A stretch of DNA of 64,000 nucleotides from Cyanobacterium stanieri LEGE 03274. Its GTDB lineage: Bacteria; Cyanobacteriota; Cyanobacteriia; Cyanobacteriales; Cyanobacteriaceae. This document shows positions 1 to 64,000 of the stretch, piece by piece. Each line of letters starts with the position of its first letter. Position 1 is the first letter of the stretch. Both the position numbers and the translations under genes were made by a program. The notes beneath the pieces are model-generated. The model worked only from the letters and a program-made list of their open reading frames with translations, was not told where the DNA came from and did not search any database. The stretch spans positions 1-64,000 of the forward strand of contig NZ_JADEWC010000002.1 of assembly GCF_015207825.1 (NCBI RefSeq), given 5' to 3'.

Positions 1-180
1 CCCGTAGCCTTGGAATTCATTACAAGGCGGATGATAATATATCTTGACAATCTGATTATGACCCAATCGCCCCTTAACCCACCCTATCCTAATAGTAATT
101 ACAGTTCAATTTATTGAACGATAAACCCGTAGCCTTGGAATTCATTACAAGGCGGATGACAATCTGATTATGAGCTGAAA
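1..180 (+). repeat. Two partial, diverged copies of the ~150-bp palindromic repeat
   Basis: The block CCGTAGCCTTGGAATTCATT followed by ACAAGGCGGATGA appears at 2 and again at 127; the second copy is preceded by the GTTCAAT-TT-ATTGAAC hairpin at about 104. Both copies keep the core of the family seen intact at 63389 and 17310 (AT-rich hairpin, then a hairpin closed here by CCTTG/CAAGG). Terminal inverted repeats are not recognisable, so these are decayed or partial copies upstream of the first pilin gene. Confidence 0.7.
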
Positions 181-216
181 GCCCCTTACCCCCCACCGCA
201 CCACCTCAAACAGCAA

Positions 217-297
217 AGTCCCCTTTCTTAAGGAGGATTTAGGGGCATCCCCTAACGCCATAAGATCCCCCCTAGCCCCCCTTTGTAAGGGGGGAAC
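217..297. repeat. C-rich/G-rich palindromic repeats upstream of pilin gene
   Basis: Two adjacent imperfect palindromes, one around CCCCTTTCTTAAGGAGG (222-238) and one around CCCCCCTTTGTAAGGGGGG (277-295), lie within the leader region of the first pilin gene. They are the same kind of short repeat that is found in frame inside gltB at 57.5 and 57.9 kb. No coding function is seen. Confidence 0.6.
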
Positions 298-413
298 AAG
301 AAAAAACAAAAAAAATTTCCCCCAAGGTGATCGATCCATGATCCGAACTGGGTAACTTATAAATAACAGAAAAAGAAAAAACTTTTAAAATAACTCTCAC
401 AGGAGAAACAACC

Positions 414-971
414 ATGAAACCAGAAGTAACCTTAAAATATTTAAACTACGTCGCCAACAAAAAGAAAAAAGGTGAAGAAGGCTTCACCCTCATCGAACTC
501 TTAGTAGTAGTAATCATCATCGGTGTACTAGCCGCCGTCGCTCTCCCCAACCTCCTCAACCAAGTAGGTAAAGCTAGAGAAACAGAACTCAAAAACGCAG
601 CAGGTACAGTCAATCGCTCTCAACAAGCTTTCCACTTTGAACGTCGTCGTTTCGGTAGTGATTTAGGTGAACTAGGACTGTCCACCGCTTTTGCCAACAG
701 TGATTATTTAGATTGGGATCAGGCAAGTAGTGGTGTAACATTTGCTGGTGGTGGTGCAGGGGCTAGTGCCGCTTCCGCTCAAACTGAAAATGCAGAATTT
801 AAAACTGATGGAACTAGAGCCTACTCCAGCGCCATTGGATTCGATGCAACTAATGCAACTTATAACCAAGTTTTGTGTCAGAGTAATGAGATTGCCGCAA
901 ATACTGGAGCCCCAGACATAAGCAGTGTAAGCGCAGTAGAATGTCCTAATGATAGTGAAGTAATTAATTAA
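414..971 (+). CDS. Type IV pilin-like protein (PilA family, G/H type)
   Basis: This is a 185-residue major or minor type IV pilin. A class III signal is clear: a basic leader ending KKKKGEEG, cleavage expected after Gly23, then FTLIELLVVVIIIGVLAAVA with the conserved Glu at position +5 of the mature chain and a continuous hydrophobic helix. The C-terminal half is Ala/Gly/Ser rich and has a Cys pair (LCQS and VECP) that could close a disulfide D-region. It resembles the cyanobacterial pilin G/H family whose members carry NRSQQA after the helix. The start is supported by AGGAGA seven bases upstream. A strong terminator follows at 1018. PilD would process it and the pilus machinery would assemble it at the inner membrane; those genes are not in the window. 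Confidence 0.9.
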   Translation: MKPEVTLKYLNYVANKKKKGEEGFTLIELLVVVIIIGVLAAVALPNLLNQVGKARETELKNAAGTVNRSQQAFHFERRRFGSDLGELGLSTAFANSDYLDWDQASSGVTFAGGGAGASAASAQTENAEFKTDGTRAYSSAIGFDATNATYNQVLCQSNEIAANTGAPDISSVSAVECPNDSEVIN

Positions 972-1017
972 TTACTTCTAGCGGTGGCTCTTGTCATCGT
1001 GCAAAACAAGTAGTCAA

Positions 1018-1054
1018 GGGAGTAGAATTATAAAAAAAATTCTGCTCCTTTTTT
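1018..1054 (+). terminator. Rho-independent terminator after first pilin gene
   Basis: The stem GGAGTAGAATT pairs with AATTCTGCTCC (one G-T wobble) around a short A-rich loop and is followed by six T. It separates the two pilin genes into different transcription units. Confidence 0.85.
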
Positions 1055-1201
1055 ATTCCTTCCCCATCAGTTAATTTATTTTTTATGCACTATCTTCCAG
1101 GTAAATTGTTTTAACACATACTAGATATATAATTTGACTGAACTTCACTGATGAAGGATAAATAAAATCAAATAAACTTGCAATGTTATATCCAATGCAT
1201 C

Positions 1202-1717
1202 ATGAATACATACTTAATCTATACCTACCTTTATCGTTCAGTGCAAACTAAATCGAAAGGATTTACCCTCATCGAATTATTAGTTGTTGTTATCATAGTT
1301 GGTGTTTTAGCAGCAGTCTCCCTTCCAAATCTGGTAAGTCAGATAGGCAAAGCCAGAGAAACTGAACATAAAAACACTGTTGGTACAATCAACCGTTCTC
1401 AACAGGCTTACCATTGGGAAAAAAGAATATTTGCCGATGGTAATGACTATAACGAAATATTTTCTAAACTAGGACTTAATTTCCAAAATACTTATATTAG
1501 TGACTATAAATTTGATGTTACTAACATTGCCGCAACAGTGGTTCTGGTTAATGAAAACTATCAAAGAGATAGCATAAGAGCATACTCTGGAGGAACTTTT
1601 TTTGATAACACAAACGCCACTTATTCCATGTTTCTTTGTCAAAGTGAAACCCCAATTCAAGAAATTCAACCTCCAACCTTAGCAAATGGTTGTATTGAAG
1701 GAGATACTTTAAAATAA
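1202..1717 (+). CDS. Second type IV pilin-like protein
   Basis: A paralogue of the preceding pilin. From the ATG at 1202 it is 171 residues: leader MNTYLIYTYLYRSVQTKSKG, cleavage after Gly20, then FTLIELLVVVIIVGVLAAVS with Glu at mature position 5. The region after the helix (KARETEHKNTVGTINRSQQA) is close to that of the first pilin, while the C-terminal halves differ, both ending with two Cys (LCQS, NGCI). An upstream TTG at 1178 would add eight residues but is less likely. No clear Shine-Dalgarno sequence precedes either start. It lies 36 bp before the next gene, so the two may be cotranscribed. Confidence 0.85.
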   Translation: MNTYLIYTYLYRSVQTKSKGFTLIELLVVVIIVGVLAAVSLPNLVSQIGKARETEHKNTVGTINRSQQAYHWEKRIFADGNDYNEIFSKLGLNFQNTYISDYKFDVTNIAATVVLVNENYQRDSIRAYSGGTFFDNTNATYSMFLCQSETPIQEIQPPTLANGCIEGDTLK

Positions 1718-1753
1718 AAATAAGGTAACTATCATTAATAACCTACCACATTT

Positions 1754-2509
1754 ATGTATAAAGCCATATTAAACCTATTACTAATATCTTTAAATGTGAG
1801 TGGTATCGTCCATATCCAGCAAAACAGTATTAGTCAAAATCAGGCTGAAGAAACTTATTATCAACAAGAAGATAATGCCAGAATAACCTATATGCAACTA
1901 TTTCAAAAAACTTCCCTCCTCGGTTTTGATAACTTAATGACCAGTTGGACATTCCTTGACTTTATTCAATATTATGGAGACGCTCCTGCTAGAGACGTTA
2001 CAGGTTATGATTTGTCTCCCCTCTATTTTGAAACTATCGTTAAGCGAGATCCCAAATTTATTTCAGCTTACCCTTTCCTTGAACCCGCCACCACCATATT
2101 TGCCCTTCAGCCCGACAAAAGTAATCAAATAATTGCCCAAGGTTTAGAAAATTTATCTCCTAGCATACCGTACACCCCTGAAATACTGATAATGAAAGCG
2201 ACCAATGAAATTTTATTTTTAGCAGATATTGCCGAAGCTACCAAAACTTATCGCCAAGCACTTCAATGGGCAAGAGAAGATACCAATAATATTTATAGCA
2301 ACGACCAAATTCAAAGATTACAACAAACAATTAAATTTTTAGAATCAAATCCTGATCCTAGCCTTGTCACAGCTAGCTCTTGGGCCGGTTTATTAATGAG
2401 AGCAAAAGACGAAAAAACACAACAAAGAATCTTAGACTATTTAGACGAACTAGGAGCAGAAGTAACACTCACAGAAAACCGAGTTTCTGTCAAAATGAAA
2501 GAAGAATAA
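1754..2509 (+). CDS. Unknown exported or membrane-anchored helical protein beside pilin genes
   Basis: I do not recognise a named family. The 251-residue product starts with a hydrophobic stretch (MYKAILNLLLISLNVSGIV) that could be a signal anchor. The rest is predicted mostly helical with TPR-like spacing (for example AEATKTYRQALQWARE around residue 160). A segment near residue 70, FIQYYGDAPARDVTGYDLSP, looks like a conserved motif. It lies 36 bp after the second pilin and 24 bp before the SPINDLY-type transferase, so an operon with a role in pilus assembly or pilin modification is plausible but is inferred from position only. Confidence 0.6.
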   Translation: MYKAILNLLLISLNVSGIVHIQQNSISQNQAEETYYQQEDNARITYMQLFQKTSLLGFDNLMTSWTFLDFIQYYGDAPARDVTGYDLSPLYFETIVKRDPKFISAYPFLEPATTIFALQPDKSNQIIAQGLENLSPSIPYTPEILIMKATNEILFLADIAEATKTYRQALQWAREDTNNIYSNDQIQRLQQTIKFLESNPDPSLVTASSWAGLLMRAKDEKTQQRILDYLDELGAEVTLTENRVSVKMKEE

Positions 2510-2533
2510 GTAATCAATTTGAGTAAAGCAAAC

Positions 2534-4717
2534 ATGAGTAACTGGGATGATTCTGTCATATCTTTTCTAAATCAAGGCAACTACCAGCAAGTTATTAAAA
2601 TATACGAAAATATCATCGAAGAAACCCCTGACGAAGTTACTAATTATTTATATTTAGGACTAGCTTATTTTTTAAATCAACAGGAAACAGAAGCCCAAAG
2701 TGTTTGGTTATTAATCTTTGATCAAGCAGAAACAGAGCAAGAGTTAGAGTTATGGAATAAGCAACTCAAACAAATCTTGCAAAAACAAGCCCAAGAGCAA
2801 ACGAAAAAAGAAAACTACTTATTAGTGTGGGATATTTGCAGCCTAATAAAAGAAATAGATCCTGATGATTTAGCCAATCTCCTTTCCTTATTAAGACTAT
2901 CATTTATTCTCAACAGTTTTAATCCAGAATTCATCAATAAATGGGGAATTATTCAACTTTTAGAACAAGATAATCCCCAGAAAGTAGATTTCAACTTCTT
3001 ATTAATTATTCTTGATCTAATATTACCCATTCCAAAAAAAACCAGTGTCCAACTAGCACAAGCAATTCTGAAATACACCAAAAATGATTCTTTAGTCTAT
3101 CAAAAGATAAAATCTTGCGGAAATCAACAAGTTTTCGCCACCATAAAATATCCCGGTTATGCCATTGATCTGCTCAATATATGTCTCACAGTTGAACCCG
3201 AAAATCTCACTATTTATAGAGATTTATATGGATTATATTTAACCTCTCAGAACTATCCCAAAGCACAAAAAACCGCATTATTTCTAAAAGAAAATAGTCT
3301 TTCATTAGCAGGACAATCATTAAGTAATAACATCTTGTTCTACTACTATTTAACCATTGGGCAATGGAAAAAAGTCTTTAGTATTCACGAACAACAACTC
3401 CATCTCTGGGAGATAATGATTAATCAGAAAGATTCTAATCCTGACACTTGGGCAAAAGATTCTTTTATAATTGGCTTGTATTGCTTATTGTATATGCAAG
3501 ACGACCTAATAAAGAACCGCTATCTATTTAATCAAATATCAAAGTTATTTTACCGCTATAATCAAAGATCCACTTCAAGTTCTGAAACTTATCCCAACAA
3601 AAAACAAATAAACAGACCATTAAAAATTGGCTATATTGGACATACCCTCAGAAAACACTCTGTTGGTTTTCTATGCCGTTGGCTAATTAACCATCATGAC
3701 CCTGATTTATTTGATGTATATATCTATTGTACAGGAGACAATGAAGACGATATAACAGAAAAATGGTTTAAAGGTAAAGCAAAAAACTTTTTTATGGGAT
3801 ACAGAAATGTTAATTTATTAGTTTCAAAAATTAAAGAAGATGAAATCGATATTTTAATCGATCTTGATAGTATTAGTTTTAACATTACCAACCTTGTGCT
3901 ATGCCAAAAACCAGCACCCATCCAAGTCACTTGGCTAGGCTTAGACGCATCAGGACTTCCCACCATAGACTACTATATCGCAGATCCCTACGTCCTACCA
4001 GATCACGCCGAACAACACTACAGAGAAAAAATCTGGCGCCTTCCCCATACCTACCTCGCCATTGACGGCTTTGAAAGCGCTACCCCCACCCGAAAAAGAG
4101 AGGACTTTGGACTAGGCAAAGATGATATTATCTTCATGAACCTCCAAAACCCCGCCAAACTAAATCCAGACATCCTCAAATCCCAACTAAAAATAGTTAA
4201 TGCCGTACCTAATGGCTACCTATTCACCAAAATCCGTAAAGACGAAGAAGCCCTAAAAGAATTAGTCACCGACATCGCCAAATCAGAAAATGTACCCCTT
4301 GACAAATTACGCTTTATACCGTCAGATCCTAGCGTAGAAACCCACCGAGCCAACCTACAAGCCATTGCCGATGTCATCCTCGATACCTACCCCTACAACG
4401 GCTCCACCACCACCCTAGAAGCCCTCTGGGCAGAAATCCCCGTAGTAACTAGAGTCGGTGAACAATTCGCCGCCCGTAACAGTTATACCTATATGGTTAA
4501 TGCAGGTATCACCGAAGGCATCGCATGGAGTGAGGAGGAATATATCGAGTGGGGTATCAAATTCGGCACCGATGAAAACCTACGCAAAGAAGTAAGCTGG
4601 AAACTAAAACAATCCAAGAAAACCTCCCCCCTCTGGGATGCCAAACAGTTTACGAGGGAAATGGAAAAGGCATATCAACAAATGTGGGAAATATATTTGA
4701 GAGAAAATGCAAGTTAA
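2534..4717 (+). CDS. SPINDLY-type O-linked GlcNAc transferase with TPR region
   Basis: From ATG 2534 the protein is 727 residues; a TTG at 2519 would add five. The first ~330 residues are helical with TPR-like repeats (GNYQQVIKIYENIIEETPDE). The C-terminal half carries the glycosyltransferase family 41 signatures: KIGYIGHTLRKHSVGF, PIQVTWLGLDASGLPTIDYY, FMNLQNPAKLNPDILKSQL and DTYPYNGSTTTLEALWAEIP with RVGEQFAARNSYTYM, which form the UDP-sugar-binding site in this family. Such enzymes add GlcNAc to Ser/Thr of proteins in the cytoplasm. Position behind two pilins suggests that pilin or a pilus factor is the substrate, which is inference. Codon use becomes more C-ending and GC richer from about 3900, across the catalytic core. 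Confidence 0.88.
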   Translation: MSNWDDSVISFLNQGNYQQVIKIYENIIEETPDEVTNYLYLGLAYFLNQQETEAQSVWLLIFDQAETEQELELWNKQLKQILQKQAQEQTKKENYLLVWDICSLIKEIDPDDLANLLSLLRLSFILNSFNPEFINKWGIIQLLEQDNPQKVDFNFLLIILDLILPIPKKTSVQLAQAILKYTKNDSLVYQKIKSCGNQQVFATIKYPGYAIDLLNICLTVEPENLTIYRDLYGLYLTSQNYPKAQKTALFLKENSLSLAGQSLSNNILFYYYLTIGQWKKVFSIHEQQLHLWEIMINQKDSNPDTWAKDSFIIGLYCLLYMQDDLIKNRYLFNQISKLFYRYNQRSTSSSETYPNKKQINRPLKIGYIGHTLRKHSVGFLCRWLINHHDPDLFDVYIYCTGDNEDDITEKWFKGKAKNFFMGYRNVNLLVSKIKEDEIDILIDLDSISFNITNLVLCQKPAPIQVTWLGLDASGLPTIDYYIADPYVLPDHAEQHYREKIWRLPHTYLAIDGFESATPTRKREDFGLGKDDIIFMNLQNPAKLNPDILKSQLKIVNAVPNGYLFTKIRKDEEALKELVTDIAKSENVPLDKLRFIPSDPSVETHRANLQAIADVILDTYPYNGSTTTLEALWAEIPVVTRVGEQFAARNSYTYMVNAGITEGIAWSEEEYIEWGIKFGTDENLRKEVSWKLKQSKKTSPLWDAKQFTREMEKAYQQMWEIYLRENAS

Positions 4718-4783
4718 ATGCGTCTTAGCTTATTGTTGATATAATTATTTTCATGGCGGGATTGAAATCAATCTAAAAAAAAT

Positions 4784-5341
4784 ATGTTAACTTTACCTCG
4801 TAAAAAATTTGCTATCGAAGAATATCATCAAATAATCACATCGGGCGTGTTGAAAGAAGATTATTTAATTGAGTTAATTAATGGGGAAATTTTTGAAATG
4901 TCACCAGTAGGATTTAAACACGCTTCTTGTGTCAAAAAAATCAATTATTTATTTGCAGAAAAGTTAGGTTCAAAAGTTATTATAGGGGTACAAGATCCGA
5001 TTAAACTTAATGATAATTCTGAGCCACAGCCTGATATTGTTTTATTGAAACCTCGCAAGGATTTTTACGCAAATGACCATCCTACCGTTGAAGACATTTT
5101 CTTGTTAATCGAAGTGGCTGATAGCAGTATAGACTACGATCGCACCTTTAAAATACCTATCTATGCAGAAAATAAAGTTCAAGAAGTGTGGTTAGTGGAT
5201 CTCAATCAAAACTTATTAGAAGTATATCAAAATCCCCAGAAAAACTATTATCAGAATATAACAAAACTCTCTTCTGAAAATTCTTTAACCTTGAGTCAAC
5301 CAGAAGCTATCACCATAAAAATTGATCGCATCTTGTTTTAG
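4784..5341 (+). CDS. Uma2-family (DUF820) putative PD-(D/E)XK endonuclease
   Basis: The 185-residue protein has the pattern of the Uma2/DUF820 family, expanded in cyanobacteria: N-terminal FAIEEYHQIITSGVLKEDYL, IELINGEIFEMSPVG with the first acidic residues, QPDIVLLKP carrying the conserved Asp, and LLIEVADSS with the catalytic-type Glu. The typical downstream YAENKVQEVWLVDL is also present. The fold is that of PD-(D/E)XK nucleases, but the cellular role of the family is unknown. It is a single gene, 66 bp after the glycosyltransferase, with a different codon style. Confidence 0.85.
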   Translation: MLTLPRKKFAIEEYHQIITSGVLKEDYLIELINGEIFEMSPVGFKHASCVKKINYLFAEKLGSKVIIGVQDPIKLNDNSEPQPDIVLLKPRKDFYANDHPTVEDIFLLIEVADSSIDYDRTFKIPIYAENKVQEVWLVDLNQNLLEVYQNPQKNYYQNITKLSSENSLTLSQPEAITIKIDRILF

Positions 5342-5675
5342 TTACTTCATTAGAACTTTGTTAGGGAAGCCCTTTTTTATCTCAAGCCCTAGAAACCTTT
5401 TATTTAGATACCGTAAATAATAATTGATCAACACTAAAAATCACAGTTACTCAACTTCAATTAGAGTATTATATTTATACTATTGTGAACACACTAGGGC
5501 ATATTTTCAGCATCGAGCCGTTGATTAATCTATTCAAAAAAAGAGCTTTTAATAGACTTGTTGTGAAATAAGAGATAATAGATTCAGCGAACATCAACTA
5601 TATTCCAAAACTTTCCTATGGCATAACAAAAAATATTAATTTTTAAATGCTGATAATTGCTCCATATAAATTTGT
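5342..5675. other. Non-coding gap, nothing recognised
   Basis: This 334-bp A+T-rich gap lies between two converging genes. I see no ORF of note, no repeat shared with other gaps and no clear terminator. Confidence 0.5.
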
Positions 5676-7016
5676 TTATTCCTCAATTTTTTCCACTAAA
5701 ATATATAGAAAATTTTCCAATCTAACAATAACATTAATCAACTCATCATAAGCCACTTCCATAGACTTTGGTTGTAAAGAAACTAAATCATTTGGTTGAA
5801 TAATTAACCAACGTTTAACTAACTCCTCTAAGGTAACACTATCTTTTTCCCAAAGAACAATTAAACAACTAGCAATATCACTTTCGATGTCAATATTACC
5901 CTTAGCAGGAAACGAAATATAACGATTAAAAAGAAAAGATTGTTTAGTTCTAATAGCTTTTAATAAGTCTTCTTTTATTTTCTTATATTTTAAGCGAGGA
6001 TGTAAAGAAATTTTAGCCATTCCCCAATCTTTTTTATCCCAATTAATCACAGGATTTATAGAAGATTGAAGATTATCATTAACACACCAAAAATCGATTA
6101 AACGATGAACTGGGTTTAATAATTCATAAAGAGATAATTCTTCTTCGTGGGAAACCTCCCCCAATCCTAACTCCCAAATATCAGGTAAACTATCAGGATT
6201 TTGAAATAAATCTCGAATATTCCATTTTCTCCACATTACCATACTTAAAAAACTCAAATGGGAAGACTTTAACATCTCAAATACTTGAGGAATAGTAAAG
6301 CCTTTATCCCCTTGTAAAAGATAGTTAACTAAAATAGATTGTTTTTGTTTTTGAGGAGGTAAAGCCATGGAAGCAAATTTATTTTTCCATAACTGTTTCG
6401 CTGCAACCGAATCATTTAAACTATTGAAAGTTTCTTTTACTAATTCAACTTCTAAATCATCTGGGTTACTGTCCATCAAACCCATATTTTTAAACAATTT
6501 TTGTAACCTAAAAAAGTTAAACCTTTGATAATAACTATGAAAATTAACCCTGATAATTCCTTGCTCATTAAGTAAAGATTGAAATAATTTTAATACCTTT
6601 TCAGCATCAGGTAATAAATAAATAACTTCATCACAGTTAATATAGTCAAAACGATAATTTAATTTGTCAATATCTTCTATGGAAAGAGCATAAAATTCAG
6701 AGTTAGTAAAACCATGATGATTTAATCTTTTTTTAGCAACTTCTACAGATTTTGGAGATAAATCAATCCCGATAATTTTTGCCCCCGGATTGGCATAAGC
6801 TAAAAATAAAGAAGTCCATCCGCTACCGCATCCCGCATCTAAAATAACTTTATCCTTGGTGTCAATTATTTTTTGTTGAGATAAATAATAAGGGGTGGTT
6901 AAATCGTGAATAAATAAAGTGTCATAATATTCTTCGGGAGATTGTTCGATGGGAATTTGTGGATAGGGCAGATTGTCATATTGTTCCTGTAACGATTTTG
7001 TGGTGTCTTGATTCAT
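5676..7016 (-). CDS. SAM-dependent class I methyltransferase, two-domain
   Basis: The N-terminal half has the class I fold motif I VILDAGCGSGWTS, motif II acidic residue in IIGIDLSPKSVEVAKKR, and a motif IV-like FDYINCDEVIYLL. It begins after a typical lead-in, YDNLPYPQIPIEQSPEEYY. The C-terminal ~220 residues form an unassigned domain that includes a winged-helix-like LEELVKRWLIIQP segment. The chosen ATG at 7016 starts MNQDTTKSLQEQYDN; an upstream start at 7076 would add 20 residues with no better signal. Substrate is not evident. Similar two-domain proteins occur widely in cyanobacteria. It is monocistronic and divergent from prfA. Confidence 0.8.
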   Translation of the reverse strand: MNQDTTKSLQEQYDNLPYPQIPIEQSPEEYYDTLFIHDLTTPYYLSQQKIIDTKDKVILDAGCGSGWTSLFLAYANPGAKIIGIDLSPKSVEVAKKRLNHHGFTNSEFYALSIEDIDKLNYRFDYINCDEVIYLLPDAEKVLKLFQSLLNEQGIIRVNFHSYYQRFNFFRLQKLFKNMGLMDSNPDDLEVELVKETFNSLNDSVAAKQLWKNKFASMALPPQKQKQSILVNYLLQGDKGFTIPQVFEMLKSSHLSFLSMVMWRKWNIRDLFQNPDSLPDIWELGLGEVSHEEELSLYELLNPVHRLIDFWCVNDNLQSSINPVINWDKKDWGMAKISLHPRLKYKKIKEDLLKAIRTKQSFLFNRYISFPAKGNIDIESDIASCLIVLWEKDSVTLEELVKRWLIIQPNDLVSLQPKSMEVAYDELINVIVRLENFLYILVEKIEE

Positions 7017-7337
7017 CTGATGATTAGGATATTTTTTATTTTTTAGATATTCCCAATAATTATAAATCCCCCACAATGTAATATCTATAGTTTTTGAGTT
7101 TTTGAATTAGTGCTTAATATTTGTTAGATACGTGGTTCAACCTCCCCCATAATCATGGTCGATGTCATGGTGGTTTATAATTATCAATAAAGTCTATGAC
7201 ATTTTGAACCTATGAAAAAAACCAAGAGGACTAATAAACTAGGAATCTCAACAGAGTTTGTCTTAGTTCCTCAATGGTAAAATTAGGTTTTAAAGTAGCT
7301 TCAATATTATAATTAAATTATTTTTTAAAGATTAAAG
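7017..7337. other. Divergent intergenic region upstream of methyltransferase and prfA
   Basis: This ~320-bp region lies between divergent genes and must hold both promoters. The stretch CATGGTCGATGTCATGG near 7154 is imperfectly repeated, but I see no clear -35/-10 pair, RNA gene or interspersed repeat. Confidence 0.4.
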
Positions 7338-8447
7338 ATGGCAGAATCGTATTTAATAGATAAGTTAAACTCCGTTGAAACAACTTTTAACGAGTTGACC
7401 AGAAAACTAGGAGATCCAGATATAGCAACCAATCCCACGGAATTGCAGAAAATTGCCAAAATGCGTTCTTCCTTAGAAGAAACCGTTATTACTTACAATC
7501 AATGGCAAGAAGCCCAAGAGGAGTTAAAAGGGGCGAAGGAGATTTATAAGGAGTCCAATAGTGATCCTGAAATGAAGGAATTGGCAGGGATGGAGATTGA
7601 AGAATTAGAAACAAAAATTGATGAATTAGAGGCTAAATTAAAAGTATTGTTGTTACCTCGAGATCCTAATGATGATAAAAATATCATGTTAGAAATTAGG
7701 GCTGGTACTGGGGGAGATGAGGCTAGTATTTGGGCTGGGGACTTGGTAAGAATGTATTCCCGTTATGCGGAGTTGGTAAATTGGAATGTCAAGCTACTCA
7801 GCGAATCTCCTGCGGAAATGGGGGGCTTTAAGGAAGCTATTTTGGAGATTACTGGGGATAATGTTTATAGTCAATTAAAGTTTGAAGCGGGGGTGCATCG
7901 GGTGCAACGAGTACCTTTAACGGAGGCTGGGGGAAGGGTTCACACATCCACCGCTACGGTGGCGATTATGCCTGAGGTTGATGATGTGGAAGTGGAAATT
8001 GACCCTAAAGACCTTGAAATAAGTACGGCTCGTTCTGGGGGCGCTGGGGGACAAAACGTGAACAAGGTAGAAACGGCGGTTGATTTAACCCATAAACCCA
8101 CAGGTATTCGTATTTTCTGTACTGAGGAGCGATCGCAACTTAAAAACCGTGAAAGGGCGATGCAGATTTTACGGGCAAAGCTATATGAGATGAAATTAAA
8201 GGAGCAACAGGACTCGGTAAGCTCTATGCGTAAATCCCAAGTGGGTACAGGGGCAAGATCTGAAAAAATTCGCACCTATAATTATAAAGATAATCGAGCA
8301 ACGGATCACCGTTTAAATCGTAACTTTGACCTTAATTCAGTATTAGAAGGTAAAATAACCGATGTTATACAGGCTTGTATAGCTCAAGATCAACAGGAAA
8401 GACTAGAGGAGATGGCCGCCTCTCCCGACACCGCCCAAGCATTATAA
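7338..8447 (+). CDS. prfA: Peptide chain release factor 1
   Basis: The 369-residue protein is a class I release factor that ends translation at UAA and UAG. The peptidyl-tRNA hydrolysis loop [16 protein letters not shown] contains the GGQ motif near residue 237. The codon-recognition tripeptide is PLT in [13 protein letters not shown], matching the PxT of RF1 and not the SPF of RF2. Length matches the family. The DUF4040 gene follows after 41 bp with no terminator, so cotranscription is possible. The ATG at 7338 is the first in frame and gives the usual N-terminus. Confidence 0.97.
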
Positions 8448-8488
8448 AAATTATAATATTAATTTTGATCATCAATTAATTATCCACC

Positions 8489-9031
8489 ATGGACAACTTA
8501 TATATATACATCATTACTGCTTTGATGCCCATCGCCACCTTTTTGTTTATCCTGCAAAAAAATCCTTACTATGCCCTAGTAATTAGAGGAATACTAGGGG
8601 CTGTAGCGGTTTTAGTTTATGTGGTTTTAGGGGGCGCTGATGTGGCCTTAACCGAAGCCCTAGTGGGTACTTTATTAAGTATTGCTCTTTATATTATTGC
8701 CATTCGTTCATCGATGATCCTTAAAATGGGTATTCTAAGCAATTCGGAAGGTTCGGCAGAATTGACCGAAATTAATGCTAAATTAAAGGAAGTTATTGCT
8801 CAACACTATTTAAGATTGGAGCTATTAACCTATGAAACCAAAGAGCAGTTAAATAACGCCCTCAAGAATGAAGATATTCACGGTATCATCTCCAATACTC
8901 AGGAGGAGGAAACTGGCTCTATATCATCCTATCAAACCATTGTGAGAGTTCCTCGGATATACGAAATTATTAAGCCTGAAATTAATCAAGTGTTTATGGA
9001 TAAAAAATTAGAAGGAGCTATTAAACACTAA
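8489..9031 (+). CDS. MbhD/DUF4040-type membrane protein (Mrp antiporter-like subunit)
   Basis: The first ~80 residues hold three transmembrane segments with the signature VLGGADVALTEALVGTLLS, which is typical of the MbhD/DUF4040 family (C-terminal part of MrpA and of membrane-bound hydrogenase subunits). The remaining ~100 residues are a soluble, charged tail. Family members work inside multi-subunit Na+/H+ antiporters or hydrogenase-type ion pumps. No partner subunits are encoded nearby: it stands between prfA and panB, followed by its own terminator. The role of this orphan copy is unknown. Confidence 0.75.
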   Translation: MDNLYIYIITALMPIATFLFILQKNPYYALVIRGILGAVAVLVYVVLGGADVALTEALVGTLLSIALYIIAIRSSMILKMGILSNSEGSAELTEINAKLKEVIAQHYLRLELLTYETKEQLNNALKNEDIHGIISNTQEEETGSISSYQTIVRVPRIYEIIKPEINQVFMDKKLEGAIKH

Positions 9032-9117
9032 TATTAACCATGTCAGATGTTAGGGAGATGAGGAGGCGGAAAATAAGGTAATGAGTGCTGAGAAAGGTTT
9101 AATTATTAATTTTTCAT

Positions 9118-9146
9118 TGCCCATCTCAAAGAAGGGCATTTTTTTT
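9118..9146 (+). terminator. Rho-independent terminator after DUF4040 gene
   Basis: TGCCC at 9118 pairs with GGGCA at 9134 around an 11-base loop and is followed by eight T. It separates the DUF4040 gene from panB. Confidence 0.75.
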
Positions 9147-9187
9147 CGTCAAGGCGTAATTATTAGCTATTAAGCATTTAACAACAA

Positions 9188-9961
9188 ATGAAAGTCACTA
9201 TTCAAAAATTGTGTCAATGGAAACAGGAAAAAAAGCCTATTGTATGTTTGACGGCTTGGGATTATGCCATCGCATCTTTACTCGATGATGCTCAAATTGA
9301 CTTAATTTTGGTGGGCGATTCCTTGGCCATGGTGGCATTAGGTCATAATAATACTTTACCCATTACCCTTGAGGAGATGATACACCATACTAAGGCTGTG
9401 TGTCGGGGGGTAAAACGCTCTTTTGTGGTGTGTGATTTACCTTTTTTAACCTATCAAACCAGTGTAACCCATGCCATTGAGTCGGCGGGGAAAATTATTA
9501 AGGAAACCAATGCTGATGCGGTGAAACTAGAGGGGGGTTATCCTGCCATGGTGGAAACAGTGACTAGATTAACGGAAATTGGTATTCCTGTTATGGGTCA
9601 TGTGGGCTTAACTCCTCAGTCTGTAAGGGTTTTGGGTTATAAACAACAAGGTAAAAGTGCGATCGCCCAAGAAACCATTTTTAATCAAGCGGTAGCCCTC
9701 GAAAAAGCAGGGGCTTTTGCCATTGTATTAGAACATATGACCGAAGAATTAGCACAAAAAATTACCCACAGTCTTTCCATTCCTACCATTGGTATCGGGG
9801 CGGGAAAAAGTTGCGATGGACAGGTATTAGTAACCGCTGATTTATTGGGTTTATCCCCAAAAGTACCTCCTTTTGCCAAGATTTATACGGATTTAAAAAC
9901 CATTATTTCCGATTCCGTAAGTCAGTATGCTAAAGAAGTGCGATCGCACCAATTTCCCTAA
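9188..9961 (+). CDS. panB: 3-methyl-2-oxobutanoate hydroxymethyltransferase
   Basis: This enzyme makes ketopantoate from 2-oxoisovalerate and methylene-tetrahydrofolate, the first committed step to pantothenate and CoA. The 257-residue sequence shows family signatures: [16 protein letters not shown], the metal-site segment [36 protein letters not shown] and the late [15 protein letters not shown]. The length is near the usual 260-280. It is transcribed alone; the next downstream feature is a repeat. Other pantothenate genes are not in the window. Confidence 0.96.
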
Positions 9962-10020
9962 AAATAGACGCTATTAGTAGTATCTTAACTTGAGTTTGGG
10001 ATAATATTTTTCGTCTTGTT

Positions 10021-10107
10021 AGCAATAATATTAATATCTTAGTTTAATTTATTGAACGAACTGCCGTTAGCCGTGTAATTCATTACACGGTGATGTTACA
10101 AAAATAC
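10021..10107 (+). repeat. Partial copy of the ~150-bp palindromic repeat
   Basis: This stretch keeps the central part of the family: AATATCTTAGTTTAATTTATTGAAC followed by GCCGTTAGCCGTGTAATTC and ATTACACGG. The second hairpin (CCGTGTAAT/ATTACACGG) is perfect, while the first is weakened by a T. Both terminal repeats are missing. A further CCACCGTGTAACAATTGA fragment at about 10120 recurs near 25890 in the opposite orientation. Confidence 0.75.
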
Positions 10108-10191
10108 TTATACTATTATCCACCGTGTAACAATTGATGATAAACAATTATTATCTATTCCCCGTTGCCTGTTCCCCATTCCCCATTAAAG

Positions 10192-11190
10192 TTATCTTAA
10201 ATATTCCATAATACCATGGGCGATCGCCTCTCCCATTTGCCGACGATAGCTAGAATTAGATAAATTGCGATTATCCGTAGCACCCGTCAAAAACCCCACC
10301 TCCACTAACACCGCAGGCATATTAGTATTACGAAGCACATAAAATCTAGCTTGACGTACATTGCGATCGCCCACACTCAAACGCCGTAAAATAGTACGAT
10401 GAATCGTATGAGCCAAAAGCCTTCCCGTTTGAAAATAATAAGTTTCCAAACCATTAACCTCCGGGCGATTACCCCCCACCGCATTAGCATGAATACTAAC
10501 AAAAACATCCCCATCCCGATCATTAGCCAACCTCGCCCGTTGTTCAAGGGAAACAAATACATCACTATTACGAGTCATAATTACCTGATAACCCCCCCCT
10601 CGTAGCACCCTAGCCGTTTCCTGAGAAATTTCCAAAACAATTCCCTTTTCCCCAACACCCCGTAAACCAATGGCCCCCGGATCTCGTCCCCCATGTCCAG
10701 GATCAATTACAACCGTACCACGATTTTGAGTTGCAGTGGCAATGGTGGGGGCAGGAACGGCGATCGCCACGGTGTTGCCATCAGGTAAACTGTATATATC
10801 AGGGGTTTGAAACTTAGGTAACTGCACATACCAACGATTAGGGGCGAGGCTACGTACCTTTATTTGCCAAGGGCGCATGGTATAATTACCCGTCAACTCC
10901 ACCACCAGACGAGTAGTTTGACTATCAAGTTGCCCCACCCTCACTTCTCGCACATAACTACTTACCTCCCCATCACGGCGAGTTTCTCCCACCCTCGTAT
11001 TAGGCAAATCCACCACCAACCGAGTGGGATTCGCCATTAATTGCGCCCTAGGAATAACATTATTTTCCGTGACAATTTCTAAACGACTAAGATTTTGATT
11101 AAACTTCCAATATTGCAATGAACTAGCCCAGGCACTCAAACCCCACCAAGGAAAAATTATGGTTGCTAAAATAATCGATCTTAAATACAT
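10192..11190 (-). CDS. N-acetylmuramoyl-L-alanine amidase, AMIN plus Amidase_3
   Basis: A periplasmic amidase that cleaves the bond between MurNAc and L-Ala in peptidoglycan during cell separation. From the N-terminus: a signal peptide (IILATIIFPWWGLSAWA), an AMIN domain at ~25-130 (LVVDLPNTRVGE) that targets septal peptidoglycan, and a zinc Amidase_3 domain at ~160-332 with VVIDPGHGGRDPGA, EKGIVLEI, VSIHANA and VLVEVGFLT, carrying the His/Glu/His ligands and the catalytic Glu. The length of 332 is short for AmiC because there is only one AMIN copy. GAGGAG lies upstream; TTG at 11196 has better spacing, ATG at 11190 is the alternative used here. Confidence 0.93.
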   Translation of the reverse strand: MYLRSIILATIIFPWWGLSAWASSLQYWKFNQNLSRLEIVTENNVIPRAQLMANPTRLVVDLPNTRVGETRRDGEVSSYVREVRVGQLDSQTTRLVVELTGNYTMRPWQIKVRSLAPNRWYVQLPKFQTPDIYSLPDGNTVAIAVPAPTIATATQNRGTVVIDPGHGGRDPGAIGLRGVGEKGIVLEISQETARVLRGGGYQVIMTRNSDVFVSLEQRARLANDRDGDVFVSIHANAVGGNRPEVNGLETYYFQTGRLLAHTIHRTILRRLSVGDRNVRQARFYVLRNTNMPAVLVEVGFLTGATDNRNLSNSSYRRQMGEAIAHGIMEYLR

Positions 11191-11212
11191 ATCCAATCTC
11201 TACTCCTCACAC

Positions 11213-11254
11213 ATTTTTAAGGTTAACTCTTTATCTTATGAATACCTTAAAAAT
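11213..11254. repeat. Perfect 11-bp inverted repeat upstream of amidase gene
   Basis: ATTTTTAAGGT at 11213 and ACCTTAAAAAT at 11244 form a perfect 11-bp stem with a 20-base loop. It sits between the FHA gene and the amidase gene, just upstream of the amidase Shine-Dalgarno sequence. It could be an operator or 5' leader structure. Confidence 0.55.
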
Positions 11255-11386
11255 ATTTTGTTTCATCTAAAATCGTGAGGTTAACAAATCCAAAAATTTT
11301 TATAAACCATTCAAAACTATTCCCCTTGGCTGATGAGCGTAGGTTCATCATTCCCCCCTCTAGTTGCCCAACTTTTTCAACACACC

Positions 11387-11812
11387 TTAAATTTCAAAAT
11401 CTGTCCCCATCATAGCAGGATCAATCAAAGTAATATCAAAAGGATCATCGGGGGGAAGGGGAGGAAATACATCCCGACTAGATTGATGATAGATAGCAAA
11501 AACTTGTGGTCCAAATACAACCTTATCCCCTGTTTTTAATTGAGCATTATTAACCTTCTTACCATTAATGATGATACCATTTGCACTCAATTCCTCTCCG
11601 TTGCCATCCACAATATGATAATGGGCAAGACCTTCTTCATCAAAAATACGCATAATAGTGGCATGATGACGAGATACAAAGGGTGATTGGATGACTATAT
11701 CGCAGTTTCTACCTCTACCGATGGAATATTTATTTTTTTTCAATAATATTTCTCTTCTTCCTTTATCGTCTTCTACAACTAAGATATGGGCGGTGTGGGG
11801 TTGAGCTGTCAT
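11387..11812 (-). CDS. FHA-domain protein
   Basis: A 141-residue protein made almost only of a forkhead-associated domain, which binds phosphothreonine peptides. The diagnostic residues are visible: YSIGRGRNCDIVI (Gly-Arg of the first loop), FVSRHHATI (Ser and His contacts) and NGIIINGKKV (Asn of the last loop), between about residues 20 and 105. No other domain is present, so it is probably an adaptor of Ser/Thr kinase signalling. The partner kinase is not in the window. A short acidic C-terminal tail follows the domain. Confidence 0.9.
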   Translation of the reverse strand: MTAQPHTAHILVVEDDKGRREILLKKNKYSIGRGRNCDIVIQSPFVSRHHATIMRIFDEEGLAHYHIVDGNGEELSANGIIINGKKVNNAQLKTGDKVVFGPQVFAIYHQSSRDVFPPLPPDDPFDITLIDPAMMGTDFEI

Positions 11813-11963
11813 TTCTAATTTTTATAATAACTATTTTGCTGATGATATGGATTCACTAAGATCATTTTGTAGTAATGCAAATCAGGTGTAGTCCCTGATG
11901 AAAGGATAAAGACTTTTTAACAGAAATAATTGTTATGGCCTTAATAATCATTTCCATTATCCT

Positions 11964-14309
11964 TTATTTGTTATCAACTGTCCATTTTTTGAGTTGTAGG
12001 GAGTTAGTGACAACAACAATAGAACTTAATGCCATAAATCCCCCTGCGGTAGCAGGGTTGAGCAATATATGATAGCTAGGTAAAAGTATCCCCGCCGCAA
12101 TGGGTATGGTTATTACATTGTAACTTAATGCCCAAAACAGATTTTGTTTGATTTTCTGGAGGGTTTTTTGACTGAGTTTGATGGCGGTGATAATATCGCT
12201 TAACTTATTTCTTGTTAATACCACTGAAGCAGTTTTGATGGCAATTTCCGAACCTTGGGGCATGGCAATGGCAAAATCGGCTTCCGTCATGGCAGGGGCG
12301 TCATTAATGCCGTCTCCCACCATGGCAATGGTTTTGTCGGGGAATTTTTGTTTTAATTCTTTGATTAATTGTCCTTTTTCTTGGGGATTAACACCACCAT
12401 AGTAAGTATTAATGTTTAGTTTAGAGGCGATCGCCCGTACCACATTAACTTGATCGCCACTAAGTAATATTACATCTGACCCCATCCCCTGAATTTGGGC
12501 AACGGTTTGTCGTGCAAAAGGGCGAATTTCATCAGCCAAGGCAAAAAAGCCTAAAGGAGTATTTCCCTGAGCCAAATAAATAACGGTTTTACCCCCGTTT
12601 TGTAAATTCACAACCTGTCTTTTAACGGCGACATCGAGATAAATTCCTTCTCCCTCTAACCATGACTCATTACCACAATAGAAATTTTTTGTGCCATGGA
12701 CATCCCCCCGAATACCCCCACTAGGATAGTTTTCCACATTATCCGTATCCAAAAATGATAACCCTTGGTTGTTGGCTTCCCTGACGAGGGCTTGGGCAAC
12801 AGGATGATTAGAAGCGATTTCCAAACTAGAAGCAATCTGTAATAATTCACCATGGGAGAATTCATGGTTGCCCACATTAACTATATCCGTAACCTCAAAA
12901 CGTCCTTCAGTTAAAGTACCCGTTTTATCAAAGACTATTATATCAAGGTTCTGAGCCTGTTCCAACACATCTCCCCCCTTAATCAATAACCCTTGCTCCG
13001 CACCTACCCCAGTACCCACTAAAATCGCCGTGGGAGTTGCTAAACCAAGGGCGCAAGGACAGGCTATCACTAAGACATCAATGGCTAATTTGAGGCTCAT
13101 AATCAAGGCTGAGGTGTCCAAATCCCCTAAAAGATATGACCAATTTTTTGTACCCCAACCATACCAAAAACAGAAAGTCATCAGGGCGATCGTCATAATA
13201 CCATAAGCAAAATATCCAGACACCGTATCCGCCAATTTTTGTACAGGGGCTTTTCTAGTTTGGGCTTCCTCCACCATAGCAATAATTTGACTCAACACCG
13301 TTTTTGAGCCAGACTCAGTGGTTTCCACCACCACCATACCCCCAAGATTGATCGTACCCGCACACACTCCATCTCCCTTACCCTTAAACACCGCCATGGA
13401 TTCCCCTGTCAACATCGACTCATCCACGCTAGTATCACCTAGAATAATCGTACCATCCACGGGAAATTGTTCCCCTTCCAATACCCTTACCCATTCTTGG
13501 GGTTTAACTTGAGCAGAAGGAATCTTTAACCCCTCATCCTGATTATTTTTGTCCTTACCAATAATTCTTGCCCAAGGGGGGCGTAAACTCATCAATGCTT
13601 CTAGGGCTTCAGAAGCCTTATTTCTGGCTCTACTTTCCAAAACTCGTCCTAAAAAGATAAAACCCAATAGCATCACAGGCTCATCAAAAAAGCATTCCCA
13701 TCCCAAATCAGGAAAAACCAACGCCACACAACTAGCCAGATAAGCCGAAACAGTACCAAGACCGATTAAACTATTCATATTTGGTTGACGATGCCATAAC
13801 CCTTGCCAACCATTTAAAATAATTTCCCTACCCGGAATCATTAATGCTAGGGTTGCCAAAGCCCAATGAAACCAAATGTTAGTGAGAGGATGTAAATAAC
13901 CCATACCAACAAAATGATGGAGATGTCCAATGGTAGAAAAAATTAACAAGATTACAGCACTAATTAACTGATATGTTTGTAATCTTTGTTCTGTTTGTTG
14001 TTGTTTTTCCCTTATTTTTTGCCAATTCTGTTCATCTACCGATGTTCTTACTTCACTAGGAAAACCCCCTAGGGTAAGTTTTTGAGCTAAGTTTTCAGGT
14101 TCAACTTCTCCTTTTTGATACTCCACCAAGGCAACCGCAGTAATTAAATTTACCGTGGCACAAACTACCCCTGGATATTGGCTAATTTGTCTTTCCACAG
14201 CTTTAACACAACCAGCGCACTTCATTCCCTGTACATCAAGGGTAAGAGTATCATTATTTTTGGCAGTGTTATCTTTTGGAGATGATGGAGAAGGGGCAAC
14301 GGTTATCAT
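11964..14309 (-). CDS. Copper-transporting P1B-type ATPase (CtaA/PacS/CopA family)
   Basis: The protein moves Cu+ across a membrane using ATP. It has one N-terminal heavy-metal domain with GMKCAGCVKAVE, eight hydrophobic segments, the transmembrane CPCALGLATPTA metal site, the phosphorylation motif DKTGTLTEG, the HP motif ASNHPVAQAL of heavy-metal pumps and the hinge GDGINDAPAM. This is full length. In cyanobacteria CtaA imports copper at the plasma membrane and PacS feeds thylakoid plastocyanin; I cannot separate the two from sequence alone. The ATG at 14309 is used; a TTG at 14336 directly abuts the upstream stop. The gene follows comFB with 27 bp spacing and is probably cotranscribed. Confidence 0.92.
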   Translation of the reverse strand: MITVAPSPSSPKDNTAKNNDTLTLDVQGMKCAGCVKAVERQISQYPGVVCATVNLITAVALVEYQKGEVEPENLAQKLTLGGFPSEVRTSVDEQNWQKIREKQQQTEQRLQTYQLISAVILLIFSTIGHLHHFVGMGYLHPLTNIWFHWALATLALMIPGREIILNGWQGLWHRQPNMNSLIGLGTVSAYLASCVALVFPDLGWECFFDEPVMLLGFIFLGRVLESRARNKASEALEALMSLRPPWARIIGKDKNNQDEGLKIPSAQVKPQEWVRVLEGEQFPVDGTIILGDTSVDESMLTGESMAVFKGKGDGVCAGTINLGGMVVVETTESGSKTVLSQIIAMVEEAQTRKAPVQKLADTVSGYFAYGIMTIALMTFCFWYGWGTKNWSYLLGDLDTSALIMSLKLAIDVLVIACPCALGLATPTAILVGTGVGAEQGLLIKGGDVLEQAQNLDIIVFDKTGTLTEGRFEVTDIVNVGNHEFSHGELLQIASSLEIASNHPVAQALVREANNQGLSFLDTDNVENYPSGGIRGDVHGTKNFYCGNESWLEGEGIYLDVAVKRQVVNLQNGGKTVIYLAQGNTPLGFFALADEIRPFARQTVAQIQGMGSDVILLSGDQVNVVRAIASKLNINTYYGGVNPQEKGQLIKELKQKFPDKTIAMVGDGINDAPAMTEADFAIAMPQGSEIAIKTASVVLTRNKLSDIITAIKLSQKTLQKIKQNLFWALSYNVITIPIAAGILLPSYHILLNPATAGGFMALSSIVVVTNSLQLKKWTVDNK

Positions 14310-14336
14310 TAGCAATAGGATAGGGATGGACAACAA

Positions 14337-14873
14337 TTATGATTCGTAATTAGGGGCTTGGGATTGTAATAATTTTGTTACCTGTTCAAATACATTATGG
14401 GATTGAGAGCCTTTGTTGAGGGCTTGTCTTTCGGGGTGGAAGTTAGGGCGCTCGAGATACAATGAAATTGCTTGTTCTACCTGATTATTGATAATTTCCG
14501 TTAGTTCTTTTTTTGCCTTTTCACGTTGAAAACTCGCTCCTTCCTCCGTGGTAGCATAAAGGGGAGGAAGACGATTAAGGGCATAGGCGGCGATGTCCCC
14601 CACATCCAAAAGTCGGTTGCTAGTGGTTTCAATTTCAGCCACTCGGGAAATTACCTCGCTGACGACTAATTCTTCCATGACATTGATAAATTGCTTTCTC
14701 GGCATGGCTACCACTTCCCCTGTTAGTAATGCACCCATTAATTTATCTAGGGCTAAATATTCTTCATTGGATAATTCGGCGGAGGTGTCGCACAGTCTTC
14801 CTACTTCAGCTTCCATGGTTGGTGTTAAATAACCACTTTCGAGGGCTTGTTCAACGATTTTATTAATATTCAT
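14337..14873 (-). CDS. comFB: ComFB-family protein, putative cyclic-dinucleotide receptor
   Basis: The 178-residue protein matches the late-competence ComFB family: MEELVVSEVISRVAEI followed by LDVGDIAAYALNRLPPLYA and TTEEGASFQREKA, between about residues 65 and 130. Recent work assigns cyanobacterial ComFB/CdgR proteins as c-di-GMP or c-di-AMP receptors acting in competence, motility or cell size; I rely on family knowledge for this. N- and C-terminal extensions are helical. It is directly upstream of the copper ATPase on the same strand. Confidence 0.8.
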   Translation of the reverse strand: MNINKIVEQALESGYLTPTMEAEVGRLCDTSAELSNEEYLALDKLMGALLTGEVVAMPRKQFINVMEELVVSEVISRVAEIETTSNRLLDVGDIAAYALNRLPPLYATTEEGASFQREKAKKELTEIINNQVEQAISLYLERPNFHPERQALNKGSQSHNVFEQVTKLLQSQAPNYES

Positions 14874-15006
14874 CGAGATTATAATTTTGTGAAGGCAAAT
14901 ACTACTACTATTTTACTAACATCTTGTGTTTACGACATTATACCCCTCAAGAATTAATTTTATTACCTTTGGATTTGAAAAGATTTTGGGTGTTACTGAT
15001 TTTAGA

Positions 15007-15092
15007 TTAACCTCAATTCGGAATAACGGTTTATGAATAGCACAAGTGTTGGATTGTAAGTTAGAGATGAGATGTTGCTTAATCACAGTGTG
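15007..15092 (+). repeat. ~86-bp dispersed repeat, copy 1
   Basis: The stretch TTAACCTCAATTCGGAATAA to AATCACAGTG matches 63302-63388 along its length with scattered substitutions. It includes CACAAGTGTTGG and GTAAGTTAGAG blocks. It lies in the promoter region of the TspO-like gene within an otherwise empty ~300-bp gap. Confidence 0.75.
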
Positions 15093-15171
15093 AAATATAT
15101 TGGGAAAAGATTAATGTACTATTGGATTATTGCATTGGAAAAAATTAATATCACATTTAAGCTAAAAAATA

Positions 15172-15948
15172 ATGAAAATTGATCAAGATAGACTGAGACA
15201 ATGGGTTAATTTTCTAGCTATTTTATCTGCTTTTGGTATCAATATCTGGGCTAATATTGCCCCTTGGAAGGGATTAACCATTGGTGAAATTTCGACTACC
15301 TTCTTCCCCAATGTACTGATAATTCCCGCTAACTATGCTTTTGCTATTTGGGGACTTATTTATTTAGGATTAATCAGTCTGGCTATTTACCAAGTTTTAT
15401 CAACTCAAAGCAATAATCCTCGTTTTCGCCAGATGGGCTACTATCTAGCCATCAGCAGTTTGAGCCAAATTATCTGGGTATTACTTTTTCAATCTCAACT
15501 GTTTACCCTATCGGTTATGGCGATGGTCGGAATTTTAATTCCTTTAATTCTCCTCTACTTGAGGTTAGGGATTAACTTAACAAAACTTCCTTTCTTACAA
15601 AAATGGTTGATTAATTTTCCCATCAGTATCTATTTCGCTTGGATTAGTGTAGCCACTGTTATTAACATAGCTTCAGCTCTGGACAGGGCAAATTGGGGTG
15701 GCTGGGGAATCAGTTCTCAAGTGTGGACAGCCATCATGATGGTAGTAAGTGCGACCATAGCTGTAACAGTCATTTGGCAACGTAGGGATAACGTTTATGG
15801 CGGAGTGTTTGTTTGGGCTTTAGTCGCAATCGCCTTGCGACAAATAGAAGAAAATCTCACCCTTGCCGTCATAGCTGGTGTACTAGCTGGACTGCTGGTA
15901 CTCATTATCATCGGGAGAAAAGCGAAAGCAAGGAGAAAAAGAATTTGA
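15172..15948 (+). CDS. TspO/MBR-type tryptophan-rich membrane protein
   Basis: A 258-residue integral membrane protein with about seven hydrophobic segments. Conserved features include PNVLIIPANYAFAIWGLIYL near residue 44, and Trp/Arg/Asn residues near DRANWGGWGISSQVW. These match the long tryptophan-rich sensory protein group related to TspO, which binds tetrapyrroles in characterised members. The C-terminus is very basic (KAKARRKRI). Function here is by family only. An intact ~150-bp repeat element starts 12 bp after the stop. Confidence 0.75.
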   Translation: MKIDQDRLRQWVNFLAILSAFGINIWANIAPWKGLTIGEISTTFFPNVLIIPANYAFAIWGLIYLGLISLAIYQVLSTQSNNPRFRQMGYYLAISSLSQIIWVLLFQSQLFTLSVMAMVGILIPLILLYLRLGINLTKLPFLQKWLINFPISIYFAWISVATVINIASALDRANWGGWGISSQVWTAIMMVVSATIAVTVIWQRRDNVYGGVFVWALVAIALRQIEENLTLAVIAGVLAGLLVLIIIGRKAKARRKRI

Positions 15949-15960
15949 AAATTAAGCTAT

Positions 15961-16109
15961 TATATCAAGTCCGCTTGATCACTTACAAATTAGTAATATT
16001 AATATCTTAGTTCAATAAATTGAACTAACCATCGTTAACCGTGTAATTTATTACACGGTGGGGGTACGAAGATACAATCTATTGATAACGAATTATCCGA
16101 ACTTGATGT
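15961..16109 (+). repeat. ~150-bp palindromic interspersed repeat, full copy
   Basis: The copy runs from TATATCAAGTCCGCTTGATC to GAACTTGATGT, with imperfect terminal inverted repeats. Inside are GTTCAAT-AA-ATTGAAC and CCGTGTAAT-TT-ATTACACGG hairpins. It is nearly the exact reverse complement of the copy at 17310 on the other side of the cobalamin-binding-like gene. Confidence 0.85.
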
Positions 16110-16235
16110 CAAAGGTGCAAAGTGACTATCAATTAAGCATTTAATTCAATTCTTTTGCTTTATCTACCGCATCTGCACCCGTTTGTATTTTATCTACAGC
16201 TTTCCTAGCTTTATGCTTCTTGAAGTCATGATCTC

Positions 16236-17156
16236 TTATCCTAGAAGTTGCCAAACCTTTTCTTGATGACCAAAATTAAAGCTATCTGGATGAAGAATTT
16301 CCGCCAAGATTTCTAAAGAATCAACTAAACGAGGACCAGGACGGTTAAAATAAGCATTCCCATCAGTGATGAAGACTTTTCCTTGCTTCACTGCTTGTAA
16401 ATTACTCCAATTAGGATGCTTCATCAATACTTGGGATTCTTGACGAGTTCTCTCTAAATCAAAGCCACAGGGCATGATGATAATGACTTCAGGATCAGCT
16501 TGAGATAAGGCGTCCCAAGTTAGGTACGGTGAATGTTCCCCTTTTTTGCCCAATAAAGGTTTACCCCCTGCCATTTCTATCAATTCGGGAATCCAATTTC
16601 CTCCCCCCATTAAAGGTTCAGTCCATTCCAAAGCCACCACTGTCGGACGGTTATCTTCTGACAAGGTTTCTGTTTGAGAGACTATCTTTTGGACTCTTGC
16701 CTGTAATTGCTGTAAAGTCGTTTCACAAGGAACATCTAATATTCGGGCAACTCGTTCAATGTCTGCCCAAACCTCTTTGAGTAAATTTGGTTGTAAGGAA
16801 ATGATTTGAGGCTGACTCGAAATCAAAGAAGTAACCGCCCTTTCAACGTCTAGGAAACTAACAGCACAGACATCGCACTGATCCTGAGTAACAATGTGAG
16901 TCGGTTGCAATTGTTCGATAACATCTGTTTTAAGTTCATATATACTTACAGCAGATTGTAAGAGAGATTGCACATCACTATCAATTTCCCGACTGGGTTT
17001 TTGAGAATTTAATCTCGCTATAGTACAGATGGGCAACTTGCCAACTTCCATCGGATAGTCACATTCATGGGAGCGCCCGACTAAACTCCCTATTAATCCC
17101 AGAACTTCGATAATTTCTGTGGCACTTGGTAGCAGTGAAATAATTCTTTTATCCAT
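16236..17156 (-). CDS. Cobalamin-binding (BtuF-like) ABC substrate-binding fold protein
   Basis: The 306-residue protein has the periplasmic-binding fold of the BtuF/Fe-B12 group: RIISLLPSATEIIEVLGL with GRSHECDYP at the N-terminus, the central THIVTQDQCDVCAVS, and VVALEWTEPLMGGGNWIPE in the second lobe. No signal peptide is seen at either possible start (ATG 17156 or TTG 17162), so it may act in the cytoplasm, as in a group of cyanobacterial homologues. No permease or ATPase is adjacent. The gene is bracketed by two inverted ~150-bp repeats. In the next frame beyond its stop, a short open tail ends KAVDKIQTGADAVDKAKELN; this may be a remnant. Confidence 0.82.
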   Translation of the reverse strand: MDKRIISLLPSATEIIEVLGLIGSLVGRSHECDYPMEVGKLPICTIARLNSQKPSREIDSDVQSLLQSAVSIYELKTDVIEQLQPTHIVTQDQCDVCAVSFLDVERAVTSLISSQPQIISLQPNLLKEVWADIERVARILDVPCETTLQQLQARVQKIVSQTETLSEDNRPTVVALEWTEPLMGGGNWIPELIEMAGGKPLLGKKGEHSPYLTWDALSQADPEVIIIMPCGFDLERTRQESQVLMKHPNWSNLQAVKQGKVFITDGNAYFNRPGPRLVDSLEILAEILHPDSFNFGHQEKVWQLLG

Positions 17157-17309
17157 TAGCAATACTCATTACTGTTTCAGGGCAATCAAAAATTTAGTAT
17201 AACTGTCCTAGGTTAATAAACCCATATTGCCATAAAACCATAGACAGTTGGTCAGGAGTTTTTTTTATGTGAGGCTGTGCCAACTGAAAAAACGGCTAAA
17301 TCTTAAGTA

Positions 17310-17458
17310 ATATCAAGTTCGGATAATTCGTTATCAATAGATTGTATCTTCGTACTCCCACCGTGTAATGAATTACACGGCTAACTATGGTTCATTCAAT
17401 AAATTGAACTAAGATATTGATATTACTAATTTGTAAATTATCAAGCGGACTTGATATG
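17310..17458 (-). repeat. ~150-bp palindromic interspersed repeat, full copy, reverse orientation
   Basis: This 149-bp copy starts ATATCAAGTTCGGATAATTC and ends AAGCGGACTTGATAT. It contains the CCGTGTAAT-GA-ATTACACGG hairpin and TTCAATAAATTGAA. It is in inverted orientation to the copy at 15961, so the two could pair across ~1.2 kb. Confidence 0.88.
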
Positions 17459-17653
17459 AAGGACAAAGAAGCTACCTTTTATTCTAGTAACTGATCTTAC
17501 ATATAATTTACTAATTGAAGGGGAGAAAATGCTTCAAGTAGGCTTATCAACCATAGGAAAAAGGCAATAATGATAATATTTTTAAATTGGTTATGGTGAT
17601 AATGAAAATATATTTCATACTGTAATTAAGTAACCCCTAAATTTAAAAGTGCT

Positions 17654-17992
17654 ATGAACGATTCTGAAAAACAAGAAAATAAGATAAATTCATCTGAAAA
17701 TCAATCCCTTGATAAGCCCATTACCCCTTTTCGTTGCTTTATGGGGGCTTCTATTTCAGGGGCTTTGGCGATCGCAGCTTATCTACTAACTAAATCCATT
17801 GTGGAAACCTATGCGGGAATTCCCATTAGTTTTGATAACCCCATGGCAGCCCGTATCGCATCCACCGTTAGGACTCTCATCATGGGCATTACCACTATGG
17901 CAACCTTTGTCTTTGTCATGGTAACGGTAGGTTTATTCGCCCTTGGGATTCAATTAATCTTCAAAAAATCTAACTCTACCCCAGAATCTTAA
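17654..17992 (+). CDS. DUF3082 membrane protein
   Basis: A 112-residue protein with a hydrophilic N-terminus and two transmembrane helices (GASISGALAIAAYLL and TMATFVFVMVTVGLFALGI), joined by a conserved loop with PMAARIASTVRTLI. It matches DUF3082, a cyanobacterial/plastid-lineage family of unknown function. It is the first of a run of same-strand genes up to rnc. Confidence 0.75.
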   Translation: MNDSEKQENKINSSENQSLDKPITPFRCFMGASISGALAIAAYLLTKSIVETYAGIPISFDNPMAARIASTVRTLIMGITTMATFVFVMVTVGLFALGIQLIFKKSNSTPES

Positions 17993-18090
17993 TGTCAATT
18001 CTGAGAAATTTTCATCATTTATGTAAATTTATGTAAAGTTTGTTAGGATCAGATATAGAGTAGTAATATATAAATATATAAAAAATAAAT

Positions 18091-18417
18091 ATGCAACCAT
18101 CTCAACCCACAGAAAAAGAACTACTGGCAAAGGTTCTTGCACCTTTACTAGAAGACTTTCAATACTGGTTTTCTCGCTCTATAACATTGCTAGAGTCGGA
18201 AAGAATTACTTTTTTATCAGAACAAGAACAAAACGATTTGATTGCTAGAATCAAAAGTTCTCAAGATGAAGTAAAAACAGCCTCAATGCTTTTTAGGGCA
18301 ACCGATGGACAAGCTGGAGTGGATACAAAGGTTTTAATGCCTTGGCATAGTCTCGTCGCAGAATGCTGGGGGGTTGCCCGTCGTTGGCGCTTAGAAAAAG
18401 AGCAAAATCCAAACTAA
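18091..18417 (+). CDS. DUF2605 protein
   Basis: A 108-residue soluble protein, mostly helical, with conserved FQYWFSRSITLLESERI, LFRATDGQAGVD and PWHSLVAECWGVARRWR. These match DUF2605, a cyanobacterial family of unknown function. It precedes the DUF2973 gene by 81 bp; the pair is often neighbours in cyanobacteria as far as I recall. Confidence 0.78.
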   Translation: MQPSQPTEKELLAKVLAPLLEDFQYWFSRSITLLESERITFLSEQEQNDLIARIKSSQDEVKTASMLFRATDGQAGVDTKVLMPWHSLVAECWGVARRWRLEKEQNPN

Positions 18418-18498
18418 ATTTTTCCGATCTAGGAAAGATATTAATCCATAAACCATTTAATCAACAACTATTACAACAAAATCTGAGCGGAGATTTTA

Positions 18499-18813
18499 AT
18501 GCTACATTTAATTTATATTCTTGCCTTCACTGTAATTGCCTTTTTCGCTATCAGCAACTTGATTCGTAGTCTTATTACCATCAGTGGTGAGTCTCAGAGG
18601 GGTTCTTGGACTGACACTCCAAAACCGATTAAAAGAGCAAACCCCCAAAGTTATCGGGCTACCCATCCTGAATTATTGGATGAAAATGGTAATCCCTTGG
18701 ATGAACCTTTATTGGTAATTCGCTCTGTGTCTGTGGAGGATGCTCGTCAAAAATTAGACTCTATCTATCAATCCTCTCCAGGGCAAACTAGACAACCTGA
18801 AGAAGATAGTTAA
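18499..18813 (+). CDS. DUF2973 membrane-anchored protein
   Basis: A 104-residue protein with one N-terminal transmembrane helix (LIYILAFTVIAFFAISNLI) and a soluble tail that includes HPELLDENGNPLDEPLLVI, the recognisable DUF2973 segment. Function is unknown. It lies between the DUF2605 gene and deoC on the same strand. The start codon is placed where the helix begins; GCGGAG lies nine bases upstream. Confidence 0.78.
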   Translation: MLHLIYILAFTVIAFFAISNLIRSLITISGESQRGSWTDTPKPIKRANPQSYRATHPELLDENGNPLDEPLLVIRSVSVEDARQKLDSIYQSSPGQTRQPEEDS

Positions 18814-18881
18814 AATAATTGATCATTGATAATTAATAATAGATAATTAAAGCTAACGTAATTTTTTCTTTACTTTGCTTT

Positions 18882-19559
18882 ATGGTAATCACTGCTGCAG
18901 ATGTTAACATAGCCGATTATATAGATCATTCCCTTTTAAATCCCCTTGCCACTGGGGATGATATAGATTTATGCTGTAATCAAGCCATTGATTGTGGTTT
19001 TCCTGTAGTATGTGTTTATCCTGTTCATGTCAAAAGGGCTGTGGCAATGCTCCATAGTCAAAAGATTACGGTGGCAACGGTGATTGGTTTTCCTACGGGG
19101 GCAACTACTCCTGGGGTTAAGTTGCATGAGGCTCAGGAAGCTACCAATTATGGGGCAGGGGAATTGGATGTGGTCATTAATCTAGGTTGGTTAAAATCTG
19201 GGAAGTTTGATTGGATTCATAAGGAAATTGCCTCTATCTGTGAGGAAACGGGAATCCCCGTTAAAGCGATTTTAGAAACTACCCGTTTGACTGATGAGGA
19301 AAAACAGATGGCGGCTCAAGTCTGTTTGGATGCGGGGGTAAGATTTTTAAAAACCAGTACGGGATGGTTTGGGGGAGCGACGGTGGAGGATGTGGCTTTT
19401 TTGCATGATATTTGTAAAGGCAGGGTGGGTATTAAGGCTTCAGGGGGTATTAAGGATTTGGAAAGTGCGATCGCCCTTATAAATGCGGGGGCAAATCGGT
19501 TAGGTACATCAAGGGGAGTAGATATTGTCAGACAACAAAAAGAAAACCTTACGGTTTGA
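18882..19559 (+). CDS. deoC: Deoxyribose-phosphate aldolase
   Basis: The enzyme cleaves 2-deoxyribose 5-phosphate to glyceraldehyde 3-phosphate and acetaldehyde in deoxynucleoside salvage. The 225-residue TIM barrel has [38 protein letters not shown], the Schiff-base lysine in FLKTSTGW and the second lysine in GIKASGGI. It is normal length. It sits 68 bp after the DUF2973 gene and upstream of rnc. Confidence 0.95.
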
Positions 19560-19661
19560 GTCAAAAAGCATTAGATTTTAATGGGTCAAAAATGTTATGA
19601 TGTAAGATCATAGTTGAACTTCACCTTAAAAGAGTTCTGCAGATTTCAAAAAAAGAGTCTA

Positions 19662-20405
19662 ATGACAATAACTGATCCTCGTCGTCGCATAGAATTACAA
19701 AAATTACTAAAAAAATTAGGTCTAACGGACTTATCACAGGTTAACTGGACATTATTAGATACTGCCCTAACCCATTCTAGTTTCTCCCACGAAAATAACT
19801 ATGAACAACTGGAATTTGTGGGGGATGCGGTGGTTAGATTAGTGGCCGCAGAATTACTAAAAGAAACCTATCCTACCTTACCCGTAGGAGAATATGCCGC
19901 TATTCGTTCGGTAATAGTAAGCGATCGCTTCTTAGCCGAAATCGCCGAACTATATGGCATTGAGACTTATTTACTCATTGCACCTAATGTGCGGGGCGAT
20001 CGTATGGGACGCATTTCCCGCCTTGCCGATGCTTTCGAGGCAATTTTAGGAGCATTATACGAAAGCACCAAAACCATGGAATTAATACGCTATTGGTTAG
20101 ACCCTGTTCTTTCAGAAAAAGCCGCCCAAGTTCACGCTGACCCTGCTAGACAAAATTATAAAGATGCCCTCCAAGAATGGACACAAAGGGTACATAAATC
20201 TTTACCTACCTATGTTGTCCAAGAACATCGTTTAAATAAAGGGGGAGAAAATGAACGTTTCTTAGCCCAAGTATGGCTCAAAGATCAACTATTGGGAGAA
20301 GGCAAAGGGGCTACCAAGAAAGCATCTCACCAAGCCGCCGCCAAACAGGCATTTTATACCTTTGTTAATCAAGAGCAGGTTTCCCCCGTTGATAAGCAAA
20401 GATAA
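19662..20405 (+). CDS. rnc: Ribonuclease III
   Basis: Cuts double-stranded RNA in rRNA and mRNA processing. The N-terminal catalytic domain has the signature YEQLEFVGDAVVRLV with the metal-binding acids, and the second acidic cluster in RLADAFEAILGALYE. A C-terminal dsRNA-binding domain starts NYKDALQEWTQ and ends GATKKASHQAAAKQAF. The ATG at 19662 (MTITDPRRRIELQ) gives 247 residues, near the family norm; a TTG at 19614 would add 16. It converges with the nadD-like gene 10 bp downstream. Confidence 0.95.
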   Translation: MTITDPRRRIELQKLLKKLGLTDLSQVNWTLLDTALTHSSFSHENNYEQLEFVGDAVVRLVAAELLKETYPTLPVGEYAAIRSVIVSDRFLAEIAELYGIETYLLIAPNVRGDRMGRISRLADAFEAILGALYESTKTMELIRYWLDPVLSEKAAQVHADPARQNYKDALQEWTQRVHKSLPTYVVQEHRLNKGGENERFLAQVWLKDQLLGEGKGATKKASHQAAAKQAFYTFVNQEQVSPVDKQR

Positions 20406-20415
20406 TTTACCCTAT

Positions 20416-21000
20416 TTAATCTGCTGGATCAATCGTATATAAATTATGGGTTTGAATGTAGGATTTGACCTTGGGGGAAAGAATTTCTTCATTTTGACTT
20501 TGACGATATTCCGTGGAAGACACGGGGGGTAATGGATATTCGGCGAGGGTATAACCAAGGGTGAATTGATCTAACTTTTTTTGGGTAGCAATGTCGATGG
20601 TGTAGCCCTGGCGGGGTAGTATTAATACCTTTACCTGCGACCAAAGTTTTTTGGCTTCATACCAGCTGAATATTTGCGGTGCTAAATCACTGCCAATGAC
20701 AAAAGTTAAGTCTGCCTTTTGCCCCCATTTTTTTTTGGCTTTTTCGATGGTGTAGATGGTGCGCCGATCGCCTATATCCGTTGCTAATTCTACATTATTG
20801 TTTATGGATTCTTGATTAAGTTCCTCTATTAATAAAGCCAACATTTTAGTACGATGGTATAGGCTTTTTTGACTCTCTTTAAAGGGGTTGTCAGAGGCAT
20901 AGACGGCGATTAAGTCATATTTTTGACTCAAATAATCTAAAATTGTTTTATGGGCGATGGTCGGGGGGTCTGCGCTAGTACCAAAGATAGCAATTTTCAT
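20416..21000 (-). CDS. nadD: Nicotinate-nucleotide adenylyltransferase-like protein
   Basis: A 194-residue nucleotidyltransferase of the NadD type that would join nicotinate mononucleotide and ATP in NAD synthesis. It shows the N-terminal FGTSADPPTIAH (variant of the usual GTFDPPHxGH), LTFVIGSDLAPQIFSW and the C-terminal PVSSTEYRQ (variant of ISSTxIR). The second His of the classic HxGH motif is kept as TIAH. The deviations fit a cyanobacterial subgroup, so substrate assignment is likely but not certain. Confidence 0.82.
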   Translation of the reverse strand: MKIAIFGTSADPPTIAHKTILDYLSQKYDLIAVYASDNPFKESQKSLYHRTKMLALLIEELNQESINNNVELATDIGDRRTIYTIEKAKKKWGQKADLTFVIGSDLAPQIFSWYEAKKLWSQVKVLILPRQGYTIDIATQKKLDQFTLGYTLAEYPLPPVSSTEYRQSQNEEILSPKVKSYIQTHNLYTIDPAD

Positions 21001-21030
21001 TAGATTGAACCATGGAGTTAGTCAGGGGTT

Positions 21031-21047
21031 AGGGGTTTAAAACCCCT
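21031..21047. repeat. Short palindrome AGGGGTTT/AAACCCCT
   Basis: An 8-bp perfect inverted repeat with a one-base centre lies between hisA and the nadD-like gene. A run of nine A follows on the plus strand, so it is not a standard terminator for the minus-strand hisA. It resembles common cyanobacterial G-rich palindromes. Confidence 0.5.
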
Positions 21048-21087
21048 ATGTAAAAAAAAATCATTAATTGATTACAACCATTGTTAT

Positions 21088-21858
21088 TTAAGCCAAGGCC
21101 GAATCACCGAAATGGGGGGGAATATCCTGTAATCTGCCATCCCCTACCGCCTTAATGGCTTCGGTTAAATCCACTTTACCCGTATAAATGGCCTTACCAA
21201 CGATAACGCTTTTCACTCCCACAGGTTCAAGGGATAATAGACTAAGAATATCACTTAGAGAACTAATACCCCCAGAAGCGATAATGGGAATATCAGTAAC
21301 ACTAGCAATTTCCCTTAAGGCTTCTTGATTGGGACCGACTAATGTACCATCTCGATGGATGTCTGTATAGATGATGGCGGCCGCTTGGCTAGAGATGGCC
21401 TTAGCTAATTCTGTGGCTTCTACTTCTGAGGTTTCTAACCATCCCTTGGTAGCTACTTTACCATTTCTCGCATCAATGCCGATGGCAATTTTTTGGGGGA
21501 ATGTTTCACATAATTCCCTGACTAAAGTGGGATTTTCCACTGCTACCGTGCCAACAATTGCCCTATCTACTCCCAATTTAAATAGGGTTTCGATGGAGGT
21601 GCGATCGCGCAAACCCCCTCCTACTTGAATAGGAATATCTAAAGCCGTAACAATTTCTTTAATAACATCTACATTGACGGGATGTCCAGCTTTTGCCCCA
21701 TCTAAATCAACTAAATGTAAGCGGGTAGCCCCCTGATTCTGCCATTGTAGAGCTACCTCCACGGGGTTTTCATTAAATACTTGAGATTGGGCGTAGTCTC
21801 CTTGATATAAACGTACACAATGCCCACCTAATAAATCAATTGCTGGTATTACTTCCAT
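21088..21858 (-). CDS. hisA: Phosphoribosylformimino-5-aminoimidazole carboxamide ribotide isomerase
   Basis: Fourth step of histidine synthesis, an Amadori rearrangement of ProFAR to PRFAR. The 256-residue TIM barrel has [17 protein letters not shown] with the catalytic Asp, [21 protein letters not shown], and the second catalytic Asp in [16 protein letters not shown], then IIASGGIS. The ATG at 21858 is used; a GTG two codons earlier is possible. No other his genes are adjacent. Confidence 0.96.
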
Positions 21859-21916
21859 AACCACATTAGCGAAATTTCAAGAGTTCTCATTATACCTCAG
21901 AAGATACAATCAACTA

Positions 21917-23215
21917 TTAAACAGGATCAATTCCTCCGTTTTTTATGATAGTTATGCGGGGAGGTTTATAAATCCTTGTCAAAATAAATCCTATCACCAG
22001 TAAGGTGGTAGCTCCATATAGAGCATAATTGTAATTAGCTGTATTATCTTTAATCCAACTAAAAACGAATGGGCCAATAATCCCAGCGCTACCCCATGCG
22101 GTTAACATTGCGCCATAAATACGTCCAATATTTTCTGAGCCAAAGGCATCAGCGGCAAAGGCGGGCATCGTAGCAAACCCACCCCCCAGACAGGAGAGAA
22201 GGTAACAGGCAATAAAGACAAAAATAATATAGCTATTGAGATGGGGAATAATCAAATATAGCACTGCTTGGGTGATAAACATGGTGGAAAAAATCGCTTT
22301 CCTGCCGAATTTATCCGATAGCCATGCCCAAAATAGTCTTCCCAAACCGTTAAAAATAGAGGCGATCGCCACTACAAAAGATCCTGCCCTATCCTGTAAT
22401 AAACTTACCTCTTGGGGGTTTAAACTCTCAAAAGAAGGTAAATAATACAAATCCCTAGCAATGGTAGATAATTGAGAAATCAACCCCATTCCTGCACTAA
22501 CATTAACAAATAAAATTCCCCACAAAATCCACCACTCAGAAGCACGAATAGCTTGATGAAAACTAAAACAATTAAGGGATTTATTTCCCGTAGGTAACTC
22601 ATAACCTTGCGGTAACCATCCCGAAGGAGGATTGATTAACAATTGTGCCGAAACAACAATCAAAATAAGAAAACCAACACCCCAAAGATAGAAAGTATTA
22701 GAAACACCAAAATTATTAATAAAATAAGGGGCGATTAAACCAACAAAAAATGAACCCGCCCCAAAACCCATAACTGCTAATCCAGTCACTAAACCCCTTT
22801 TGTCGGGAAACCAGCGAATTAGGGTAGCAATGGGGGTTACATAACCAAATCCATTACCTAATCCTGCTATCAATCCATAGCCTAGATAGAGAATTAAAAA
22901 ATTATTTAATTGAATACCCACTCCTGCAATGATAGTACCGATACCAAAGAGAAAACCACCGAGGGTTGCCACAAATCGAGGCCCTTTTTTATCTACTAAA
23001 AGCCCTCCCACCGCAGCAGCAAAACCAATGACACCTAAAGCAATGACAAAAGCTAGAGAAGTGGGCACCTCTTGCCAACCTTGGTTTGTTACTAATTCAT
23101 TTTTAATGACACTCCAAGAATATATAGTGCCTAAACATAGTTGGATAATGATAGCAGCTAGGGCAATCCACCATCTTTGTTTATCTAAATTATCTTTAAT
23201 TAAAAAAGTAACCAT
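21917..23215 (-). CDS. MFS transporter, oxalate/formate antiporter-like (OFA) family
   Basis: The 432-residue protein has twelve predicted transmembrane segments. The N-terminal QLCLGTIYSWSVIKNEL and the loop LRWFPDKRGLVTGLAVMGFGAGS (positions ~140) mark the OFA group of the major facilitator superfamily, and WLSDKFGRKA is the central-loop motif. Members exchange carboxylates such as oxalate, formate or lactate; the substrate here is unknown. The crr7-like gene ends 12 bp upstream, so the two may be cotranscribed. Confidence 0.85.
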   Translation of the reverse strand: MVTFLIKDNLDKQRWWIALAAIIIQLCLGTIYSWSVIKNELVTNQGWQEVPTSLAFVIALGVIGFAAAVGGLLVDKKGPRFVATLGGFLFGIGTIIAGVGIQLNNFLILYLGYGLIAGLGNGFGYVTPIATLIRWFPDKRGLVTGLAVMGFGAGSFFVGLIAPYFINNFGVSNTFYLWGVGFLILIVVSAQLLINPPSGWLPQGYELPTGNKSLNCFSFHQAIRASEWWILWGILFVNVSAGMGLISQLSTIARDLYYLPSFESLNPQEVSLLQDRAGSFVVAIASIFNGLGRLFWAWLSDKFGRKAIFSTMFITQAVLYLIIPHLNSYIIFVFIACYLLSCLGGGFATMPAFAADAFGSENIGRIYGAMLTAWGSAGIIGPFVFSWIKDNTANYNYALYGATTLLVIGFILTRIYKPPRITIIKNGGIDPV

Positions 23216-23227
23216 GAAAATAAAAAG

Positions 23228-23485
23228 TTATTTTTTTTCCCAGCGCACCACATACCACTGCAAATAACTATTTTCATCAGGGTTAAATTCGCAGTAATTT
23301 TCTAGTAAATATTCCGCTTGGGCTTTCATAGTCTTATTTTGTGCTACGTCACGGGGTAAATCTGTGGCGTTGGTTACAACTTTTTCCAGTTTATTTAGTA
23401 ATTCTGTTCTACTCATCAACTGTTCTGGTTGGTCATTTTCCAAAACAACGAAACCATCTTCTTGATACATGATTGAGTCAGCCAT
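23228..23485 (-). CDS. CRR7-like protein (NDH-1-associated)
   Basis: An 85-residue protein with MADSIMYQEDGFVVLE at the start and YLQWYVVRWEKK at the end, matching the chlororespiratory reduction 7 family as I recognise it. In plants CRR7 is needed for the chloroplast NDH complex; the cyanobacterial role is less clear. ndhD lies ~3 kb downstream of this position on the same strand. No transmembrane segment is seen. Confidence 0.75.
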   Translation of the reverse strand: MADSIMYQEDGFVVLENDQPEQLMSRTELLNKLEKVVTNATDLPRDVAQNKTMKAQAEYLLENYCEFNPDENSYLQWYVVRWEKK

Positions 23486-23630
23486 TTGAGAATCCCTCCA
23501 CTAAATCCTACGAGTTATAACACACCCTAGTTAATTTACCACAAAAAATAAGGGATAAAATCGAACCGTAAAATATTAACATTCGATCTTAACCCCTACC
23601 CTTAAATATTGTCTTAATACAAAAAGAATT

Positions 23631-23885
23631 TTAATAGAAATCATGTTCCCTTTGCATTTGAGGCATTGCTAATTCAAAGTTTGAAGGATCTCTTAAAAAG
23701 CGAAATGCTTCTTCTTCGAGGCGGTGAATTAGATAAGGTTCAATAATATTTGTTTGACGCAAACAAGCCAAATACCCTTCCATATAAACCCTTAATTCTT
23801 CATAGCGACTGCCCCTGGCCCATAAATCTACCATACCATCGGTTAGTTTTTGGTAGTATCTGATAGCGATTGTATCTGTAATCAT
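23631..23885 (-). CDS. Small conserved cyanobacterial protein (DUF6761-like)
   Basis: An 84-residue soluble helical protein with IRYYQKLTDGMVDLW, GYLACLRQTNIIEPYLIHRL and the tail RFLRDPSNFELAMP. I recognise it as a small conserved cyanobacterial family, probably DUF6761, of unknown function. It lies between the crr7-like gene and psb32 on the same strand with gaps of 145 and 68 bp. Confidence 0.65.
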   Translation of the reverse strand: MITDTIAIRYYQKLTDGMVDLWARGSRYEELRVYMEGYLACLRQTNIIEPYLIHRLEEEAFRFLRDPSNFELAMPQMQREHDFY

Positions 23886-23953
23886 TTGTTAATTGGGTAG
23901 TTATTAAAAGTTTTATGTTATGAAATACTGAGCTTTCATATTTTCATTCTAGC

Positions 23954-24646
23954 TTAACTACCCGGAAAACCCACATACCAAAAGTATGTAACCATGGGGA
24001 TAACCGTAGCAAGGATTACCAAAAGCACTACCCAAATGGTGGCAATGCCATCATCGGTTTCTTCTGCCGTAGAAAACGTTCCCTCGATGTTTAACTCCTG
24101 AATTTCGGGAGGACCTGGATCTTCTTTTCCTGATAATATGGCTATGATGCGATCGCCCGCATCCACCATAGCTTGATTATATTGTTGATTTTTAAGGGCA
24201 TAACCAATGGTTTCTGTGGTAACGCTTTCAACAATTTCAGGGGTTAACAAATCCTGTAGAGAATTACCCACCCGAAGGCCACTGCGATTAGTTAGAGTAT
24301 CAAGGGTTAACAACACCTGATTTTTTTGTTCCTCAGGAGTAGGATACCACTTTTCAAACACATCATCGGTAAAGCTATGGATAGTCGCGCCATAGTCAAG
24401 ACGACGGAGGGTAATTACCCGTAATTCTTTATCGGTAGATTGGGCTAACTCATTCAACATATCATCCAATTTTGCCTCCGTGGCACGGCTAAGGGTATCG
24501 GCTTCATCTATTACCCACACCGATTCCCCCGCACTAACCAAAGGCATATCATAAACTCCTGTGGCGTAAGCATTGCCCATGCCAATACTAAATACTATGG
24601 TTAGGGTTAACCATAAACTGGTTATAATACGATACAATTTTGTCAT
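23954..24646 (-). CDS. psb32: Photosystem II repair protein Psb32 (TPM domain)
   Basis: The 230-residue protein has an N-terminal signal or anchor (LWLTLTIVFSIGMGNAYA), a TPM domain (WVIDEADTLSRATEAKLDDM to about residue 165, with LTLDTLTNRSGLRVG) and a C-terminal transmembrane helix (TIWVVLLVILATVIPMVTYF). This architecture matches Psb32, which helps D1 turnover and photoprotection of photosystem II in Synechocystis. The TPM fold faces the lumen. Full length. Confidence 0.87.
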   Translation of the reverse strand: MTKLYRIITSLWLTLTIVFSIGMGNAYATGVYDMPLVSAGESVWVIDEADTLSRATEAKLDDMLNELAQSTDKELRVITLRRLDYGATIHSFTDDVFEKWYPTPEEQKNQVLLTLDTLTNRSGLRVGNSLQDLLTPEIVESVTTETIGYALKNQQYNQAMVDAGDRIIAILSGKEDPGPPEIQELNIEGTFSTAEETDDGIATIWVVLLVILATVIPMVTYFWYVGFPGS

Positions 24647-24784
24647 GGTAATGTATCCTAAATCTTTAGCTGATAATTTCTTTTACATTATCTCACTCAG
24701 AGCGGATTTAGAAAAATTAACTTTACCCAAAATATCAAGGGAGTAAGACGAAAATCCTTCACCCTTTTTTTTAATTACTATCCC

Positions 24785-25645
24785 CTAATCATAGATTTCA
24801 CAATCACTACGATTATTAATAAATCTATCAGCCACCGCAAACCAATCGCCGACGATTTCCCTTTCTTCACTAGAAGTAATTACCCTATCAATTAACGCTT
24901 TCCAATCAGGATCATTTTTTGGCAAAATTAACCCATACCTTTCACAAGTCAGGGGGGTTTCCGGTAACAAAATAAAATCTCGACTCAACGACATATTTAA
25001 AGAAGTAGCCGCCCCCAATAATAAAATACCATCATCAGCAAAAACATCTATTCTTTCATTTTCCACCGCCCTCACTCCCAAATTACTCCCACTAATTCCC
25101 CTAAATAAACTAATTTGTGCTTCAGGAAACCTTTGCTTAACATATTCTTCCGTGGTGGTATTAGCCAAAACCCCAATTCTCACATCCTCAATGGCGGTAT
25201 TATTTCTTAATTGATTTGCTTTATCCCTAACCGCCAAAAACTGAATCCCAGTAGAAAAAAAAGGCTCGGAAAACGAAACCTCAAAATCTTTTATTTCCCT
25301 AATACTATTTGCCCCACACTCTAAATCCACAATACCATCTTGTACAATTTGAAAACGATTACTAAGGTTAGAATTAAAAAGATGAGTTGTGATGATATTA
25401 CGATTTAAAGTGTCTCTTAACTCGTTTTTGATCAAATTAACTAAATCTAAACAAATTCCCTGTAACTCCCCATTACTATCCCTATAACTAAAAGGAATTT
25501 CATTATTGTTTATACCAATCCTCAACAAACCCCCTGACTCAATTCTTTCCAATACCGTCTCCGCTTTGGCAGAAGAATTAACCAAGAAGTTAAATCCTAA
25601 AAATAGACTAACAGTAAAGACTTTGATTAGTTTTTTTCCCATCAT
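24785..25645 (-). CDS. Amino-acid-type ABC transporter substrate-binding protein (family 3)
   Basis: From ATG 25645 it is a 286-residue exported solute-binding protein: signal peptide ending SSAKA, then VLERIESGGLLRIGINNNEI and the ligand-binding FSYRDSNGELQGICLDLV, with DLECGANSIRE and IGVLANTTTEEYVKQRFPE in the second lobe. A TTG at 25675 would add ten residues. Family members bind polar amino acids. Permease and ATPase genes are absent here, so the system is split or the protein is an orphan sensor. Its promoter region carries copy 1 of a 150-bp direct repeat. Confidence 0.87.
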   Translation of the reverse strand: MMGKKLIKVFTVSLFLGFNFLVNSSAKAETVLERIESGGLLRIGINNNEIPFSYRDSNGELQGICLDLVNLIKNELRDTLNRNIITTHLFNSNLSNRFQIVQDGIVDLECGANSIREIKDFEVSFSEPFFSTGIQFLAVRDKANQLRNNTAIEDVRIGVLANTTTEEYVKQRFPEAQISLFRGISGSNLGVRAVENERIDVFADDGILLLGAATSLNMSLSRDFILLPETPLTCERYGLILPKNDPDWKALIDRVITSSEEREIVGDWFAVADRFINNRSDCEIYD

Positions 25646-25718
25646 TGGTATTAATAATACTAAATCCTGTTTCAATCATATACTGATCAAGGCATGGAAA
25701 AGGGGACGGGGAATAGGT

Positions 25719-25870
25719 AAAAGATATTTGGTATTGCTGATTTTGAGTATGGAATATTATTGAATTACAGTAAATGTATAGTATTAAAACTATTATTACT
25801 ATTGCCCATTACCCATTCTCTATTGCCAAACTAAACTAAAAATTATACCTTAATTCACCAACGCCAGATA
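25719..25870 (+). repeat. ~150-bp direct repeat, copy 1
   Basis: The segment from AAAAGATA to CACCAACGCCAGATA matches 26022-26174 with few substitutions. The two copies are separated by ~150 bp that contains a minus-strand terminator. Copy 1 lies upstream of the solute-binding protein gene. Confidence 0.85.
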
Positions 25871-25978
25871 TTTATTGTTTATTGTTGATTGTCAATTGTT
25901 ACACGGTGAATAATAGTCAACTTTACTAATCGAATTTGGTATAAAAAGATAAGATGATTTGTGTCTTTGTGAGACAAA

Positions 25979-26007
25979 AAAACCCTCTCCTAGCCAGAGA
26001 AGGGTTA
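25979..26007 (-). terminator. Rho-independent terminator for ndhD
   Basis: Read on the minus strand, AACCCTTCTC and GAGAGGGTT form a stem with one bulged base and a short loop, followed by seven T. It lies ~170 bp after the ndhD stop, beyond the second copy of the direct repeat. Confidence 0.75.
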
Positions 26008-26021
26008 ATGATACAACCATG

Positions 26022-26174
26022 AAAAAGATAATTGGCATTGCTGATTTTGAGTATGAAGCATTATTGAATTACAGTAAATGTATAGTATTAAAACTATTAT
26101 TACTATTATCGATTACCCATTTCCTATTGCCAAACTAAACTAAAAATCATACCTTAATTCACCAACGCCAGATA
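26022..26174 (+). repeat. ~150-bp direct repeat, copy 2, abutting the ndhD stop
   Basis: Second copy of the repeat at 25719. It ends two bases before the ndhD stop codon, so the unit forms the ndhD 3' untranslated region. Runs such as TAAATGTATAGTATTAAAAC and AATTCACCAACGCCAGATA are identical in both copies. Confidence 0.85.
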
Positions 26175-26175
26175 A

Positions 26176-27855
26176 TTAATTCATCGCCACACTTTCAACC
26201 ACCTCAGGGGATTGAACAACTTTATTACCAAAACGAGGATTATTAAGGGCTACTTGTTGATAAGACTGGGTAACTTGAGCGTTTACTGCCACGGTTTTCA
26301 CATCATATAACTGAGTAGCTAACTTAGGGTATAAACCCACCCCGATGATGAGGATGAGGAAAGAAGCTGCGATAAAAATTTCTCTGGGTTTAGCGTCTTC
26401 ATATTTTGCATTCATGGGCAAGATACAGTCATTACCAAAACATACAGGCTCGTCATTATCTTCATCTGTGTTGATTATATTGGTAGGTACTCCCAAATTA
26501 CACATTAAAGTTTGATCTGAGCTATAGAATAACTGTCTTAACATAGATAGTAGGTAAATGGGAGTTAAGATTAAACCCACGGCACTAAGGAGAATGGTTA
26601 CGGTGCGGAAATTTGAACCATAAACATCGCTGTTGCTATATCCCACAAATACTGCCAATTCACTGACAAAGCCACTCATACCGGGTAAGGCGAGAGAAGC
26701 CATGGCCCCTGCGGTAAATAGAGCGAATACTTTAGGCATCACTTTACCTATATTACCCATTTCATCTAAATACATGGTCTTGGTGCGATCGTAAGTTACC
26801 CCGGCAAGGAAGAATAACAAGGCGGCGATTAAACCATGGGAAAGCATTTGTAACATAGCCCCACTAATACCTAAGTCGGTAAAGGAAGCGATACCGATTA
26901 ACACAAATCCCATGTGAGACACAGAGGAATAAGCTAAACGACGTTTCATGTTGGTTTGGCCAAAGGAGGCAAAAGCACCGTAAATGATGTTTACTACCCC
27001 GAGGATAACCAGGAGAGGGGCAAAATAAATGTGGGCTTCGGATAATAAACCAAGATTAAGACGAATTAAGCCATAACCACCCATTTTTAATAAAACTCCT
27101 GCCAAAATCATGGAAACGGGAGAAGATGCTTCTCCGTGGGCATCGGGTAGCCATGTATGGAGGGGAAACACTGCTAGTTTAACACCAAAGGCAACTAATA
27201 AACCACCGTATAATAATAATTTGAGGGTGAGGGGATAGTCTTTTAAGCCTAATTCTACCATGTCAAAGGTGATACTTCCTCCGCCGTATAATGCCATACC
27301 TAATCCTGCGACGAGGATGAAAATGGAAGCAAGGGCGGTATAGAGTAAGAATTTGGTGGCAGCGTAGCGACGTTTTTTACCTCCCCAGATGGAAACCAAA
27401 AGATATACAGGAACTAATTCTAATTCCCACATGATAAATAGTAGTAGTATATCTTGGGCTACGAATACGCCGATTTGGGCTGAGTACAATAATAATAGTA
27501 AAAAGTAAAATAATTTCGGTTTACGATCTACTTGCCAAGCGGAAAAAATAGATAGGGTGGTGACAAATCCTGCTAACAAGACAAGGGGCATGGATAAACC
27601 ATCTACGGATACTGCCCAGTTTAGTCCTATTTGGGGTATCCAGCTATAGCTTTCTATTAGTTGTAAGTTGGCGTTATTTGTGTCGAATTGTTGCCAAAAA
27701 ACGTAACACATTAAAATAAAATCGGTAATGCCTACTCCCAACGCATACCATCGAAGAGTTTTACCTTGCTTGTCGGGAATGAAGGGTATGAGCAAGGCTG
27801 CGACCAGAGGCAGGACTATAATTGCGGTGAGCCAAGGAAATTGATCCGCTATCAT
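26176..27855 (-). CDS. ndhD: NAD(P)H-quinone oxidoreductase subunit 4 (NdhD)
   Basis: A proton-pumping membrane subunit of NDH-1, used in respiration and cyclic electron flow. The 559-residue protein has fourteen hydrophobic helices and the antiporter-like signatures [19 protein letters not shown], the lysine and His of [20 protein letters not shown], and [15 protein letters not shown]. An inserted loop with [19 protein letters not shown] near residue 470 and PREIFIA are typical of the NdhD1/D2 group, not of the CO2-uptake forms NdhD3/D4 as far as I can judge. The ATG at 27855 is used; a GTG lies two codons earlier. Other ndh subunits are not adjacent. Confidence 0.94.
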
Positions 27856-28066
27856 ATGCACTTTTATTATATTTTTTTATTAGAGTGGAATAATTATACC
27901 ATGCTTTTGTAACGTTTTGTAAAATTTTGTAAAAACTTTTTTCTCTAGGGCATAGTTTTTGATTTGGGAGAGGTTTTAGTTATCGGTTTTCCGTAAGTCG
28001 TGGATGAATTTTCTGAACTAAAATAGTAGCTATAGTAATAATATTTAGGTTTTAAGAGCAAAATAT

Positions 28067-28795
28067 ATGGCTACAAGTAGTAATTTTCGTGGGGCAATTA
28101 AAAACGCCCAAAATAAGGCTTTAGTAGGTCCTAATGTCATTCCCAATGCGTTACCATTTTTGGGCGGTGGCTTGGTTTTAACTGCTGTGGGTACTTATGG
28201 CGGTTTGGGGGTGCTTCGCTCTAATCCTGGTATTTTTATGACCACTTTTTTTGTGGCGTTAATTGCTGAGTTGGTGTTATTTTTTGTGGTGCGAGGTATT
28301 GCGGAAAAGGCAAATAATTCTACTGCTTTACCTCTTTTGGCGGTTTATAGTCTTTTGTCTGGTTATACTCTCAGTGGTTTGGTTTACGTTGCGTTAGGCA
28401 CTGAGGGAGTGGGTATAAATGGCGTTGCGATCGCAGCTTTGGGCTGTGGTGTAACTTTCATTGTGGCCCGAAATATCGGCTCTAATTTGTCGGAGGAAGA
28501 TGGTTTAGCACTTACTAAAACTGTATCCATGGCGATGATTGGTTTGGTGGTGGTGTTGGTAGGACAATTAATTTTTAGCTTATTTGGGGTATATACTCCT
28601 AGTTGGTTGGAAGTAGGTATTTCTGGTTTTGGTGTTTTTCTTTTTGCTGGGGTTTCCGTGGTGGATTTCTATATCTTACCTCGCACCTACAGAGATGAAC
28701 AATATCTGAGCGCGGCTTTATCGATGTATCTTACCTACATTAATTTATTTGTGTTTATTCTTCGACTTTTAATCGCTATTAATAGCCGTGACTAA
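28067..28795 (+). CDS. Bax inhibitor-1-like membrane protein
   Basis: A 242-residue protein with seven hydrophobic segments. It shows the BI-1 type pattern: alternating Gly-rich helices, LAVYSLLSGYTLSGLVYVAL in the middle, FGVFLFAGVSVVDFYILPRT with the conserved Asp, and LTYINLFVFILRLL at the C-terminus. BI-1 relatives in bacteria are pH-sensitive calcium-leak channels; the role here is not known. It is transcribed alone. Confidence 0.78.
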   Translation: MATSSNFRGAIKNAQNKALVGPNVIPNALPFLGGGLVLTAVGTYGGLGVLRSNPGIFMTTFFVALIAELVLFFVVRGIAEKANNSTALPLLAVYSLLSGYTLSGLVYVALGTEGVGINGVAIAALGCGVTFIVARNIGSNLSEEDGLALTKTVSMAMIGLVVVLVGQLIFSLFGVYTPSWLEVGISGFGVFLFAGVSVVDFYILPRTYRDEQYLSAALSMYLTYINLFVFILRLLIAINSRD

Positions 28796-28821
28796 TGTGA
28801 AGTTATCAACGTCTTTTCACA

Positions 28822-29787
28822 TTACCTCTCAATGACTATAATTTGATTTTGTCTAACGGCGATCGCCCTTTCCCTTGAAAAACTGGAAGTTTGAGAGCCG
28901 TTAGGCGCATCTATTAAATTAACAACTGCTTCTATTTGCTCGAAAGTTGGCATTTTAGGCAAATTTTGTCTTAAAAACAGTTTTATAACCCTTCTTTGTA
29001 AACTTAGGGGCTTATCCTGCAACTTTTTACGGTCGATGGTATCTCGATTGACCGCTACTTCTTCAAAAATTAATTGAGCTTGGAAATCTAAAAATTCTCG
29101 ATCAGCCCTTAGAATCTCAGCGGTTTGAGCGATGTGATTTTCTACTTGGGGATTAAATTCCTTTTTTAGATAGGGAATTAAGTCAAGGCGGATGCGATTA
29201 CGGGCAAATTTTTTATTTTGGTTATAGCTATCTTCCCAAACGGGTAAGTGGTATTTTTGGCAAAAATCCTTGGTATCCTGACGACTAAAACCCAACAAGG
29301 GGCGCACTAATTCTACTTTTTCGTTTAATTTTCTTGTCCAATATAATGAGGTTAAACCACTACTTCCTGAGCCTCTCATTAAATTATATAAAAAAGTTTC
29401 GGTGCGATCGCTCTTAGTGTGTGCCGTCACCACATAATCAAAACCCTGACTTAGCGCCACATCCGTTAATACCTGATAACGCCATTTTCTTGCCGATGCT
29501 TCTTTTTCAGGGATTTTATCCTTTGCCTTTTCCAAATATAAGTCAAAACCCCAATCACCTGCTATAGCTTCAATATGTTCTCCTAAACCCTCATCCAACG
29601 TCCAATTATGGTCACAATGGGCGATCGCCACTACCCAGCCCCACTTATCCTGTAAATCTAAAATAAGACGAGTCAAACAAAGGGAATCCTGTCCCCCAGA
29701 TAAAGCCACAAGGATTTTACTATCTTTTGGCAGAATTTGTCTGTTTTTCAAGAGTTGATGTAACCTTGCATGGTAATCACTCCACAT
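28822..29787 (-). CDS. tilS: tRNA(Ile)-lysidine synthetase
   Basis: Converts the anticodon wobble cytidine of tRNA-Ile(CAU) to lysidine so that it reads AUA. The 321-residue protein carries the PP-loop LVALSGGQDSLCL near residue 30, VAIAHCDHNWT, VVTAHTKSDRTETFLYNL and NRIRLDLIPYL, typical of the N-terminal catalytic domain. It has no long C-terminal domain, as in many cyanobacteria. It lies just 5' of two tRNA genes on the minus strand, which are upstream of it. Confidence 0.94.
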   Translation of the reverse strand: MWSDYHARLHQLLKNRQILPKDSKILVALSGGQDSLCLTRLILDLQDKWGWVVAIAHCDHNWTLDEGLGEHIEAIAGDWGFDLYLEKAKDKIPEKEASARKWRYQVLTDVALSQGFDYVVTAHTKSDRTETFLYNLMRGSGSSGLTSLYWTRKLNEKVELVRPLLGFSRQDTKDFCQKYHLPVWEDSYNQNKKFARNRIRLDLIPYLKKEFNPQVENHIAQTAEILRADREFLDFQAQLIFEEVAVNRDTIDRKKLQDKPLSLQRRVIKLFLRQNLPKMPTFEQIEAVVNLIDAPNGSQTSSFSRERAIAVRQNQIIVIER

Positions 29788-29923
29788 TTCCTATTACCAA
29801 AAAAACCGAGTTGATTATAAAAAAATTCATCTCCCTTTTCAAAGGAAGATGCCAAAGGAACAAAGTTTGTGATAATTCAAAAAACTTAATCCTTGTATAA
29901 GAAAAATTGTCAATTTACCGAAA

Positions 29924-29994
29924 GCCTTTGACGAGGATTGAACTCGTGACCTCACCCTTACCAAGGGTGTGCTCTACCACTGAGCTACAAAGGC
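29924..29994 (-). tRNA. tRNA-Thr (GGT)
   Basis: The minus strand folds to a 71-nt cloverleaf: acceptor GCCTTTG/CAAAGGC, D-arm GCTCAGTGGTAGAGC, anticodon arm CACCC-TTGGTAA-GGGTG with anticodon GGT, and T-arm ACGAG-TTCAATC-CTCGT. CCA is not encoded. Only four bases separate it from the tRNA-Tyr gene. Confidence 0.97.
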
Positions 29995-29998
29995 ATAT

Positions 29999-30079
29999 GG
30001 GCCGAGCTGGATTTGAACCAGCGTAGGCATAGCCAGCGGATTTACAGTCCGCCCCCATTAACCACTCGGGCATCGACCC
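29999..30079 (-). tRNA. tRNA-Tyr (GTA)
   Basis: The minus strand gives an 81-nt class II tRNA: acceptor GGGTCGA/TCGGCCC (one wobble), anticodon arm GGACT-GTA-AATCC with anticodon GTA, a long variable arm (GCTGGCTATGCCTAC region) and T-arm GCTGG-TTCAAAT-CCAGC. It is upstream of tRNA-Thr and probably cotranscribed with it. Confidence 0.97.
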
Positions 30080-30293
30080 TTGTGTTTCCACAGTTAATTA
30101 TTATAGCTAACCCTTAATCAAAATGTCAACATAAATTTTCAAAAAACATTATGCTTAACTTGACTTCGGAATAAAATTGACCGTTTTTAAAAGTTTAAAC
30201 AATTAACAATGAATAATTAAACTATTATCTATCACTCCTACTCCCCATCTCCCCAACACTTAATCATACCTCTAACTATTAAGCCCAATTTAG

Positions 30294-30722
30294 TCAACGG
30301 TTTTGTTGAATATTCGGGCAAATTTTATCATCTAATCTTTCAGCAAACTGCCATCCCAAAAGAATCCCTTTTAACTCAGTGCGTAAAATTTGTAACTGCT
30401 CAATTTGTTGTTCTATGTTGTCCAATTTATCCAATAGAACTTCCTTAGCAACACCGCAAGGAATATCACCTTGATCATAAATTTTTAGAATATGTTCAAT
30501 TTCTTTTAAACTTAAACCCAAAGATTGCGATCGCCTAATAAAACTAAGACGATTAAAAATAGATTGATCAAATAAACGATAACCCGCCTTACTACGGGTA
30601 ATATGAGGATTCAACAGCCCCAAATCATCATAATAGCGGATAGTTTTAATGGGAATACTGCTAACCGAAGCAACCTCACCGATTTTTAAGAGATTTTGTT
30701 GATGACTATGATTAATAATCAC
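30294..30722 (-). CDS. MerR-family regulator, metal-responsive type
   Basis: A DNA-binding regulator with the MerR winged helix at the N-terminus (LLKIGEVASVSSIPIKTIRY followed by YDDLGLLNP and KAGYRLFD), a long dimerisation helix and Cys residues in DIPCGVAKE and KICPNI near the C-terminus. The Cys spacing resembles that of heavy-metal sensors such as ZntR or CueR. I choose the GTG at 30722 (142 residues), because it overlaps the upstream gene by 11 bp; a TTG at 30764 would add 14 residues. No metal transporter is adjacent, so the target is unknown. Confidence 0.83.
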   Translation of the reverse strand: MIINHSHQQNLLKIGEVASVSSIPIKTIRYYDDLGLLNPHITRSKAGYRLFDQSIFNRLSFIRRSQSLGLSLKEIEHILKIYDQGDIPCGVAKEVLLDKLDNIEQQIEQLQILRTELKGILLGWQFAERLDDKICPNIQQNR

Positions 30723-31014
30723 GATAATCTTGTTTTCTACGTAATACAGGAAGGGGTTCGACAAAAGTGTTATCCCCCTCAGGTAAATAACGACGGGGAA
30801 TTGAACGAGGTTTTTTCTTCTTCTGTATTTGTTGAGCTTGTAACCAACGCATCATCAACCCCATGATAACTAACACCAGTCCAAAAGATAACAGACTCCA
30901 ACGTTCACTAAATCCCCCCATGGCCAAATCTACTGCTCCAAAAATGACAATAAAAGCAGAAATAGGCTCTTGACGATAAATAGATTTTAAAGATTTGGGA
31001 AATTTAGATTTCAT
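30712..31014 (-). CDS. Small two-TM membrane protein, unknown
   Basis: From the ATG at 31014 this is a 100-residue protein starting MKSKFPKSLKSIYRQEP. It has two hydrophobic segments (ISAFIVIFGAVDLAMGGF and LSFGLVLVIMGLMMRWL) and a basic tail (QKKKKPRSIPRRYLP). I do not recognise a named family, although the layout is common in cyanobacteria. It overlaps the start of the MerR gene, suggesting translational coupling. Confidence 0.65.
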   Translation of the reverse strand: MKSKFPKSLKSIYRQEPISAFIVIFGAVDLAMGGFSERWSLLSFGLVLVIMGLMMRWLQAQQIQKKKKPRSIPRRYLPEGDNTFVEPLPVLRRKQDYRDY

Positions 31015-31159
31015 AAACAGATAGTATGGTTTGATGAAAAAGGATTTTGGTAGCGATAATACATAACAATGGACAACAAACACCAATAAGACTTCTTATA
31101 ACTTCATTATAGAGCCTAGTTTATGAGATGAATTATTTTCCTTGATGTATGAATAATCC

Positions 31160-32314
31160 CTAGGCCACTAAAATTTGTTCACAAAGTTTATCCTCTAACT
31201 CTATTTCCTCCTGATGGGTTACCTTAATGGCCTGTTTCATAATTTCTCCAATGTTCATTCCTTGATGATACTGATTCAACCATTTTTGAGCCTGATTACC
31301 TTCTTGTAATATTCCCCTAACAGGGCTGAGAAAACAACTAAAACCCTTTTCCCTAGCCACAGGAAATAACTCCGTCAACAGTTGCTCTATCCATTCTTTC
31401 GCCACAATTTTTCTACCATCTTGCCAGTGAAAAAGTTGACCATCTAAACTATTTTTACTCACTTCCTGTTCATTGTATTTAACCATATTAAGTAATTCGG
31501 TTTCCAAATTCCCATGACTAATACTACTTTGTTGCAAAGGATCTAAATTTTCATTCTCCAACACTTGCCAAATTCTTGCTTCTAAAAAGGCTGTAATGGC
31601 TAAAAGATGGATAGGATTTAAAACCAAATCGGATATTCTCAATTCCAGACGATTGAGACTATAGGGACGATTATCACCGTTAGGACGCACGGAACACCAC
31701 AGATGTCTTACATTTTGCATTGTACCCAGGAGGAGTTGTTGTTGTGTCCAATCGATAAAGTGTTGATGATTATGAAATAAAGGGACATCTTTAGGAGTAT
31801 GGGGAAATAAATGCCAACGGGTAGAGTGATAACCAGAAGGTTTGTTATCAAGGAAGGGAGAGGAAGCACTAAGAGCAAGAATGAGAGGGGCTTCTAGTCT
31901 AATGAGGCGATAAGCCCTAATGAGGGTTTCAATATCATCTATGCCGATATTAATATGAATACTGGCGGTGACGATATTGGTATGATAAGTGTTTTCGATA
32001 TAATCATGGTAGTGATTACTCGGATCTGAACGATAAAAACGCTTACTATCTCCTAAAGAAAGGGTGCTACCTGGTACGATGGTATAGTTTCCCACAGATT
32101 TTAGATAGTTTCTTAAGTCTCGGCGGGGACGTAATAAGGCGCAAAGGAGACGATCATAATTACAAAGAGGAGCGGTGGTATATTCGACGTTACGATTATC
32201 AGGCTCTCTGACGAAACCATGTAAGTCTCTGACAATTTGACTAGAAAGCCCCACTACTTCTCCTTCTGGTGTTCCTGTATAAACTTCAACTTCAAAACCT
32301 TTTGATAGTAGCAC
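31160..32314 (-). CDS. gshA: Glutamate-cysteine ligase, cyanobacterial type
   Basis: First step of glutathione synthesis, joining glutamate and cysteine with ATP. The 384-residue protein has the cyanobacterial GCS2-like signatures KGFEVEVYTGTPEGEVVGLS, REPDNRNVEYTTAPLC, NYTIVPGSTLSLGDSKRF, NIVTASIHINIGI with active-site His, and RLELRISDLV. The length is normal for the group. The start is a GTG at 32314. The divergent thrC gene begins ~290 bp away. Confidence 0.9.
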   Translation of the reverse strand: MLLSKGFEVEVYTGTPEGEVVGLSSQIVRDLHGFVREPDNRNVEYTTAPLCNYDRLLCALLRPRRDLRNYLKSVGNYTIVPGSTLSLGDSKRFYRSDPSNHYHDYIENTYHTNIVTASIHINIGIDDIETLIRAYRLIRLEAPLILALSASSPFLDNKPSGYHSTRWHLFPHTPKDVPLFHNHQHFIDWTQQQLLLGTMQNVRHLWCSVRPNGDNRPYSLNRLELRISDLVLNPIHLLAITAFLEARIWQVLENENLDPLQQSSISHGNLETELLNMVKYNEQEVSKNSLDGQLFHWQDGRKIVAKEWIEQLLTELFPVAREKGFSCFLSPVRGILQEGNQAQKWLNQYHQGMNIGEIMKQAIKVTHQEEIELEDKLCEQILVA

Positions 32315-32478
32315 CGCTTTTCCTCAATTTCTATGAATCATTTCACTCCTAATTATAAAACCAGAAAGGCTATTGAACAATTAGGGTTTGTGGGAAAAGG
32401 TGCCGTGGGGAAAGGGGGGAAATAAGAATTAACGGTTTTCAATTATTTTGCTAATTTTCAATCATCTCATATATTAAT

Positions 32479-32497
32479 CCCGACAAAAATAGTCGGG
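32479..32497. repeat. Hairpin CCCGAC/GTCGGG just upstream of thrC promoter
   Basis: A perfect 6-bp stem with a 7-base A-rich loop sits five bases before the -35 box of the thrC promoter. It could be a binding site or the end of a minus-strand leader. Confidence 0.5.
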
Positions 32498-32502
32498 TAT
32501 AG

Positions 32503-32531
32503 TTGACAGTTTAAAAGGGAGTTGTTATGCT
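32503..32531 (+). promoter_or_regulatory. Sigma-70-type promoter for thrC
   Basis: TTGACA at 32503 and TATGCT at 32526 are separated by exactly 17 bp. The predicted start near 32538 gives a ~68-nt leader before the thrC ATG. This is the clearest consensus promoter I see in the window. Confidence 0.75.
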
Positions 32532-32605
32532 TATGTTTAAGCAATCATAAATTAATTAGAAATTTCCAAATAAGTAGTTAAAAGCACACGGAGAAATAAA
32601 GTATC

Positions 32606-33910
32606 ATGACAACTGCGATCGCAACTGACACCACCAAGAAAAAACCCACTTTCACCAAATTAGTATCCAAAGAAGGGGGAACAGAATATCCCCTTAAGGC
32701 GATTAACATTTGTGAAGAAACTTTTGCTCCCTTAGAAGTCGCTTACGATTATGATGAAATTCGTCGTCAAGTAAGCCGTGAAAGTATTGCGGCCGGACCA
32801 AACTCCATTTGGCGCTATAAAGCATTTTTGCCTGTGGAAACCGATAACCCCATCGATGTGGGTACAGGAATGACTCCTTTAGTGAAGTCTGATCGTCTTG
32901 CTCGTCGCTTAGGTCTTAAAAATCTCTACATTAAAAATGATGCTGTCAATATGCCCACCCTTAGTTTTAAGGATCGGGTTGTCTCCGTTGCTTTAACTCG
33001 CGCCCAAGAATTGGGTTTTACTACCGTATCTTGTGCAAGTACAGGAAACCTTGCTAACTCCACCGCTGCGATCGCTGCCCACGCTGGTTTAGACTGTTGT
33101 GTTTTTATTCCCTCTGACTTAGAAGCAGGTAAGGTATTAGGTACTTTAATCTACAACCCTACCGTTATGGCGGTGAAAGGAAATTATGACCAAGTCAACC
33201 GTCTTTGCTCTGAGGTGGGCAACACTTATGGTTGGGGTTTTGTGAACATCAACCTCCGTCCCTACTACTCCGAAGGCTCAAAAACCCTTGGTTATGAAGT
33301 AGCGGAACAACTAGGCTGGAAATTACCTGATCACATTGTTGCTCCTTTGGCTTCTGGTTCTTTATTCACCAAAATTTATAAAGGATTCCAAGAATTTGTC
33401 AAGGTTGGTTTAGTGGATGATAAGGATGTTCGTTTCAGTGGGGCGCAAGCGGAAGGATGTTCTCCCATTGCTCAGGCTTTCAAAGAGGGTAGAGATTTTG
33501 TTACCCCTGTTAAACCCAATACCATTGCTAAATCCATTGCCATTGGTAATCCCGCTGATGGTGTTTATGCCCTTGATATTGCCCGTAAAACTAATGGTAA
33601 TATTGAATCTGTGACTGATGCCGAAATCATTGAAGGTATCAAACTTCTAGCTGAAACCGAAGGTATCTTCACCGAAACCGCTGGGGGTACGACCATTGCT
33701 GTACTCAAAAAATTGGTAGAAGCAGGAAAAATTGACCCTGAAGAAAGTACCGTTGTATATATCACGGGTAATGGTTTAAAAACCCAAGAAGCTGTACAGG
33801 GTTATATTAGTGAACCTTTATTAATTGAGCCTAAATTAGACAGTTTTGAAAGAGCTTTAGAACGTTCTCGCACCTTAGATCGCCTAGAATGGCAACAAGT
33901 TTTAGTGTAA
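32606..33910 (+). CDS. thrC: Threonine synthase
   Basis: PLP enzyme that forms threonine from O-phosphohomoserine. The 434-residue protein has the PLP lysine in TLSFKDRVVSVALTRA near residue 123, the substrate-phosphate loop CASTGNLANSTAA, GWGFVNINLRPYYSEGSKTL and the C-terminal TAGGTTIAVLKKL. An N-terminal extension of ~70 residues is as in cyanobacterial and plant-like forms. It is preceded by a consensus promoter at 32503 and followed by terminator-like hairpins before moaD. Confidence 0.95.
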   Translation: MTTAIATDTTKKKPTFTKLVSKEGGTEYPLKAINICEETFAPLEVAYDYDEIRRQVSRESIAAGPNSIWRYKAFLPVETDNPIDVGTGMTPLVKSDRLARRLGLKNLYIKNDAVNMPTLSFKDRVVSVALTRAQELGFTTVSCASTGNLANSTAAIAAHAGLDCCVFIPSDLEAGKVLGTLIYNPTVMAVKGNYDQVNRLCSEVGNTYGWGFVNINLRPYYSEGSKTLGYEVAEQLGWKLPDHIVAPLASGSLFTKIYKGFQEFVKVGLVDDKDVRFSGAQAEGCSPIAQAFKEGRDFVTPVKPNTIAKSIAIGNPADGVYALDIARKTNGNIESVTDAEIIEGIKLLAETEGIFTETAGGTTIAVLKKLVEAGKIDPEESTVVYITGNGLKTQEAVQGYISEPLLIEPKLDSFERALERSRTLDRLEWQQVLV

Positions 33911-33923
33911 GATAGATTCTCGA

Positions 33924-33980
33924 ACGGGGGGTTTTTATGCCCCTTGTTTTTCCCAAGACTTTTTAAAGGTCTTTTTTTTT
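33924..33980 (+). terminator. Tandem terminator-like hairpins after thrC
   Basis: First, GGGG and CCCC pair around GTTTTTATG and are followed by TTGTTTTT. Second, AAGAC at 33955 pairs with GTCTT around an A/T loop with extra pairs, and is followed by nine T. Despite this, the ubiquitin-like gene starts only 39 bp later, so partial read-through is possible. Confidence 0.7.
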
Positions 33981-34018
33981 GTAAAAATTACTATTTATAA
34001 AATAATATTTGTAGAACA

Positions 34019-34294
34019 ATGGCAGTAAAAGTATTAATTCCTACCCCTTTACAAAAATTTACTAAGGAAGAGGCGATCGTGGAATGTGATGCTACTAATG
34101 TGGCAACTTTAATTGATGCGCTTGAGACCAATTATCCTGGTATTAAAGCCCGTCTTTGTGATGAGCAAGGCACTCCCCGTCGTTTTCTAAACTTTTATGT
34201 TAATAGTGAAGACATTAGATTTTTAGATAACACTGATACGACTTTAAATGATGGGGATGAAGTAAGTATCGTTCCTGCTGTGGCTGGGGGCTAG
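34019..34294 (+). CDS. MoaD/ThiS-family ubiquitin-like sulfur carrier
   Basis: A 91-residue beta-grasp protein that ends in the diagnostic Gly-Gly ([12 protein letters not shown]), which is adenylated and thiocarboxylated by an E1-like partner in this family. The spacing and the central [16 protein letters not shown] fit the MoaD group. Next to thrC, its most likely use is as a sulfur donor in amino-acid metabolism, comparable to actinobacterial CysO; that is inference. The E1-like and protease partners are not nearby. Confidence 0.88.
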
Positions 34295-34344
34295 AGCTGA
34301 ATTGATGACTTTTCAGTTTAAAAAAGTCTCAACAACATCTTTGA

Positions 34345-34440
34345 GGTGGGCAATACCCACCGTTGTCATTAATAAAAAACAATACTTTTTGTATTGTTAA
34401 TATCGTTGCAGTGACAGTTATTGTTCACTGTAATTTTTTT
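34345..34440 (+). terminator. Three consecutive hairpins between moaD-like gene and uppS
   Basis: GGTGGG-CAATA-CCCACC (34345-34361), a perfect 8-bp stem AACAATAC-TTTTT-GTATTGTT (34378-34398), and CAGTGA/TCACTG (34409-34430) followed by a T7 run. The third has the form of a rho-independent terminator on the plus strand. The first two could be attenuation or RNA-stability elements. Confidence 0.65.
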
Positions 34441-34519
34441 ATGATCAAATTATCTACATTTTTGAAACTTTTACGATGGTTAGCTAAAGTAATATAATTA
34501 CTTGAGAGTTAATGGTTAA

Positions 34520-35275
34520 ATGAATGTGCCCCAAAGTTTAATGGAATTGCCTTCTGATTTAGTTCCCGAAAAAATGCCCCGTCATGTGGCGGTGATTATG
34601 GACGGTAATGGCCGTTGGGCAAAAAAACGTGCCTTACCCCGAATGGTAGGACATCAAAGGGGCGTGGAAGCCCTTAAAAATTTGTTGAGATGTTGTGATG
34701 ATTGGGGGGTTGATGTTCTCACAGCTTATGCTTTTTCTACGGAAAATTGGGGAAGACCTCGTTTGGAGGTGGATTTTCTGATGACTTTGTTTGAAGGGGT
34801 TTTACGGCGAGAGTTGGCGGAGATGATGAGTGAGGGGGTAAAAATTAGATTTGTGGGGGATTTGACGGTTTTGCCGACTTCTTTACAAAGGGAAATTGCC
34901 CACGCCATGGATACTACAGTTAATAATACGGGTATTCAGTTTAATGTTGCCACTAATTATGGTGGTCGTCAAGAAATTCTCCATGCTTGTCGTCATATTG
35001 CCCGTGAGGTACAGGAGGGTAAATTGGAGGTGGAGGATATTAATGAGGAAATTTTTGAAAGTCATCTTTACACTAAGGGTATTGTTAATCCTGATTTGCT
35101 GATTCGTACTAGTGGGGAAATGCGTTTAAGTAATTTTTTGTTATGGCAAATGGCTTATGGGGAAATGTATGTTACTCCTACTTTGTGGCCTGATTTTAAT
35201 CGTCAGGAGTTTTATCAAGCACTTTTGGATTATCAAAGGCGCGATCGCCGCTTCGGCAAGTTGAAGGAGGAATAG
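34520..35275 (+). CDS. uppS: Isoprenyl transferase (undecaprenyl diphosphate synthase type)
   Basis: Cis-prenyltransferase that makes the C55 lipid carrier for cell-wall precursors. The 251-residue protein has [15 protein letters not shown] with the catalytic Asp, [24 protein letters not shown], and the C-terminal [18 protein letters not shown] with the conserved Arg residues. Length is normal. pdhA follows 88 bp downstream on the same strand. Confidence 0.95.
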
Positions 35276-35363
35276 ATTAATCAATGAAAGTTAAAGTCTA
35301 TTGTTGATTGCTAATTGGGCGAGGATATTTGATAATTAAGATAAATAAATATAGTAATTTGAT

Positions 35364-36389
35364 ATGGCAGAAGAAAGAACCCTACCAAAATTTGATCATT
35401 CTACGGTAAAAATTTCTAAAGAAGAAAGTCTGGTTTATTACGAAGATATGGTTTTAGGACGCTTATTTGAGGATAAGTGCGCTGAGATGTACTACAGGGG
35501 TAAAATGTTCGGTTTTGTTCACCTCTACAACGGACAAGAGGCGGTTTCTAGTGGTATTGTCAAATCTTTGAGAGCTGATGAAGATTATGTTTGTAGTACC
35601 TATAGGGATCACGTTCATGCCCTCAGTAGTAATGTTCCCGCCAGGGAAGTAATGGCGGAGTTGTTTGGGAAATCTACTGGGTGTAGTAAAGGGCGTGGTG
35701 GCTCTATGCACATGTTTTCTGCGGAACATAAATTATTAGGGGGTTATGCGTTTGTAGCGGAGGGGATTCCTGTGGCTACTGGGGCAGCTTATCAAACTAT
35801 GTACCGTCGTCAGGCGTTGGGGGATGAAAGTTCTGATCAGGTGACGGTATGTTTCTTTGGTGATGGTGCTAGTAATAATGGGCAGTTTTTTGAATGTTTG
35901 AATATGGCGGCGTTGTGGAAGTTGCCTGTTATTTATGTGGTGGAAAATAATAAATGGGCCATTGGTATGGCTCACGATCGCGCTACATCTCAGCCTGAAA
36001 TCTACAAAAAAGCCAGTGTGTTTAATATGGAAGGTTATGAGGTTGATGGAATGGATGTTTTAGCTGTTCGTGATGTGGCTCAAAAGGCGATCGCCCGTGC
36101 AAGAGCAGGAGAAGGTCCCACCCTTATCGAAGCCTTAACCTACCGTTTCCGTGGACATTCCTTGGCAGATCCTGATGAATTAAGGGATGCGAAAGAAAAG
36201 GAATTTTGGAACGCTAGAGACCCTATTAAAAAATTCGCCCAATATCTTATTGAGAATAAGATCGTTACTCAAGCAGAATTAGATGCGATCGATAAAAAAG
36301 TAATGGCAACTATTGATGACGCTGTGAAATTCGCTGAGGAAAGCCCTGAACCCGATCCTAGCGAACTATACGACTACATTTTCGCATAA
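35364..36389 (+). CDS. pdhA: Pyruvate dehydrogenase E1 component, alpha subunit
   Basis: TPP-dependent decarboxylase subunit of the pyruvate dehydrogenase complex, making acetyl-CoA with E1-beta, E2 and E3. The 341-residue protein shows the TPP motif [17 protein letters not shown] ending in ENNKWAIGM, the phosphorylation-loop-type [13 protein letters not shown] and [10 protein letters not shown]. The beta-subunit gene is not adjacent, as usual in cyanobacteria. A strong terminator follows at 36404. Confidence 0.95.
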
Positions 36390-36403
36390 TTCACAGAGTA
36401 TTT

Positions 36404-36430
36404 AAGAGACCCAAAAAGGTCTCTTTTTTA
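36404..36430 (+). terminator. Rho-independent terminator after pdhA
   Basis: Perfect 8-bp stem AAGAGACC/GGTCTCTT with a six-base loop, followed by a T-rich tail. Confidence 0.88.
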
Positions 36431-36459
36431 TATAAAAAATTACAGAGGGTTAAACTACA

Positions 36460-37434
36460 ATGAAAATCAAAAGACTGTGGGAAACCATAAACTACTTTGA
36501 AATTTTTCCTTGGTTAAATTGTTTACAAAAAACGTTTAATCTTTCACAAAATAATAATTTAAAACCCAATGTAATTATGAATTTAATATTAATAATTTCC
36601 TCTGAAAGTAAATTATCAAAAAATACATTAAACTATTTAAATCAGCAAAAATTAGATGTTAAAACTATTAATAATATACAAGAAATAAACCCATCAATCT
36701 TAGAAAGAGTAACTAATATAATTTGCTTTCCAGAAAATAATAACCAATCCTTATTTAATCTAATCAACACGACATTAACACCTGAAGAAACCCTCCTTTT
36801 TGACTTCCATAATACCACCGAAGAAATTAAAAATCTATGGGGTGCTGTGGATGATATTGTCATGGGGGGAGTAAGTCAAAGTAGCCTCAAAATTGACAAT
36901 CAAAAAGTAATATTTAGTGGCATGGTTTCTACTGCTAATAACGGCGGTTTTGCCTCAGTCAGAACAAAAAATTTTACTAAACCATGGGATTTGTCAAACT
37001 ATCAAGGTATTCGTTTAAAAGTGCGGGGAGATGGGAAACGCTATAAATTTATTACCCGTTGCGAAGGTAAGTGGGATGGTTTAAGTTATTGTTACTCTTT
37101 TGATACTGATGGTAATGATAATATTATTGATATTAAATTCACTGATTTAATTCCCGTATTCAGAGCGAAAACCGTGCCTGAAGCAGATAAATTTGATTCT
37201 AGTCAAATGTATTCTATGCAATTGATGCTCAGTAAGTTTGAATACGATGGGGATTATAACCCGACTTTTGAGGCTGGTAGTTTTGCGTTAGAAATTGAAT
37301 CTATCAGCGCCTATGGGGCGGAAAATGTACCTCAAATCTTTTTGATGGGGAATCCTAGTCAATGGCAAAATATAAGCCTTAATGGTTCATTTTTGAGAAC
37401 TTATGCTGAAATACCCGAAGATTTAAATATTTAA
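36460..37434 (+). CDS. CIA30-family protein with shortened middle region
   Basis: The C-terminal ~200 residues match the CIA30 family (complex I intermediate-associated protein 30-like): LLFDFHNTTEEIKNLWGAVD, DIVMGGVSQSS, GFASVRTKNF, YQGIRLKVRGDGKRYKF and SMQLMLSKFEYDG. The N-terminus (LWETINYFEIFPWLNCLQK) resembles the start of the longer ~490-residue cyanobacterial proteins, which carry a Rossmann NAD(P)-binding domain before CIA30. Here only ~80 Asn-rich residues separate the two and no intact GxxGxxG is visible. This suggests internal loss of the NAD-binding domain. Function is unknown. Confidence 0.75.
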   Translation: MKIKRLWETINYFEIFPWLNCLQKTFNLSQNNNLKPNVIMNLILIISSESKLSKNTLNYLNQQKLDVKTINNIQEINPSILERVTNIICFPENNNQSLFNLINTTLTPEETLLFDFHNTTEEIKNLWGAVDDIVMGGVSQSSLKIDNQKVIFSGMVSTANNGGFASVRTKNFTKPWDLSNYQGIRLKVRGDGKRYKFITRCEGKWDGLSYCYSFDTDGNDNIIDIKFTDLIPVFRAKTVPEADKFDSSQMYSMQLMLSKFEYDGDYNPTFEAGSFALEIESISAYGAENVPQIFLMGNPSQWQNISLNGSFLRTYAEIPEDLNI

Positions 37435-37531
37435 TGATTCTAATTTAATTAAAAAAAATTTATTATTATTCTAGCGACAAACTATAAGCTATTATAAAAA
37501 TTTTAAAACTGAAAAAATAATCAAATTAATT

Positions 37532-37702
37532 ATGGAAAGAAAAAAATTAGTGGCGGTAATTACAGGAATTATCTCAGTATTATTAGGGGTCGTTTATTTA
37601 ATTTTAGTACAATTATTGGACTCACGGGGTGCGATGATTCCAGCGCCCCTTACCCCAGATTTATCATCCCTAACTCAAACTATTATCGGATTTTTAGCTT
37701 AA
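37532..37702 (+). CDS. Small conserved-looking membrane protein, 56 aa
   Basis: ATG at 37532 opens a 56-residue frame: basic start MERKKLVA, one hydrophobic helix (VITGIISVLLGVVYLILVQL), then LLDSRGAMIPAPLTPD and a hydrophobic end. The layout (basic N-terminus, one helix, short tail), tight spacing to a terminator and synonymous-looking codon use support a real gene. I believe similar small proteins occur in other cyanobacteria, but I cannot name a family. It converges with folE. Confidence 0.65.
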   Translation: MERKKLVAVITGIISVLLGVVYLILVQLLDSRGAMIPAPLTPDLSSLTQTIIGFLA

Positions 37703-37724
37703 AAAAAAGGGCGAAAAATCGCCC
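37703..37724 (-). terminator. Terminator for folE
   Basis: GGGCGA-AAAA-TCGCCC is preceded on the plus strand by eight A, which read as a T-run after the stem on the minus strand. It ends the minus-strand folE unit and sits directly after the stop of the small plus-strand gene. Confidence 0.82.
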
Positions 37725-37732
37725 TCATAAGA

Positions 37733-38455
37733 TTATCTAAATTGGGGCTGATGCTGAATGAGATTCAAAAATTCCTCACGGGTTTTGTCTTCGTCTTGGA
37801 AAACCCCAATCATAGCACTGGTGACAGTCCAAGAACCGGGTTTTTGTACCCCACGCATGGACATACACATATGACTACCTTCCATTACCACAGCCACTCC
37901 ACGGGGATCGAGAATAGTTTGTACAGCCTCAGCAATCTGGCGAGTCAGTCTTTCTTGTACTTGCAAACGGCGAGAATACATTTCCACGATACGAGCAAGT
38001 TTACTCAATCCCACTACTTTTTGATTGGGGATATAAGCAACATGGGCGCGTCCCATGAAAGGTAACATATGATGTTCACAAAGGCTGAAAAAGTCAATAT
38101 CTCTGACTAAGACCATTTCGTTATGACCTTCATCAAAAATCGCTCCATTAACGAGCTTTTCTAAAGATTGGCTATAACCTTGGGTAAGAAACTGCATAGC
38201 TTCTGCTACCCTTTTAGGTGTTTTGAGCAATCCTTCCCGTTCTGGATCTTCTCCTACACACTCTAACATTTGATATACTGAATCCATCATTTTTTGTTTA
38301 TTTTCTTCTTTGATGGCTTGAATTTGAGCTTCTTTGCCGTCGTGGGTGTTGCGATCAGGACGACTACCAACATTGTTGAATACTTCGGTAACGATGGATT
38401 GAGAATTTAGAGAGTTTTCTTTAAGAGAGTCAGAACCGTTGGAAAATACTGTCAT
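37733..38455 (-). CDS. folE: GTP cyclohydrolase I
   Basis: Zinc enzyme that opens GTP to dihydroneopterin triphosphate for folate and pterin synthesis. The 240-residue protein has [19 protein letters not shown], the zinc site [37 protein letters not shown] and [14 protein letters not shown] with the second zinc Cys. An N-terminal extension of ~45 residues is polar and probably disordered. It is transcribed alone with a terminator at 37703. Confidence 0.96.
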
Positions 38456-38589
38456 GATTAAAGTTATAAGATTACTTGTATGGTTTTATTTGGGTTAACT
38501 ATTTTGAGGATAGTTAAACAAAGTTCGATAACGATTTAAAGATCGGTTTTGATTTTATAAATAATTCTTTAAATCTATGAGTTTATAAT

Positions 38590-39318
38590 TTACAATGCGC
38601 CTAAACTGGGGGTAACAGTCAAGTTTTCAATTACTGATGACTGGGGTAGTAAGGCGGCATGAAGGATGGTTTCGGCAACGATTTCGGGAGTTAACATGGC
38701 AGAGCGGTTAAGATCTGCGTTAACGGTGTCTGTGTCCCAGATGGGGGTATTTACGGCACCGGGGGATACGGTGGTAACTCTGATACCATTGCTTCTTTCT
38801 TCCATGGCTAAGGATTGACTAAGGGTAACGATCGCCGCTTTGCTGACGGCATAAGTACCCCATTGGGGAAAAGGACTACTGGCAGCGATGGATGCCACAT
38901 TAATAATTGTTCCTTGTTGTTGTTCTCTCATGGTTGGTAATACTCCCATGATACATTGAAAGACGCTGGTTAAGTTCAGATTGATAACTTTTTGCCAATC
39001 TTTTAGGGGAGTTTCCCTTAATAAGTTGGTGTAGGCAATTCCTGCGTTATTCACTAATATATCGATGCCACCCCATTGCTCTACTATATGGGCGATCGCC
39101 CCTTGAACCTGTGACACCTCCTCAAGGTCAAAAGGATGAGTTTTTACTTGTACCCCATAATCGGTTGCTATTTTGGCGACTTCGTCCAGTTTTTGGGCAG
39201 AACGAGCGATAAGACATAGATCAATTCCTGCTTGAGCGAATTTGATGGCTACTGCTTTTCCGATCCCACTACTGGCGCCCGTGATGATAGCTCGTTTTTG
39301 ATTGGGGGAATTTTCCAT
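38590..39318 (-). CDS. Short-chain dehydrogenase/reductase
   Basis: A classical SDR of 242 residues: NAD(P)-binding AIITGASSGIGKAVA, NNAGIA, catalytic Ser in INVASIAASSPFPQ and YAVSKAAIVTL with the Tyr-x3-Lys pair, then SPGAVNTPIWD. The Arg/Lys pattern after the first strand (LIARSAQKL) suggests NADP preference. The substrate is unknown; similarity to cyanobacterial SDRs of the clavulanate/sepiapterin-like type is by general pattern only. Confidence 0.88.
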   Translation of the reverse strand: MENSPNQKRAIITGASSGIGKAVAIKFAQAGIDLCLIARSAQKLDEVAKIATDYGVQVKTHPFDLEEVSQVQGAIAHIVEQWGGIDILVNNAGIAYTNLLRETPLKDWQKVINLNLTSVFQCIMGVLPTMREQQQGTIINVASIAASSPFPQWGTYAVSKAAIVTLSQSLAMEERSNGIRVTTVSPGAVNTPIWDTDTVNADLNRSAMLTPEIVAETILHAALLPQSSVIENLTVTPSLGAL

Positions 39319-39501
39319 GATATTATTTAATCCTTGTACAACATTCGGGTTGAATGATGATCTTTCAGGTTAGCTCTATTACTTTTCCTGATTGCTTCAT
39401 CGTTTTTACCCTCTACGACAGTTAAAAACCGTCTTTATGAAGTTTTGTAACAAAATTCACTTTTAAATTATAACAGTTTCTGATCCCAGAAAACACGGAA
39501 T

Positions 39502-39534
39502 CAATGGACAATGAACAATTGACAATGGACAATT
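39502..39534 (-). repeat. Heptamer array (CAATGGA-type), downstream of accA
   Basis: Four successive 7-mers, CAATGGA, CAATGAA, CAATTGA and CAATGGA, plus a partial fifth. This is the reverse complement of the TCCATTG array at 40628, on the other side of accA. Confidence 0.8.
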
Positions 39535-39567
39535 ATTTTTTTTATCACCATTCCCTATTGCCTAAAT

Positions 39568-40545
39568 TTAGCCTTCCAAGAATACGCCGATTTGACGGAA
39601 CTTGTCGTAACGGAGGTTTTTACGTTGTTCTGGGGTGAGGCTAGAGAGATATTCTAAGTTATCTAAAATGGCTTTTTTGAGAATATCGGCGGCTCCAAGG
39701 GGATCAGAATGGGCGCAGTTAGGGGGTTCTGCTAAAATCTGATCGACAATACCTAAGTGTAATAAATCCTTGGCGGTAATTTTCAGGGCCAGGGCGGCTT
39801 GTTCAGATTTTTTGGCATCCTTCCACAAAATGGCAGCACAGGCTTCGGGACTAGCTACGGTGTAAACAGAGTGTTCAAAAATCATTAATTTTTCAGCTAC
39901 CCCTATGCCTAAAGCACCCCCAGAACCTCCTTCACCGATAACGGTGGTAATAATAGGTACATCGAGACTGAACATTTCTCGCAGATTATAGGCGATCGCC
40001 TCTCCTTGCCCCAATTTTTCTGCATCTACCCCAGCGTAAGCCCCAGGGGTATCAATAAAGGTAATAATGGGCAACGAAAAACGGTTGGCGTGTTCCATCA
40101 AACGCATGGCCTTGCGGTATCCCCCAGGGGAAGCCATACCAAAATTACGGGCCACATTATCCTTGGTATCCCTTCCTTTTTGATGACCAATAATCATAAC
40201 TCCTCGTCCATCGAGTCTTGCGATACCACCAATGAGGGCGGGATCATCATTCCCGCGGCGATCGCCATGTAACTCAAACCAATCATCGGTCATGGCTTGA
40301 ACATAATCAAGGGTAGAAGGGCGACGAGGATGACGGGCAATTTGTAACTTTTGGGAAGGGGTTAAACTACTAAAAATCTCTAATCTGAGTTGTTCTGCTT
40401 TAGACTCCAACTCGCTGACTTGCCCAGACACATCTACATTAGTTTCCTCTGCTAGTTCCCTAATTTGATCAATCCTTGCCTGTAACTCCACCAAAGGTTT
40501 TTCAAACTCTAACAGGAAAGTACGCTTTTTTTCGGTTTTTACCAT
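39568..40545 (-). CDS. accA: Acetyl-CoA carboxylase carboxyltransferase subunit alpha
   Basis: Part of the carboxyltransferase that moves CO2 from biotin to acetyl-CoA, the committed step of fatty-acid synthesis; works with AccD. The 325-residue protein has [20 protein letters not shown] at the N-terminus, the crotonase-fold [31 protein letters not shown] and [15 protein letters not shown]. It is full length. It stands between two heptamer arrays in inverted orientation. Confidence 0.96.
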
Positions 40546-40627
40546 ATCAGTATCTTAAAATTCTCTATCCTTATGATCTTAGGATATTCAGTATGTATTT
40601 ATAAAAAGATTAATTATCAATTAACTA

Positions 40628-40680
40628 AATTGTCCATTGTCCATTGTCCATTGTCAATTGCCTTAGTCCATTGTCCATTG
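40628..40680 (+). repeat. Heptamer array (TCCATTG-type), upstream of accA
   Basis: AATTG, then three TCCATTG units, TCAATTG, a six-base spacer CCTTAG and two more TCCATTG. It is typical of cyanobacterial short tandem heptamer repeats and lies between lspA and accA. Confidence 0.85.
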
Positions 40681-40693
40681 CTTTCGTTCAAGA

Positions 40694-41143
40694 TCAATTT
40701 TCCTGAAACATACCATAAATAAGAAAAACAATCCCTATGTTAATACATACATCCGCAATATTAAACACAGGGAAATTAATTAAACGAAAATCAAAAAAAT
40801 CTACCACATAGCCGAAAATAAAACGATCAATACCATTACCAAAAGCCCCTGCCAAAATTAAACCATAGCCCCATTGTTCAGGCTTCGGTAACTTCTCCAT
40901 TAGTCCATAAACAATTAATACCACACTGACAAATAAAGATAGCCACCTGAGCCAAAATGCTCCCCCCGTAAAAAAACTAAAAGCCGCCCCTGTATTTTGC
41001 ACATAGGTAAAATGAAATACCCCCTCCCACAGAGGAATAGTATCATTAACATTTTCAAAGGTTAAAATTGTCCAAACCTTGGTCAGTTGATCAATGATTA
41101 AACCAACGATCGCCACTAACCAAAAATAAAAATTTTTCCTCAT
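40694..41143 (-). CDS. lspA: Signal peptidase II (lipoprotein signal peptidase)
   Basis: Membrane aspartic protease that removes the signal peptide of prolipoproteins. The 149-residue protein has four transmembrane helices, the N-terminal LIIDQLTKVWTI, VQNTGAAFSF, and the two catalytic Asp residues in GNGIDRFIFGYVVDF and NIADVCINIG. It may be cotranscribed with bioB-bioY upstream (61-bp gap). Confidence 0.95.
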   Translation of the reverse strand: MRKNFYFWLVAIVGLIIDQLTKVWTILTFENVNDTIPLWEGVFHFTYVQNTGAAFSFFTGGAFWLRWLSLFVSVVLIVYGLMEKLPKPEQWGYGLILAGAFGNGIDRFIFGYVVDFFDFRLINFPVFNIADVCINIGIVFLIYGMFQEN

Positions 41144-41204
41144 AGTTTAGGCTATTGTTTACACTAAAATAAGGTTTATAGAAGCTAAAAGTTTTAAAGT
41201 ATCC

Positions 41205-41834
41205 CTAGTAAAATAAAATCAGTCGAATGATAAAAGCAACGGTGGCAATGAGAGGAATTAGAATAATTTGAGAGAAAAAAGGAGTAACAGTATAAAGATT
41301 AATGGCATCGGTTAGATAATTGGGGTCTAACTCATTGCCGAAAATAGGAGTAATAAAAGTATAGCCTACTAGATAGAGAATACCGCATAGATGAACTACC
41401 AGTAATCCAAAAAAGATCGCATAGACAAATATTTCCAATCTTCTTTTGCCAGGTATAGCCAAATAACCGCATAACCAAGCCCCTGGAATAAAACCGAGAA
41501 TATAACCAAAACTGGGTTGATTTAAATACTCAAAAGTTCCCCCTTGATAAAAAACAGGGAGTTTAAATAAACCTAGTACCAGATAAGCTATTTGGGCATA
41601 TGTTCCAGCATTTTTTCCTCCCAAACAACCCGTTAAGAATACCCCCACCAACTGATAAGTTACCCCCAAGGAAGTCGGGGTAAAACTTTCTAAGCTCGTG
41701 CCTTGGGGAATTACAAAAAAGACCTCTACAAATGTACCAAAAACCGTGAGCATTAAACCTGTCAATGCCCACAAAAACTCATGGATAGGATTAATTTTGA
41801 GTTGGTTTTGGTCGTCTTTAGCCAATGGATTCAT
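41205..41834 (-). CDS. bioY: Biotin transporter BioY
   Basis: Substrate-binding membrane component of ECF-type biotin uptake. The 209-residue protein has six hydrophobic helices with the family pattern GVTYQLVGVFLTGCLGGKNAG and PSFGYILGFIPGAWLCGYLA. The start overlaps the 3' end of bioB by 17 bp, so the two are translationally coupled. The ECF ATPase and T component are elsewhere, or BioY acts alone, as reported for some bacteria. Confidence 0.9.
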   Translation of the reverse strand: MNPLAKDDQNQLKINPIHEFLWALTGLMLTVFGTFVEVFFVIPQGTSLESFTPTSLGVTYQLVGVFLTGCLGGKNAGTYAQIAYLVLGLFKLPVFYQGGTFEYLNQPSFGYILGFIPGAWLCGYLAIPGKRRLEIFVYAIFFGLLVVHLCGILYLVGYTFITPIFGNELDPNYLTDAINLYTVTPFFSQIILIPLIATVAFIIRLILFY

Positions 41835-42915
41835 TTTGATAGGGGACAGGGGCTTCTCCCCCTTCTAAACCGAGGGATTCTAGCATGGCTTGATCTTCTT
41901 GGGGAGATTGCCCGAGGGTGGTTAAATAATTACCGATTAACATAGCATTAATTCCCGAAATTAAACCTTGTTTTTGCCATTCTCCCATGACGGTTTCTCT
42001 ACCCCCTGCATAACGGAGAATTTGCTCTGGTAAGATAAAACGGAAAAGGGCGATCGCCTTTAGGGCTTGTAAGGGAGTTAATTTATTCTGCTCTCCTAGG
42101 GGTGTACCTTCTCGGGGATTAAGTAAATTAATAGGCACGGATTCTACTTCTAATTCTCGCAAAGAAAGGGCTAAATCAACCCGATCTTCCCAACTCTCTC
42201 CCATACCCATAATGCCCCCTGTACAGGCTTGTATGCCAACGGCTTTGAGGTTTTTCACCGTATCTACCCGATCTTGCCAAGTGTGGGTGGTAACGATTTT
42301 TTCATAAAAATTCGCCGATGCCTCAAGGTTATGGTTATAGCGGGTTACCCCTGCTTCTTTGAGTTGTTGGGCTTGTTCTTGGGTAATCTCCCCTAGGGCG
42401 CAACAGGGTTTTACGTTGGTTTCCTCAATGATACGGCGTACGGTGGAGATAATTTGGGCAAATTCGTTGGTTTTAGGGCTATTATATTTTATTCCTCGCC
42501 CTTGGGATACTAAACAAAATCTTTTTGCCCCCGCCGCTTCTGCCGCTTTGGCATATTCTAAAATTTCATCTTCGGTTTTTAAACCGTAAACGGGGGAGTC
42601 TTTTCCCTGGTGGTGTACCGATTGTGAGCAAAAACTACAGTTTTCTGAACAATTTCCCGATTTAACGTTAACGATACTACATAGGTCAACTACATTACCA
42701 CAACGGGCCTGACGAATACGATCAGCATTTTCACACAACAAAAGGATATTTTCTTCTCCTTCGATGGTGGTAATTTTTAAGGCTTCTTCTCTGGTAATCT
42801 GTTCACCGTCTATGATGCGATCGCTCAATTCCCTTAACCATAGCGCAAGGGAATCATTACTATCGGTGGAAATATTGTTAACTTTTTGTTCTGGCTTACT
42901 AATGGTGTTTACCAC
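41818..42915 (-). CDS. bioB: Biotin synthase
   Basis: Radical SAM enzyme that inserts sulfur into dethiobiotin. The 365-residue protein shows the radical SAM cysteines in GNCSENCSFCSQSVHHQGK, VSQGRGIKYNSPKTNEF, HNLEASANFYEKIV, GIMGMGESWEDRVDLAL, and the late Arg in ILRYAGGRETVMG that binds the auxiliary cluster. The start is GTG at 42915. A biotin synthase and transporter in one operon fit shared control, but no regulator site is obvious. Confidence 0.96.
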   Translation of the reverse strand: MVNTISKPEQKVNNISTDSNDSLALWLRELSDRIIDGEQITREEALKITTIEGEENILLLCENADRIRQARCGNVVDLCSIVNVKSGNCSENCSFCSQSVHHQGKDSPVYGLKTEDEILEYAKAAEAAGAKRFCLVSQGRGIKYNSPKTNEFAQIISTVRRIIEETNVKPCCALGEITQEQAQQLKEAGVTRYNHNLEASANFYEKIVTTHTWQDRVDTVKNLKAVGIQACTGGIMGMGESWEDRVDLALSLRELEVESVPINLLNPREGTPLGEQNKLTPLQALKAIALFRFILPEQILRYAGGRETVMGEWQKQGLISGINAMLIGNYLTTLGQSPQEDQAMLESLGLEGGEAPVPYQNESIG

Positions 42916-43219
42916 AAATACCGTCCCCTCATAATATGTATATTACTTGACAATTTCATCTAACTCTTAGTGAGAAGATTCTGAAATAATCACCCCAAAA
43001 TTATACCCTAAAAATCCATGGTCAATGGAACATAACATAGACAAAAAATAAATACTTATTTACTACATCTTTGGGGAGAAAAAAATTAGACTTGATTCTG
43101 CTATAACAGTGAAAACACTTAAGATAAATGTAAATTTAAATAAAAAACGAACAAAACATAAATTATCAGGTAGAATCATAACGAAATATTATGGTTAAAC
43201 TTTATTTTTAAACAAAATC
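42916..43219. other. Divergent intergenic region between bioB and murA
   Basis: About 300 A+T-rich bases that must hold promoters for bioB and murA. I see no repeat element or RNA gene. A tiny frame MVKLYF (43191-43211) ends just before the murA ribosome-binding site, but nothing shows that it is used. Confidence 0.45.
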
Positions 43220-43236
43220 GGGAGGTAAAGGCTATT
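43220..43236 (+). promoter_or_regulatory. Perfect Shine-Dalgarno site placing murA start at ATT
   Basis: GGGAGGT at 43220 lies eight bases before ATT at 43234. In the same frame no ATG, GTG or TTG occurs between the upstream stop (43171) and 43297, and the TTG at 43297 has no ribosome-binding site. The site therefore points to ATT as the initiation codon. Confidence 0.7.
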
Positions 43237-44559
43237 AATACTTTTATTCAGACAAATTCATCAAGCACATTCACCCAAGACTATAACCAAGTAGCTTTGG
43301 AAATTATCGGCAAAAATCCCCTCCAAGGGGAGGTAAGAATCAGTGGGGCAAAAAATTCAGCCCTAGCCATTTTGGCAGGAACTTTATTATGTAGTGAAGA
43401 ATGTCGCTTAACTAATGTTCCCACCCTTAAAGATGTGCAATTTATGGGTCAGGTGTTGAACGCTTTAGGGGTTAAAATAGAACAAAATCAAGATGTATGG
43501 GATATTGATGCCCGTCAATTAAAAGACGCTCAAGCACCCTACGAGTTAGTATCCCAACTTCGTGCTAGTTTCTTTGTTATTGGGCCTATTCTCACCCGTT
43601 TAGGGGTTGCCCATGTGCCTTTACCGGGGGGATGTGCGATAGGTTCTCGTCCTGTTGACCTTCACGTCAGAGGGCTTCAGGCTATGGGCGCTGATGTGAT
43701 TATTGAACATGGGGTGGTTAATGCTTCGGTGAAGGGGGGTAAAAAAAGATTGCAGGGCGCAAATATATTCCTTGATTATCCTAGTGTGGGCGCTACGGAA
43801 ACTATCATGATGGCGGCAACCCTTGCAGAAGGTGAAACCATTATTCAAAATGCTGCTCAAGAACCTGAAATTGTTGATCTGGCTAATTTTTGCAATAGTA
43901 TGGGGGCAAAGATTAAGGGCGCTGGGACAAATACTATTATCATTGAAGGGGTTAAAAGTCTGCATACCACTGATTATGCGATTATTCCCGATCGCATCGA
44001 AGCTGGTACATTTTTAGTGGCTGGGGCTATCACCCATTCTCCCATTACTCTTACGGCCGTTAACCACGAACATTTGATTCCTGTGATTGCGAAGTTGGAA
44101 GAAATTGGCGTCGGAATCGCTAAAGAATCAGAAACCAGTCTTAGGGTTATCCCTGGGGAAATTCGCTCAGCGGACATCGAAACTGCTCCTCATCCCGGTT
44201 TTCCTACGGATATGCAAGCCCAATTTATGGCGCTATTGACGGTGGCTCAGGGGAATAGTGTGATTACTGAAACGGTGTTTGAAAATCGTTTACGTCATGT
44301 TGCTGAGTTAAAACGCATGGGCGCTGATATTAAGGTTAAGGGTAATTGTGCTGTGGTCAAAGGTATTTATGGTCTTTCGGGCGCTCCTGTTATGGCTACG
44401 GATTTAAGGGCGTCCGCTGCTTTGGTTATTGCTGGTTTGGCGGCAGATGGCAAAACTTTGGTACAAGGATTACAACATCTTGATCGAGGTTATGAAAATA
44501 TTGAACAAAAGTTACAAAGTCTTGGAGCTAAAATTAAACGTATTCAGTATCGTGGCTAA
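43234..44559 (+). CDS. murA: UDP-N-acetylglucosamine 1-carboxyvinyltransferase
   Basis: First committed step of peptidoglycan synthesis, adding enolpyruvate to UDP-GlcNAc. Signatures: [17 protein letters not shown] with the conserved Lys-Asn, [12 protein letters not shown], the catalytic loop [16 protein letters not shown] with the Cys attacked by fosfomycin, and [16 protein letters not shown] place the start at ATT 43234 (441 residues), which adds 21 residues ([11 protein letters not shown]...) as in cyanobacterial MurA N-termini; the next possible start is a TTG at 43297. A terminator follows at 44585. Confidence 0.93.
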
Positions 44560-44584
44560 CGTTGTTTGATTTTTTTATATTTTT

Positions 44585-44631
44585 AAAGCGTTTTGCCTAA
44601 GGAGTTATGCTTCAAGCTGAACGCTTTTTTT
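44585..44631 (+). terminator. Terminator after murA
   Basis: AAAGCGTT at 44585 pairs with AACGCTTT at 44620 around a ~27-base loop and is followed by a T-run. Confidence 0.7.
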
Positions 44632-44789
44632 GTTGACTTTTTCTCTCGGATGGTTCATAATGTAAGTATGTTTAGTATAATTAGAATCTAACCACTCATA
44701 ATTTAAAATGAATAGATTCCCATTATAAAACAATAATAACAGACTATCTCCCTAATAGTCAAAAAAACCGCAATTTTTGTGATATAAAT

Positions 44790-46274
44790 TTACAAACCAA
44801 TTTGACGGACAACGGTTAGGGCTGAATAACTAACCCCTGCAGTGCCTTCTCCTGGATGTACAGAATCTCCCACTAGCCAAAGATTTTTAATGGGGGTACG
44901 GGGGGCAAATCCAAAGGGGCCGAAGGTACTAATTCTTTGTCCCACACCACCGACGATGCCATCTTCTCGGGCGGTATATTTAGCGAAGGTAAGGGGTGTT
45001 GCCACTTCTTGATGGATGATATTTTCAGGGGTAAGGTGAAAGTATGTCCCTAACCGTGCGATCGCCCTTTGGCTGTATTCTTGTTTTAATTGGTCATAAT
45101 CAGCTTTATTTTTATTCCACCAGAGGGCAGTATCGGTGAAGGAAGAAGCGATAATAGTTCTTTTGCCCTGGGGCGCTCGTCCATCATTAGGTTTACTCAC
45201 GGACACAAACAAAGAGTTAATTTCGCCAATGGGTTGATCATAGTCATAGAGAAATTGTAAATGGGGAGGGCAATTTTCAGGGATAGCAGATTCATCAACT
45301 CCTAAATAAATAACAAATGCTCCCGATGCAGGTTCTAACTTTTGCACTCTTTTACCATATCCATTGGGTAAATTATCAGTCATTTTTACTAAATTATTTA
45401 CCGTAATATTACCCACCACATGATTAGCATTTTCTTGAAAAATTTCACCTTTTTTCTTATTTTTAATAGTGACCCCTTTTGCCATGCCATTTTCCGTGTG
45501 TATTTTTTCCACAAAATAACCCATTTTTAACTTGCCACCATATTTTTCTAGGGCAGTGACGAGGCGATCGCACAATACCTGCATACTACCATCTAAATGA
45601 TATAATCCTTGGGGTTCTTGGGATACAGAAAGAGCAGTAGCAGCATATAACAAAGCCGTTTCCTCACTGTTTACCTGAGAATATAATTTAAGCTGTAAAT
45701 CAAGGAAAGTTTTTAAGCGGCGATCATCTTTTAATCCTAACAAATTAAGCAAATTAGCTACCGTCATAAAAGTAAAAGGTACAGTAACAAAAGTATCGAG
45801 CCTTAAAGCCTGAATAAGCTGAAAAAAATCCCACAAATTGCGAGGAGGTAACACAGGATCTCTCCCTTGAAAACGCCAACTTGCATCAAACAAAAACTTA
45901 AACAAAGACCAAAAATTTTCACTATTCGGAAACTGTTTTTCCCTTTCTTGTTGCCATTTTTGAGGATTTCTCCACACCATAATGGGTTCTTTTTCTTCTG
46001 GCAAAAAAACCGCACAAGCAGGATCACAAATTGTCATCGAAGGTAATTCAACATCCAATTCCTTAAAAATACGCTCATGAATGCCCCCCTTTTCTAATCC
46101 TGCCACCTGAGTAGCCCCTACATCAAAAGTAAAACCCCTACGCTTAAAGGTAGAAGCACAACCCCCCGGTACGATGGCTTGATCGTAAATTGTCACATCA
46201 TAGCCCCTTTTCGCCAACAAAGCCCCTGCTGTTAATCCACCTATTCCCGCCCCAATGACCACAACTTTTTTCAC
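44790..46274 (-). CDS. Carotenoid desaturase/isomerase family, CrtD-like
   Basis: FAD-dependent carotenoid enzyme of 494 residues. The N-terminal dinucleotide site VVVIGAGIGGLTAGALLAKR is followed by VPGGCASTFKRRGFTFDVGA, and the C-terminus ends with LWLVGDSVHPGEGTAGVSYS, which closes the FAD site. Inner segments (QGRDPVLPPRNLWDF, LDLQLKLYSQVNSEETALLY) fit the cyanobacterial C-3',4' desaturase CrtD, which acts in myxoxanthophyll synthesis; CrtH-type prolycopene isomerase is the main alternative. The start is GTG at 46274. Confidence 0.82.
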   Translation of the reverse strand: MKKVVVIGAGIGGLTAGALLAKRGYDVTIYDQAIVPGGCASTFKRRGFTFDVGATQVAGLEKGGIHERIFKELDVELPSMTICDPACAVFLPEEKEPIMVWRNPQKWQQEREKQFPNSENFWSLFKFLFDASWRFQGRDPVLPPRNLWDFFQLIQALRLDTFVTVPFTFMTVANLLNLLGLKDDRRLKTFLDLQLKLYSQVNSEETALLYAATALSVSQEPQGLYHLDGSMQVLCDRLVTALEKYGGKLKMGYFVEKIHTENGMAKGVTIKNKKKGEIFQENANHVVGNITVNNLVKMTDNLPNGYGKRVQKLEPASGAFVIYLGVDESAIPENCPPHLQFLYDYDQPIGEINSLFVSVSKPNDGRAPQGKRTIIASSFTDTALWWNKNKADYDQLKQEYSQRAIARLGTYFHLTPENIIHQEVATPLTFAKYTAREDGIVGGVGQRISTFGPFGFAPRTPIKNLWLVGDSVHPGEGTAGVSYSALTVVRQIGL

Positions 46275-46477
46275 AACTTAATCTTTATGCCATAAATTAC
46301 TTAATATTTCTTAATTATAAACTCTCAAAGATTTTTAGGTAAAAGGCAAAAGATTATTGAGAATGAATAGTAGATTAGATAATGATGTTTTGTTGTTTAT
46401 TTTTTAAAGGCTATTCTATGCCCAAACTATTGATATTTATTGTTTAACTTGTGTTCGGGATTTGTTAGTATGCTAGG

Positions 46478-46497
46478 GGACGTACCATGGTACGTCC
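46478..46497. repeat. Perfect 20-bp palindrome
   Basis: GGACGTACCATGGTACGTCC is fully self-complementary. It lies in a ~460-bp gap between the crtD-like gene and the ABC transporter, 16 bp before a ~150-bp repeat. It looks like a known style of short cyanobacterial palindrome and is not a terminator. Confidence 0.75.
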
Positions 46498-46513
46498 GTA
46501 CAGGTTGCAGGTT

Positions 46514-46647
46514 ATATTGAGTTTGAAAAATTAGTTATAAATAGATTATATCTTCGCATTTACCCCACTATGTAATGAATTACAAGGCTAACGGTAGTTC
46601 GTTCAATAAATTGAACTTATTGATAAGTAATAAAGCGGACTTGATAT
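46514..46647 (-). repeat. ~150-bp palindromic repeat, slightly decayed copy
   Basis: Begins ATATTGAGTTTGAAAAATTA (a decayed left end) and ends AAAGCGGACTTGATAT. The first internal hairpin is damaged (CTATGTAAT versus ATTACAAGG), while GTTCAATAAATTGAAC is perfect. Confidence 0.8.
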
Positions 46648-46737
46648 TAAAGGTGGCATAGTATAGTTTATTAATTGTCTATTGTTTACACCACGACACC
46701 GAATTTTTATTAAAACCTAACACCCCATAAGCAACAC

Positions 46738-48534
46738 CTAAACAGTGGCTAACATTTGCAATTTATATAAACTGGCATATAAACCATTTTCTGCCAATAA
46801 TTGATCATGATTACCCGATTCGATTAATTCCCCTTGTTTAAGGACTAAAATTTTATCCACATTACGAATGGTAGAAAGACGGTGGGCGATGATAATAGCG
46901 GTTTTATTGATTAATAATTCATCTAAAGCCTTTTGGGTGTCGGCTTCTGTGGAAACGTCTAGGCTGGAGGTGGCTTCATCCAAGACTAAAATATTGGGGT
47001 TACGAATAGCTACCCTTGCAAAAGCCAGTAATTGTTTTTGCCCTGCGGATAGGTTTGCACCCCTTTCCCGTAATTGGGTGTTGTAACCTTGGGGCAATTC
47101 TTCGATGAGAGGCTTTATGTTGGTGAGTTTGACGGCATTTTCTATTTCATCAAAATCATAGGTTTCTCCTAGGGTGATATTTCTTTTCACATCCCCTGCA
47201 AAAATGAAACTTTCTTGTAATATGACCCCGATATGGCTTCTTAATTCGGCTTGGGTGATGTCTCGGATGTCGATACCGTCCACTAAAATTCTACCTTGGG
47301 TGGGTTCGTATAAACGACAGAGAAGCCTGATGATGGAGCTTTTACCTGCCCCTGTGGGCCCTACGAGGGCGACTTTTTCTCCCGGGCGAATGGTGAAGTT
47401 AAGGTTTTTGAGTACATATTCATCAGGTTTATAGCCAAACCAGACATTTTCAAAGCGAATTTCCCCTACGGCATCTTGGTTGGCGTTGTGGTGGTTTAGG
47501 CTAATGTCATTATCCTTATCTTGGATTTCGATGGGAATATTCATCAATTCGGAAATACGTTCGATAGCTGTAAATCCTGCTTGGAACATGGTAAACTTAT
47601 CAGCGAACTGTCTGAGAGGATCGAATAATCGTTGGGAATAGAGAATAAAGGCGGATAATGTACCATAGTTGAGGTTATCTCCTAATATTAGCACCCCTCC
47701 GATCCAAAGGACAACGGCGATCGCAACTAGGGAAATCCATTCAAGGGTAGCCGATACCGCTGAATCATGGAAAATTGTTTTATCGACGGCCAATCGATAA
47801 CGCTCATTGACAGTGCGAAATAGTTCGCTATTATGTCTTTCACGGCGAAATAATTGCACAATATTAATACCTACCACATTTTCTTGTAGCATGGCATTTA
47901 AGACGGATAATTCTTCCCTTGCCACATAGTTAGCTTTACGATATTGCTTTTGGAAATAAACGATTAAAGCTGAAACAGGAATTAACATGAATACCAACAA
48001 TAGGGCTAACTGCCATTGAAGGGAAACCATGGTAATGATAATCGCTAAAATATAGATAACATCACTAAGAATACCTATAGCCCCAGTGGCAAAGACATCT
48101 CCTAAGGCTTCTACGTCATTAATTAACCTTGTGACTAATTTTCCCACGGGGGTTTTATGGAAAAAATTAGATGATAATGAAGTAACATGATTAAATAAAT
48201 CTTGACGAATAAAAGCGGTAATTTCTTGCCCCACTTTTTGGACTAAAAAACCTTGCCAAGCTAAAAAAATTGTCCGAAAAATAATTGTTCCTAGTAAGAT
48301 AAAGGCTAGTAGATTTAAACCTTCTGCAACGGAATAAGACTCTAAAAAACCCCAAGTATCTTCCCCTCTTAATAAAGAAATACCTTGTCCGACAATTAAG
48401 GGTTGAATGGCTCCCGCTATGGATAAGGGAATTAACAATATAAAAGATAATAATAGTATGGGAGATTTTCTTTTAGCGTAGGGTAAAATTTTTAAGACTA
48501 ATCCCCAATCGTTATTTTTTGTTTTTGATTTCAT
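46738..48534 (-). CDS. ABC transporter, fused permease and ATPase (exporter type)
   Basis: A half-transporter of 598 residues. The N-terminal ~330 residues hold six transmembrane helices of the type I exporter fold. The ATPase has Walker A VGPTGAGKSSIIRLL, Q-loop in VILQESFIF, signature LSAGQKQLLAFAR, Walker B ILVLDEATSSLD and the H-loop IIAHRLST. It would act as a homodimer; lipid, peptide or drug export is possible and not resolved. The ATG at 48534 (MKSKTKNND) is used; a TTG at 48549 is possible. Confidence 0.92.
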   Translation of the reverse strand: MKSKTKNNDWGLVLKILPYAKRKSPILLLSFILLIPLSIAGAIQPLIVGQGISLLRGEDTWGFLESYSVAEGLNLLAFILLGTIIFRTIFLAWQGFLVQKVGQEITAFIRQDLFNHVTSLSSNFFHKTPVGKLVTRLINDVEALGDVFATGAIGILSDVIYILAIIITMVSLQWQLALLLVFMLIPVSALIVYFQKQYRKANYVAREELSVLNAMLQENVVGINIVQLFRRERHNSELFRTVNERYRLAVDKTIFHDSAVSATLEWISLVAIAVVLWIGGVLILGDNLNYGTLSAFILYSQRLFDPLRQFADKFTMFQAGFTAIERISELMNIPIEIQDKDNDISLNHHNANQDAVGEIRFENVWFGYKPDEYVLKNLNFTIRPGEKVALVGPTGAGKSSIIRLLCRLYEPTQGRILVDGIDIRDITQAELRSHIGVILQESFIFAGDVKRNITLGETYDFDEIENAVKLTNIKPLIEELPQGYNTQLRERGANLSAGQKQLLAFARVAIRNPNILVLDEATSSLDVSTEADTQKALDELLINKTAIIIAHRLSTIRNVDKILVLKQGELIESGNHDQLLAENGLYASLYKLQMLATV

Positions 48535-48663
48535 TCTCTGTGTTATCAATTAATGTATGTAGGGTTTGCAGCAAAAAGTGAAGTAATTGTATCAGGGAAT
48601 AGACAATAGGTAATGGTTTTCATTTTTTTATTTTTTTCAAAAAAGCCTTATTTTGGCGGAATG

Positions 48664-50046
48664 TCAATTGGTGTAGAATTTTTTGAAAGAGTTGACTATC
48701 TTATCGCTGTAGGGGGCATAACGCCAGTTTAAATCGCCCCAGAAATAACGAGATAAGACGGCTTTTTGGTGGGAAAAAGTATCAAAGCTGGTTTTGCCAT
48801 GATATGCCCCAATACCGCTATCCCCTACCCCGCCAAAGGGTAAATCTTTTACCCCTACTTGCATGATGGTTTCGTTAAAACATAATCCCCCTGATGAGGT
48901 TTCATGGAGGATACGTTTTTTGTTGTCTGAGTTGTTGGAGAAAAAGTAAAGGGCAAGGGGTTTGGGTTTGCTGTTAACGATGGTGATGGCTTCATCAAGG
49001 GTATTGTATTCGAGGATAGGCATAATAGGGCCAAAAATTTCCTCTGCCATGATGGGAGAGTTGAGGGAAACGTTATCGATGATGGTGGGGGCGATATATT
49101 TATCTTCTCGGTGGGTTTTTCCCCCTAGGATAATATCACCATGGTTTAATAGTTGTTCTAGTCTGTCAAATTGTTTATGGTTGATGATACGGGCAAAATC
49201 GGGGCTTTGGTGAGGATTTTCGCCAAAAAATTCGTGGACACATTGTTTGATTTCTGTGATAAGTTCTTGTTTGATGGTTTTATCTACGAGGATGTAATCG
49301 GGGGCGATGCAGGTTTGCCCTGCGTTGATGAATTTACCCCAAGTAATTCTTTTGGCGGTAATTTTGAGGTTGGTTTCTTTATCAACGATGCAGGGGCTTT
49401 TTCCTCCTAATTCGAGGGTGACGGGGGTTAGTTGTTTGGCGGCGGATTCCATGACAATTTGCCCAATTTTTGTGCCTCCGGTGAAGAAGATATGATCAAA
49501 TTTGGTATTTAGTAATTCTTGGGCTATTTCTACTCCTCCTTCTTGGATGCAGATGTAGTCGGGGGGAAAGATGTCTTTGATTAATTCGGTGATGAGGGCG
49601 GAGGTGTGGGGTGCTAATTCTGATGGTTTGAGCATAGCACAGTTTCCCGAGGCGATCGCCCCTACGAGGGGGGAAATCATTAGGGTAAAGGGATAATTCC
49701 ATGGCCCTATAATTAATACTACCCCCAATGGTTCAGAATGGATTTTGGCACAGGCGGGAAAGTTTTCAATGCCGGCGCTTACTCGTTTTGGTTTCATCCA
49801 TTTTTTGAGGTTTTTAATGGCGTAGCTGATTTCGGAAATAACTGCTAATTCAAAACAACCTTCTAATTTTGGTTTACCTAAGTCTTGATTTAAGGCTTCT
49901 AATATTTTATCTTGTCTAAGGGCGATCGCCTCTTTTAATTTTTTCAACTGTTGTAACCGAAAATCATAGGATTTAGTTGCCCCTGTGGCAAAAAATTTCC
50001 TCTGCTCATCCACAAAAGATTGCATAGAATAACTGGTAATAGTCAT
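48664..50046 (-). CDS. Aldehyde dehydrogenase, class 3-like
   Basis: The 460-residue enzyme oxidises aldehydes with NAD(P)+. It has IIGPWNYPFTLMISPLVGAI, HIFFTGGTKIGQIV for cofactor binding, the general base Glu in VTLELGGKSPCIV and the catalytic Cys in INAGQTCIAPDYI. The short, membrane-associated-type C-terminus without the long oligomerisation tail fits the class 3 group to which Synechocystis Slr0091, an apocarotenal and alkanal dehydrogenase, belongs. The nearby crtD-like gene makes a carotenoid-related substrate possible but not shown. Confidence 0.92.
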   Translation of the reverse strand: MTITSYSMQSFVDEQRKFFATGATKSYDFRLQQLKKLKEAIALRQDKILEALNQDLGKPKLEGCFELAVISEISYAIKNLKKWMKPKRVSAGIENFPACAKIHSEPLGVVLIIGPWNYPFTLMISPLVGAIASGNCAMLKPSELAPHTSALITELIKDIFPPDYICIQEGGVEIAQELLNTKFDHIFFTGGTKIGQIVMESAAKQLTPVTLELGGKSPCIVDKETNLKITAKRITWGKFINAGQTCIAPDYILVDKTIKQELITEIKQCVHEFFGENPHQSPDFARIINHKQFDRLEQLLNHGDIILGGKTHREDKYIAPTIIDNVSLNSPIMAEEIFGPIMPILEYNTLDEAITIVNSKPKPLALYFFSNNSDNKKRILHETSSGGLCFNETIMQVGVKDLPFGGVGDSGIGAYHGKTSFDTFSHQKAVLSRYFWGDLNWRYAPYSDKIVNSFKKFYTN

Positions 50047-50194
50047 AAAATAAAAAAAATATTAAGATAGCAATACCTCTCTAGGATAACAACAAAAAAC
50101 CTTGCTCCTAAGACACCCCGCATAACTTGAGTTAAAGATAAAATTTATAGTCTTGTCAAGGTGTACGCAATGGACAATTAATAAACTATCACTT

Positions 50195-50310
50195 ATATCA
50201 AGTTCGGATAATTAGTTATAAATAGATTGTAGCTTCGCAGTTGCCCCACCGTGTAATGGATTACACGGCTAACAGTTTATAGTTCAATTGATTGAACTAA
50301 TATGAAATAT
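50195..50310 (-). repeat. ~150-bp palindromic repeat, right end truncated
   Basis: Starts ATATCAAGTTCGGATAATTA and keeps both hairpins (CCGTGTAAT-GG-ATTACACGG; GTTCAATTGATTGAAC). The usual right end AAGCGGACTTGATAT is absent. Confidence 0.82.
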
Positions 50311-50348
50311 AAATAAAGAATGCTATAAACACCATTGCAAGAGTGCCC

Positions 50349-50400
50349 GTTGCCCATTCCCTGCCCTCACCAGAAAATGTTATCCCGAACTTAGGTTACA
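50349..50400 (+). repeat. Short dispersed repeat ending TATCCCGAACTT
   Basis: GCCCATTCCCTGCC ... AGAAAATGTTATCCCGAAC and ...GGTTACA match the segment at 63596-63646. In both places the repeat lies ~40-60 bp after a ~150-bp palindromic repeat. The rest of this gap (50047-50492) holds nothing else that I recognise. Confidence 0.65.
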
Positions 50401-50492
50401 CTACAGATACAAAAAAAAGTGGACAGATGCCCACCAAAAAAAATCATATTTTTTTTAATTGCTTGTATTTTTCCCCTAACAAGAAAGAAAAA

Positions 50493-51404
50493 TTAACTAC
50501 CGCTTACACGGGCAATATCTTGGGAATTAGCTTCAAAAGCCGCATTGAGGGCATCATCACCACTCAAACCAGAGTCAATGGCTTCTTTTAATGCCTCCAA
50601 AACACGCTTATAATCACGGGGCATTACCTTAACAAATTTACTGATGTTTTCCTGCCAATTAGCAAGGACTTTTTCAGCTTTTTTGCTATTAGTAAGCTGT
50701 TGATGATTAGTAATTAATTGTTTTAACTCGGCAATTTCCGAAGCATCATCGAGGGTTTCTAAGCCAACCATCTCAGTATTGCAACGGGTGGCAAAATCTC
50801 CTTTTTCATCGAGAATATAGGCAACACCGCCACTCATACCAGCGGCAAAATTGCGCCCTGTATCGCCGATAATGACTACTTTACCCCCTGTCATGTATTC
50901 GCAACCATGATCGCCCACACCTTCAACTATGGCGGTGACTCCTGAGTTACGCACACAAAAACGCTCTCCCGCAATGCCCGAAATATAGGCTTCTCCACTG
51001 GTAGCGCCATAAAAGGCAACGTTACCAACGATAATATTTTCCTCAGCTTCAAAGGTGGCTTTTTTGTCGGGATAAACGATGATTTTTCCACCGCTTAAGC
51101 CTTTACCGATATAGTCATTGGCATCTCCTTCTAACTCGAGGGTAACTCCTTTGGGTACAAAGGCACCTAAACTTTGCCCGGCACTACCGACGAAGTGTAA
51201 ATGCACCGTATCCTCGGGTAAACCTTGCCAGTGGTTTTTGGTAATCTCGTTACCTAGGATAGTACCCACCACACGATTAGTATTTTTGATGGGGAGGGTA
51301 GCGGTAACTTTTTCCCCTTTCTCAATGGCTGGTTTACACAAATCTAGTAGAGTAGTCATATCAAGGGATTTTTCTAAATCATGATTTTGTTTGATGGTAC
51401 AATA
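50493..51404 (-). pseudogene. Duplicated 3' fragment of gltB (glutamate synthase large subunit)
   Basis: The plus-strand block is a second copy of the gltB 3' end (54691-55602). The open frame from 51359 is 288 residues and covers only the C-terminal GXGXG beta-helix domain, with no amidotransferase, FMN or Fe-S part. I count twelve amino-acid differences from the intact gene. The DNA is identical over 50749-51140 (392 bp) but differs at dozens of sites on both sides. Similarity stops at about 51404, where TTTATATC begins. The Met at its start is Ile in the intact gene (ATG versus ATT). It is most likely a non-functional by-product of integration, though an expressed domain is not excluded. 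Confidence 0.88.
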
Positions 51405-51519
51405 AAGTAACTTTATATCAAAAAAGAATATATATGTCTAAAATTAACTCTTTTTGGATATGATTTAACCATGCAATAAAATCAAGCTAAATAGATTAAG
51501 ATAATTTCACTATATTATA

Positions 51520-52575
51520 ATGCCCGAATCAGAACATCATTTTGATTTTAAAGAACATTTATTAAAAAGAAGATTACGACGTTTGCCCACAGAAAAAATA
51601 ACAAAATTTTGGGAAAATGAGGATATTGATTTTACTGGACTTATAAGTCAGAAGGATATTGTAGATAAGATTATTACTGAATATAAAATTAAGTTTTCTA
51701 ATCAACAATTTACTAGCAAATTCAAAGATTTTCTCAGGGATGTGGTATTAACAGCTCGTGAAGCTGATTATTTGATTTCCATAAATAATTCTGAAAAAAT
51801 AATTCAATGGATGCAATCTTGGTCAAATAATACTTTTGTAGGTCAAAAACATAATTTTCAACTACATACAGTTGTTGAACTGAATCATAAATCTTTGCCA
51901 GTAAATAGAAATTTAGATAATGTAAAGATTGATACAGAAAAATTTAAGATGGATCAGATTTCGTTTCCTAGTATTGTTGGATTTATAGTTGCTTCTAGCA
52001 AAACTATCAAACGAGAATTAGATGGATTAGAAGAAATATCTTACTATCCAACTAAAGAATTCGAAATTATCCTCAGAAAGGATTTAGATATAGTAGAAGT
52101 AAGAGGTGCATTTCAAGTAGTTAAGGATTTTGTTTCAACAGCTATTTTAGACAGGCATAATCCTTTATCATCTGCAGAAAGTTATTTCATTGGGGAAAAA
52201 GAAGATTCTAAAAAAGCTATCACTAAAGTCACTAGACAGATAATTAGAATAGATACCTTAAAACATCTTCTTGATGGTTCATACACAAAATTATCATCTC
52301 CATTTAATGGTACCAAAATCTCTAATTTTGAAGTAACACTTGATGATCTAAAGAATATCGCTGAGGAAACTCATCCAGAAGCACAAGCTGTTTTACAAGA
52401 AATGATGAAAAACCCAGTTAAGGGAAACATCTGTTTCTGTTACAATCAGAGTAAATATTCTTTTTCTGTAACAAAGACAGGAGGACTACTTTTTCGAGAA
52501 TATATACCCGAAGAAGTGGTTACATATATATTGTACAATATCAAACTCTCAGCTTATGTTCTCTCAGGAAACTGA
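51520..52575 (+). CDS. Unknown island protein, 351 aa
   Basis: I do not recognise a family. The protein is charged and soluble, with no signal peptide or transmembrane helix. The N-terminus (FKEHLLKRRLRRLPTEKITK) is basic and helical and could bind nucleic acid. A central part, FPSIVGFIVASSKTIKRELDG followed by FEIILRKDLDIVEVRGAFQVV, looks alpha/beta. The C-terminus (GNICFCYNQSKYSFSVTKTG) is beta-rich. It overlaps the next gene by 20 bp, so the two are translationally coupled. It is the first gene of the operon-like trio with a nuclease, which suggests a defence role. Confidence 0.75.
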   Translation: MPESEHHFDFKEHLLKRRLRRLPTEKITKFWENEDIDFTGLISQKDIVDKIITEYKIKFSNQQFTSKFKDFLRDVVLTAREADYLISINNSEKIIQWMQSWSNNTFVGQKHNFQLHTVVELNHKSLPVNRNLDNVKIDTEKFKMDQISFPSIVGFIVASSKTIKRELDGLEEISYYPTKEFEIILRKDLDIVEVRGAFQVVKDFVSTAILDRHNPLSSAESYFIGEKEDSKKAITKVTRQIIRIDTLKHLLDGSYTKLSSPFNGTKISNFEVTLDDLKNIAEETHPEAQAVLQEMMKNPVKGNICFCYNQSKYSFSVTKTGGLLFREYIPEEVVTYILYNIKLSAYVLSGN

Positions 52576-52876
52576 AATATCTAATTTGGTTCGAGAATAC
52601 ACTAAACAGAAATATCATGGTGGCTTGATTGGCATTTCTGATTTGGCTGAATATTGTGGTGTCTTAGAGGGAGAATTATATAAAATATTATTTCAAATGC
52701 AGTCCGAAAATGAGCTAAAAATAATTAAAAGATATTTTTGTCCAGAGTTTCATCGAATTGAAAAAAATCTGAATGATCATGAATCTTATTGTGAAGAGTG
52801 TGATTATATGTACCCTAATGAACAGCTTGAAGTAGCGGTATATATTGAACCATTGAAGATAAAAGTAACGAGATAA
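52556..52876 (+). CDS. Small winged-helix and zinc-finger-like protein, 106 aa
   Basis: Residues ~5-58 fit a winged helix (ISDLAEYCGVLEGELYKILF with a recognition-helix-like part). They are followed by a Cys/His cluster, C62-x3-H66, H75-x3-C79-x2-C82 (CPEFH and HESYCEEC), that looks like a zinc-binding site. No named family is recognised. It starts inside the 351-aa gene and ends two bases before the nuclease-like gene, so the three are probably one operon. A role as sensor, adaptor or DNA-binding specificity subunit is possible. Confidence 0.72.
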   Translation: MFSQETEISNLVREYTKQKYHGGLIGISDLAEYCGVLEGELYKILFQMQSENELKIIKRYFCPEFHRIEKNLNDHESYCEECDYMYPNEQLEVAVYIEPLKIKVTR

Positions 52877-52878
52877 AG

Positions 52879-53547
52879 ATGGATGAGAATAAGTTCTTGA
52901 CAGATATTCAGGACTACATCAATAAAAGAATTAATTTTGACATTCAAAAAAAAGATTTAATAAATTGCAATAATTGTTTTTCTTGTGATGATCAATATAA
53001 ATTTGAAAAGGAAATTGTCCAGAAAATAAAATCTAAGGACTTTCAAAATACTACAGAACAAGGAAATCTTTTAGAAGATTTAGTTAAAAGTCTATTCAAA
53101 AGAATCACACTAATTAGTTCTTTATCTGTTACAAATAAAGATACTGCTTTAGGACAAATTGATATTAATTTAATTCCTATTGATGAAACAATATATGAAA
53201 TATGGGGAATGATAGGCGATTTTCCGTCATGCTTAATCGGAGAATGTAAAAATTATAATAAGTCGTCTGTGGGAAGACCAGAAATAGAAAAAATGTGTTG
53301 GCGAACAGGCAAAGGACAAGCATTGAGCTTTTTTATTGCCCCATCTTACACAAAAGAGGCTATTGAAGAAATAAGTTATTTTAACTTATCAAAAGAAAGT
53401 ATCCTAAAGAAAAGTCAAGGGGTTTATCTTGTTCCTCTGACGTTGAAAATGCTTGAAATTATTGTTGATAATAACTTAAATTTTTGTTATTTTATCCGTT
53501 GGGCGATTCAATCCTCAAAAAAAATGGCGATCGCAAATTATCTTTAA
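52879..53547 (+). CDS. PD-(D/E)XK nuclease-like protein, 222 aa
   Basis: The sequence shows the restriction-endonuclease-fold pattern: Glu66 in GNLLEDLVKSLF, Asp95 in LGQIDINLIPI and E122-x-K124 in LIGECKNYNKSSVGRPEIEK, with spacing typical of Mrr-like PD-(D/E)XK enzymes. The N-terminus carries C30-x2-C33-x2-C36, possibly a metal site. It would cut DNA; whether it is guided by the two upstream proteins is unknown. No methyltransferase is present, so this is not a classic restriction-modification pair. Confidence 0.8.
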   Translation: MDENKFLTDIQDYINKRINFDIQKKDLINCNNCFSCDDQYKFEKEIVQKIKSKDFQNTTEQGNLLEDLVKSLFKRITLISSLSVTNKDTALGQIDINLIPIDETIYEIWGMIGDFPSCLIGECKNYNKSSVGRPEIEKMCWRTGKGQALSFFIAPSYTKEAIEEISYFNLSKESILKKSQGVYLVPLTLKMLEIIVDNNLNFCYFIRWAIQSSKKMAIANYL

Positions 53548-53631
53548 TACAAAAATACGCAAAACACGATCACCTTTCGACTTCTACACATACTTTAAAA
53601 ATGATCGCATTATAGCAATTTTATCCTAATA

Positions 53632-53652
53632 GCATTATTTAAGTTATAATGC
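53632..53652. repeat. 7-bp inverted repeat GCATTAT/ATAATGC
   Basis: Perfect 7-bp arms with a seven-base spacer sit 48 bp before the cold-shock-domain gene. It could be an operator or part of its promoter; an ATAATG-like -10 element overlaps it. Confidence 0.5.
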
Positions 53653-53699
53653 AATGAAAATATACCTTTCGTGGTTCGTCAATTTGTAGAACTGGCTTT

Positions 53700-54590
53700 A
53701 TGACAATAGACTTTGGTTATATCAAGAATTACCATTCTGATAGAGGTTTTGGATTTGTTGGTTGTACTTTTTCTAATCAAAACAGTCAAGTTTTCTTTCA
53801 TATTAAGAAAATAAAGAGCAAATATCGTGAATTAGCTCAAAAATTAGACAATGATGACATTTTTGAACCTGTAAGTTTTTGGTATGAAATTGAAACTACT
53901 CAAAAACGGAAACAAGTTAGTGAAGTTTGGTTAAATAAAGATGATATTCCTTCATGTTATGCACATCAATTTGATGGTTTTATTGAAACAGTTGAGAATA
54001 TGTGGAAAAACATAGACTCATCAAAACCTAGTTGGCTTGATATTGTCACAATAGAGTTAGTTGGAATTAATCGTAAAGATGAATTAAGTCTTCAAAGAAA
54101 TAATTTAGAGATTCAACGGAGGGAGGCTGAGGAAAGAAAACGCAAAGATGCTGATGTTGAACGCTTAAGACAAATAGAACTTCAAAGAGAAAGAGAACGT
54201 CAAGAAGTTGAACATCAAAAACAGATTAGGGTTGATAAAGAGAATGAAGTTAGAAGACTAAGTGTCAAATATGAGAAATATTTAGAAGGCGTAGAAGCGG
54301 CCGGGGAATTATATGAGCTATTAGAAGAAATGCGTCAGCTTCCTGAAGAAGAAAGATTTACACATAGTAAGCAACTTTCAAATTATATTGTACGAAAGAA
54401 ACTTGGTTATAAGTATAAACATATCTCAGGTATTTTAAGAATGCAAAATGGAACGGATGAATGGGATTTTAAAGGGGGGTTTCCCACTGACATTTATAGA
54501 ATTATTTGTCAAGAACTTGGACTAGATAACCAACATACAACGGCTAGACCTGTCGGTTTTAGATCATTTAAGGATGTTTATAAATTTTAA
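53700..54590 (+). CDS. Cold-shock-domain/coiled-coil protein, 296 aa
   Basis: The N-terminus has a cold-shock-like OB fold: FGYIKNYHSDRGFGFVG with the RNP1-type RGFGFV and VFFHIKKI as the RNP2-type strand. Residues ~125-215 are a strongly charged coiled coil (LQRERERQEVEHQKQ). The C-terminal ~75 residues (LGYKYKHISGILRMQNGTDE) form a small unassigned domain. Cold-shock domains bind single-stranded RNA or DNA; the long fusion is unusual and differs from the 65-70-residue chaperones. It is monocistronic with a terminator at 54634. It could be the nucleic-acid sensor of the island or an independent gene. Confidence 0.8.
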   Translation: MTIDFGYIKNYHSDRGFGFVGCTFSNQNSQVFFHIKKIKSKYRELAQKLDNDDIFEPVSFWYEIETTQKRKQVSEVWLNKDDIPSCYAHQFDGFIETVENMWKNIDSSKPSWLDIVTIELVGINRKDELSLQRNNLEIQRREAEERKRKDADVERLRQIELQRERERQEVEHQKQIRVDKENEVRRLSVKYEKYLEGVEAAGELYELLEEMRQLPEEERFTHSKQLSNYIVRKKLGYKYKHISGILRMQNGTDEWDFKGGFPTDIYRIICQELGLDNQHTTARPVGFRSFKDVYKF

Positions 54591-54633
54591 TATGCTCTTA
54601 AACTTTTGATGTATATAAGTTTTAGTTTTTGCC

Positions 54634-54673
54634 AAAGGGGGAAGTTCGGTTATTAAACTGTCTCCCCCTTTTT
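54634..54673 (+). terminator. Terminator after the cold-shock-domain gene
   Basis: AAAGGGGGA at 54634 and TCCCCCTTT at 54663 pair around a ~20-base loop and are followed by further T. It stands at the junction with the gltB 3' end. Confidence 0.78.
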
Positions 54674-54690
54674 AGGAGAGATTTAGGAAA

Positions 54691-57600
54691 TTAACTTCCT
54701 CCAACTCTGGCAACATCTTGGGCGTTAGCTTCAAATGCCGCATTTAACGCTTCATCACCGCTTAAACCAGAATTAATTGCCTCTTTTAGTGCCTCTAAAA
54801 CTCGCTTATAATCACGGGGCATTACCTTGACAAATTTACTGATATTTTCCTGCCAATGAGCGAGGACTTTCTCAGCTTTTTTACTATTAGTAAGCTGTTG
54901 ATGATTAGTAATTAATTGTTTTAATTCGGCAATTTCCGAAGCATCTTCGAGGGTTTCTAAGCCAACCATCTCAGTATTGCAACGGGTGGCAAAATCTCCT
55001 TTTTCATCGAGAATATAGGCAACACCGCCACTCATACCAGCGGCAAAATTGCGCCCTGTATCGCCGATAATGACTACTTTACCCCCTGTCATGTATTCGC
55101 AACCATGATCGCCCACACCTTCAACTATGGCGGTGACTCCTGAGTTACGCACACAAAAACGCTCTCCCGCAATGCCCGAAATATAGGCTTCTCCACTGGT
55201 AGCGCCATAAAAGGCAACGTTACCAACGATAATATTTTCCTCAGCTTCAAAGGTGGCTTTTTTGTCGGGATAAACGATGATTTTTCCACCGCTTAAGCCT
55301 TTACCGATATAGTCATTGGCATCTCCTTCTAACTCGAGAGTAACGCCCTTGGGTACAAAAGCGCCTAAACTTTGCCCAGCACTGCCGATGAAGTGTAAAT
55401 GCACCGTATCCTCTGGTAAACCTTGCCAGTGGTTTTTGGTAATCTCGTTACCTAGGATAGTACCCACCACACGATTAGTATTTTTGATGGGGAGGGTGGC
55501 GGTAACTTTTTCCCCCGTTGCGATCGCACCTTTACACAAATCCAGTAGGGTAGTAATATCGAGGGATTTTTCTAAATCATGATTTTGTTTGATGGTACAA
55601 TGGCGAGGCACAGTAGGATCGATTTCAGGTTGATAAAGGATGGGTGATATATCAATACCCTTGGCTTTCCAATGATCGATCGCCCCTTTAGGTTCTAATA
55701 CATCTGTACGTCCTACCATTTCATCCACTGTACGGAAACCCAACTGTGCCATGATTTCCCGCATTTCTTGGGCAATAAATTTCATGAAATTAACCGTATG
55801 GGCAGGATCTCCCGTAAATTTGGCACGAAGTTCGGGGTTTTGAGTGGCAACCCCCACAGGGCAAGTATTGAGATGACACACACGCATCATGATACATCCA
55901 AGACTGACGAGGGGGGCAGTGGAAAAACCATATTCTTCTGCACCCAACAAAGTGGCGATCGCAATGTCGCGCCCAGTTTTCATTTGTCCGTCAGTTTCCA
56001 CCACAATGCGACTACGGAGATTATTTAATAACAAGGTTTGATGGGTTTCCGCCAAACCTAATTCCCACGGTAATCCAGCGTGTTTAATGGAAGTTTTGGG
56101 AGATGCCCCCGTACCACCATCATAGCCAGAAATGAGAACCACATCAGCCTTGGCCTTGGCAACTCCAGAAGCGATAGTGCCTACCCCCACTTCTGACACT
56201 AACTTAACGTTAATTCGGGCGTTGCGGTTAGCATTTTTCAAATCATGGATTAACTCCGCCAAATCCTCGATGGAATAAATATCATGGTGGGGAGGAGGAG
56301 AAATTAAACCCACCCCGGGGGTAGAATAACGCACCTTAGCAATCCAAGGATAAACCTTCTTACCCGGTAACTGTCCCCCTTCTCCCGGTTTCGCACCCTG
56401 CGCCATCTTAATTTGAATTTCCTTGGCTTGGGAAAGATAAAGGCTATTTACCCCAAAACGTCCACTAGCCACCTGCTTAATGGCACTATTTTTCGAGTCT
56501 CCTTGATCATTAATCCAAGTGTAGCGCTCGGGGTCTTCCCCCCCTTCCCCTGTGTTGGATTTACCACCGATACGATTCATGGCAATGGCGAGGGATTCAT
56601 GGGCTTCTTTGGAAATTGAACCATAGCTCATTGCCCCCGTTTTAAACCGTCTCATGATATTCTCAATGGGTTCTACTTTCTCGATGGGGATGGATTCCCG
56701 TTGCTTAAATTCCAATAAATCCCGCAAACGGAAATAATGTTTACCATGATCATTGATCATCTGGGAGTAGGCTTTAAATAGTTGATAATCCCCCTCCCTT
56801 ACCGCTTGTTGTAGGGTGTGGATGGTTTGGGGATTGAAAAGGTGCGCTTCTCCATCCTTACGCCATTGATATTCACCGCCCACATCGAGGGTATGTCCAT
56901 TTACCTGTCTTTGGGGGAAACCGTGGTTATGACGCATGATGGTTTCCTCGGCAATTACTGCCAAATCGACCCCCTGTAAACGGGAAGCAGTACCAGTGAA
57001 ATATTTATGAATGACACTATCATTTAAGCCCACAGACTCGAAAATTTGCGCTCCTCGATAGCTTTGGATGGTGGAAATACCAATTTTGGAGGCGATTTTA
57101 ATTACCCCTTTAGTAACACATTTAATGTAGTTATAGACGGCGGTATCGTAATCTACCCCTGTGATCAATTTTTCCTTGATCATCTGGTTAATGGTTTCAT
57201 AGGCGAGGTAAGGATTAATAGCACCGCAACCATAACCAAGGAGGAGGGCGAAATGGTGAACTTCTTTGGGTTCTCCTGATTCAAGAATTAAGCCCACAAG
57301 GGTGCGGGTGCCGTTGCGGATGAGATGGTGATGTAACCCTGATACCGCCAAGAGGGCAGGAATGGGGGCATTATTTTCATCTACGGTGCGATCGCTCAAA
57401 ATTACATGGGTGCATCCCTGTTCAATGGCTTGATCTACCTGTGCATAAAGGCTCTCCAAGGCTTCTTCTAGTCCTTTTACCCCATCTTTGGGGTTGAATA
57501 CGATGGGGAAGGTTTCTGCTTTGAATTGATGGGATCGATTCTCCCCATCTCCCTTTGATAAGGGGGGCGTTAAAGATTTCAGTTTGGCTAGTTCCTCATT

Positions 57601-59313
57601 GGTGATCACAGGGCTTTTTAGGGCGATGAGGTGACAACTTTCGGGTTGGGGGTTGAGCAGATTTCCTTCCCTACCAATGGTTGTTTCGGGGGAGGTGATA
57701 ATGGCTTCTCGGATGGAGTCTATGGGGGGGTTAGTTACTTGGGCAAATAGTTGTTTGAAGTAGTCGTATAAGAGTTTGGGTTTATCACTCAACACCGCTA
57801 GGGGAGTATCTATACCCATTGCACCGATCGCCTCTACCCCGTTAGTTGCCATGGGAGCGAGTAACATTCGCAAGTCTTCAAAGGTATAACCGAAGGTTTG
57901 TTGGAGGGGTATGAGATCTCCCCCAGCCCCCCTTGATAAGGGAGGAGTAGAGGGCAAGTCATCGAGGGTATATAAATTTTTGTCGAGCCATTGTTGATAG
58001 GGTTTTTCCGTGACGATCGCCTTTTTTACTTCCTCATCCGCTACGATGCGCCCTGCTTCCATATCCACCAAAAACATCTGCCCGGGTTGCAATCTGCCTT
58101 TAGATTCCACCCTTTCTGGTTCGATGGGCAATACTCCGGCTTCTGATGCCATGATGACTAAACCATCTTTGGTGACGGTATATCTGGAGGGGCGTAAGCC
58201 GTTGCGATCCAAAATGGCGCCGATTTGTTTACCATCGGTAAAGGCGATGGAGGCAGGGCCATCCCAAGGTTCCATTAAACAGGAGTGATATTGATAAAAG
58301 GCTTTTTTGTCTGCGTCCATGGATTCATGCCCCGTCCAGGGTTCAGGAATCATCATCATCACGGCATGGGGAACGCTACGCCCACTTAATACCAGCATTT
58401 CGAGGGCGTTATCAAAGATGAGGGAGTCACTACCATCAATGTTAATAATGGGTTGGATTTTTGCCATGTCTTCCCCAAATAAGTCGGACTCAAAGAGGGC
58501 TTGTCGCGCGCGCATCCAGTTGGTATTACCTTTTAGGGTATTAATTTCCCCGTTGTGGGTGATGTAGCGGTAGGGGTGCGCCCTTTCCCAACTGGGGAAG
58601 GTGTTGGTGCTAAATCTGGAGTGGACGAGGGCCAGGGCGGTTTCTAGGGCGGGGTTATTAAGATCCACATAGTATTTGCCTACTTGGGCGGGGGTTAGCA
58701 TTCCTTTATATACGATGGTACGGCTGGAGATGGTGGCAGGATACCAATACTCATCAATGTTAGTGGTTTTGATGGCACGGTGCGATCGCTTCCTAATTAC
58801 AAATAGGGTGCGCTCGAAGGCAAGATTATCGGTGATGTTGGGGTTTTTGGCGATGAATACCTGTTGTACAAAAGGCTCACTAATTAAGGCACTTTTTCCC
58901 AAATCAGAATTATCGGTGGGTACGTCTCGCCAACCTAATACCTTCTGCCCTTCTTCGGCGACTACTTCTTCAAAGGCTTTTCTGGCTTTCTGTCTTGCTT
59001 CTGGGTTGGGGGAGGTGAAAATCATCCCTACGGCATAATCTCCTTCGGGGGGGAGGGCTATTCCTAATTTTTTCGCTTCCTCATTCATGAAGCTGTGGGG
59101 AATTTGCATCAGTATTCCTGCGCCGTCTCCTGTGTTGGGTTCAGCACCACAACCGCCCCGATGGTCAAGGTTAATTAAAATTGTTAATGCTTGTTGTACT
59201 GTATCGTGAGATTTTTTCCCGTATTTATGCACTACGAAGCCCACACCACAGGCATCATGTTCATTTTGTGGATCGTATAATCCTTGTTTTTTGGGTATAT
59301 TATTTACGGTCAT
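54691..59313 (-). CDS. gltB: Glutamate synthase large subunit (GOGAT)
   Basis: Makes two glutamates from glutamine and 2-oxoglutarate; central to ammonia assimilation. The 1540-residue protein has the N-terminal amidotransferase nucleophile Cys22 in [10 protein letters not shown] with [20 protein letters not shown], the central and FMN domains ([36 protein letters not shown]), the 3Fe-4S cysteines in [19 protein letters not shown] and the C-terminal GXGXG helix. The N-terminal style ([11 protein letters not shown]) points to the NADH-type GltB and not ferredoxin-type GlsF; gltD is not adjacent. Two short Pro/Gly-rich inserts ([20 protein letters not shown]) come from inserted repeats. AGGAAG precedes the ATG. 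Confidence 0.96.
57540..57576. repeat. Palindromic repeat inserted in frame in gltB, site 1
   Basis: CTCCCTTTGATAAGGGGGGCG inside the gltB reading frame encodes [11 protein letters not shown] on the minus strand, around residue 585. It is an imperfect palindrome of the same type as those at 217-297 and keeps the frame open. Confidence 0.72.
57913..57954. repeat. Palindromic repeat inserted in frame in gltB, site 2
   Basis: CCCCCAGCCCCCCTTGATAAGGGAGGAG lies in frame inside gltB and encodes [13 protein letters not shown] around residue 460. The palindrome CCCCCCTTGATAAGGGAGG resembles the upstream-of-pilin repeats. Confidence 0.75.
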
Positions 59314-59492
59314 AATTGCTTCCTAAATTGTTGGTGTTAATTCGTGCAAATATAAAGAAAATATTAAGTCTAGCTCGGTTTTTCTCTCTATTTTTAGTTC
59401 TTTATATTATAGGAAGATTTATCAATGACCTCTCTTTTTTTGTCAGGTTTTTTACATAATATTAAGTTTGTTAAAGTTCTGCGAAGGTGTAG

Positions 59493-59537
59493 GAGCGATC
59501 GCACTGTAAAACGTAAAGGAACATTATGCGATCGCTC
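59493..59537. repeat. 11-bp inverted repeat built from two HIP1 sites
   Basis: GAGCGATCGCA at 59493 and TGCGATCGCTC at 59527 are perfect reverse complements with a 23-base spacer. The site is in the gap between gltB and the secreted-protein gene. It may be a hairpin or chance pairing of HIP1 octamers; no T-run follows. Confidence 0.6.
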
Positions 59538-59590
59538 ATAGTACAATCTTTTAAGATATGTTAGTTATAAAGTTTTAATTTGTTTCAGAC

Positions 59591-60199
59591 CTACCGAGAT
59601 AGAATGGAAACATCCCTAAATTGAGCCGTTGTACGAGACGCTGGACTTACACCCTCAACTTGAAACCCAATTTCAAGAAGGGCTAATTGGGTTGTTTGAG
59701 AGGTCATATTATCAAATGTTAGTGTTAATCTCACTGGCACATCATAAACAAATGTACTTCTAGGGTGACCAGATCTTTGATTACCTCCTAGGCGAAGAGT
59801 TTTTATGCTGAATAGATCTCCCAAACTAGAAATAGCTCTTGAAGGAGCTTCCCACCCATGAATAGTTCTACTACGGTAAATAGTTAATGTTGTATTAGTT
59901 TGATCTCCAATATTTGTAATGAGTACATCACAGTTTGCAGTATTATCGCTCCCTCTGACACATCCTTGTAATTCAAATCTAAATCCATTTGTTTCAATTC
60001 GTTGAGGGGACATCACATTATTTTGCCCTACATTGTCTTGAACTAATGTTCCACAAACAACATTTCCTGATTGATTTCGCACACATGCCTCTTGTGCTAA
60101 AGCAGTAGAAGAAATCATATCAAAGGTGATTACTCCTATAATGGATAAACCTGTAGAAATCATCAAATTTAATGGTGTATAAATATTAAATAGCTTCAT
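59591..60199 (-). CDS. Secreted protein of unknown function
   Basis: From the ATG at 60199 it is a 202-residue protein with a signal peptide ending about SSTALAQEA. The mature part is beta-rich with Cys pairs (EACVRNQSGNVVCG; LQGCVRGSDNTANC), and Thr/Asn-rich segments such as NIGDQTNTTLTIYRS. I do not recognise a family. It is probably periplasmic or exported. A GTG at 60226 would add nine residues. The gene is transcribed alone, upstream of a full ~150-bp repeat. Confidence 0.65.
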   Translation of the reverse strand: MKLFNIYTPLNLMISTGLSIIGVITFDMISSTALAQEACVRNQSGNVVCGTLVQDNVGQNNVMSPQRIETNGFRFELQGCVRGSDNTANCDVLITNIGDQTNTTLTIYRSRTIHGWEAPSRAISSLGDLFSIKTLRLGGNQRSGHPRSTFVYDVPVRLTLTFDNMTSQTTQLALLEIGFQVEGVSPASRTTAQFRDVSILSR

Positions 60200-60289
60200 A
60201 AGATAATTACTCTTGTAGGATCTCACTTTATCTTATAATTAAACTATCAATTCTTGTAGATAAAAAATATTTTGATGAGTAGATAATTA

Positions 60290-60440
60290 ATATCAAGTTC
60301 GGATAATTAGTTATCAATAGATTGTATTTTTATACTTGCCCCACCTTGTAATGAATTACAAGGCTAATAGTTTATCGTTCAATAAATTGAACTGAGATAT
60401 TAATATTGCTAATTTCTAAGTGCTCAAGGGGATTCAATAT
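60290..60440 (-). repeat. ~150-bp palindromic repeat with compensatory hairpin change
   Basis: A full-length copy from ATATCAAGTTCGGATAATTA to a decayed right end TTCAATAT. Its second hairpin reads CCTTGTAAT-GA-ATTACAAGG where other copies read CCGTGTAAT...ATTACACGG, so a G-C pair is replaced by T-A on both strands and the stem is kept. Confidence 0.85.
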
Positions 60441-60605
60441 AATACCAATCCTAAATCATCTATGAGAATTCTAACTTGAATTGCTCTAAAAAAAGGGGGT
60501 TAAGAGGGATTAATTTTTTATGACTCATTTAAGACTGCTATATGTTTAGCTAAAAATTTTCTGTGTTACTGAATTTTATTTAAAGTGTACCGAAAAATTA
60601 ATTAA

Positions 60606-60629
60606 TGTAGAGACGAAATCGCCCCTACA
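60606..60629 (-). terminator. Hairpin after hemC, terminator-like
   Basis: TGTAGAGACGA and TCGCCCCTACA pair fully if two G-T wobbles are allowed on the minus strand, with a two-base loop. A T-rich stretch follows within ~10 bases downstream of hemC. It is also a common type of dispersed cyanobacterial palindrome. Confidence 0.55.
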
Positions 60630-60638
60630 CAATAAAAA

Positions 60639-61601
60639 TTAGCGATCAATTTCTGCAAGGATAGCAGCTAAGATTTCCCCTGCCCCTTGATTTTTGAGTT
60701 TTTCGGCTAACTCTTGACCTATTTTTTCAGCTTGGGTGCGATCGCCCGTTACACTATCTTTAAGTAACTGTTGACCATCTAAACTAGCAACCATCCCCAC
60801 CAAAGTTAACTGATTCCCTTCAATGGAAGTATTAACCCCAATAGGTACTTGACATCCGCCCTCTAATACTCGTAAAAAGGAGCGCTCGGCGAGGGTACAA
60901 TCAAGGGTATCTTGATCTTGAATTGCCTTAATAATCTCTAAAACAGCTTCATCACCAGTGCGACACTCAATGCCCAAAGCCCCTTGCCCCACGGCATGGA
61001 GAGAGATTTCACTAGGGATAACTTGATGGATGCGATCGCCCATATCCAACCTTTCTAACCCTGCTACGGCCAAGATAATGGCATCATATTCCCCAGCGTC
61101 CAACTTCGCCAAACGGGTGTTTACATTACCACGGACATCCTTAAAAGTAAGATGAGGATAATGGTGGCGCAACTGGGCAAGACGACGTAGAGAAGAAGTA
61201 CCAATGACAGCGCCTTCGGGAAGGGTATCTAACTGTTTATCCTTATGTTTTTCATTCACCACCAAAGCATCGGCAGGATTTACCCTTTTGCTAACACAAC
61301 CCAACATTAAGCCATCGGGTAAATTAGTGGGTAAATCTTTCAACGAATGCACAGCAAAATCAACTTCCTTGTTAATCATGCCCAACTCTAATTCCTTGGT
61401 GAATAAACCCTTATCACCGATTTTAGCCAAGGCAACATCAAGGATTTTATCCCCTTGGGTACTCATTTTTTCCACCTCAAAATCTATGTGGGGGAAATGG
61501 GTTTCTAATTCTTTTTTTACCCAATAGGTTTGAACCAAAGCCAAATTACTTTTACGAGTACCAATTACAATAGTACGTTCACTATCATTAGATGCGGTCA
61601 T
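60639..61601 (-). CDS. hemC: Porphobilinogen deaminase (hydroxymethylbilane synthase)
   Basis: Joins four porphobilinogens to hydroxymethylbilane, needed for chlorophyll, haem and phycobilins. The 320-residue protein has [37 protein letters not shown] with the Asp and Lys of the active site, [31 protein letters not shown] and the cofactor-binding Cys in [13 protein letters not shown]. Full length. Confidence 0.97.
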
Positions 61602-61765
61602 ATAAATAGTTTTTATAGAAATTTTAACGACTCGATCTAGGTTATCAGAAAAAAGGTGCGAAAACCTCTCACTGTTACGGTAGATTAATGATCCTAGTTA
61701 TTTTTTTTGTAAAGTTTTGTGATACTATTAAGATTTTCCCGTGCCAAAAATAGAGAGAGGAGGAA

Positions 61766-63244
61766 ATGATTAACACTTTCACCCTACAAAGGGAATGGTT
61801 TTCCAATGTTAAAGAAGATCTTTTAGCTGGTGCAGTGGTAGGTTTGGCGTTGATTCCTGAGGCGATCGCCTTTTCAATCATTGCAGGGGTTGATCCCAAA
61901 GTAGGCTTATACGCTTCATTTATCATAGCAGTAACTACCGCCTTTTTAGGGGGAAGACCAGGTTCTATTTCTGCAGCCACGGGGGCTATGGCGTTATTAA
62001 TGATTGATCTAGTCAAAGATTATGGCATAGAATATCTTTTTGCCGCCACCCTCCTCACAGGTATTCTCCAACTTATCTTTGGCATCCTCAAACTAGGAAA
62101 ACAAATGAAATATGTTCCTAGGGCGGTGATGATGGGTTATATTAACGCCCTGGGGGTATTAATCTTTTTAGCACAACTACCCCAATTAACTAACGTACCC
62201 TCGGCAGTATATGCTATTACCATCGGTTCATTGTTAATCATTTATATTTTACCCAGATTTACTCAGGTTGTACCCTCCCCGTTAGTTGCTTTATTGGTGG
62301 CAACGGTGGTTACGGTGGTTTTAAACTTAGATGTAAACTTAGGAGTGCCGACGGTGGGAGATATGGGGGAATTACCCGCCACATTACCTTTTTTCCGTTT
62401 ACCCGATGTACCCTTTAATTTAAAAACCTTACAAATTATCTTGCCTTTTTCCCTAACCATGGCATTGGTGGGTTTATTAGCTTCATTTTTAACCGCTGCC
62501 TTAGTAGATGAATTAACTGATACCCCTAGCAACAAAAATCAGGAAGCCAAAGGGCAGGGTATCGCCAACATTATCACCTCTTTTTTCGGGGGTATGGCAG
62601 GATGTGGCATGATTGGGCAATCGGTGATAAATGTGCAGTCGGGGGGTAGGGGGCGACTTTCTACTTTTTCGGCAGGAATGTTTTTGTTATTTGCCATTTT
62701 GGTATTGCAACAGTGGGTGCAAAGGATGCCCATGGGGGCTTTGGTGGCGGTGATGATTATGGTATCGGTGGGTACTATTCGTTGGTCATCTTTTAAGAAT
62801 ATTAAACGTACTCCTCCTAATGAAACCATTGTGATGTTGAGTACCATGATTGTTACGGTGGTTACCAGTAATTTTGCTTTGGGGGTAATTACGGGAATTA
62901 TTTTAAGGACGATCTTTTTTTCCCGTCAAATTGCGGAATTGGTATTTGTGGAGAAGGTGTTGGATGAGGAAAATTCTTTGTGTACTTATAATGTATCGGG
63001 GCAAATTTTCTTTGTTTCCATTGAGGAGTTTTATAGCAAATTTGATTTTGATGATTTGGTGGATAGGGTAGTTATTAATTTAACCCATGCTCATTTATGG
63101 GATCAAGGGGCGATCGCGGCTTTGGACAAAGTGATGATCAAATTTCGTCGCAATGGCGCTGATGTGGAGTTAATCGGCTTAAATGAAGCCAGTGCCACTC
63201 TATTGGAAAATCTTGGTACTTTCAAAGAGGCAAAATTAACGTAA
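61766..63244 (+). CDS. SulP-family anion transporter with STAS domain
   Basis: Inner-membrane transporter for sulfate, bicarbonate or related anions. The 492-residue protein has ~10-12 hydrophobic segments with [40 protein letters not shown] and the conserved [12 protein letters not shown], and a C-terminal STAS domain from ~415 ([28 protein letters not shown]). It is shorter than BicA, so sulfate or another anion is as likely as bicarbonate. GAGGAGG lies directly before the ATG, a strong ribosome-binding site. Confidence 0.9.
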
Positions 63245-63301
63245 CGGGGAGTATGGGGGTGATAGAGTGATGAGGAGTTAGGATAATAATAGTTTGATTA
63301 T

Positions 63302-63388
63302 TTAACCTCGATTCGGGATAAAGGGTTATGAGTAGTACAAGTGTTGGGGGTGTAAGTTAGAGGTGTGATGTTGTCTAATCACAGTGTA
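63302..63388 (+). repeat. ~86-bp dispersed repeat, copy 2
   Basis: TTAACCTCGATTCGGGATAA to AATCACAGTGTA, matching the copy at 15007. It ends exactly where the ~150-bp palindromic repeat begins, which suggests that the latter inserted into or next to it. Confidence 0.75.
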
Positions 63389-63537
63389 ATATCAAGTCCA
63401 CTTGACCATTTACAAATTAGTAATATCAATATCTTAGTTCAATTCATTGAACGAACGATTGTTAGCCGTGTAATTCATTACACGGTGGGGGGTACAAAGA
63501 TACAATCTATTGATAAGGAATTATGCGAACTTGACAT
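63389..63537 (+). repeat. ~150-bp palindromic interspersed repeat, full copy
   Basis: 149 bp from ATATCAAGTCCACTTGACCA to CGAACTTGACAT with both hairpins (GTTCAATTCATTGAAC; CCGTGTAATTCATTACACGG). Used as a reference copy for the family in the plus orientation. Confidence 0.88.
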
Positions 63538-63595
63538 AAAATATATTTTGACCACTAAAACCATAGATTATTACAAATATTACCACTATTCTCTA

Positions 63596-63646
63596 TTACC
63601 CATTCCCTGCCGACCCTAGAAAATTTTATCCCGAACTTCAAGTTAA
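63596..63646 (+). repeat. Short dispersed repeat ending TATCCCGAACTT, copy 2
   Basis: Matches 50349-50400: CCCATTCCCTGCC, AAATTTTATCCCGAAC and a final AGTTAAC. As at 50 kb, it follows a ~150-bp palindromic repeat at a short distance. Confidence 0.65.
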
Positions 63647-63647
63647 C

Positions 63648-64000
63648 TTAATATCCGAGGCGACACACAGCGAATAAAGTACCTTGAATTTCTACATTCT
63701 CGGGAGCTACTTTGATGGGATCATATTTAGGATTAGATGCTTTTAAAATTACTTCTTCAGGATTAAAGTAAATTCTTTTTAAAGTAGTGCCATAACCATC
63801 TACCCTAGCTGCGACAATTTCCCCTTCTTTGGCTTCTTTGCTAGATTTCATAATTACATAGTCTCCCTCGGTGATAAAATCTTCGATCATGCTATCCCCT
63901 ACTACCTTGAGGGCAAAACAATTGGGTTGATTAAACATGGAGGCAACGTCTAATTTTTCATGATCATCGGTAAAGGGTTCTACTAAGCCCCCTGCGGTGA
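63648..64000 (-). CDS. lexA: LexA-like repressor, C-terminal part (runs off the window)
   Basis: The minus-strand frame is open to the window end, so the N-terminal DNA-binding domain lies outside. The visible part is the S24 self-cleavage domain: the cleavage-site region TAGGLVEPFTDDHEKLDV, the catalytic Ser in KVVGDSMIEDFITEGDYV and the catalytic Lys in TTLKRIYF. In cyanobacteria LexA often controls functions beyond SOS, such as redox or carbon metabolism. The Ala-Gly cleavage pair appears to be kept here. The Met at 63938 is internal and not the true start. Confidence 0.88.
   Translation of the reverse strand, partial: TAGGLVEPFTDDHEKLDVASMFNQPNCFALKVVGDSMIEDFITEGDYVIMKSSKEAKEGEIVAARVDGYGTTLKRIYFNPEEVILKASNPKYDPIKVAPENVEIQGTLFAVCRLGY

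Follow-up and report, generated by a model that had tools for sequence, protein, structure and literature searches.

A rare, horizontally moving three-gene cassette with a probable Mrr-like nuclease in cyanobacteria

A compact gene trio in Cyanobacterium stanieri

Three adjoining genes of Cyanobacterium stanieri LEGE 03274, here called A, B and C, would on our preferred reading encode one functional module, a mobile conflict system directed most likely at phage or other DNA entering the cell, and we regard this reading as about evenly balanced between right and wrong. Judged by its base composition and its relatives, the trio is a rare, patchy and discrete A+T-rich cassette that moves horizontally between cyanobacteria. 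The genes were analysed within a stretch of 64,000 nucleotides, hereafter the window. Gene A (51520-52575, + strand, 351 aa) belongs to no known family and is a proposed sensor or regulator. Gene B (52556-52876, + strand, 106 aa) carries a possible winged helix (roughly residues 1-58) and, after it, a candidate C-H-C-C zinc site, and gene C (52879-53547, + strand, 222 aa) encodes a PD-(D/E)XK nuclease candidate with an Mrr_cat-like core and the residues E66, D95 and E122-C-K124. A first-pass annotation of this DNA had described a trio of open reading frames joined by overlap or two-base spacing at 51520-53547, and both coordinates and spacing were verified: the overlap of A and B is 20 nt, with a 2-nt gap from the stop of B to the start of C.

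The trio is conserved in order and spacing

The A-B-C order is common to four further cyanobacterial genomes, G280 (L003/L008), LEGE 07170 (L004), G651 (L017) and G707 (L018), which answers positively the question raised by the first-pass annotation of whether the three genes co-occur elsewhere. Together with the window's host, these genomes carry five different cyanobacterial family labels. G280 and LEGE 07170 have the same spacing as the window, with the 20-nt overlap and the 2-nt gap; B and C of G651 and G707 overlap by 4 nt, and A of G651 is split into two frames beside an open B and C. Identity to window A was 58, 57 and 35%, with 35 and 39% for the two pieces in G651, and across the four relatives identity was 56, 58, 37 and 35% for B and 69, 67, 46 and 42% for C. 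Comparison of LEGE 07170 with G280 gave pS/pN values of 0.27/0.05 for A, 0.21/0.08 for B and 0.42/0.05 for C, that is pN/pS of about 0.18, 0.40 and 0.12, respectively, indicating that amino-acid changes are restrained. Because order and tight spacing recur in four other genomes and amino-acid changes in all three proteins are restrained, the comparison indicates that A-B-C is more than a chance run of open reading frames.

Genes B and C adjoin every strong A match that we found (G000, G280, G496, G651 and G707), where the G496 stretch is the LEGE 07170 sequence (100% over 19,001 bases). G429 (L038) has a strong full-length match to C and no visible A; its C sits at the end of its contig, so that A and B of this genome cannot be seen. 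A 60-residue remnant of gene C was observed in G882 (L019, 3977-4156), a genome with no A match, and this remnant is probably a decayed copy.

Matches were few in each draw of genomes, and since the phylum, class and order draws overlap, the counts are not additive. C alone matched 2 of 386 cyanobacterial genomes in a whole-genome search of a phylum-wide draw, and a two-row profile of A matched 3 of 388 genomes drawn class-wide. With a three-row profile of C, 8 of 388 genomes from an order-wide draw matched at E 0.01, comprising the window's own genome, G651 and G707 near full length, the G882 remnant and four weak matches. With a five-row profile of C, 5 of 388 genomes drawn class-wide matched: the window's own, G280, G496, G429 and, weakly, G504. 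A six-row profile of A matched 5 of 388 genomes drawn order-wide at E 0.01, namely the window's own, G651 and G707 besides two with weak fragments. The weak C-profile matches in G326, G776, G783, G848 and G504 and the weak A-profile matches in G722 and G873 were rejected as trio members because they are short or stop-ridden; that of G848 sits in a protein that we take to be a HEAT/Mrr-type nuclease. Gene A was present in 1 of the 13 genomes searched from the genus of G651 and in 1 of 9 drawn from the family of G280. A contig-wide scan with A returned LEGE 07170 (L004, a filamentous cyanobacterium) alone, a result that does not establish absence outside cyanobacteria because it used patterns derived from two short stretches of the N-terminus.

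Gene C is a probable Mrr-like nuclease

The first-pass annotation had assigned C to the PD-(D/E)XK nucleases on the basis of E66, D95, E122 and K124. In an alignment of five C proteins these residues were found at those positions and are invariant in 5/5, so that the proposed motif is conserved in the homologues; the rest of GECKNY (121-126), R133, P134 and E137 are invariant as well. The only Pfam match to C was Mrr_cat, at E 0.018 in one of the five members and below the Pfam cut-off. When C was compared by hhalign with a set of nine Mrr_cat-like proteins, the match was 86.6% with E 5.1e-7, supporting the nuclease assignment at the level of profiles. With C reversed the match was 0.1%, none of 50 column shuffles exceeded 0.6%, and against the same nine proteins B and A reached 0.0% and 0.3%. 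Among known systems, C comes closest to Mrr and type IV (modification-dependent) restriction, with their catalytic domain Mrr_cat (PF04471): its residues 36-207 align with the Mrr_cat-like proteins, with E66, D95 and E122-x-K124 in register, and the GRPEI stretch of C is common to two of the nine proteins.

The strength of this match depended on the composition of the set, which was drawn from a search of 13 related genomes with 11 stretches listed; L051 and L056, whose frames were read as stop-ridden, were left out, as was L055 by our own judgement, and L020 was added. L020 entered via the C profile and is hence favoured by how it was found. Leaving out L020 lowered the match of C to 44.9%, and the other drop-outs gave 80.0% (L046 and L047), 94.5% (L048) and 88.2% (L052). 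When the template was narrowed to two or three full Mrr-type proteins, C scored 0.3 or 32.3%. The protein encoded by L020 itself (8473-9711, 412 aa) matches the C profile in its C-terminal part (E 8e-5), and we take it to be an Mrr-type nuclease following a HEAT-like repeat region. Residues 41-140 of C also match PHROG 6350, a phage family of unknown function (E 2.6e-5). An AlphaFold model of C from a two-row alignment (window and L004) had a mean pLDDT of 36.5 and was unusable, and the nuclease fold is thus predicted from sequence.

C differs from Mrr in several respects. The Mrr active site is given as PD-QxK in the available text of PMC12707154, whereas C has E122-C-K124 in 5/5. No N-terminal winged helix was recognised in C, which has no room for one before the core and no match to such a domain; the trio does have a winged-helix-like partner for its nuclease, but on a separate protein, and it has in addition the 351-aa protein A. 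Winged-helix fusion endonucleases such as FcyTI and Psp4BI likewise combine a PD-(D/E)XK nuclease with a winged helix. As portrayed in part of PMC11037411, they are 6mA-dependent enzymes with methyltransferase genes rarely nearby, and they are single fused proteins, in contrast to the separate proteins of the trio, to which we liken them by description only. We conclude that C is probably a PD-(D/E)XK nuclease of Mrr-like type in which E-x-K stands where Mrr has Q-x-K.

Genes B and A

B had been described as winged-helix/zinc-finger-like. The zinc-site part of this description agrees with the alignment, where C62, H66, C79 and C82 are invariant in 5/5, whereas winged-helix matches stayed below threshold and stood beside equally weak matches to unrelated families. 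Single members matched MarR (E 0.078), RuvB_C (0.17) and PadR (0.22) in Pfam, and CdvB (E 0.038) and YhfZ (0.25) in NCBIfam. The unrelated, non-significant matches were to KDM6_GATAL (E 0.0096, 2/5), Auxin_BP (0.026) and a WD40 family (0.048). Against the winged-helix N-domain of Mrr, hhalign gave 0.1% for B with a template of 2-3 sequences, so that no relationship was detected. A winged helix plus a zinc site is a plausible reading of B from these residues and matches.

Gene A gave no match above chance in Pfam, NCBIfam or PADLOC, the best E value of 0.016 lying far below the cut-off. In the libraries used, the annotation of A as an unknown 351-aa protein therefore holds, and the family match that could have placed it in a known non-defence family did not appear. 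AlphaFold from a two-row alignment (window and L004) returned an unusable model of A (mean pLDDT 38.9). For the trio, searches of solved structures yielded chance-level matches only (best E 0.02).

The layout of the three genes bears on a toxin-antitoxin or abortive module, in which a toxic nuclease C would be silenced by A and/or B and freed by stress or infection. Small, overlapping genes in a patchy, mobile unit would suit such a module, and the broken A of G651 beside an open B and C would fit B as the silencer. The same locus argues that A is not needed to silence C, since C persists there with a broken A, unless the frame break is a sequencing error; moreover, neither A, B nor C has a significant match to a toxin-antitoxin family. 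We consider this explanation unlikely.

The trio moves between cyanobacteria

The trio lies in an island (51404-54687) of 30.0% GC in a window of 38.6%, in agreement with the A+T-rich island reported earlier. HIP1 scarcity, also claimed for the island, proved uninformative, since the 3.3-kb island holds 1 site against about 2.2 expected (43 in 64 kb). The GC content of the trio itself is 29.5, 36.7, 35.6, 31.4 and 39.6% in the window, L004, L008, L017 and L018, respectively, and that of the stretches holding it 38.6, 51.6, 48.9, 38.2 and 57.7%. Between LEGE 07170 and G280, members of two families, trio DNA with short flanks is 88% identical over 2.3 kb, and similarity ends on both sides. Protein identity between these two genomes is 89% for A, 83% for B and 89% for C, as compared with 70% for glutamate synthase; a 35% identity between two proteins of uncertain orthology, identified by eye as DUF3611 relatives, was left out of this comparison. 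The A+T-richness of the trio in all five hosts and the 88% DNA identity between two families together indicate that the cassette moves.

We recognised no integrase or transposase ORF between the window repeats described below or in the 88%-identical 2.3-kb unit. Among 72,556 plasmid records there was no match to A or C (window and G707 versions) or to B of G707, a tblastn search of 50,697 phage records found no relative of window A or C, and viral contigs held no relative of A, B or C.

The island of the window also holds gene D (53700-54590, + strand, 296 aa), which has a cold-shock-like N-terminus (CSD, 25.5 bits against a Pfam cut-off of 27) and has partial relatives on plasmids (43 records, of which 41 are from Vibrio). 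Gene D was rejected as a fourth member because none of the other four loci showed it next to the trio, and from this comparison it is probably a passenger of the window island.

Copies of neighbouring gene ends flank the trio

The island is bordered by a duplication that does not figure in the first-pass annotation. On its left, a copy of the gltB 3' end (50490-51403, - strand, 914 bp) ends 3 nt past the gltB stop and forms the island border, and on the other side stands the full gltB for glutamate synthase (54691-59313, - strand), the 3' part of which, up to 55601, is the other repeat copy. Here and below, the names gltB, sasA and DUF2442 are our presumed reading of the translations where no Pfam match is cited. 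The two copies (50490-51403 and 54688-55601) are 94.1% identical over 914 bp, with 100% identity over alignment columns 300-600, 80% in columns 0-100 and 86% in 800-900. Such unevenness points to gene conversion across the central part of copies that had already diverged. The nearest relative, G749, has one close gltB copy, 93.0% identical to the fragment and 93.3% to the full gene, as well as a gltB paralogue at 67%.

Similar copies occur at other trio loci. At three of the five loci (window, L017 and L004), the 3' end of an adjacent gene is found again 54-496 bp from the trio, the copy ending at the stop codon or no more than 3 nt from it. In L017 (7071-7176/9556-9661) the gene copied in this way encodes an ABC1 kinase (106 bp, 93.4%), and in L004 (8251-8427/9297-9472) an ABC ATPase (177 bp, 88.1%). 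L018 is a probable fourth case (11746-11815/12159-12228; 70 bp, 97.1%), located 116 bp from the trio and reaching 4 nt past the stop in a shared open frame; we count it as probable because the contig breaks off inside the presumed gene. In L004, a copy of a 5' part of a gamma-glutamyltransferase gene (12143-12397/13645-13899; 255 bp, 91.8%) stands on the trio's other flank, with a pentapeptide-repeat gene between this copy and the full gene. The G280 locus has no gene-end copy, and its unit begins 5 nt after the sasA stop.

The 11 fetched stretches (220,201 bases) contain 11 direct-repeat pairs of at least 60 bp and at least 85% identity within 6 kb, and 5 of the 11 border the trio, in stretches chosen around trio loci and not as a genome-wide sample. 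Away from the trio, the window holds direct repeats at 25719-25874/26023-26178 (156 bp, 92%) and 10026-10092/15994-16060 (67 bp, 87%). L038, the contig of G429 with gene C at its end, also has a 234-bp direct repeat (87%) at 1645-1877/4545-4776, and two Uma2-type genes lie a few kilobases away from this repeat.

The copies of a pair differ by 3-12%, which suggests that one is donor-derived and that an incoming fragment may recombine within a shared gene, with an illegitimate join at its other end. Illegitimate recombination of the proposed kind is described in the accessible part of PMC3240628, and a duplication by transformation of another kind in that of PMC3784515. Alternatively, the gene-end copies may be within-genome duplicates that diverged later.

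Partial gene copies beside three, probably four, of the five trio loci are also what a selfish cassette might leave, either because a break made by C promotes copying into new places in a homing-like manner or because the trio is only self-maintaining, with no host defence. The trio is a discrete unit that moves between families and has no integrase or transposase ORF inside it, which favours this explanation. Each of the five genomes, however, has it at a different place (gltB; ABC ATPase/ggt; sasA/gmk; the ABC1-kinase gene; and the off-contig gene end of L018), so that no cognate site is apparent. Furthermore, the trio itself lies between gene and end-copy in the window and L017, but in L004 and L018 a Uma2 or DUF2442-like ORF takes that position, so that the scar is not specific to the C nuclease. 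A selfish cassette seems an improbable account of the trio.

Neighbourhood and known systems

The position of the trio had been called typical of defence cargo. Its patchiness, A+T-richness, horizontal movement and nuclease lend the defence part of this claim indirect support, whereas the neighbours that could be named are mainly housekeeping proteins (Pfam, 39 neighbouring proteins, best 25 of 62 families). A PADLOC scan of the 39 neighbours included mad3, mad8, AriA and E1-E2 among the best 25 of 42 families, not traced to individual proteins. When ten neighbours were scanned singly, Uma2-type genes (L004, G429) and a NADAR-type protein (G280) matched candidate PADLOC models. Uma2 genes are common in cyanobacteria. 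Proximity to defence genes elsewhere, proposed as a check in the first-pass annotation, receives weak support from the Uma2-type and NADAR matches, and the named neighbours do not form a classical defence island.

Housekeeping surroundings would also be in line with an accessory for repair, recombination or DNA processing instead of defence, and PD-(D/E)XK folds serve repair too. Against this, the trio is rare, patchy, A+T-rich and horizontally moved, and we judge such a role very unlikely.

No DNA methyltransferase was recognised among the flanking ORFs listed for the five loci, with about 0.6 kb of flank available on one side of L018, nor among the 39 neighbours in the best 25 of 62 Pfam families; the earlier claim that none accompanies the trio is consistent with these loci. 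In contrast to type II restriction-modification, the trio thus has no recognised cognate DNA methyltransferase beside its nuclease. In PADLOC-DB 2.0.0, window A and B had no match, and C matched only PglX (E 0.0019, 16.6 bits). Membership of PglX or PbeC was rejected, the PADLOC matches being weak. By the sequence features tested, the trio cannot be filed as an Mrr, type II or PADLOC system, and we found no published account of it in a literature represented mostly by titles and abstract openings.

A candidate mobile conflict system

Returning to the conflict system that we prefer, C would cut DNA as an Mrr-like PD-(D/E)XK nuclease using E66, D95, E122 and K124. B would supply DNA contact through its probable winged helix and zinc site, and A, which has no family match, would sense a trigger or keep the nuclease inactive until needed. 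In outline, such a module would resemble type IV (Mrr-type) restriction with DNA recognition and cleavage divided between polypeptides and a further partner added. What the analysis shows is the tightly packed trio and its conservation, the invariant nuclease motif of C with its Mrr_cat resemblance, and horizontal movement; cleavage of DNA, the sensor-adaptor-effector roles put forward in the first-pass annotation and a defence purpose are inference. Spread may proceed by homologous recombination in a neighbouring gene, with one homologous and one illegitimate join, and the 3'-end copy of that gene would be the scar, derived from donor or recipient.

A fuller version would make the trio a new cyanobacterial defence family, in which a sensor A and a winged-helix/zinc adaptor B gate an Mrr-like effector C and which spreads without an integrase by this route; we advance it as possible, and on the doubtful side. 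Protein A represents a family recognised by no library used here. The trio offers a compact three-gene candidate for cyanobacterial phage-challenge tests, in which the predicted active site of C could be mutated. The adjoining gene-end copies suggest that small cassettes may gain entry to transformable cyanobacteria with no integrase, a route that comparative genomics can test.
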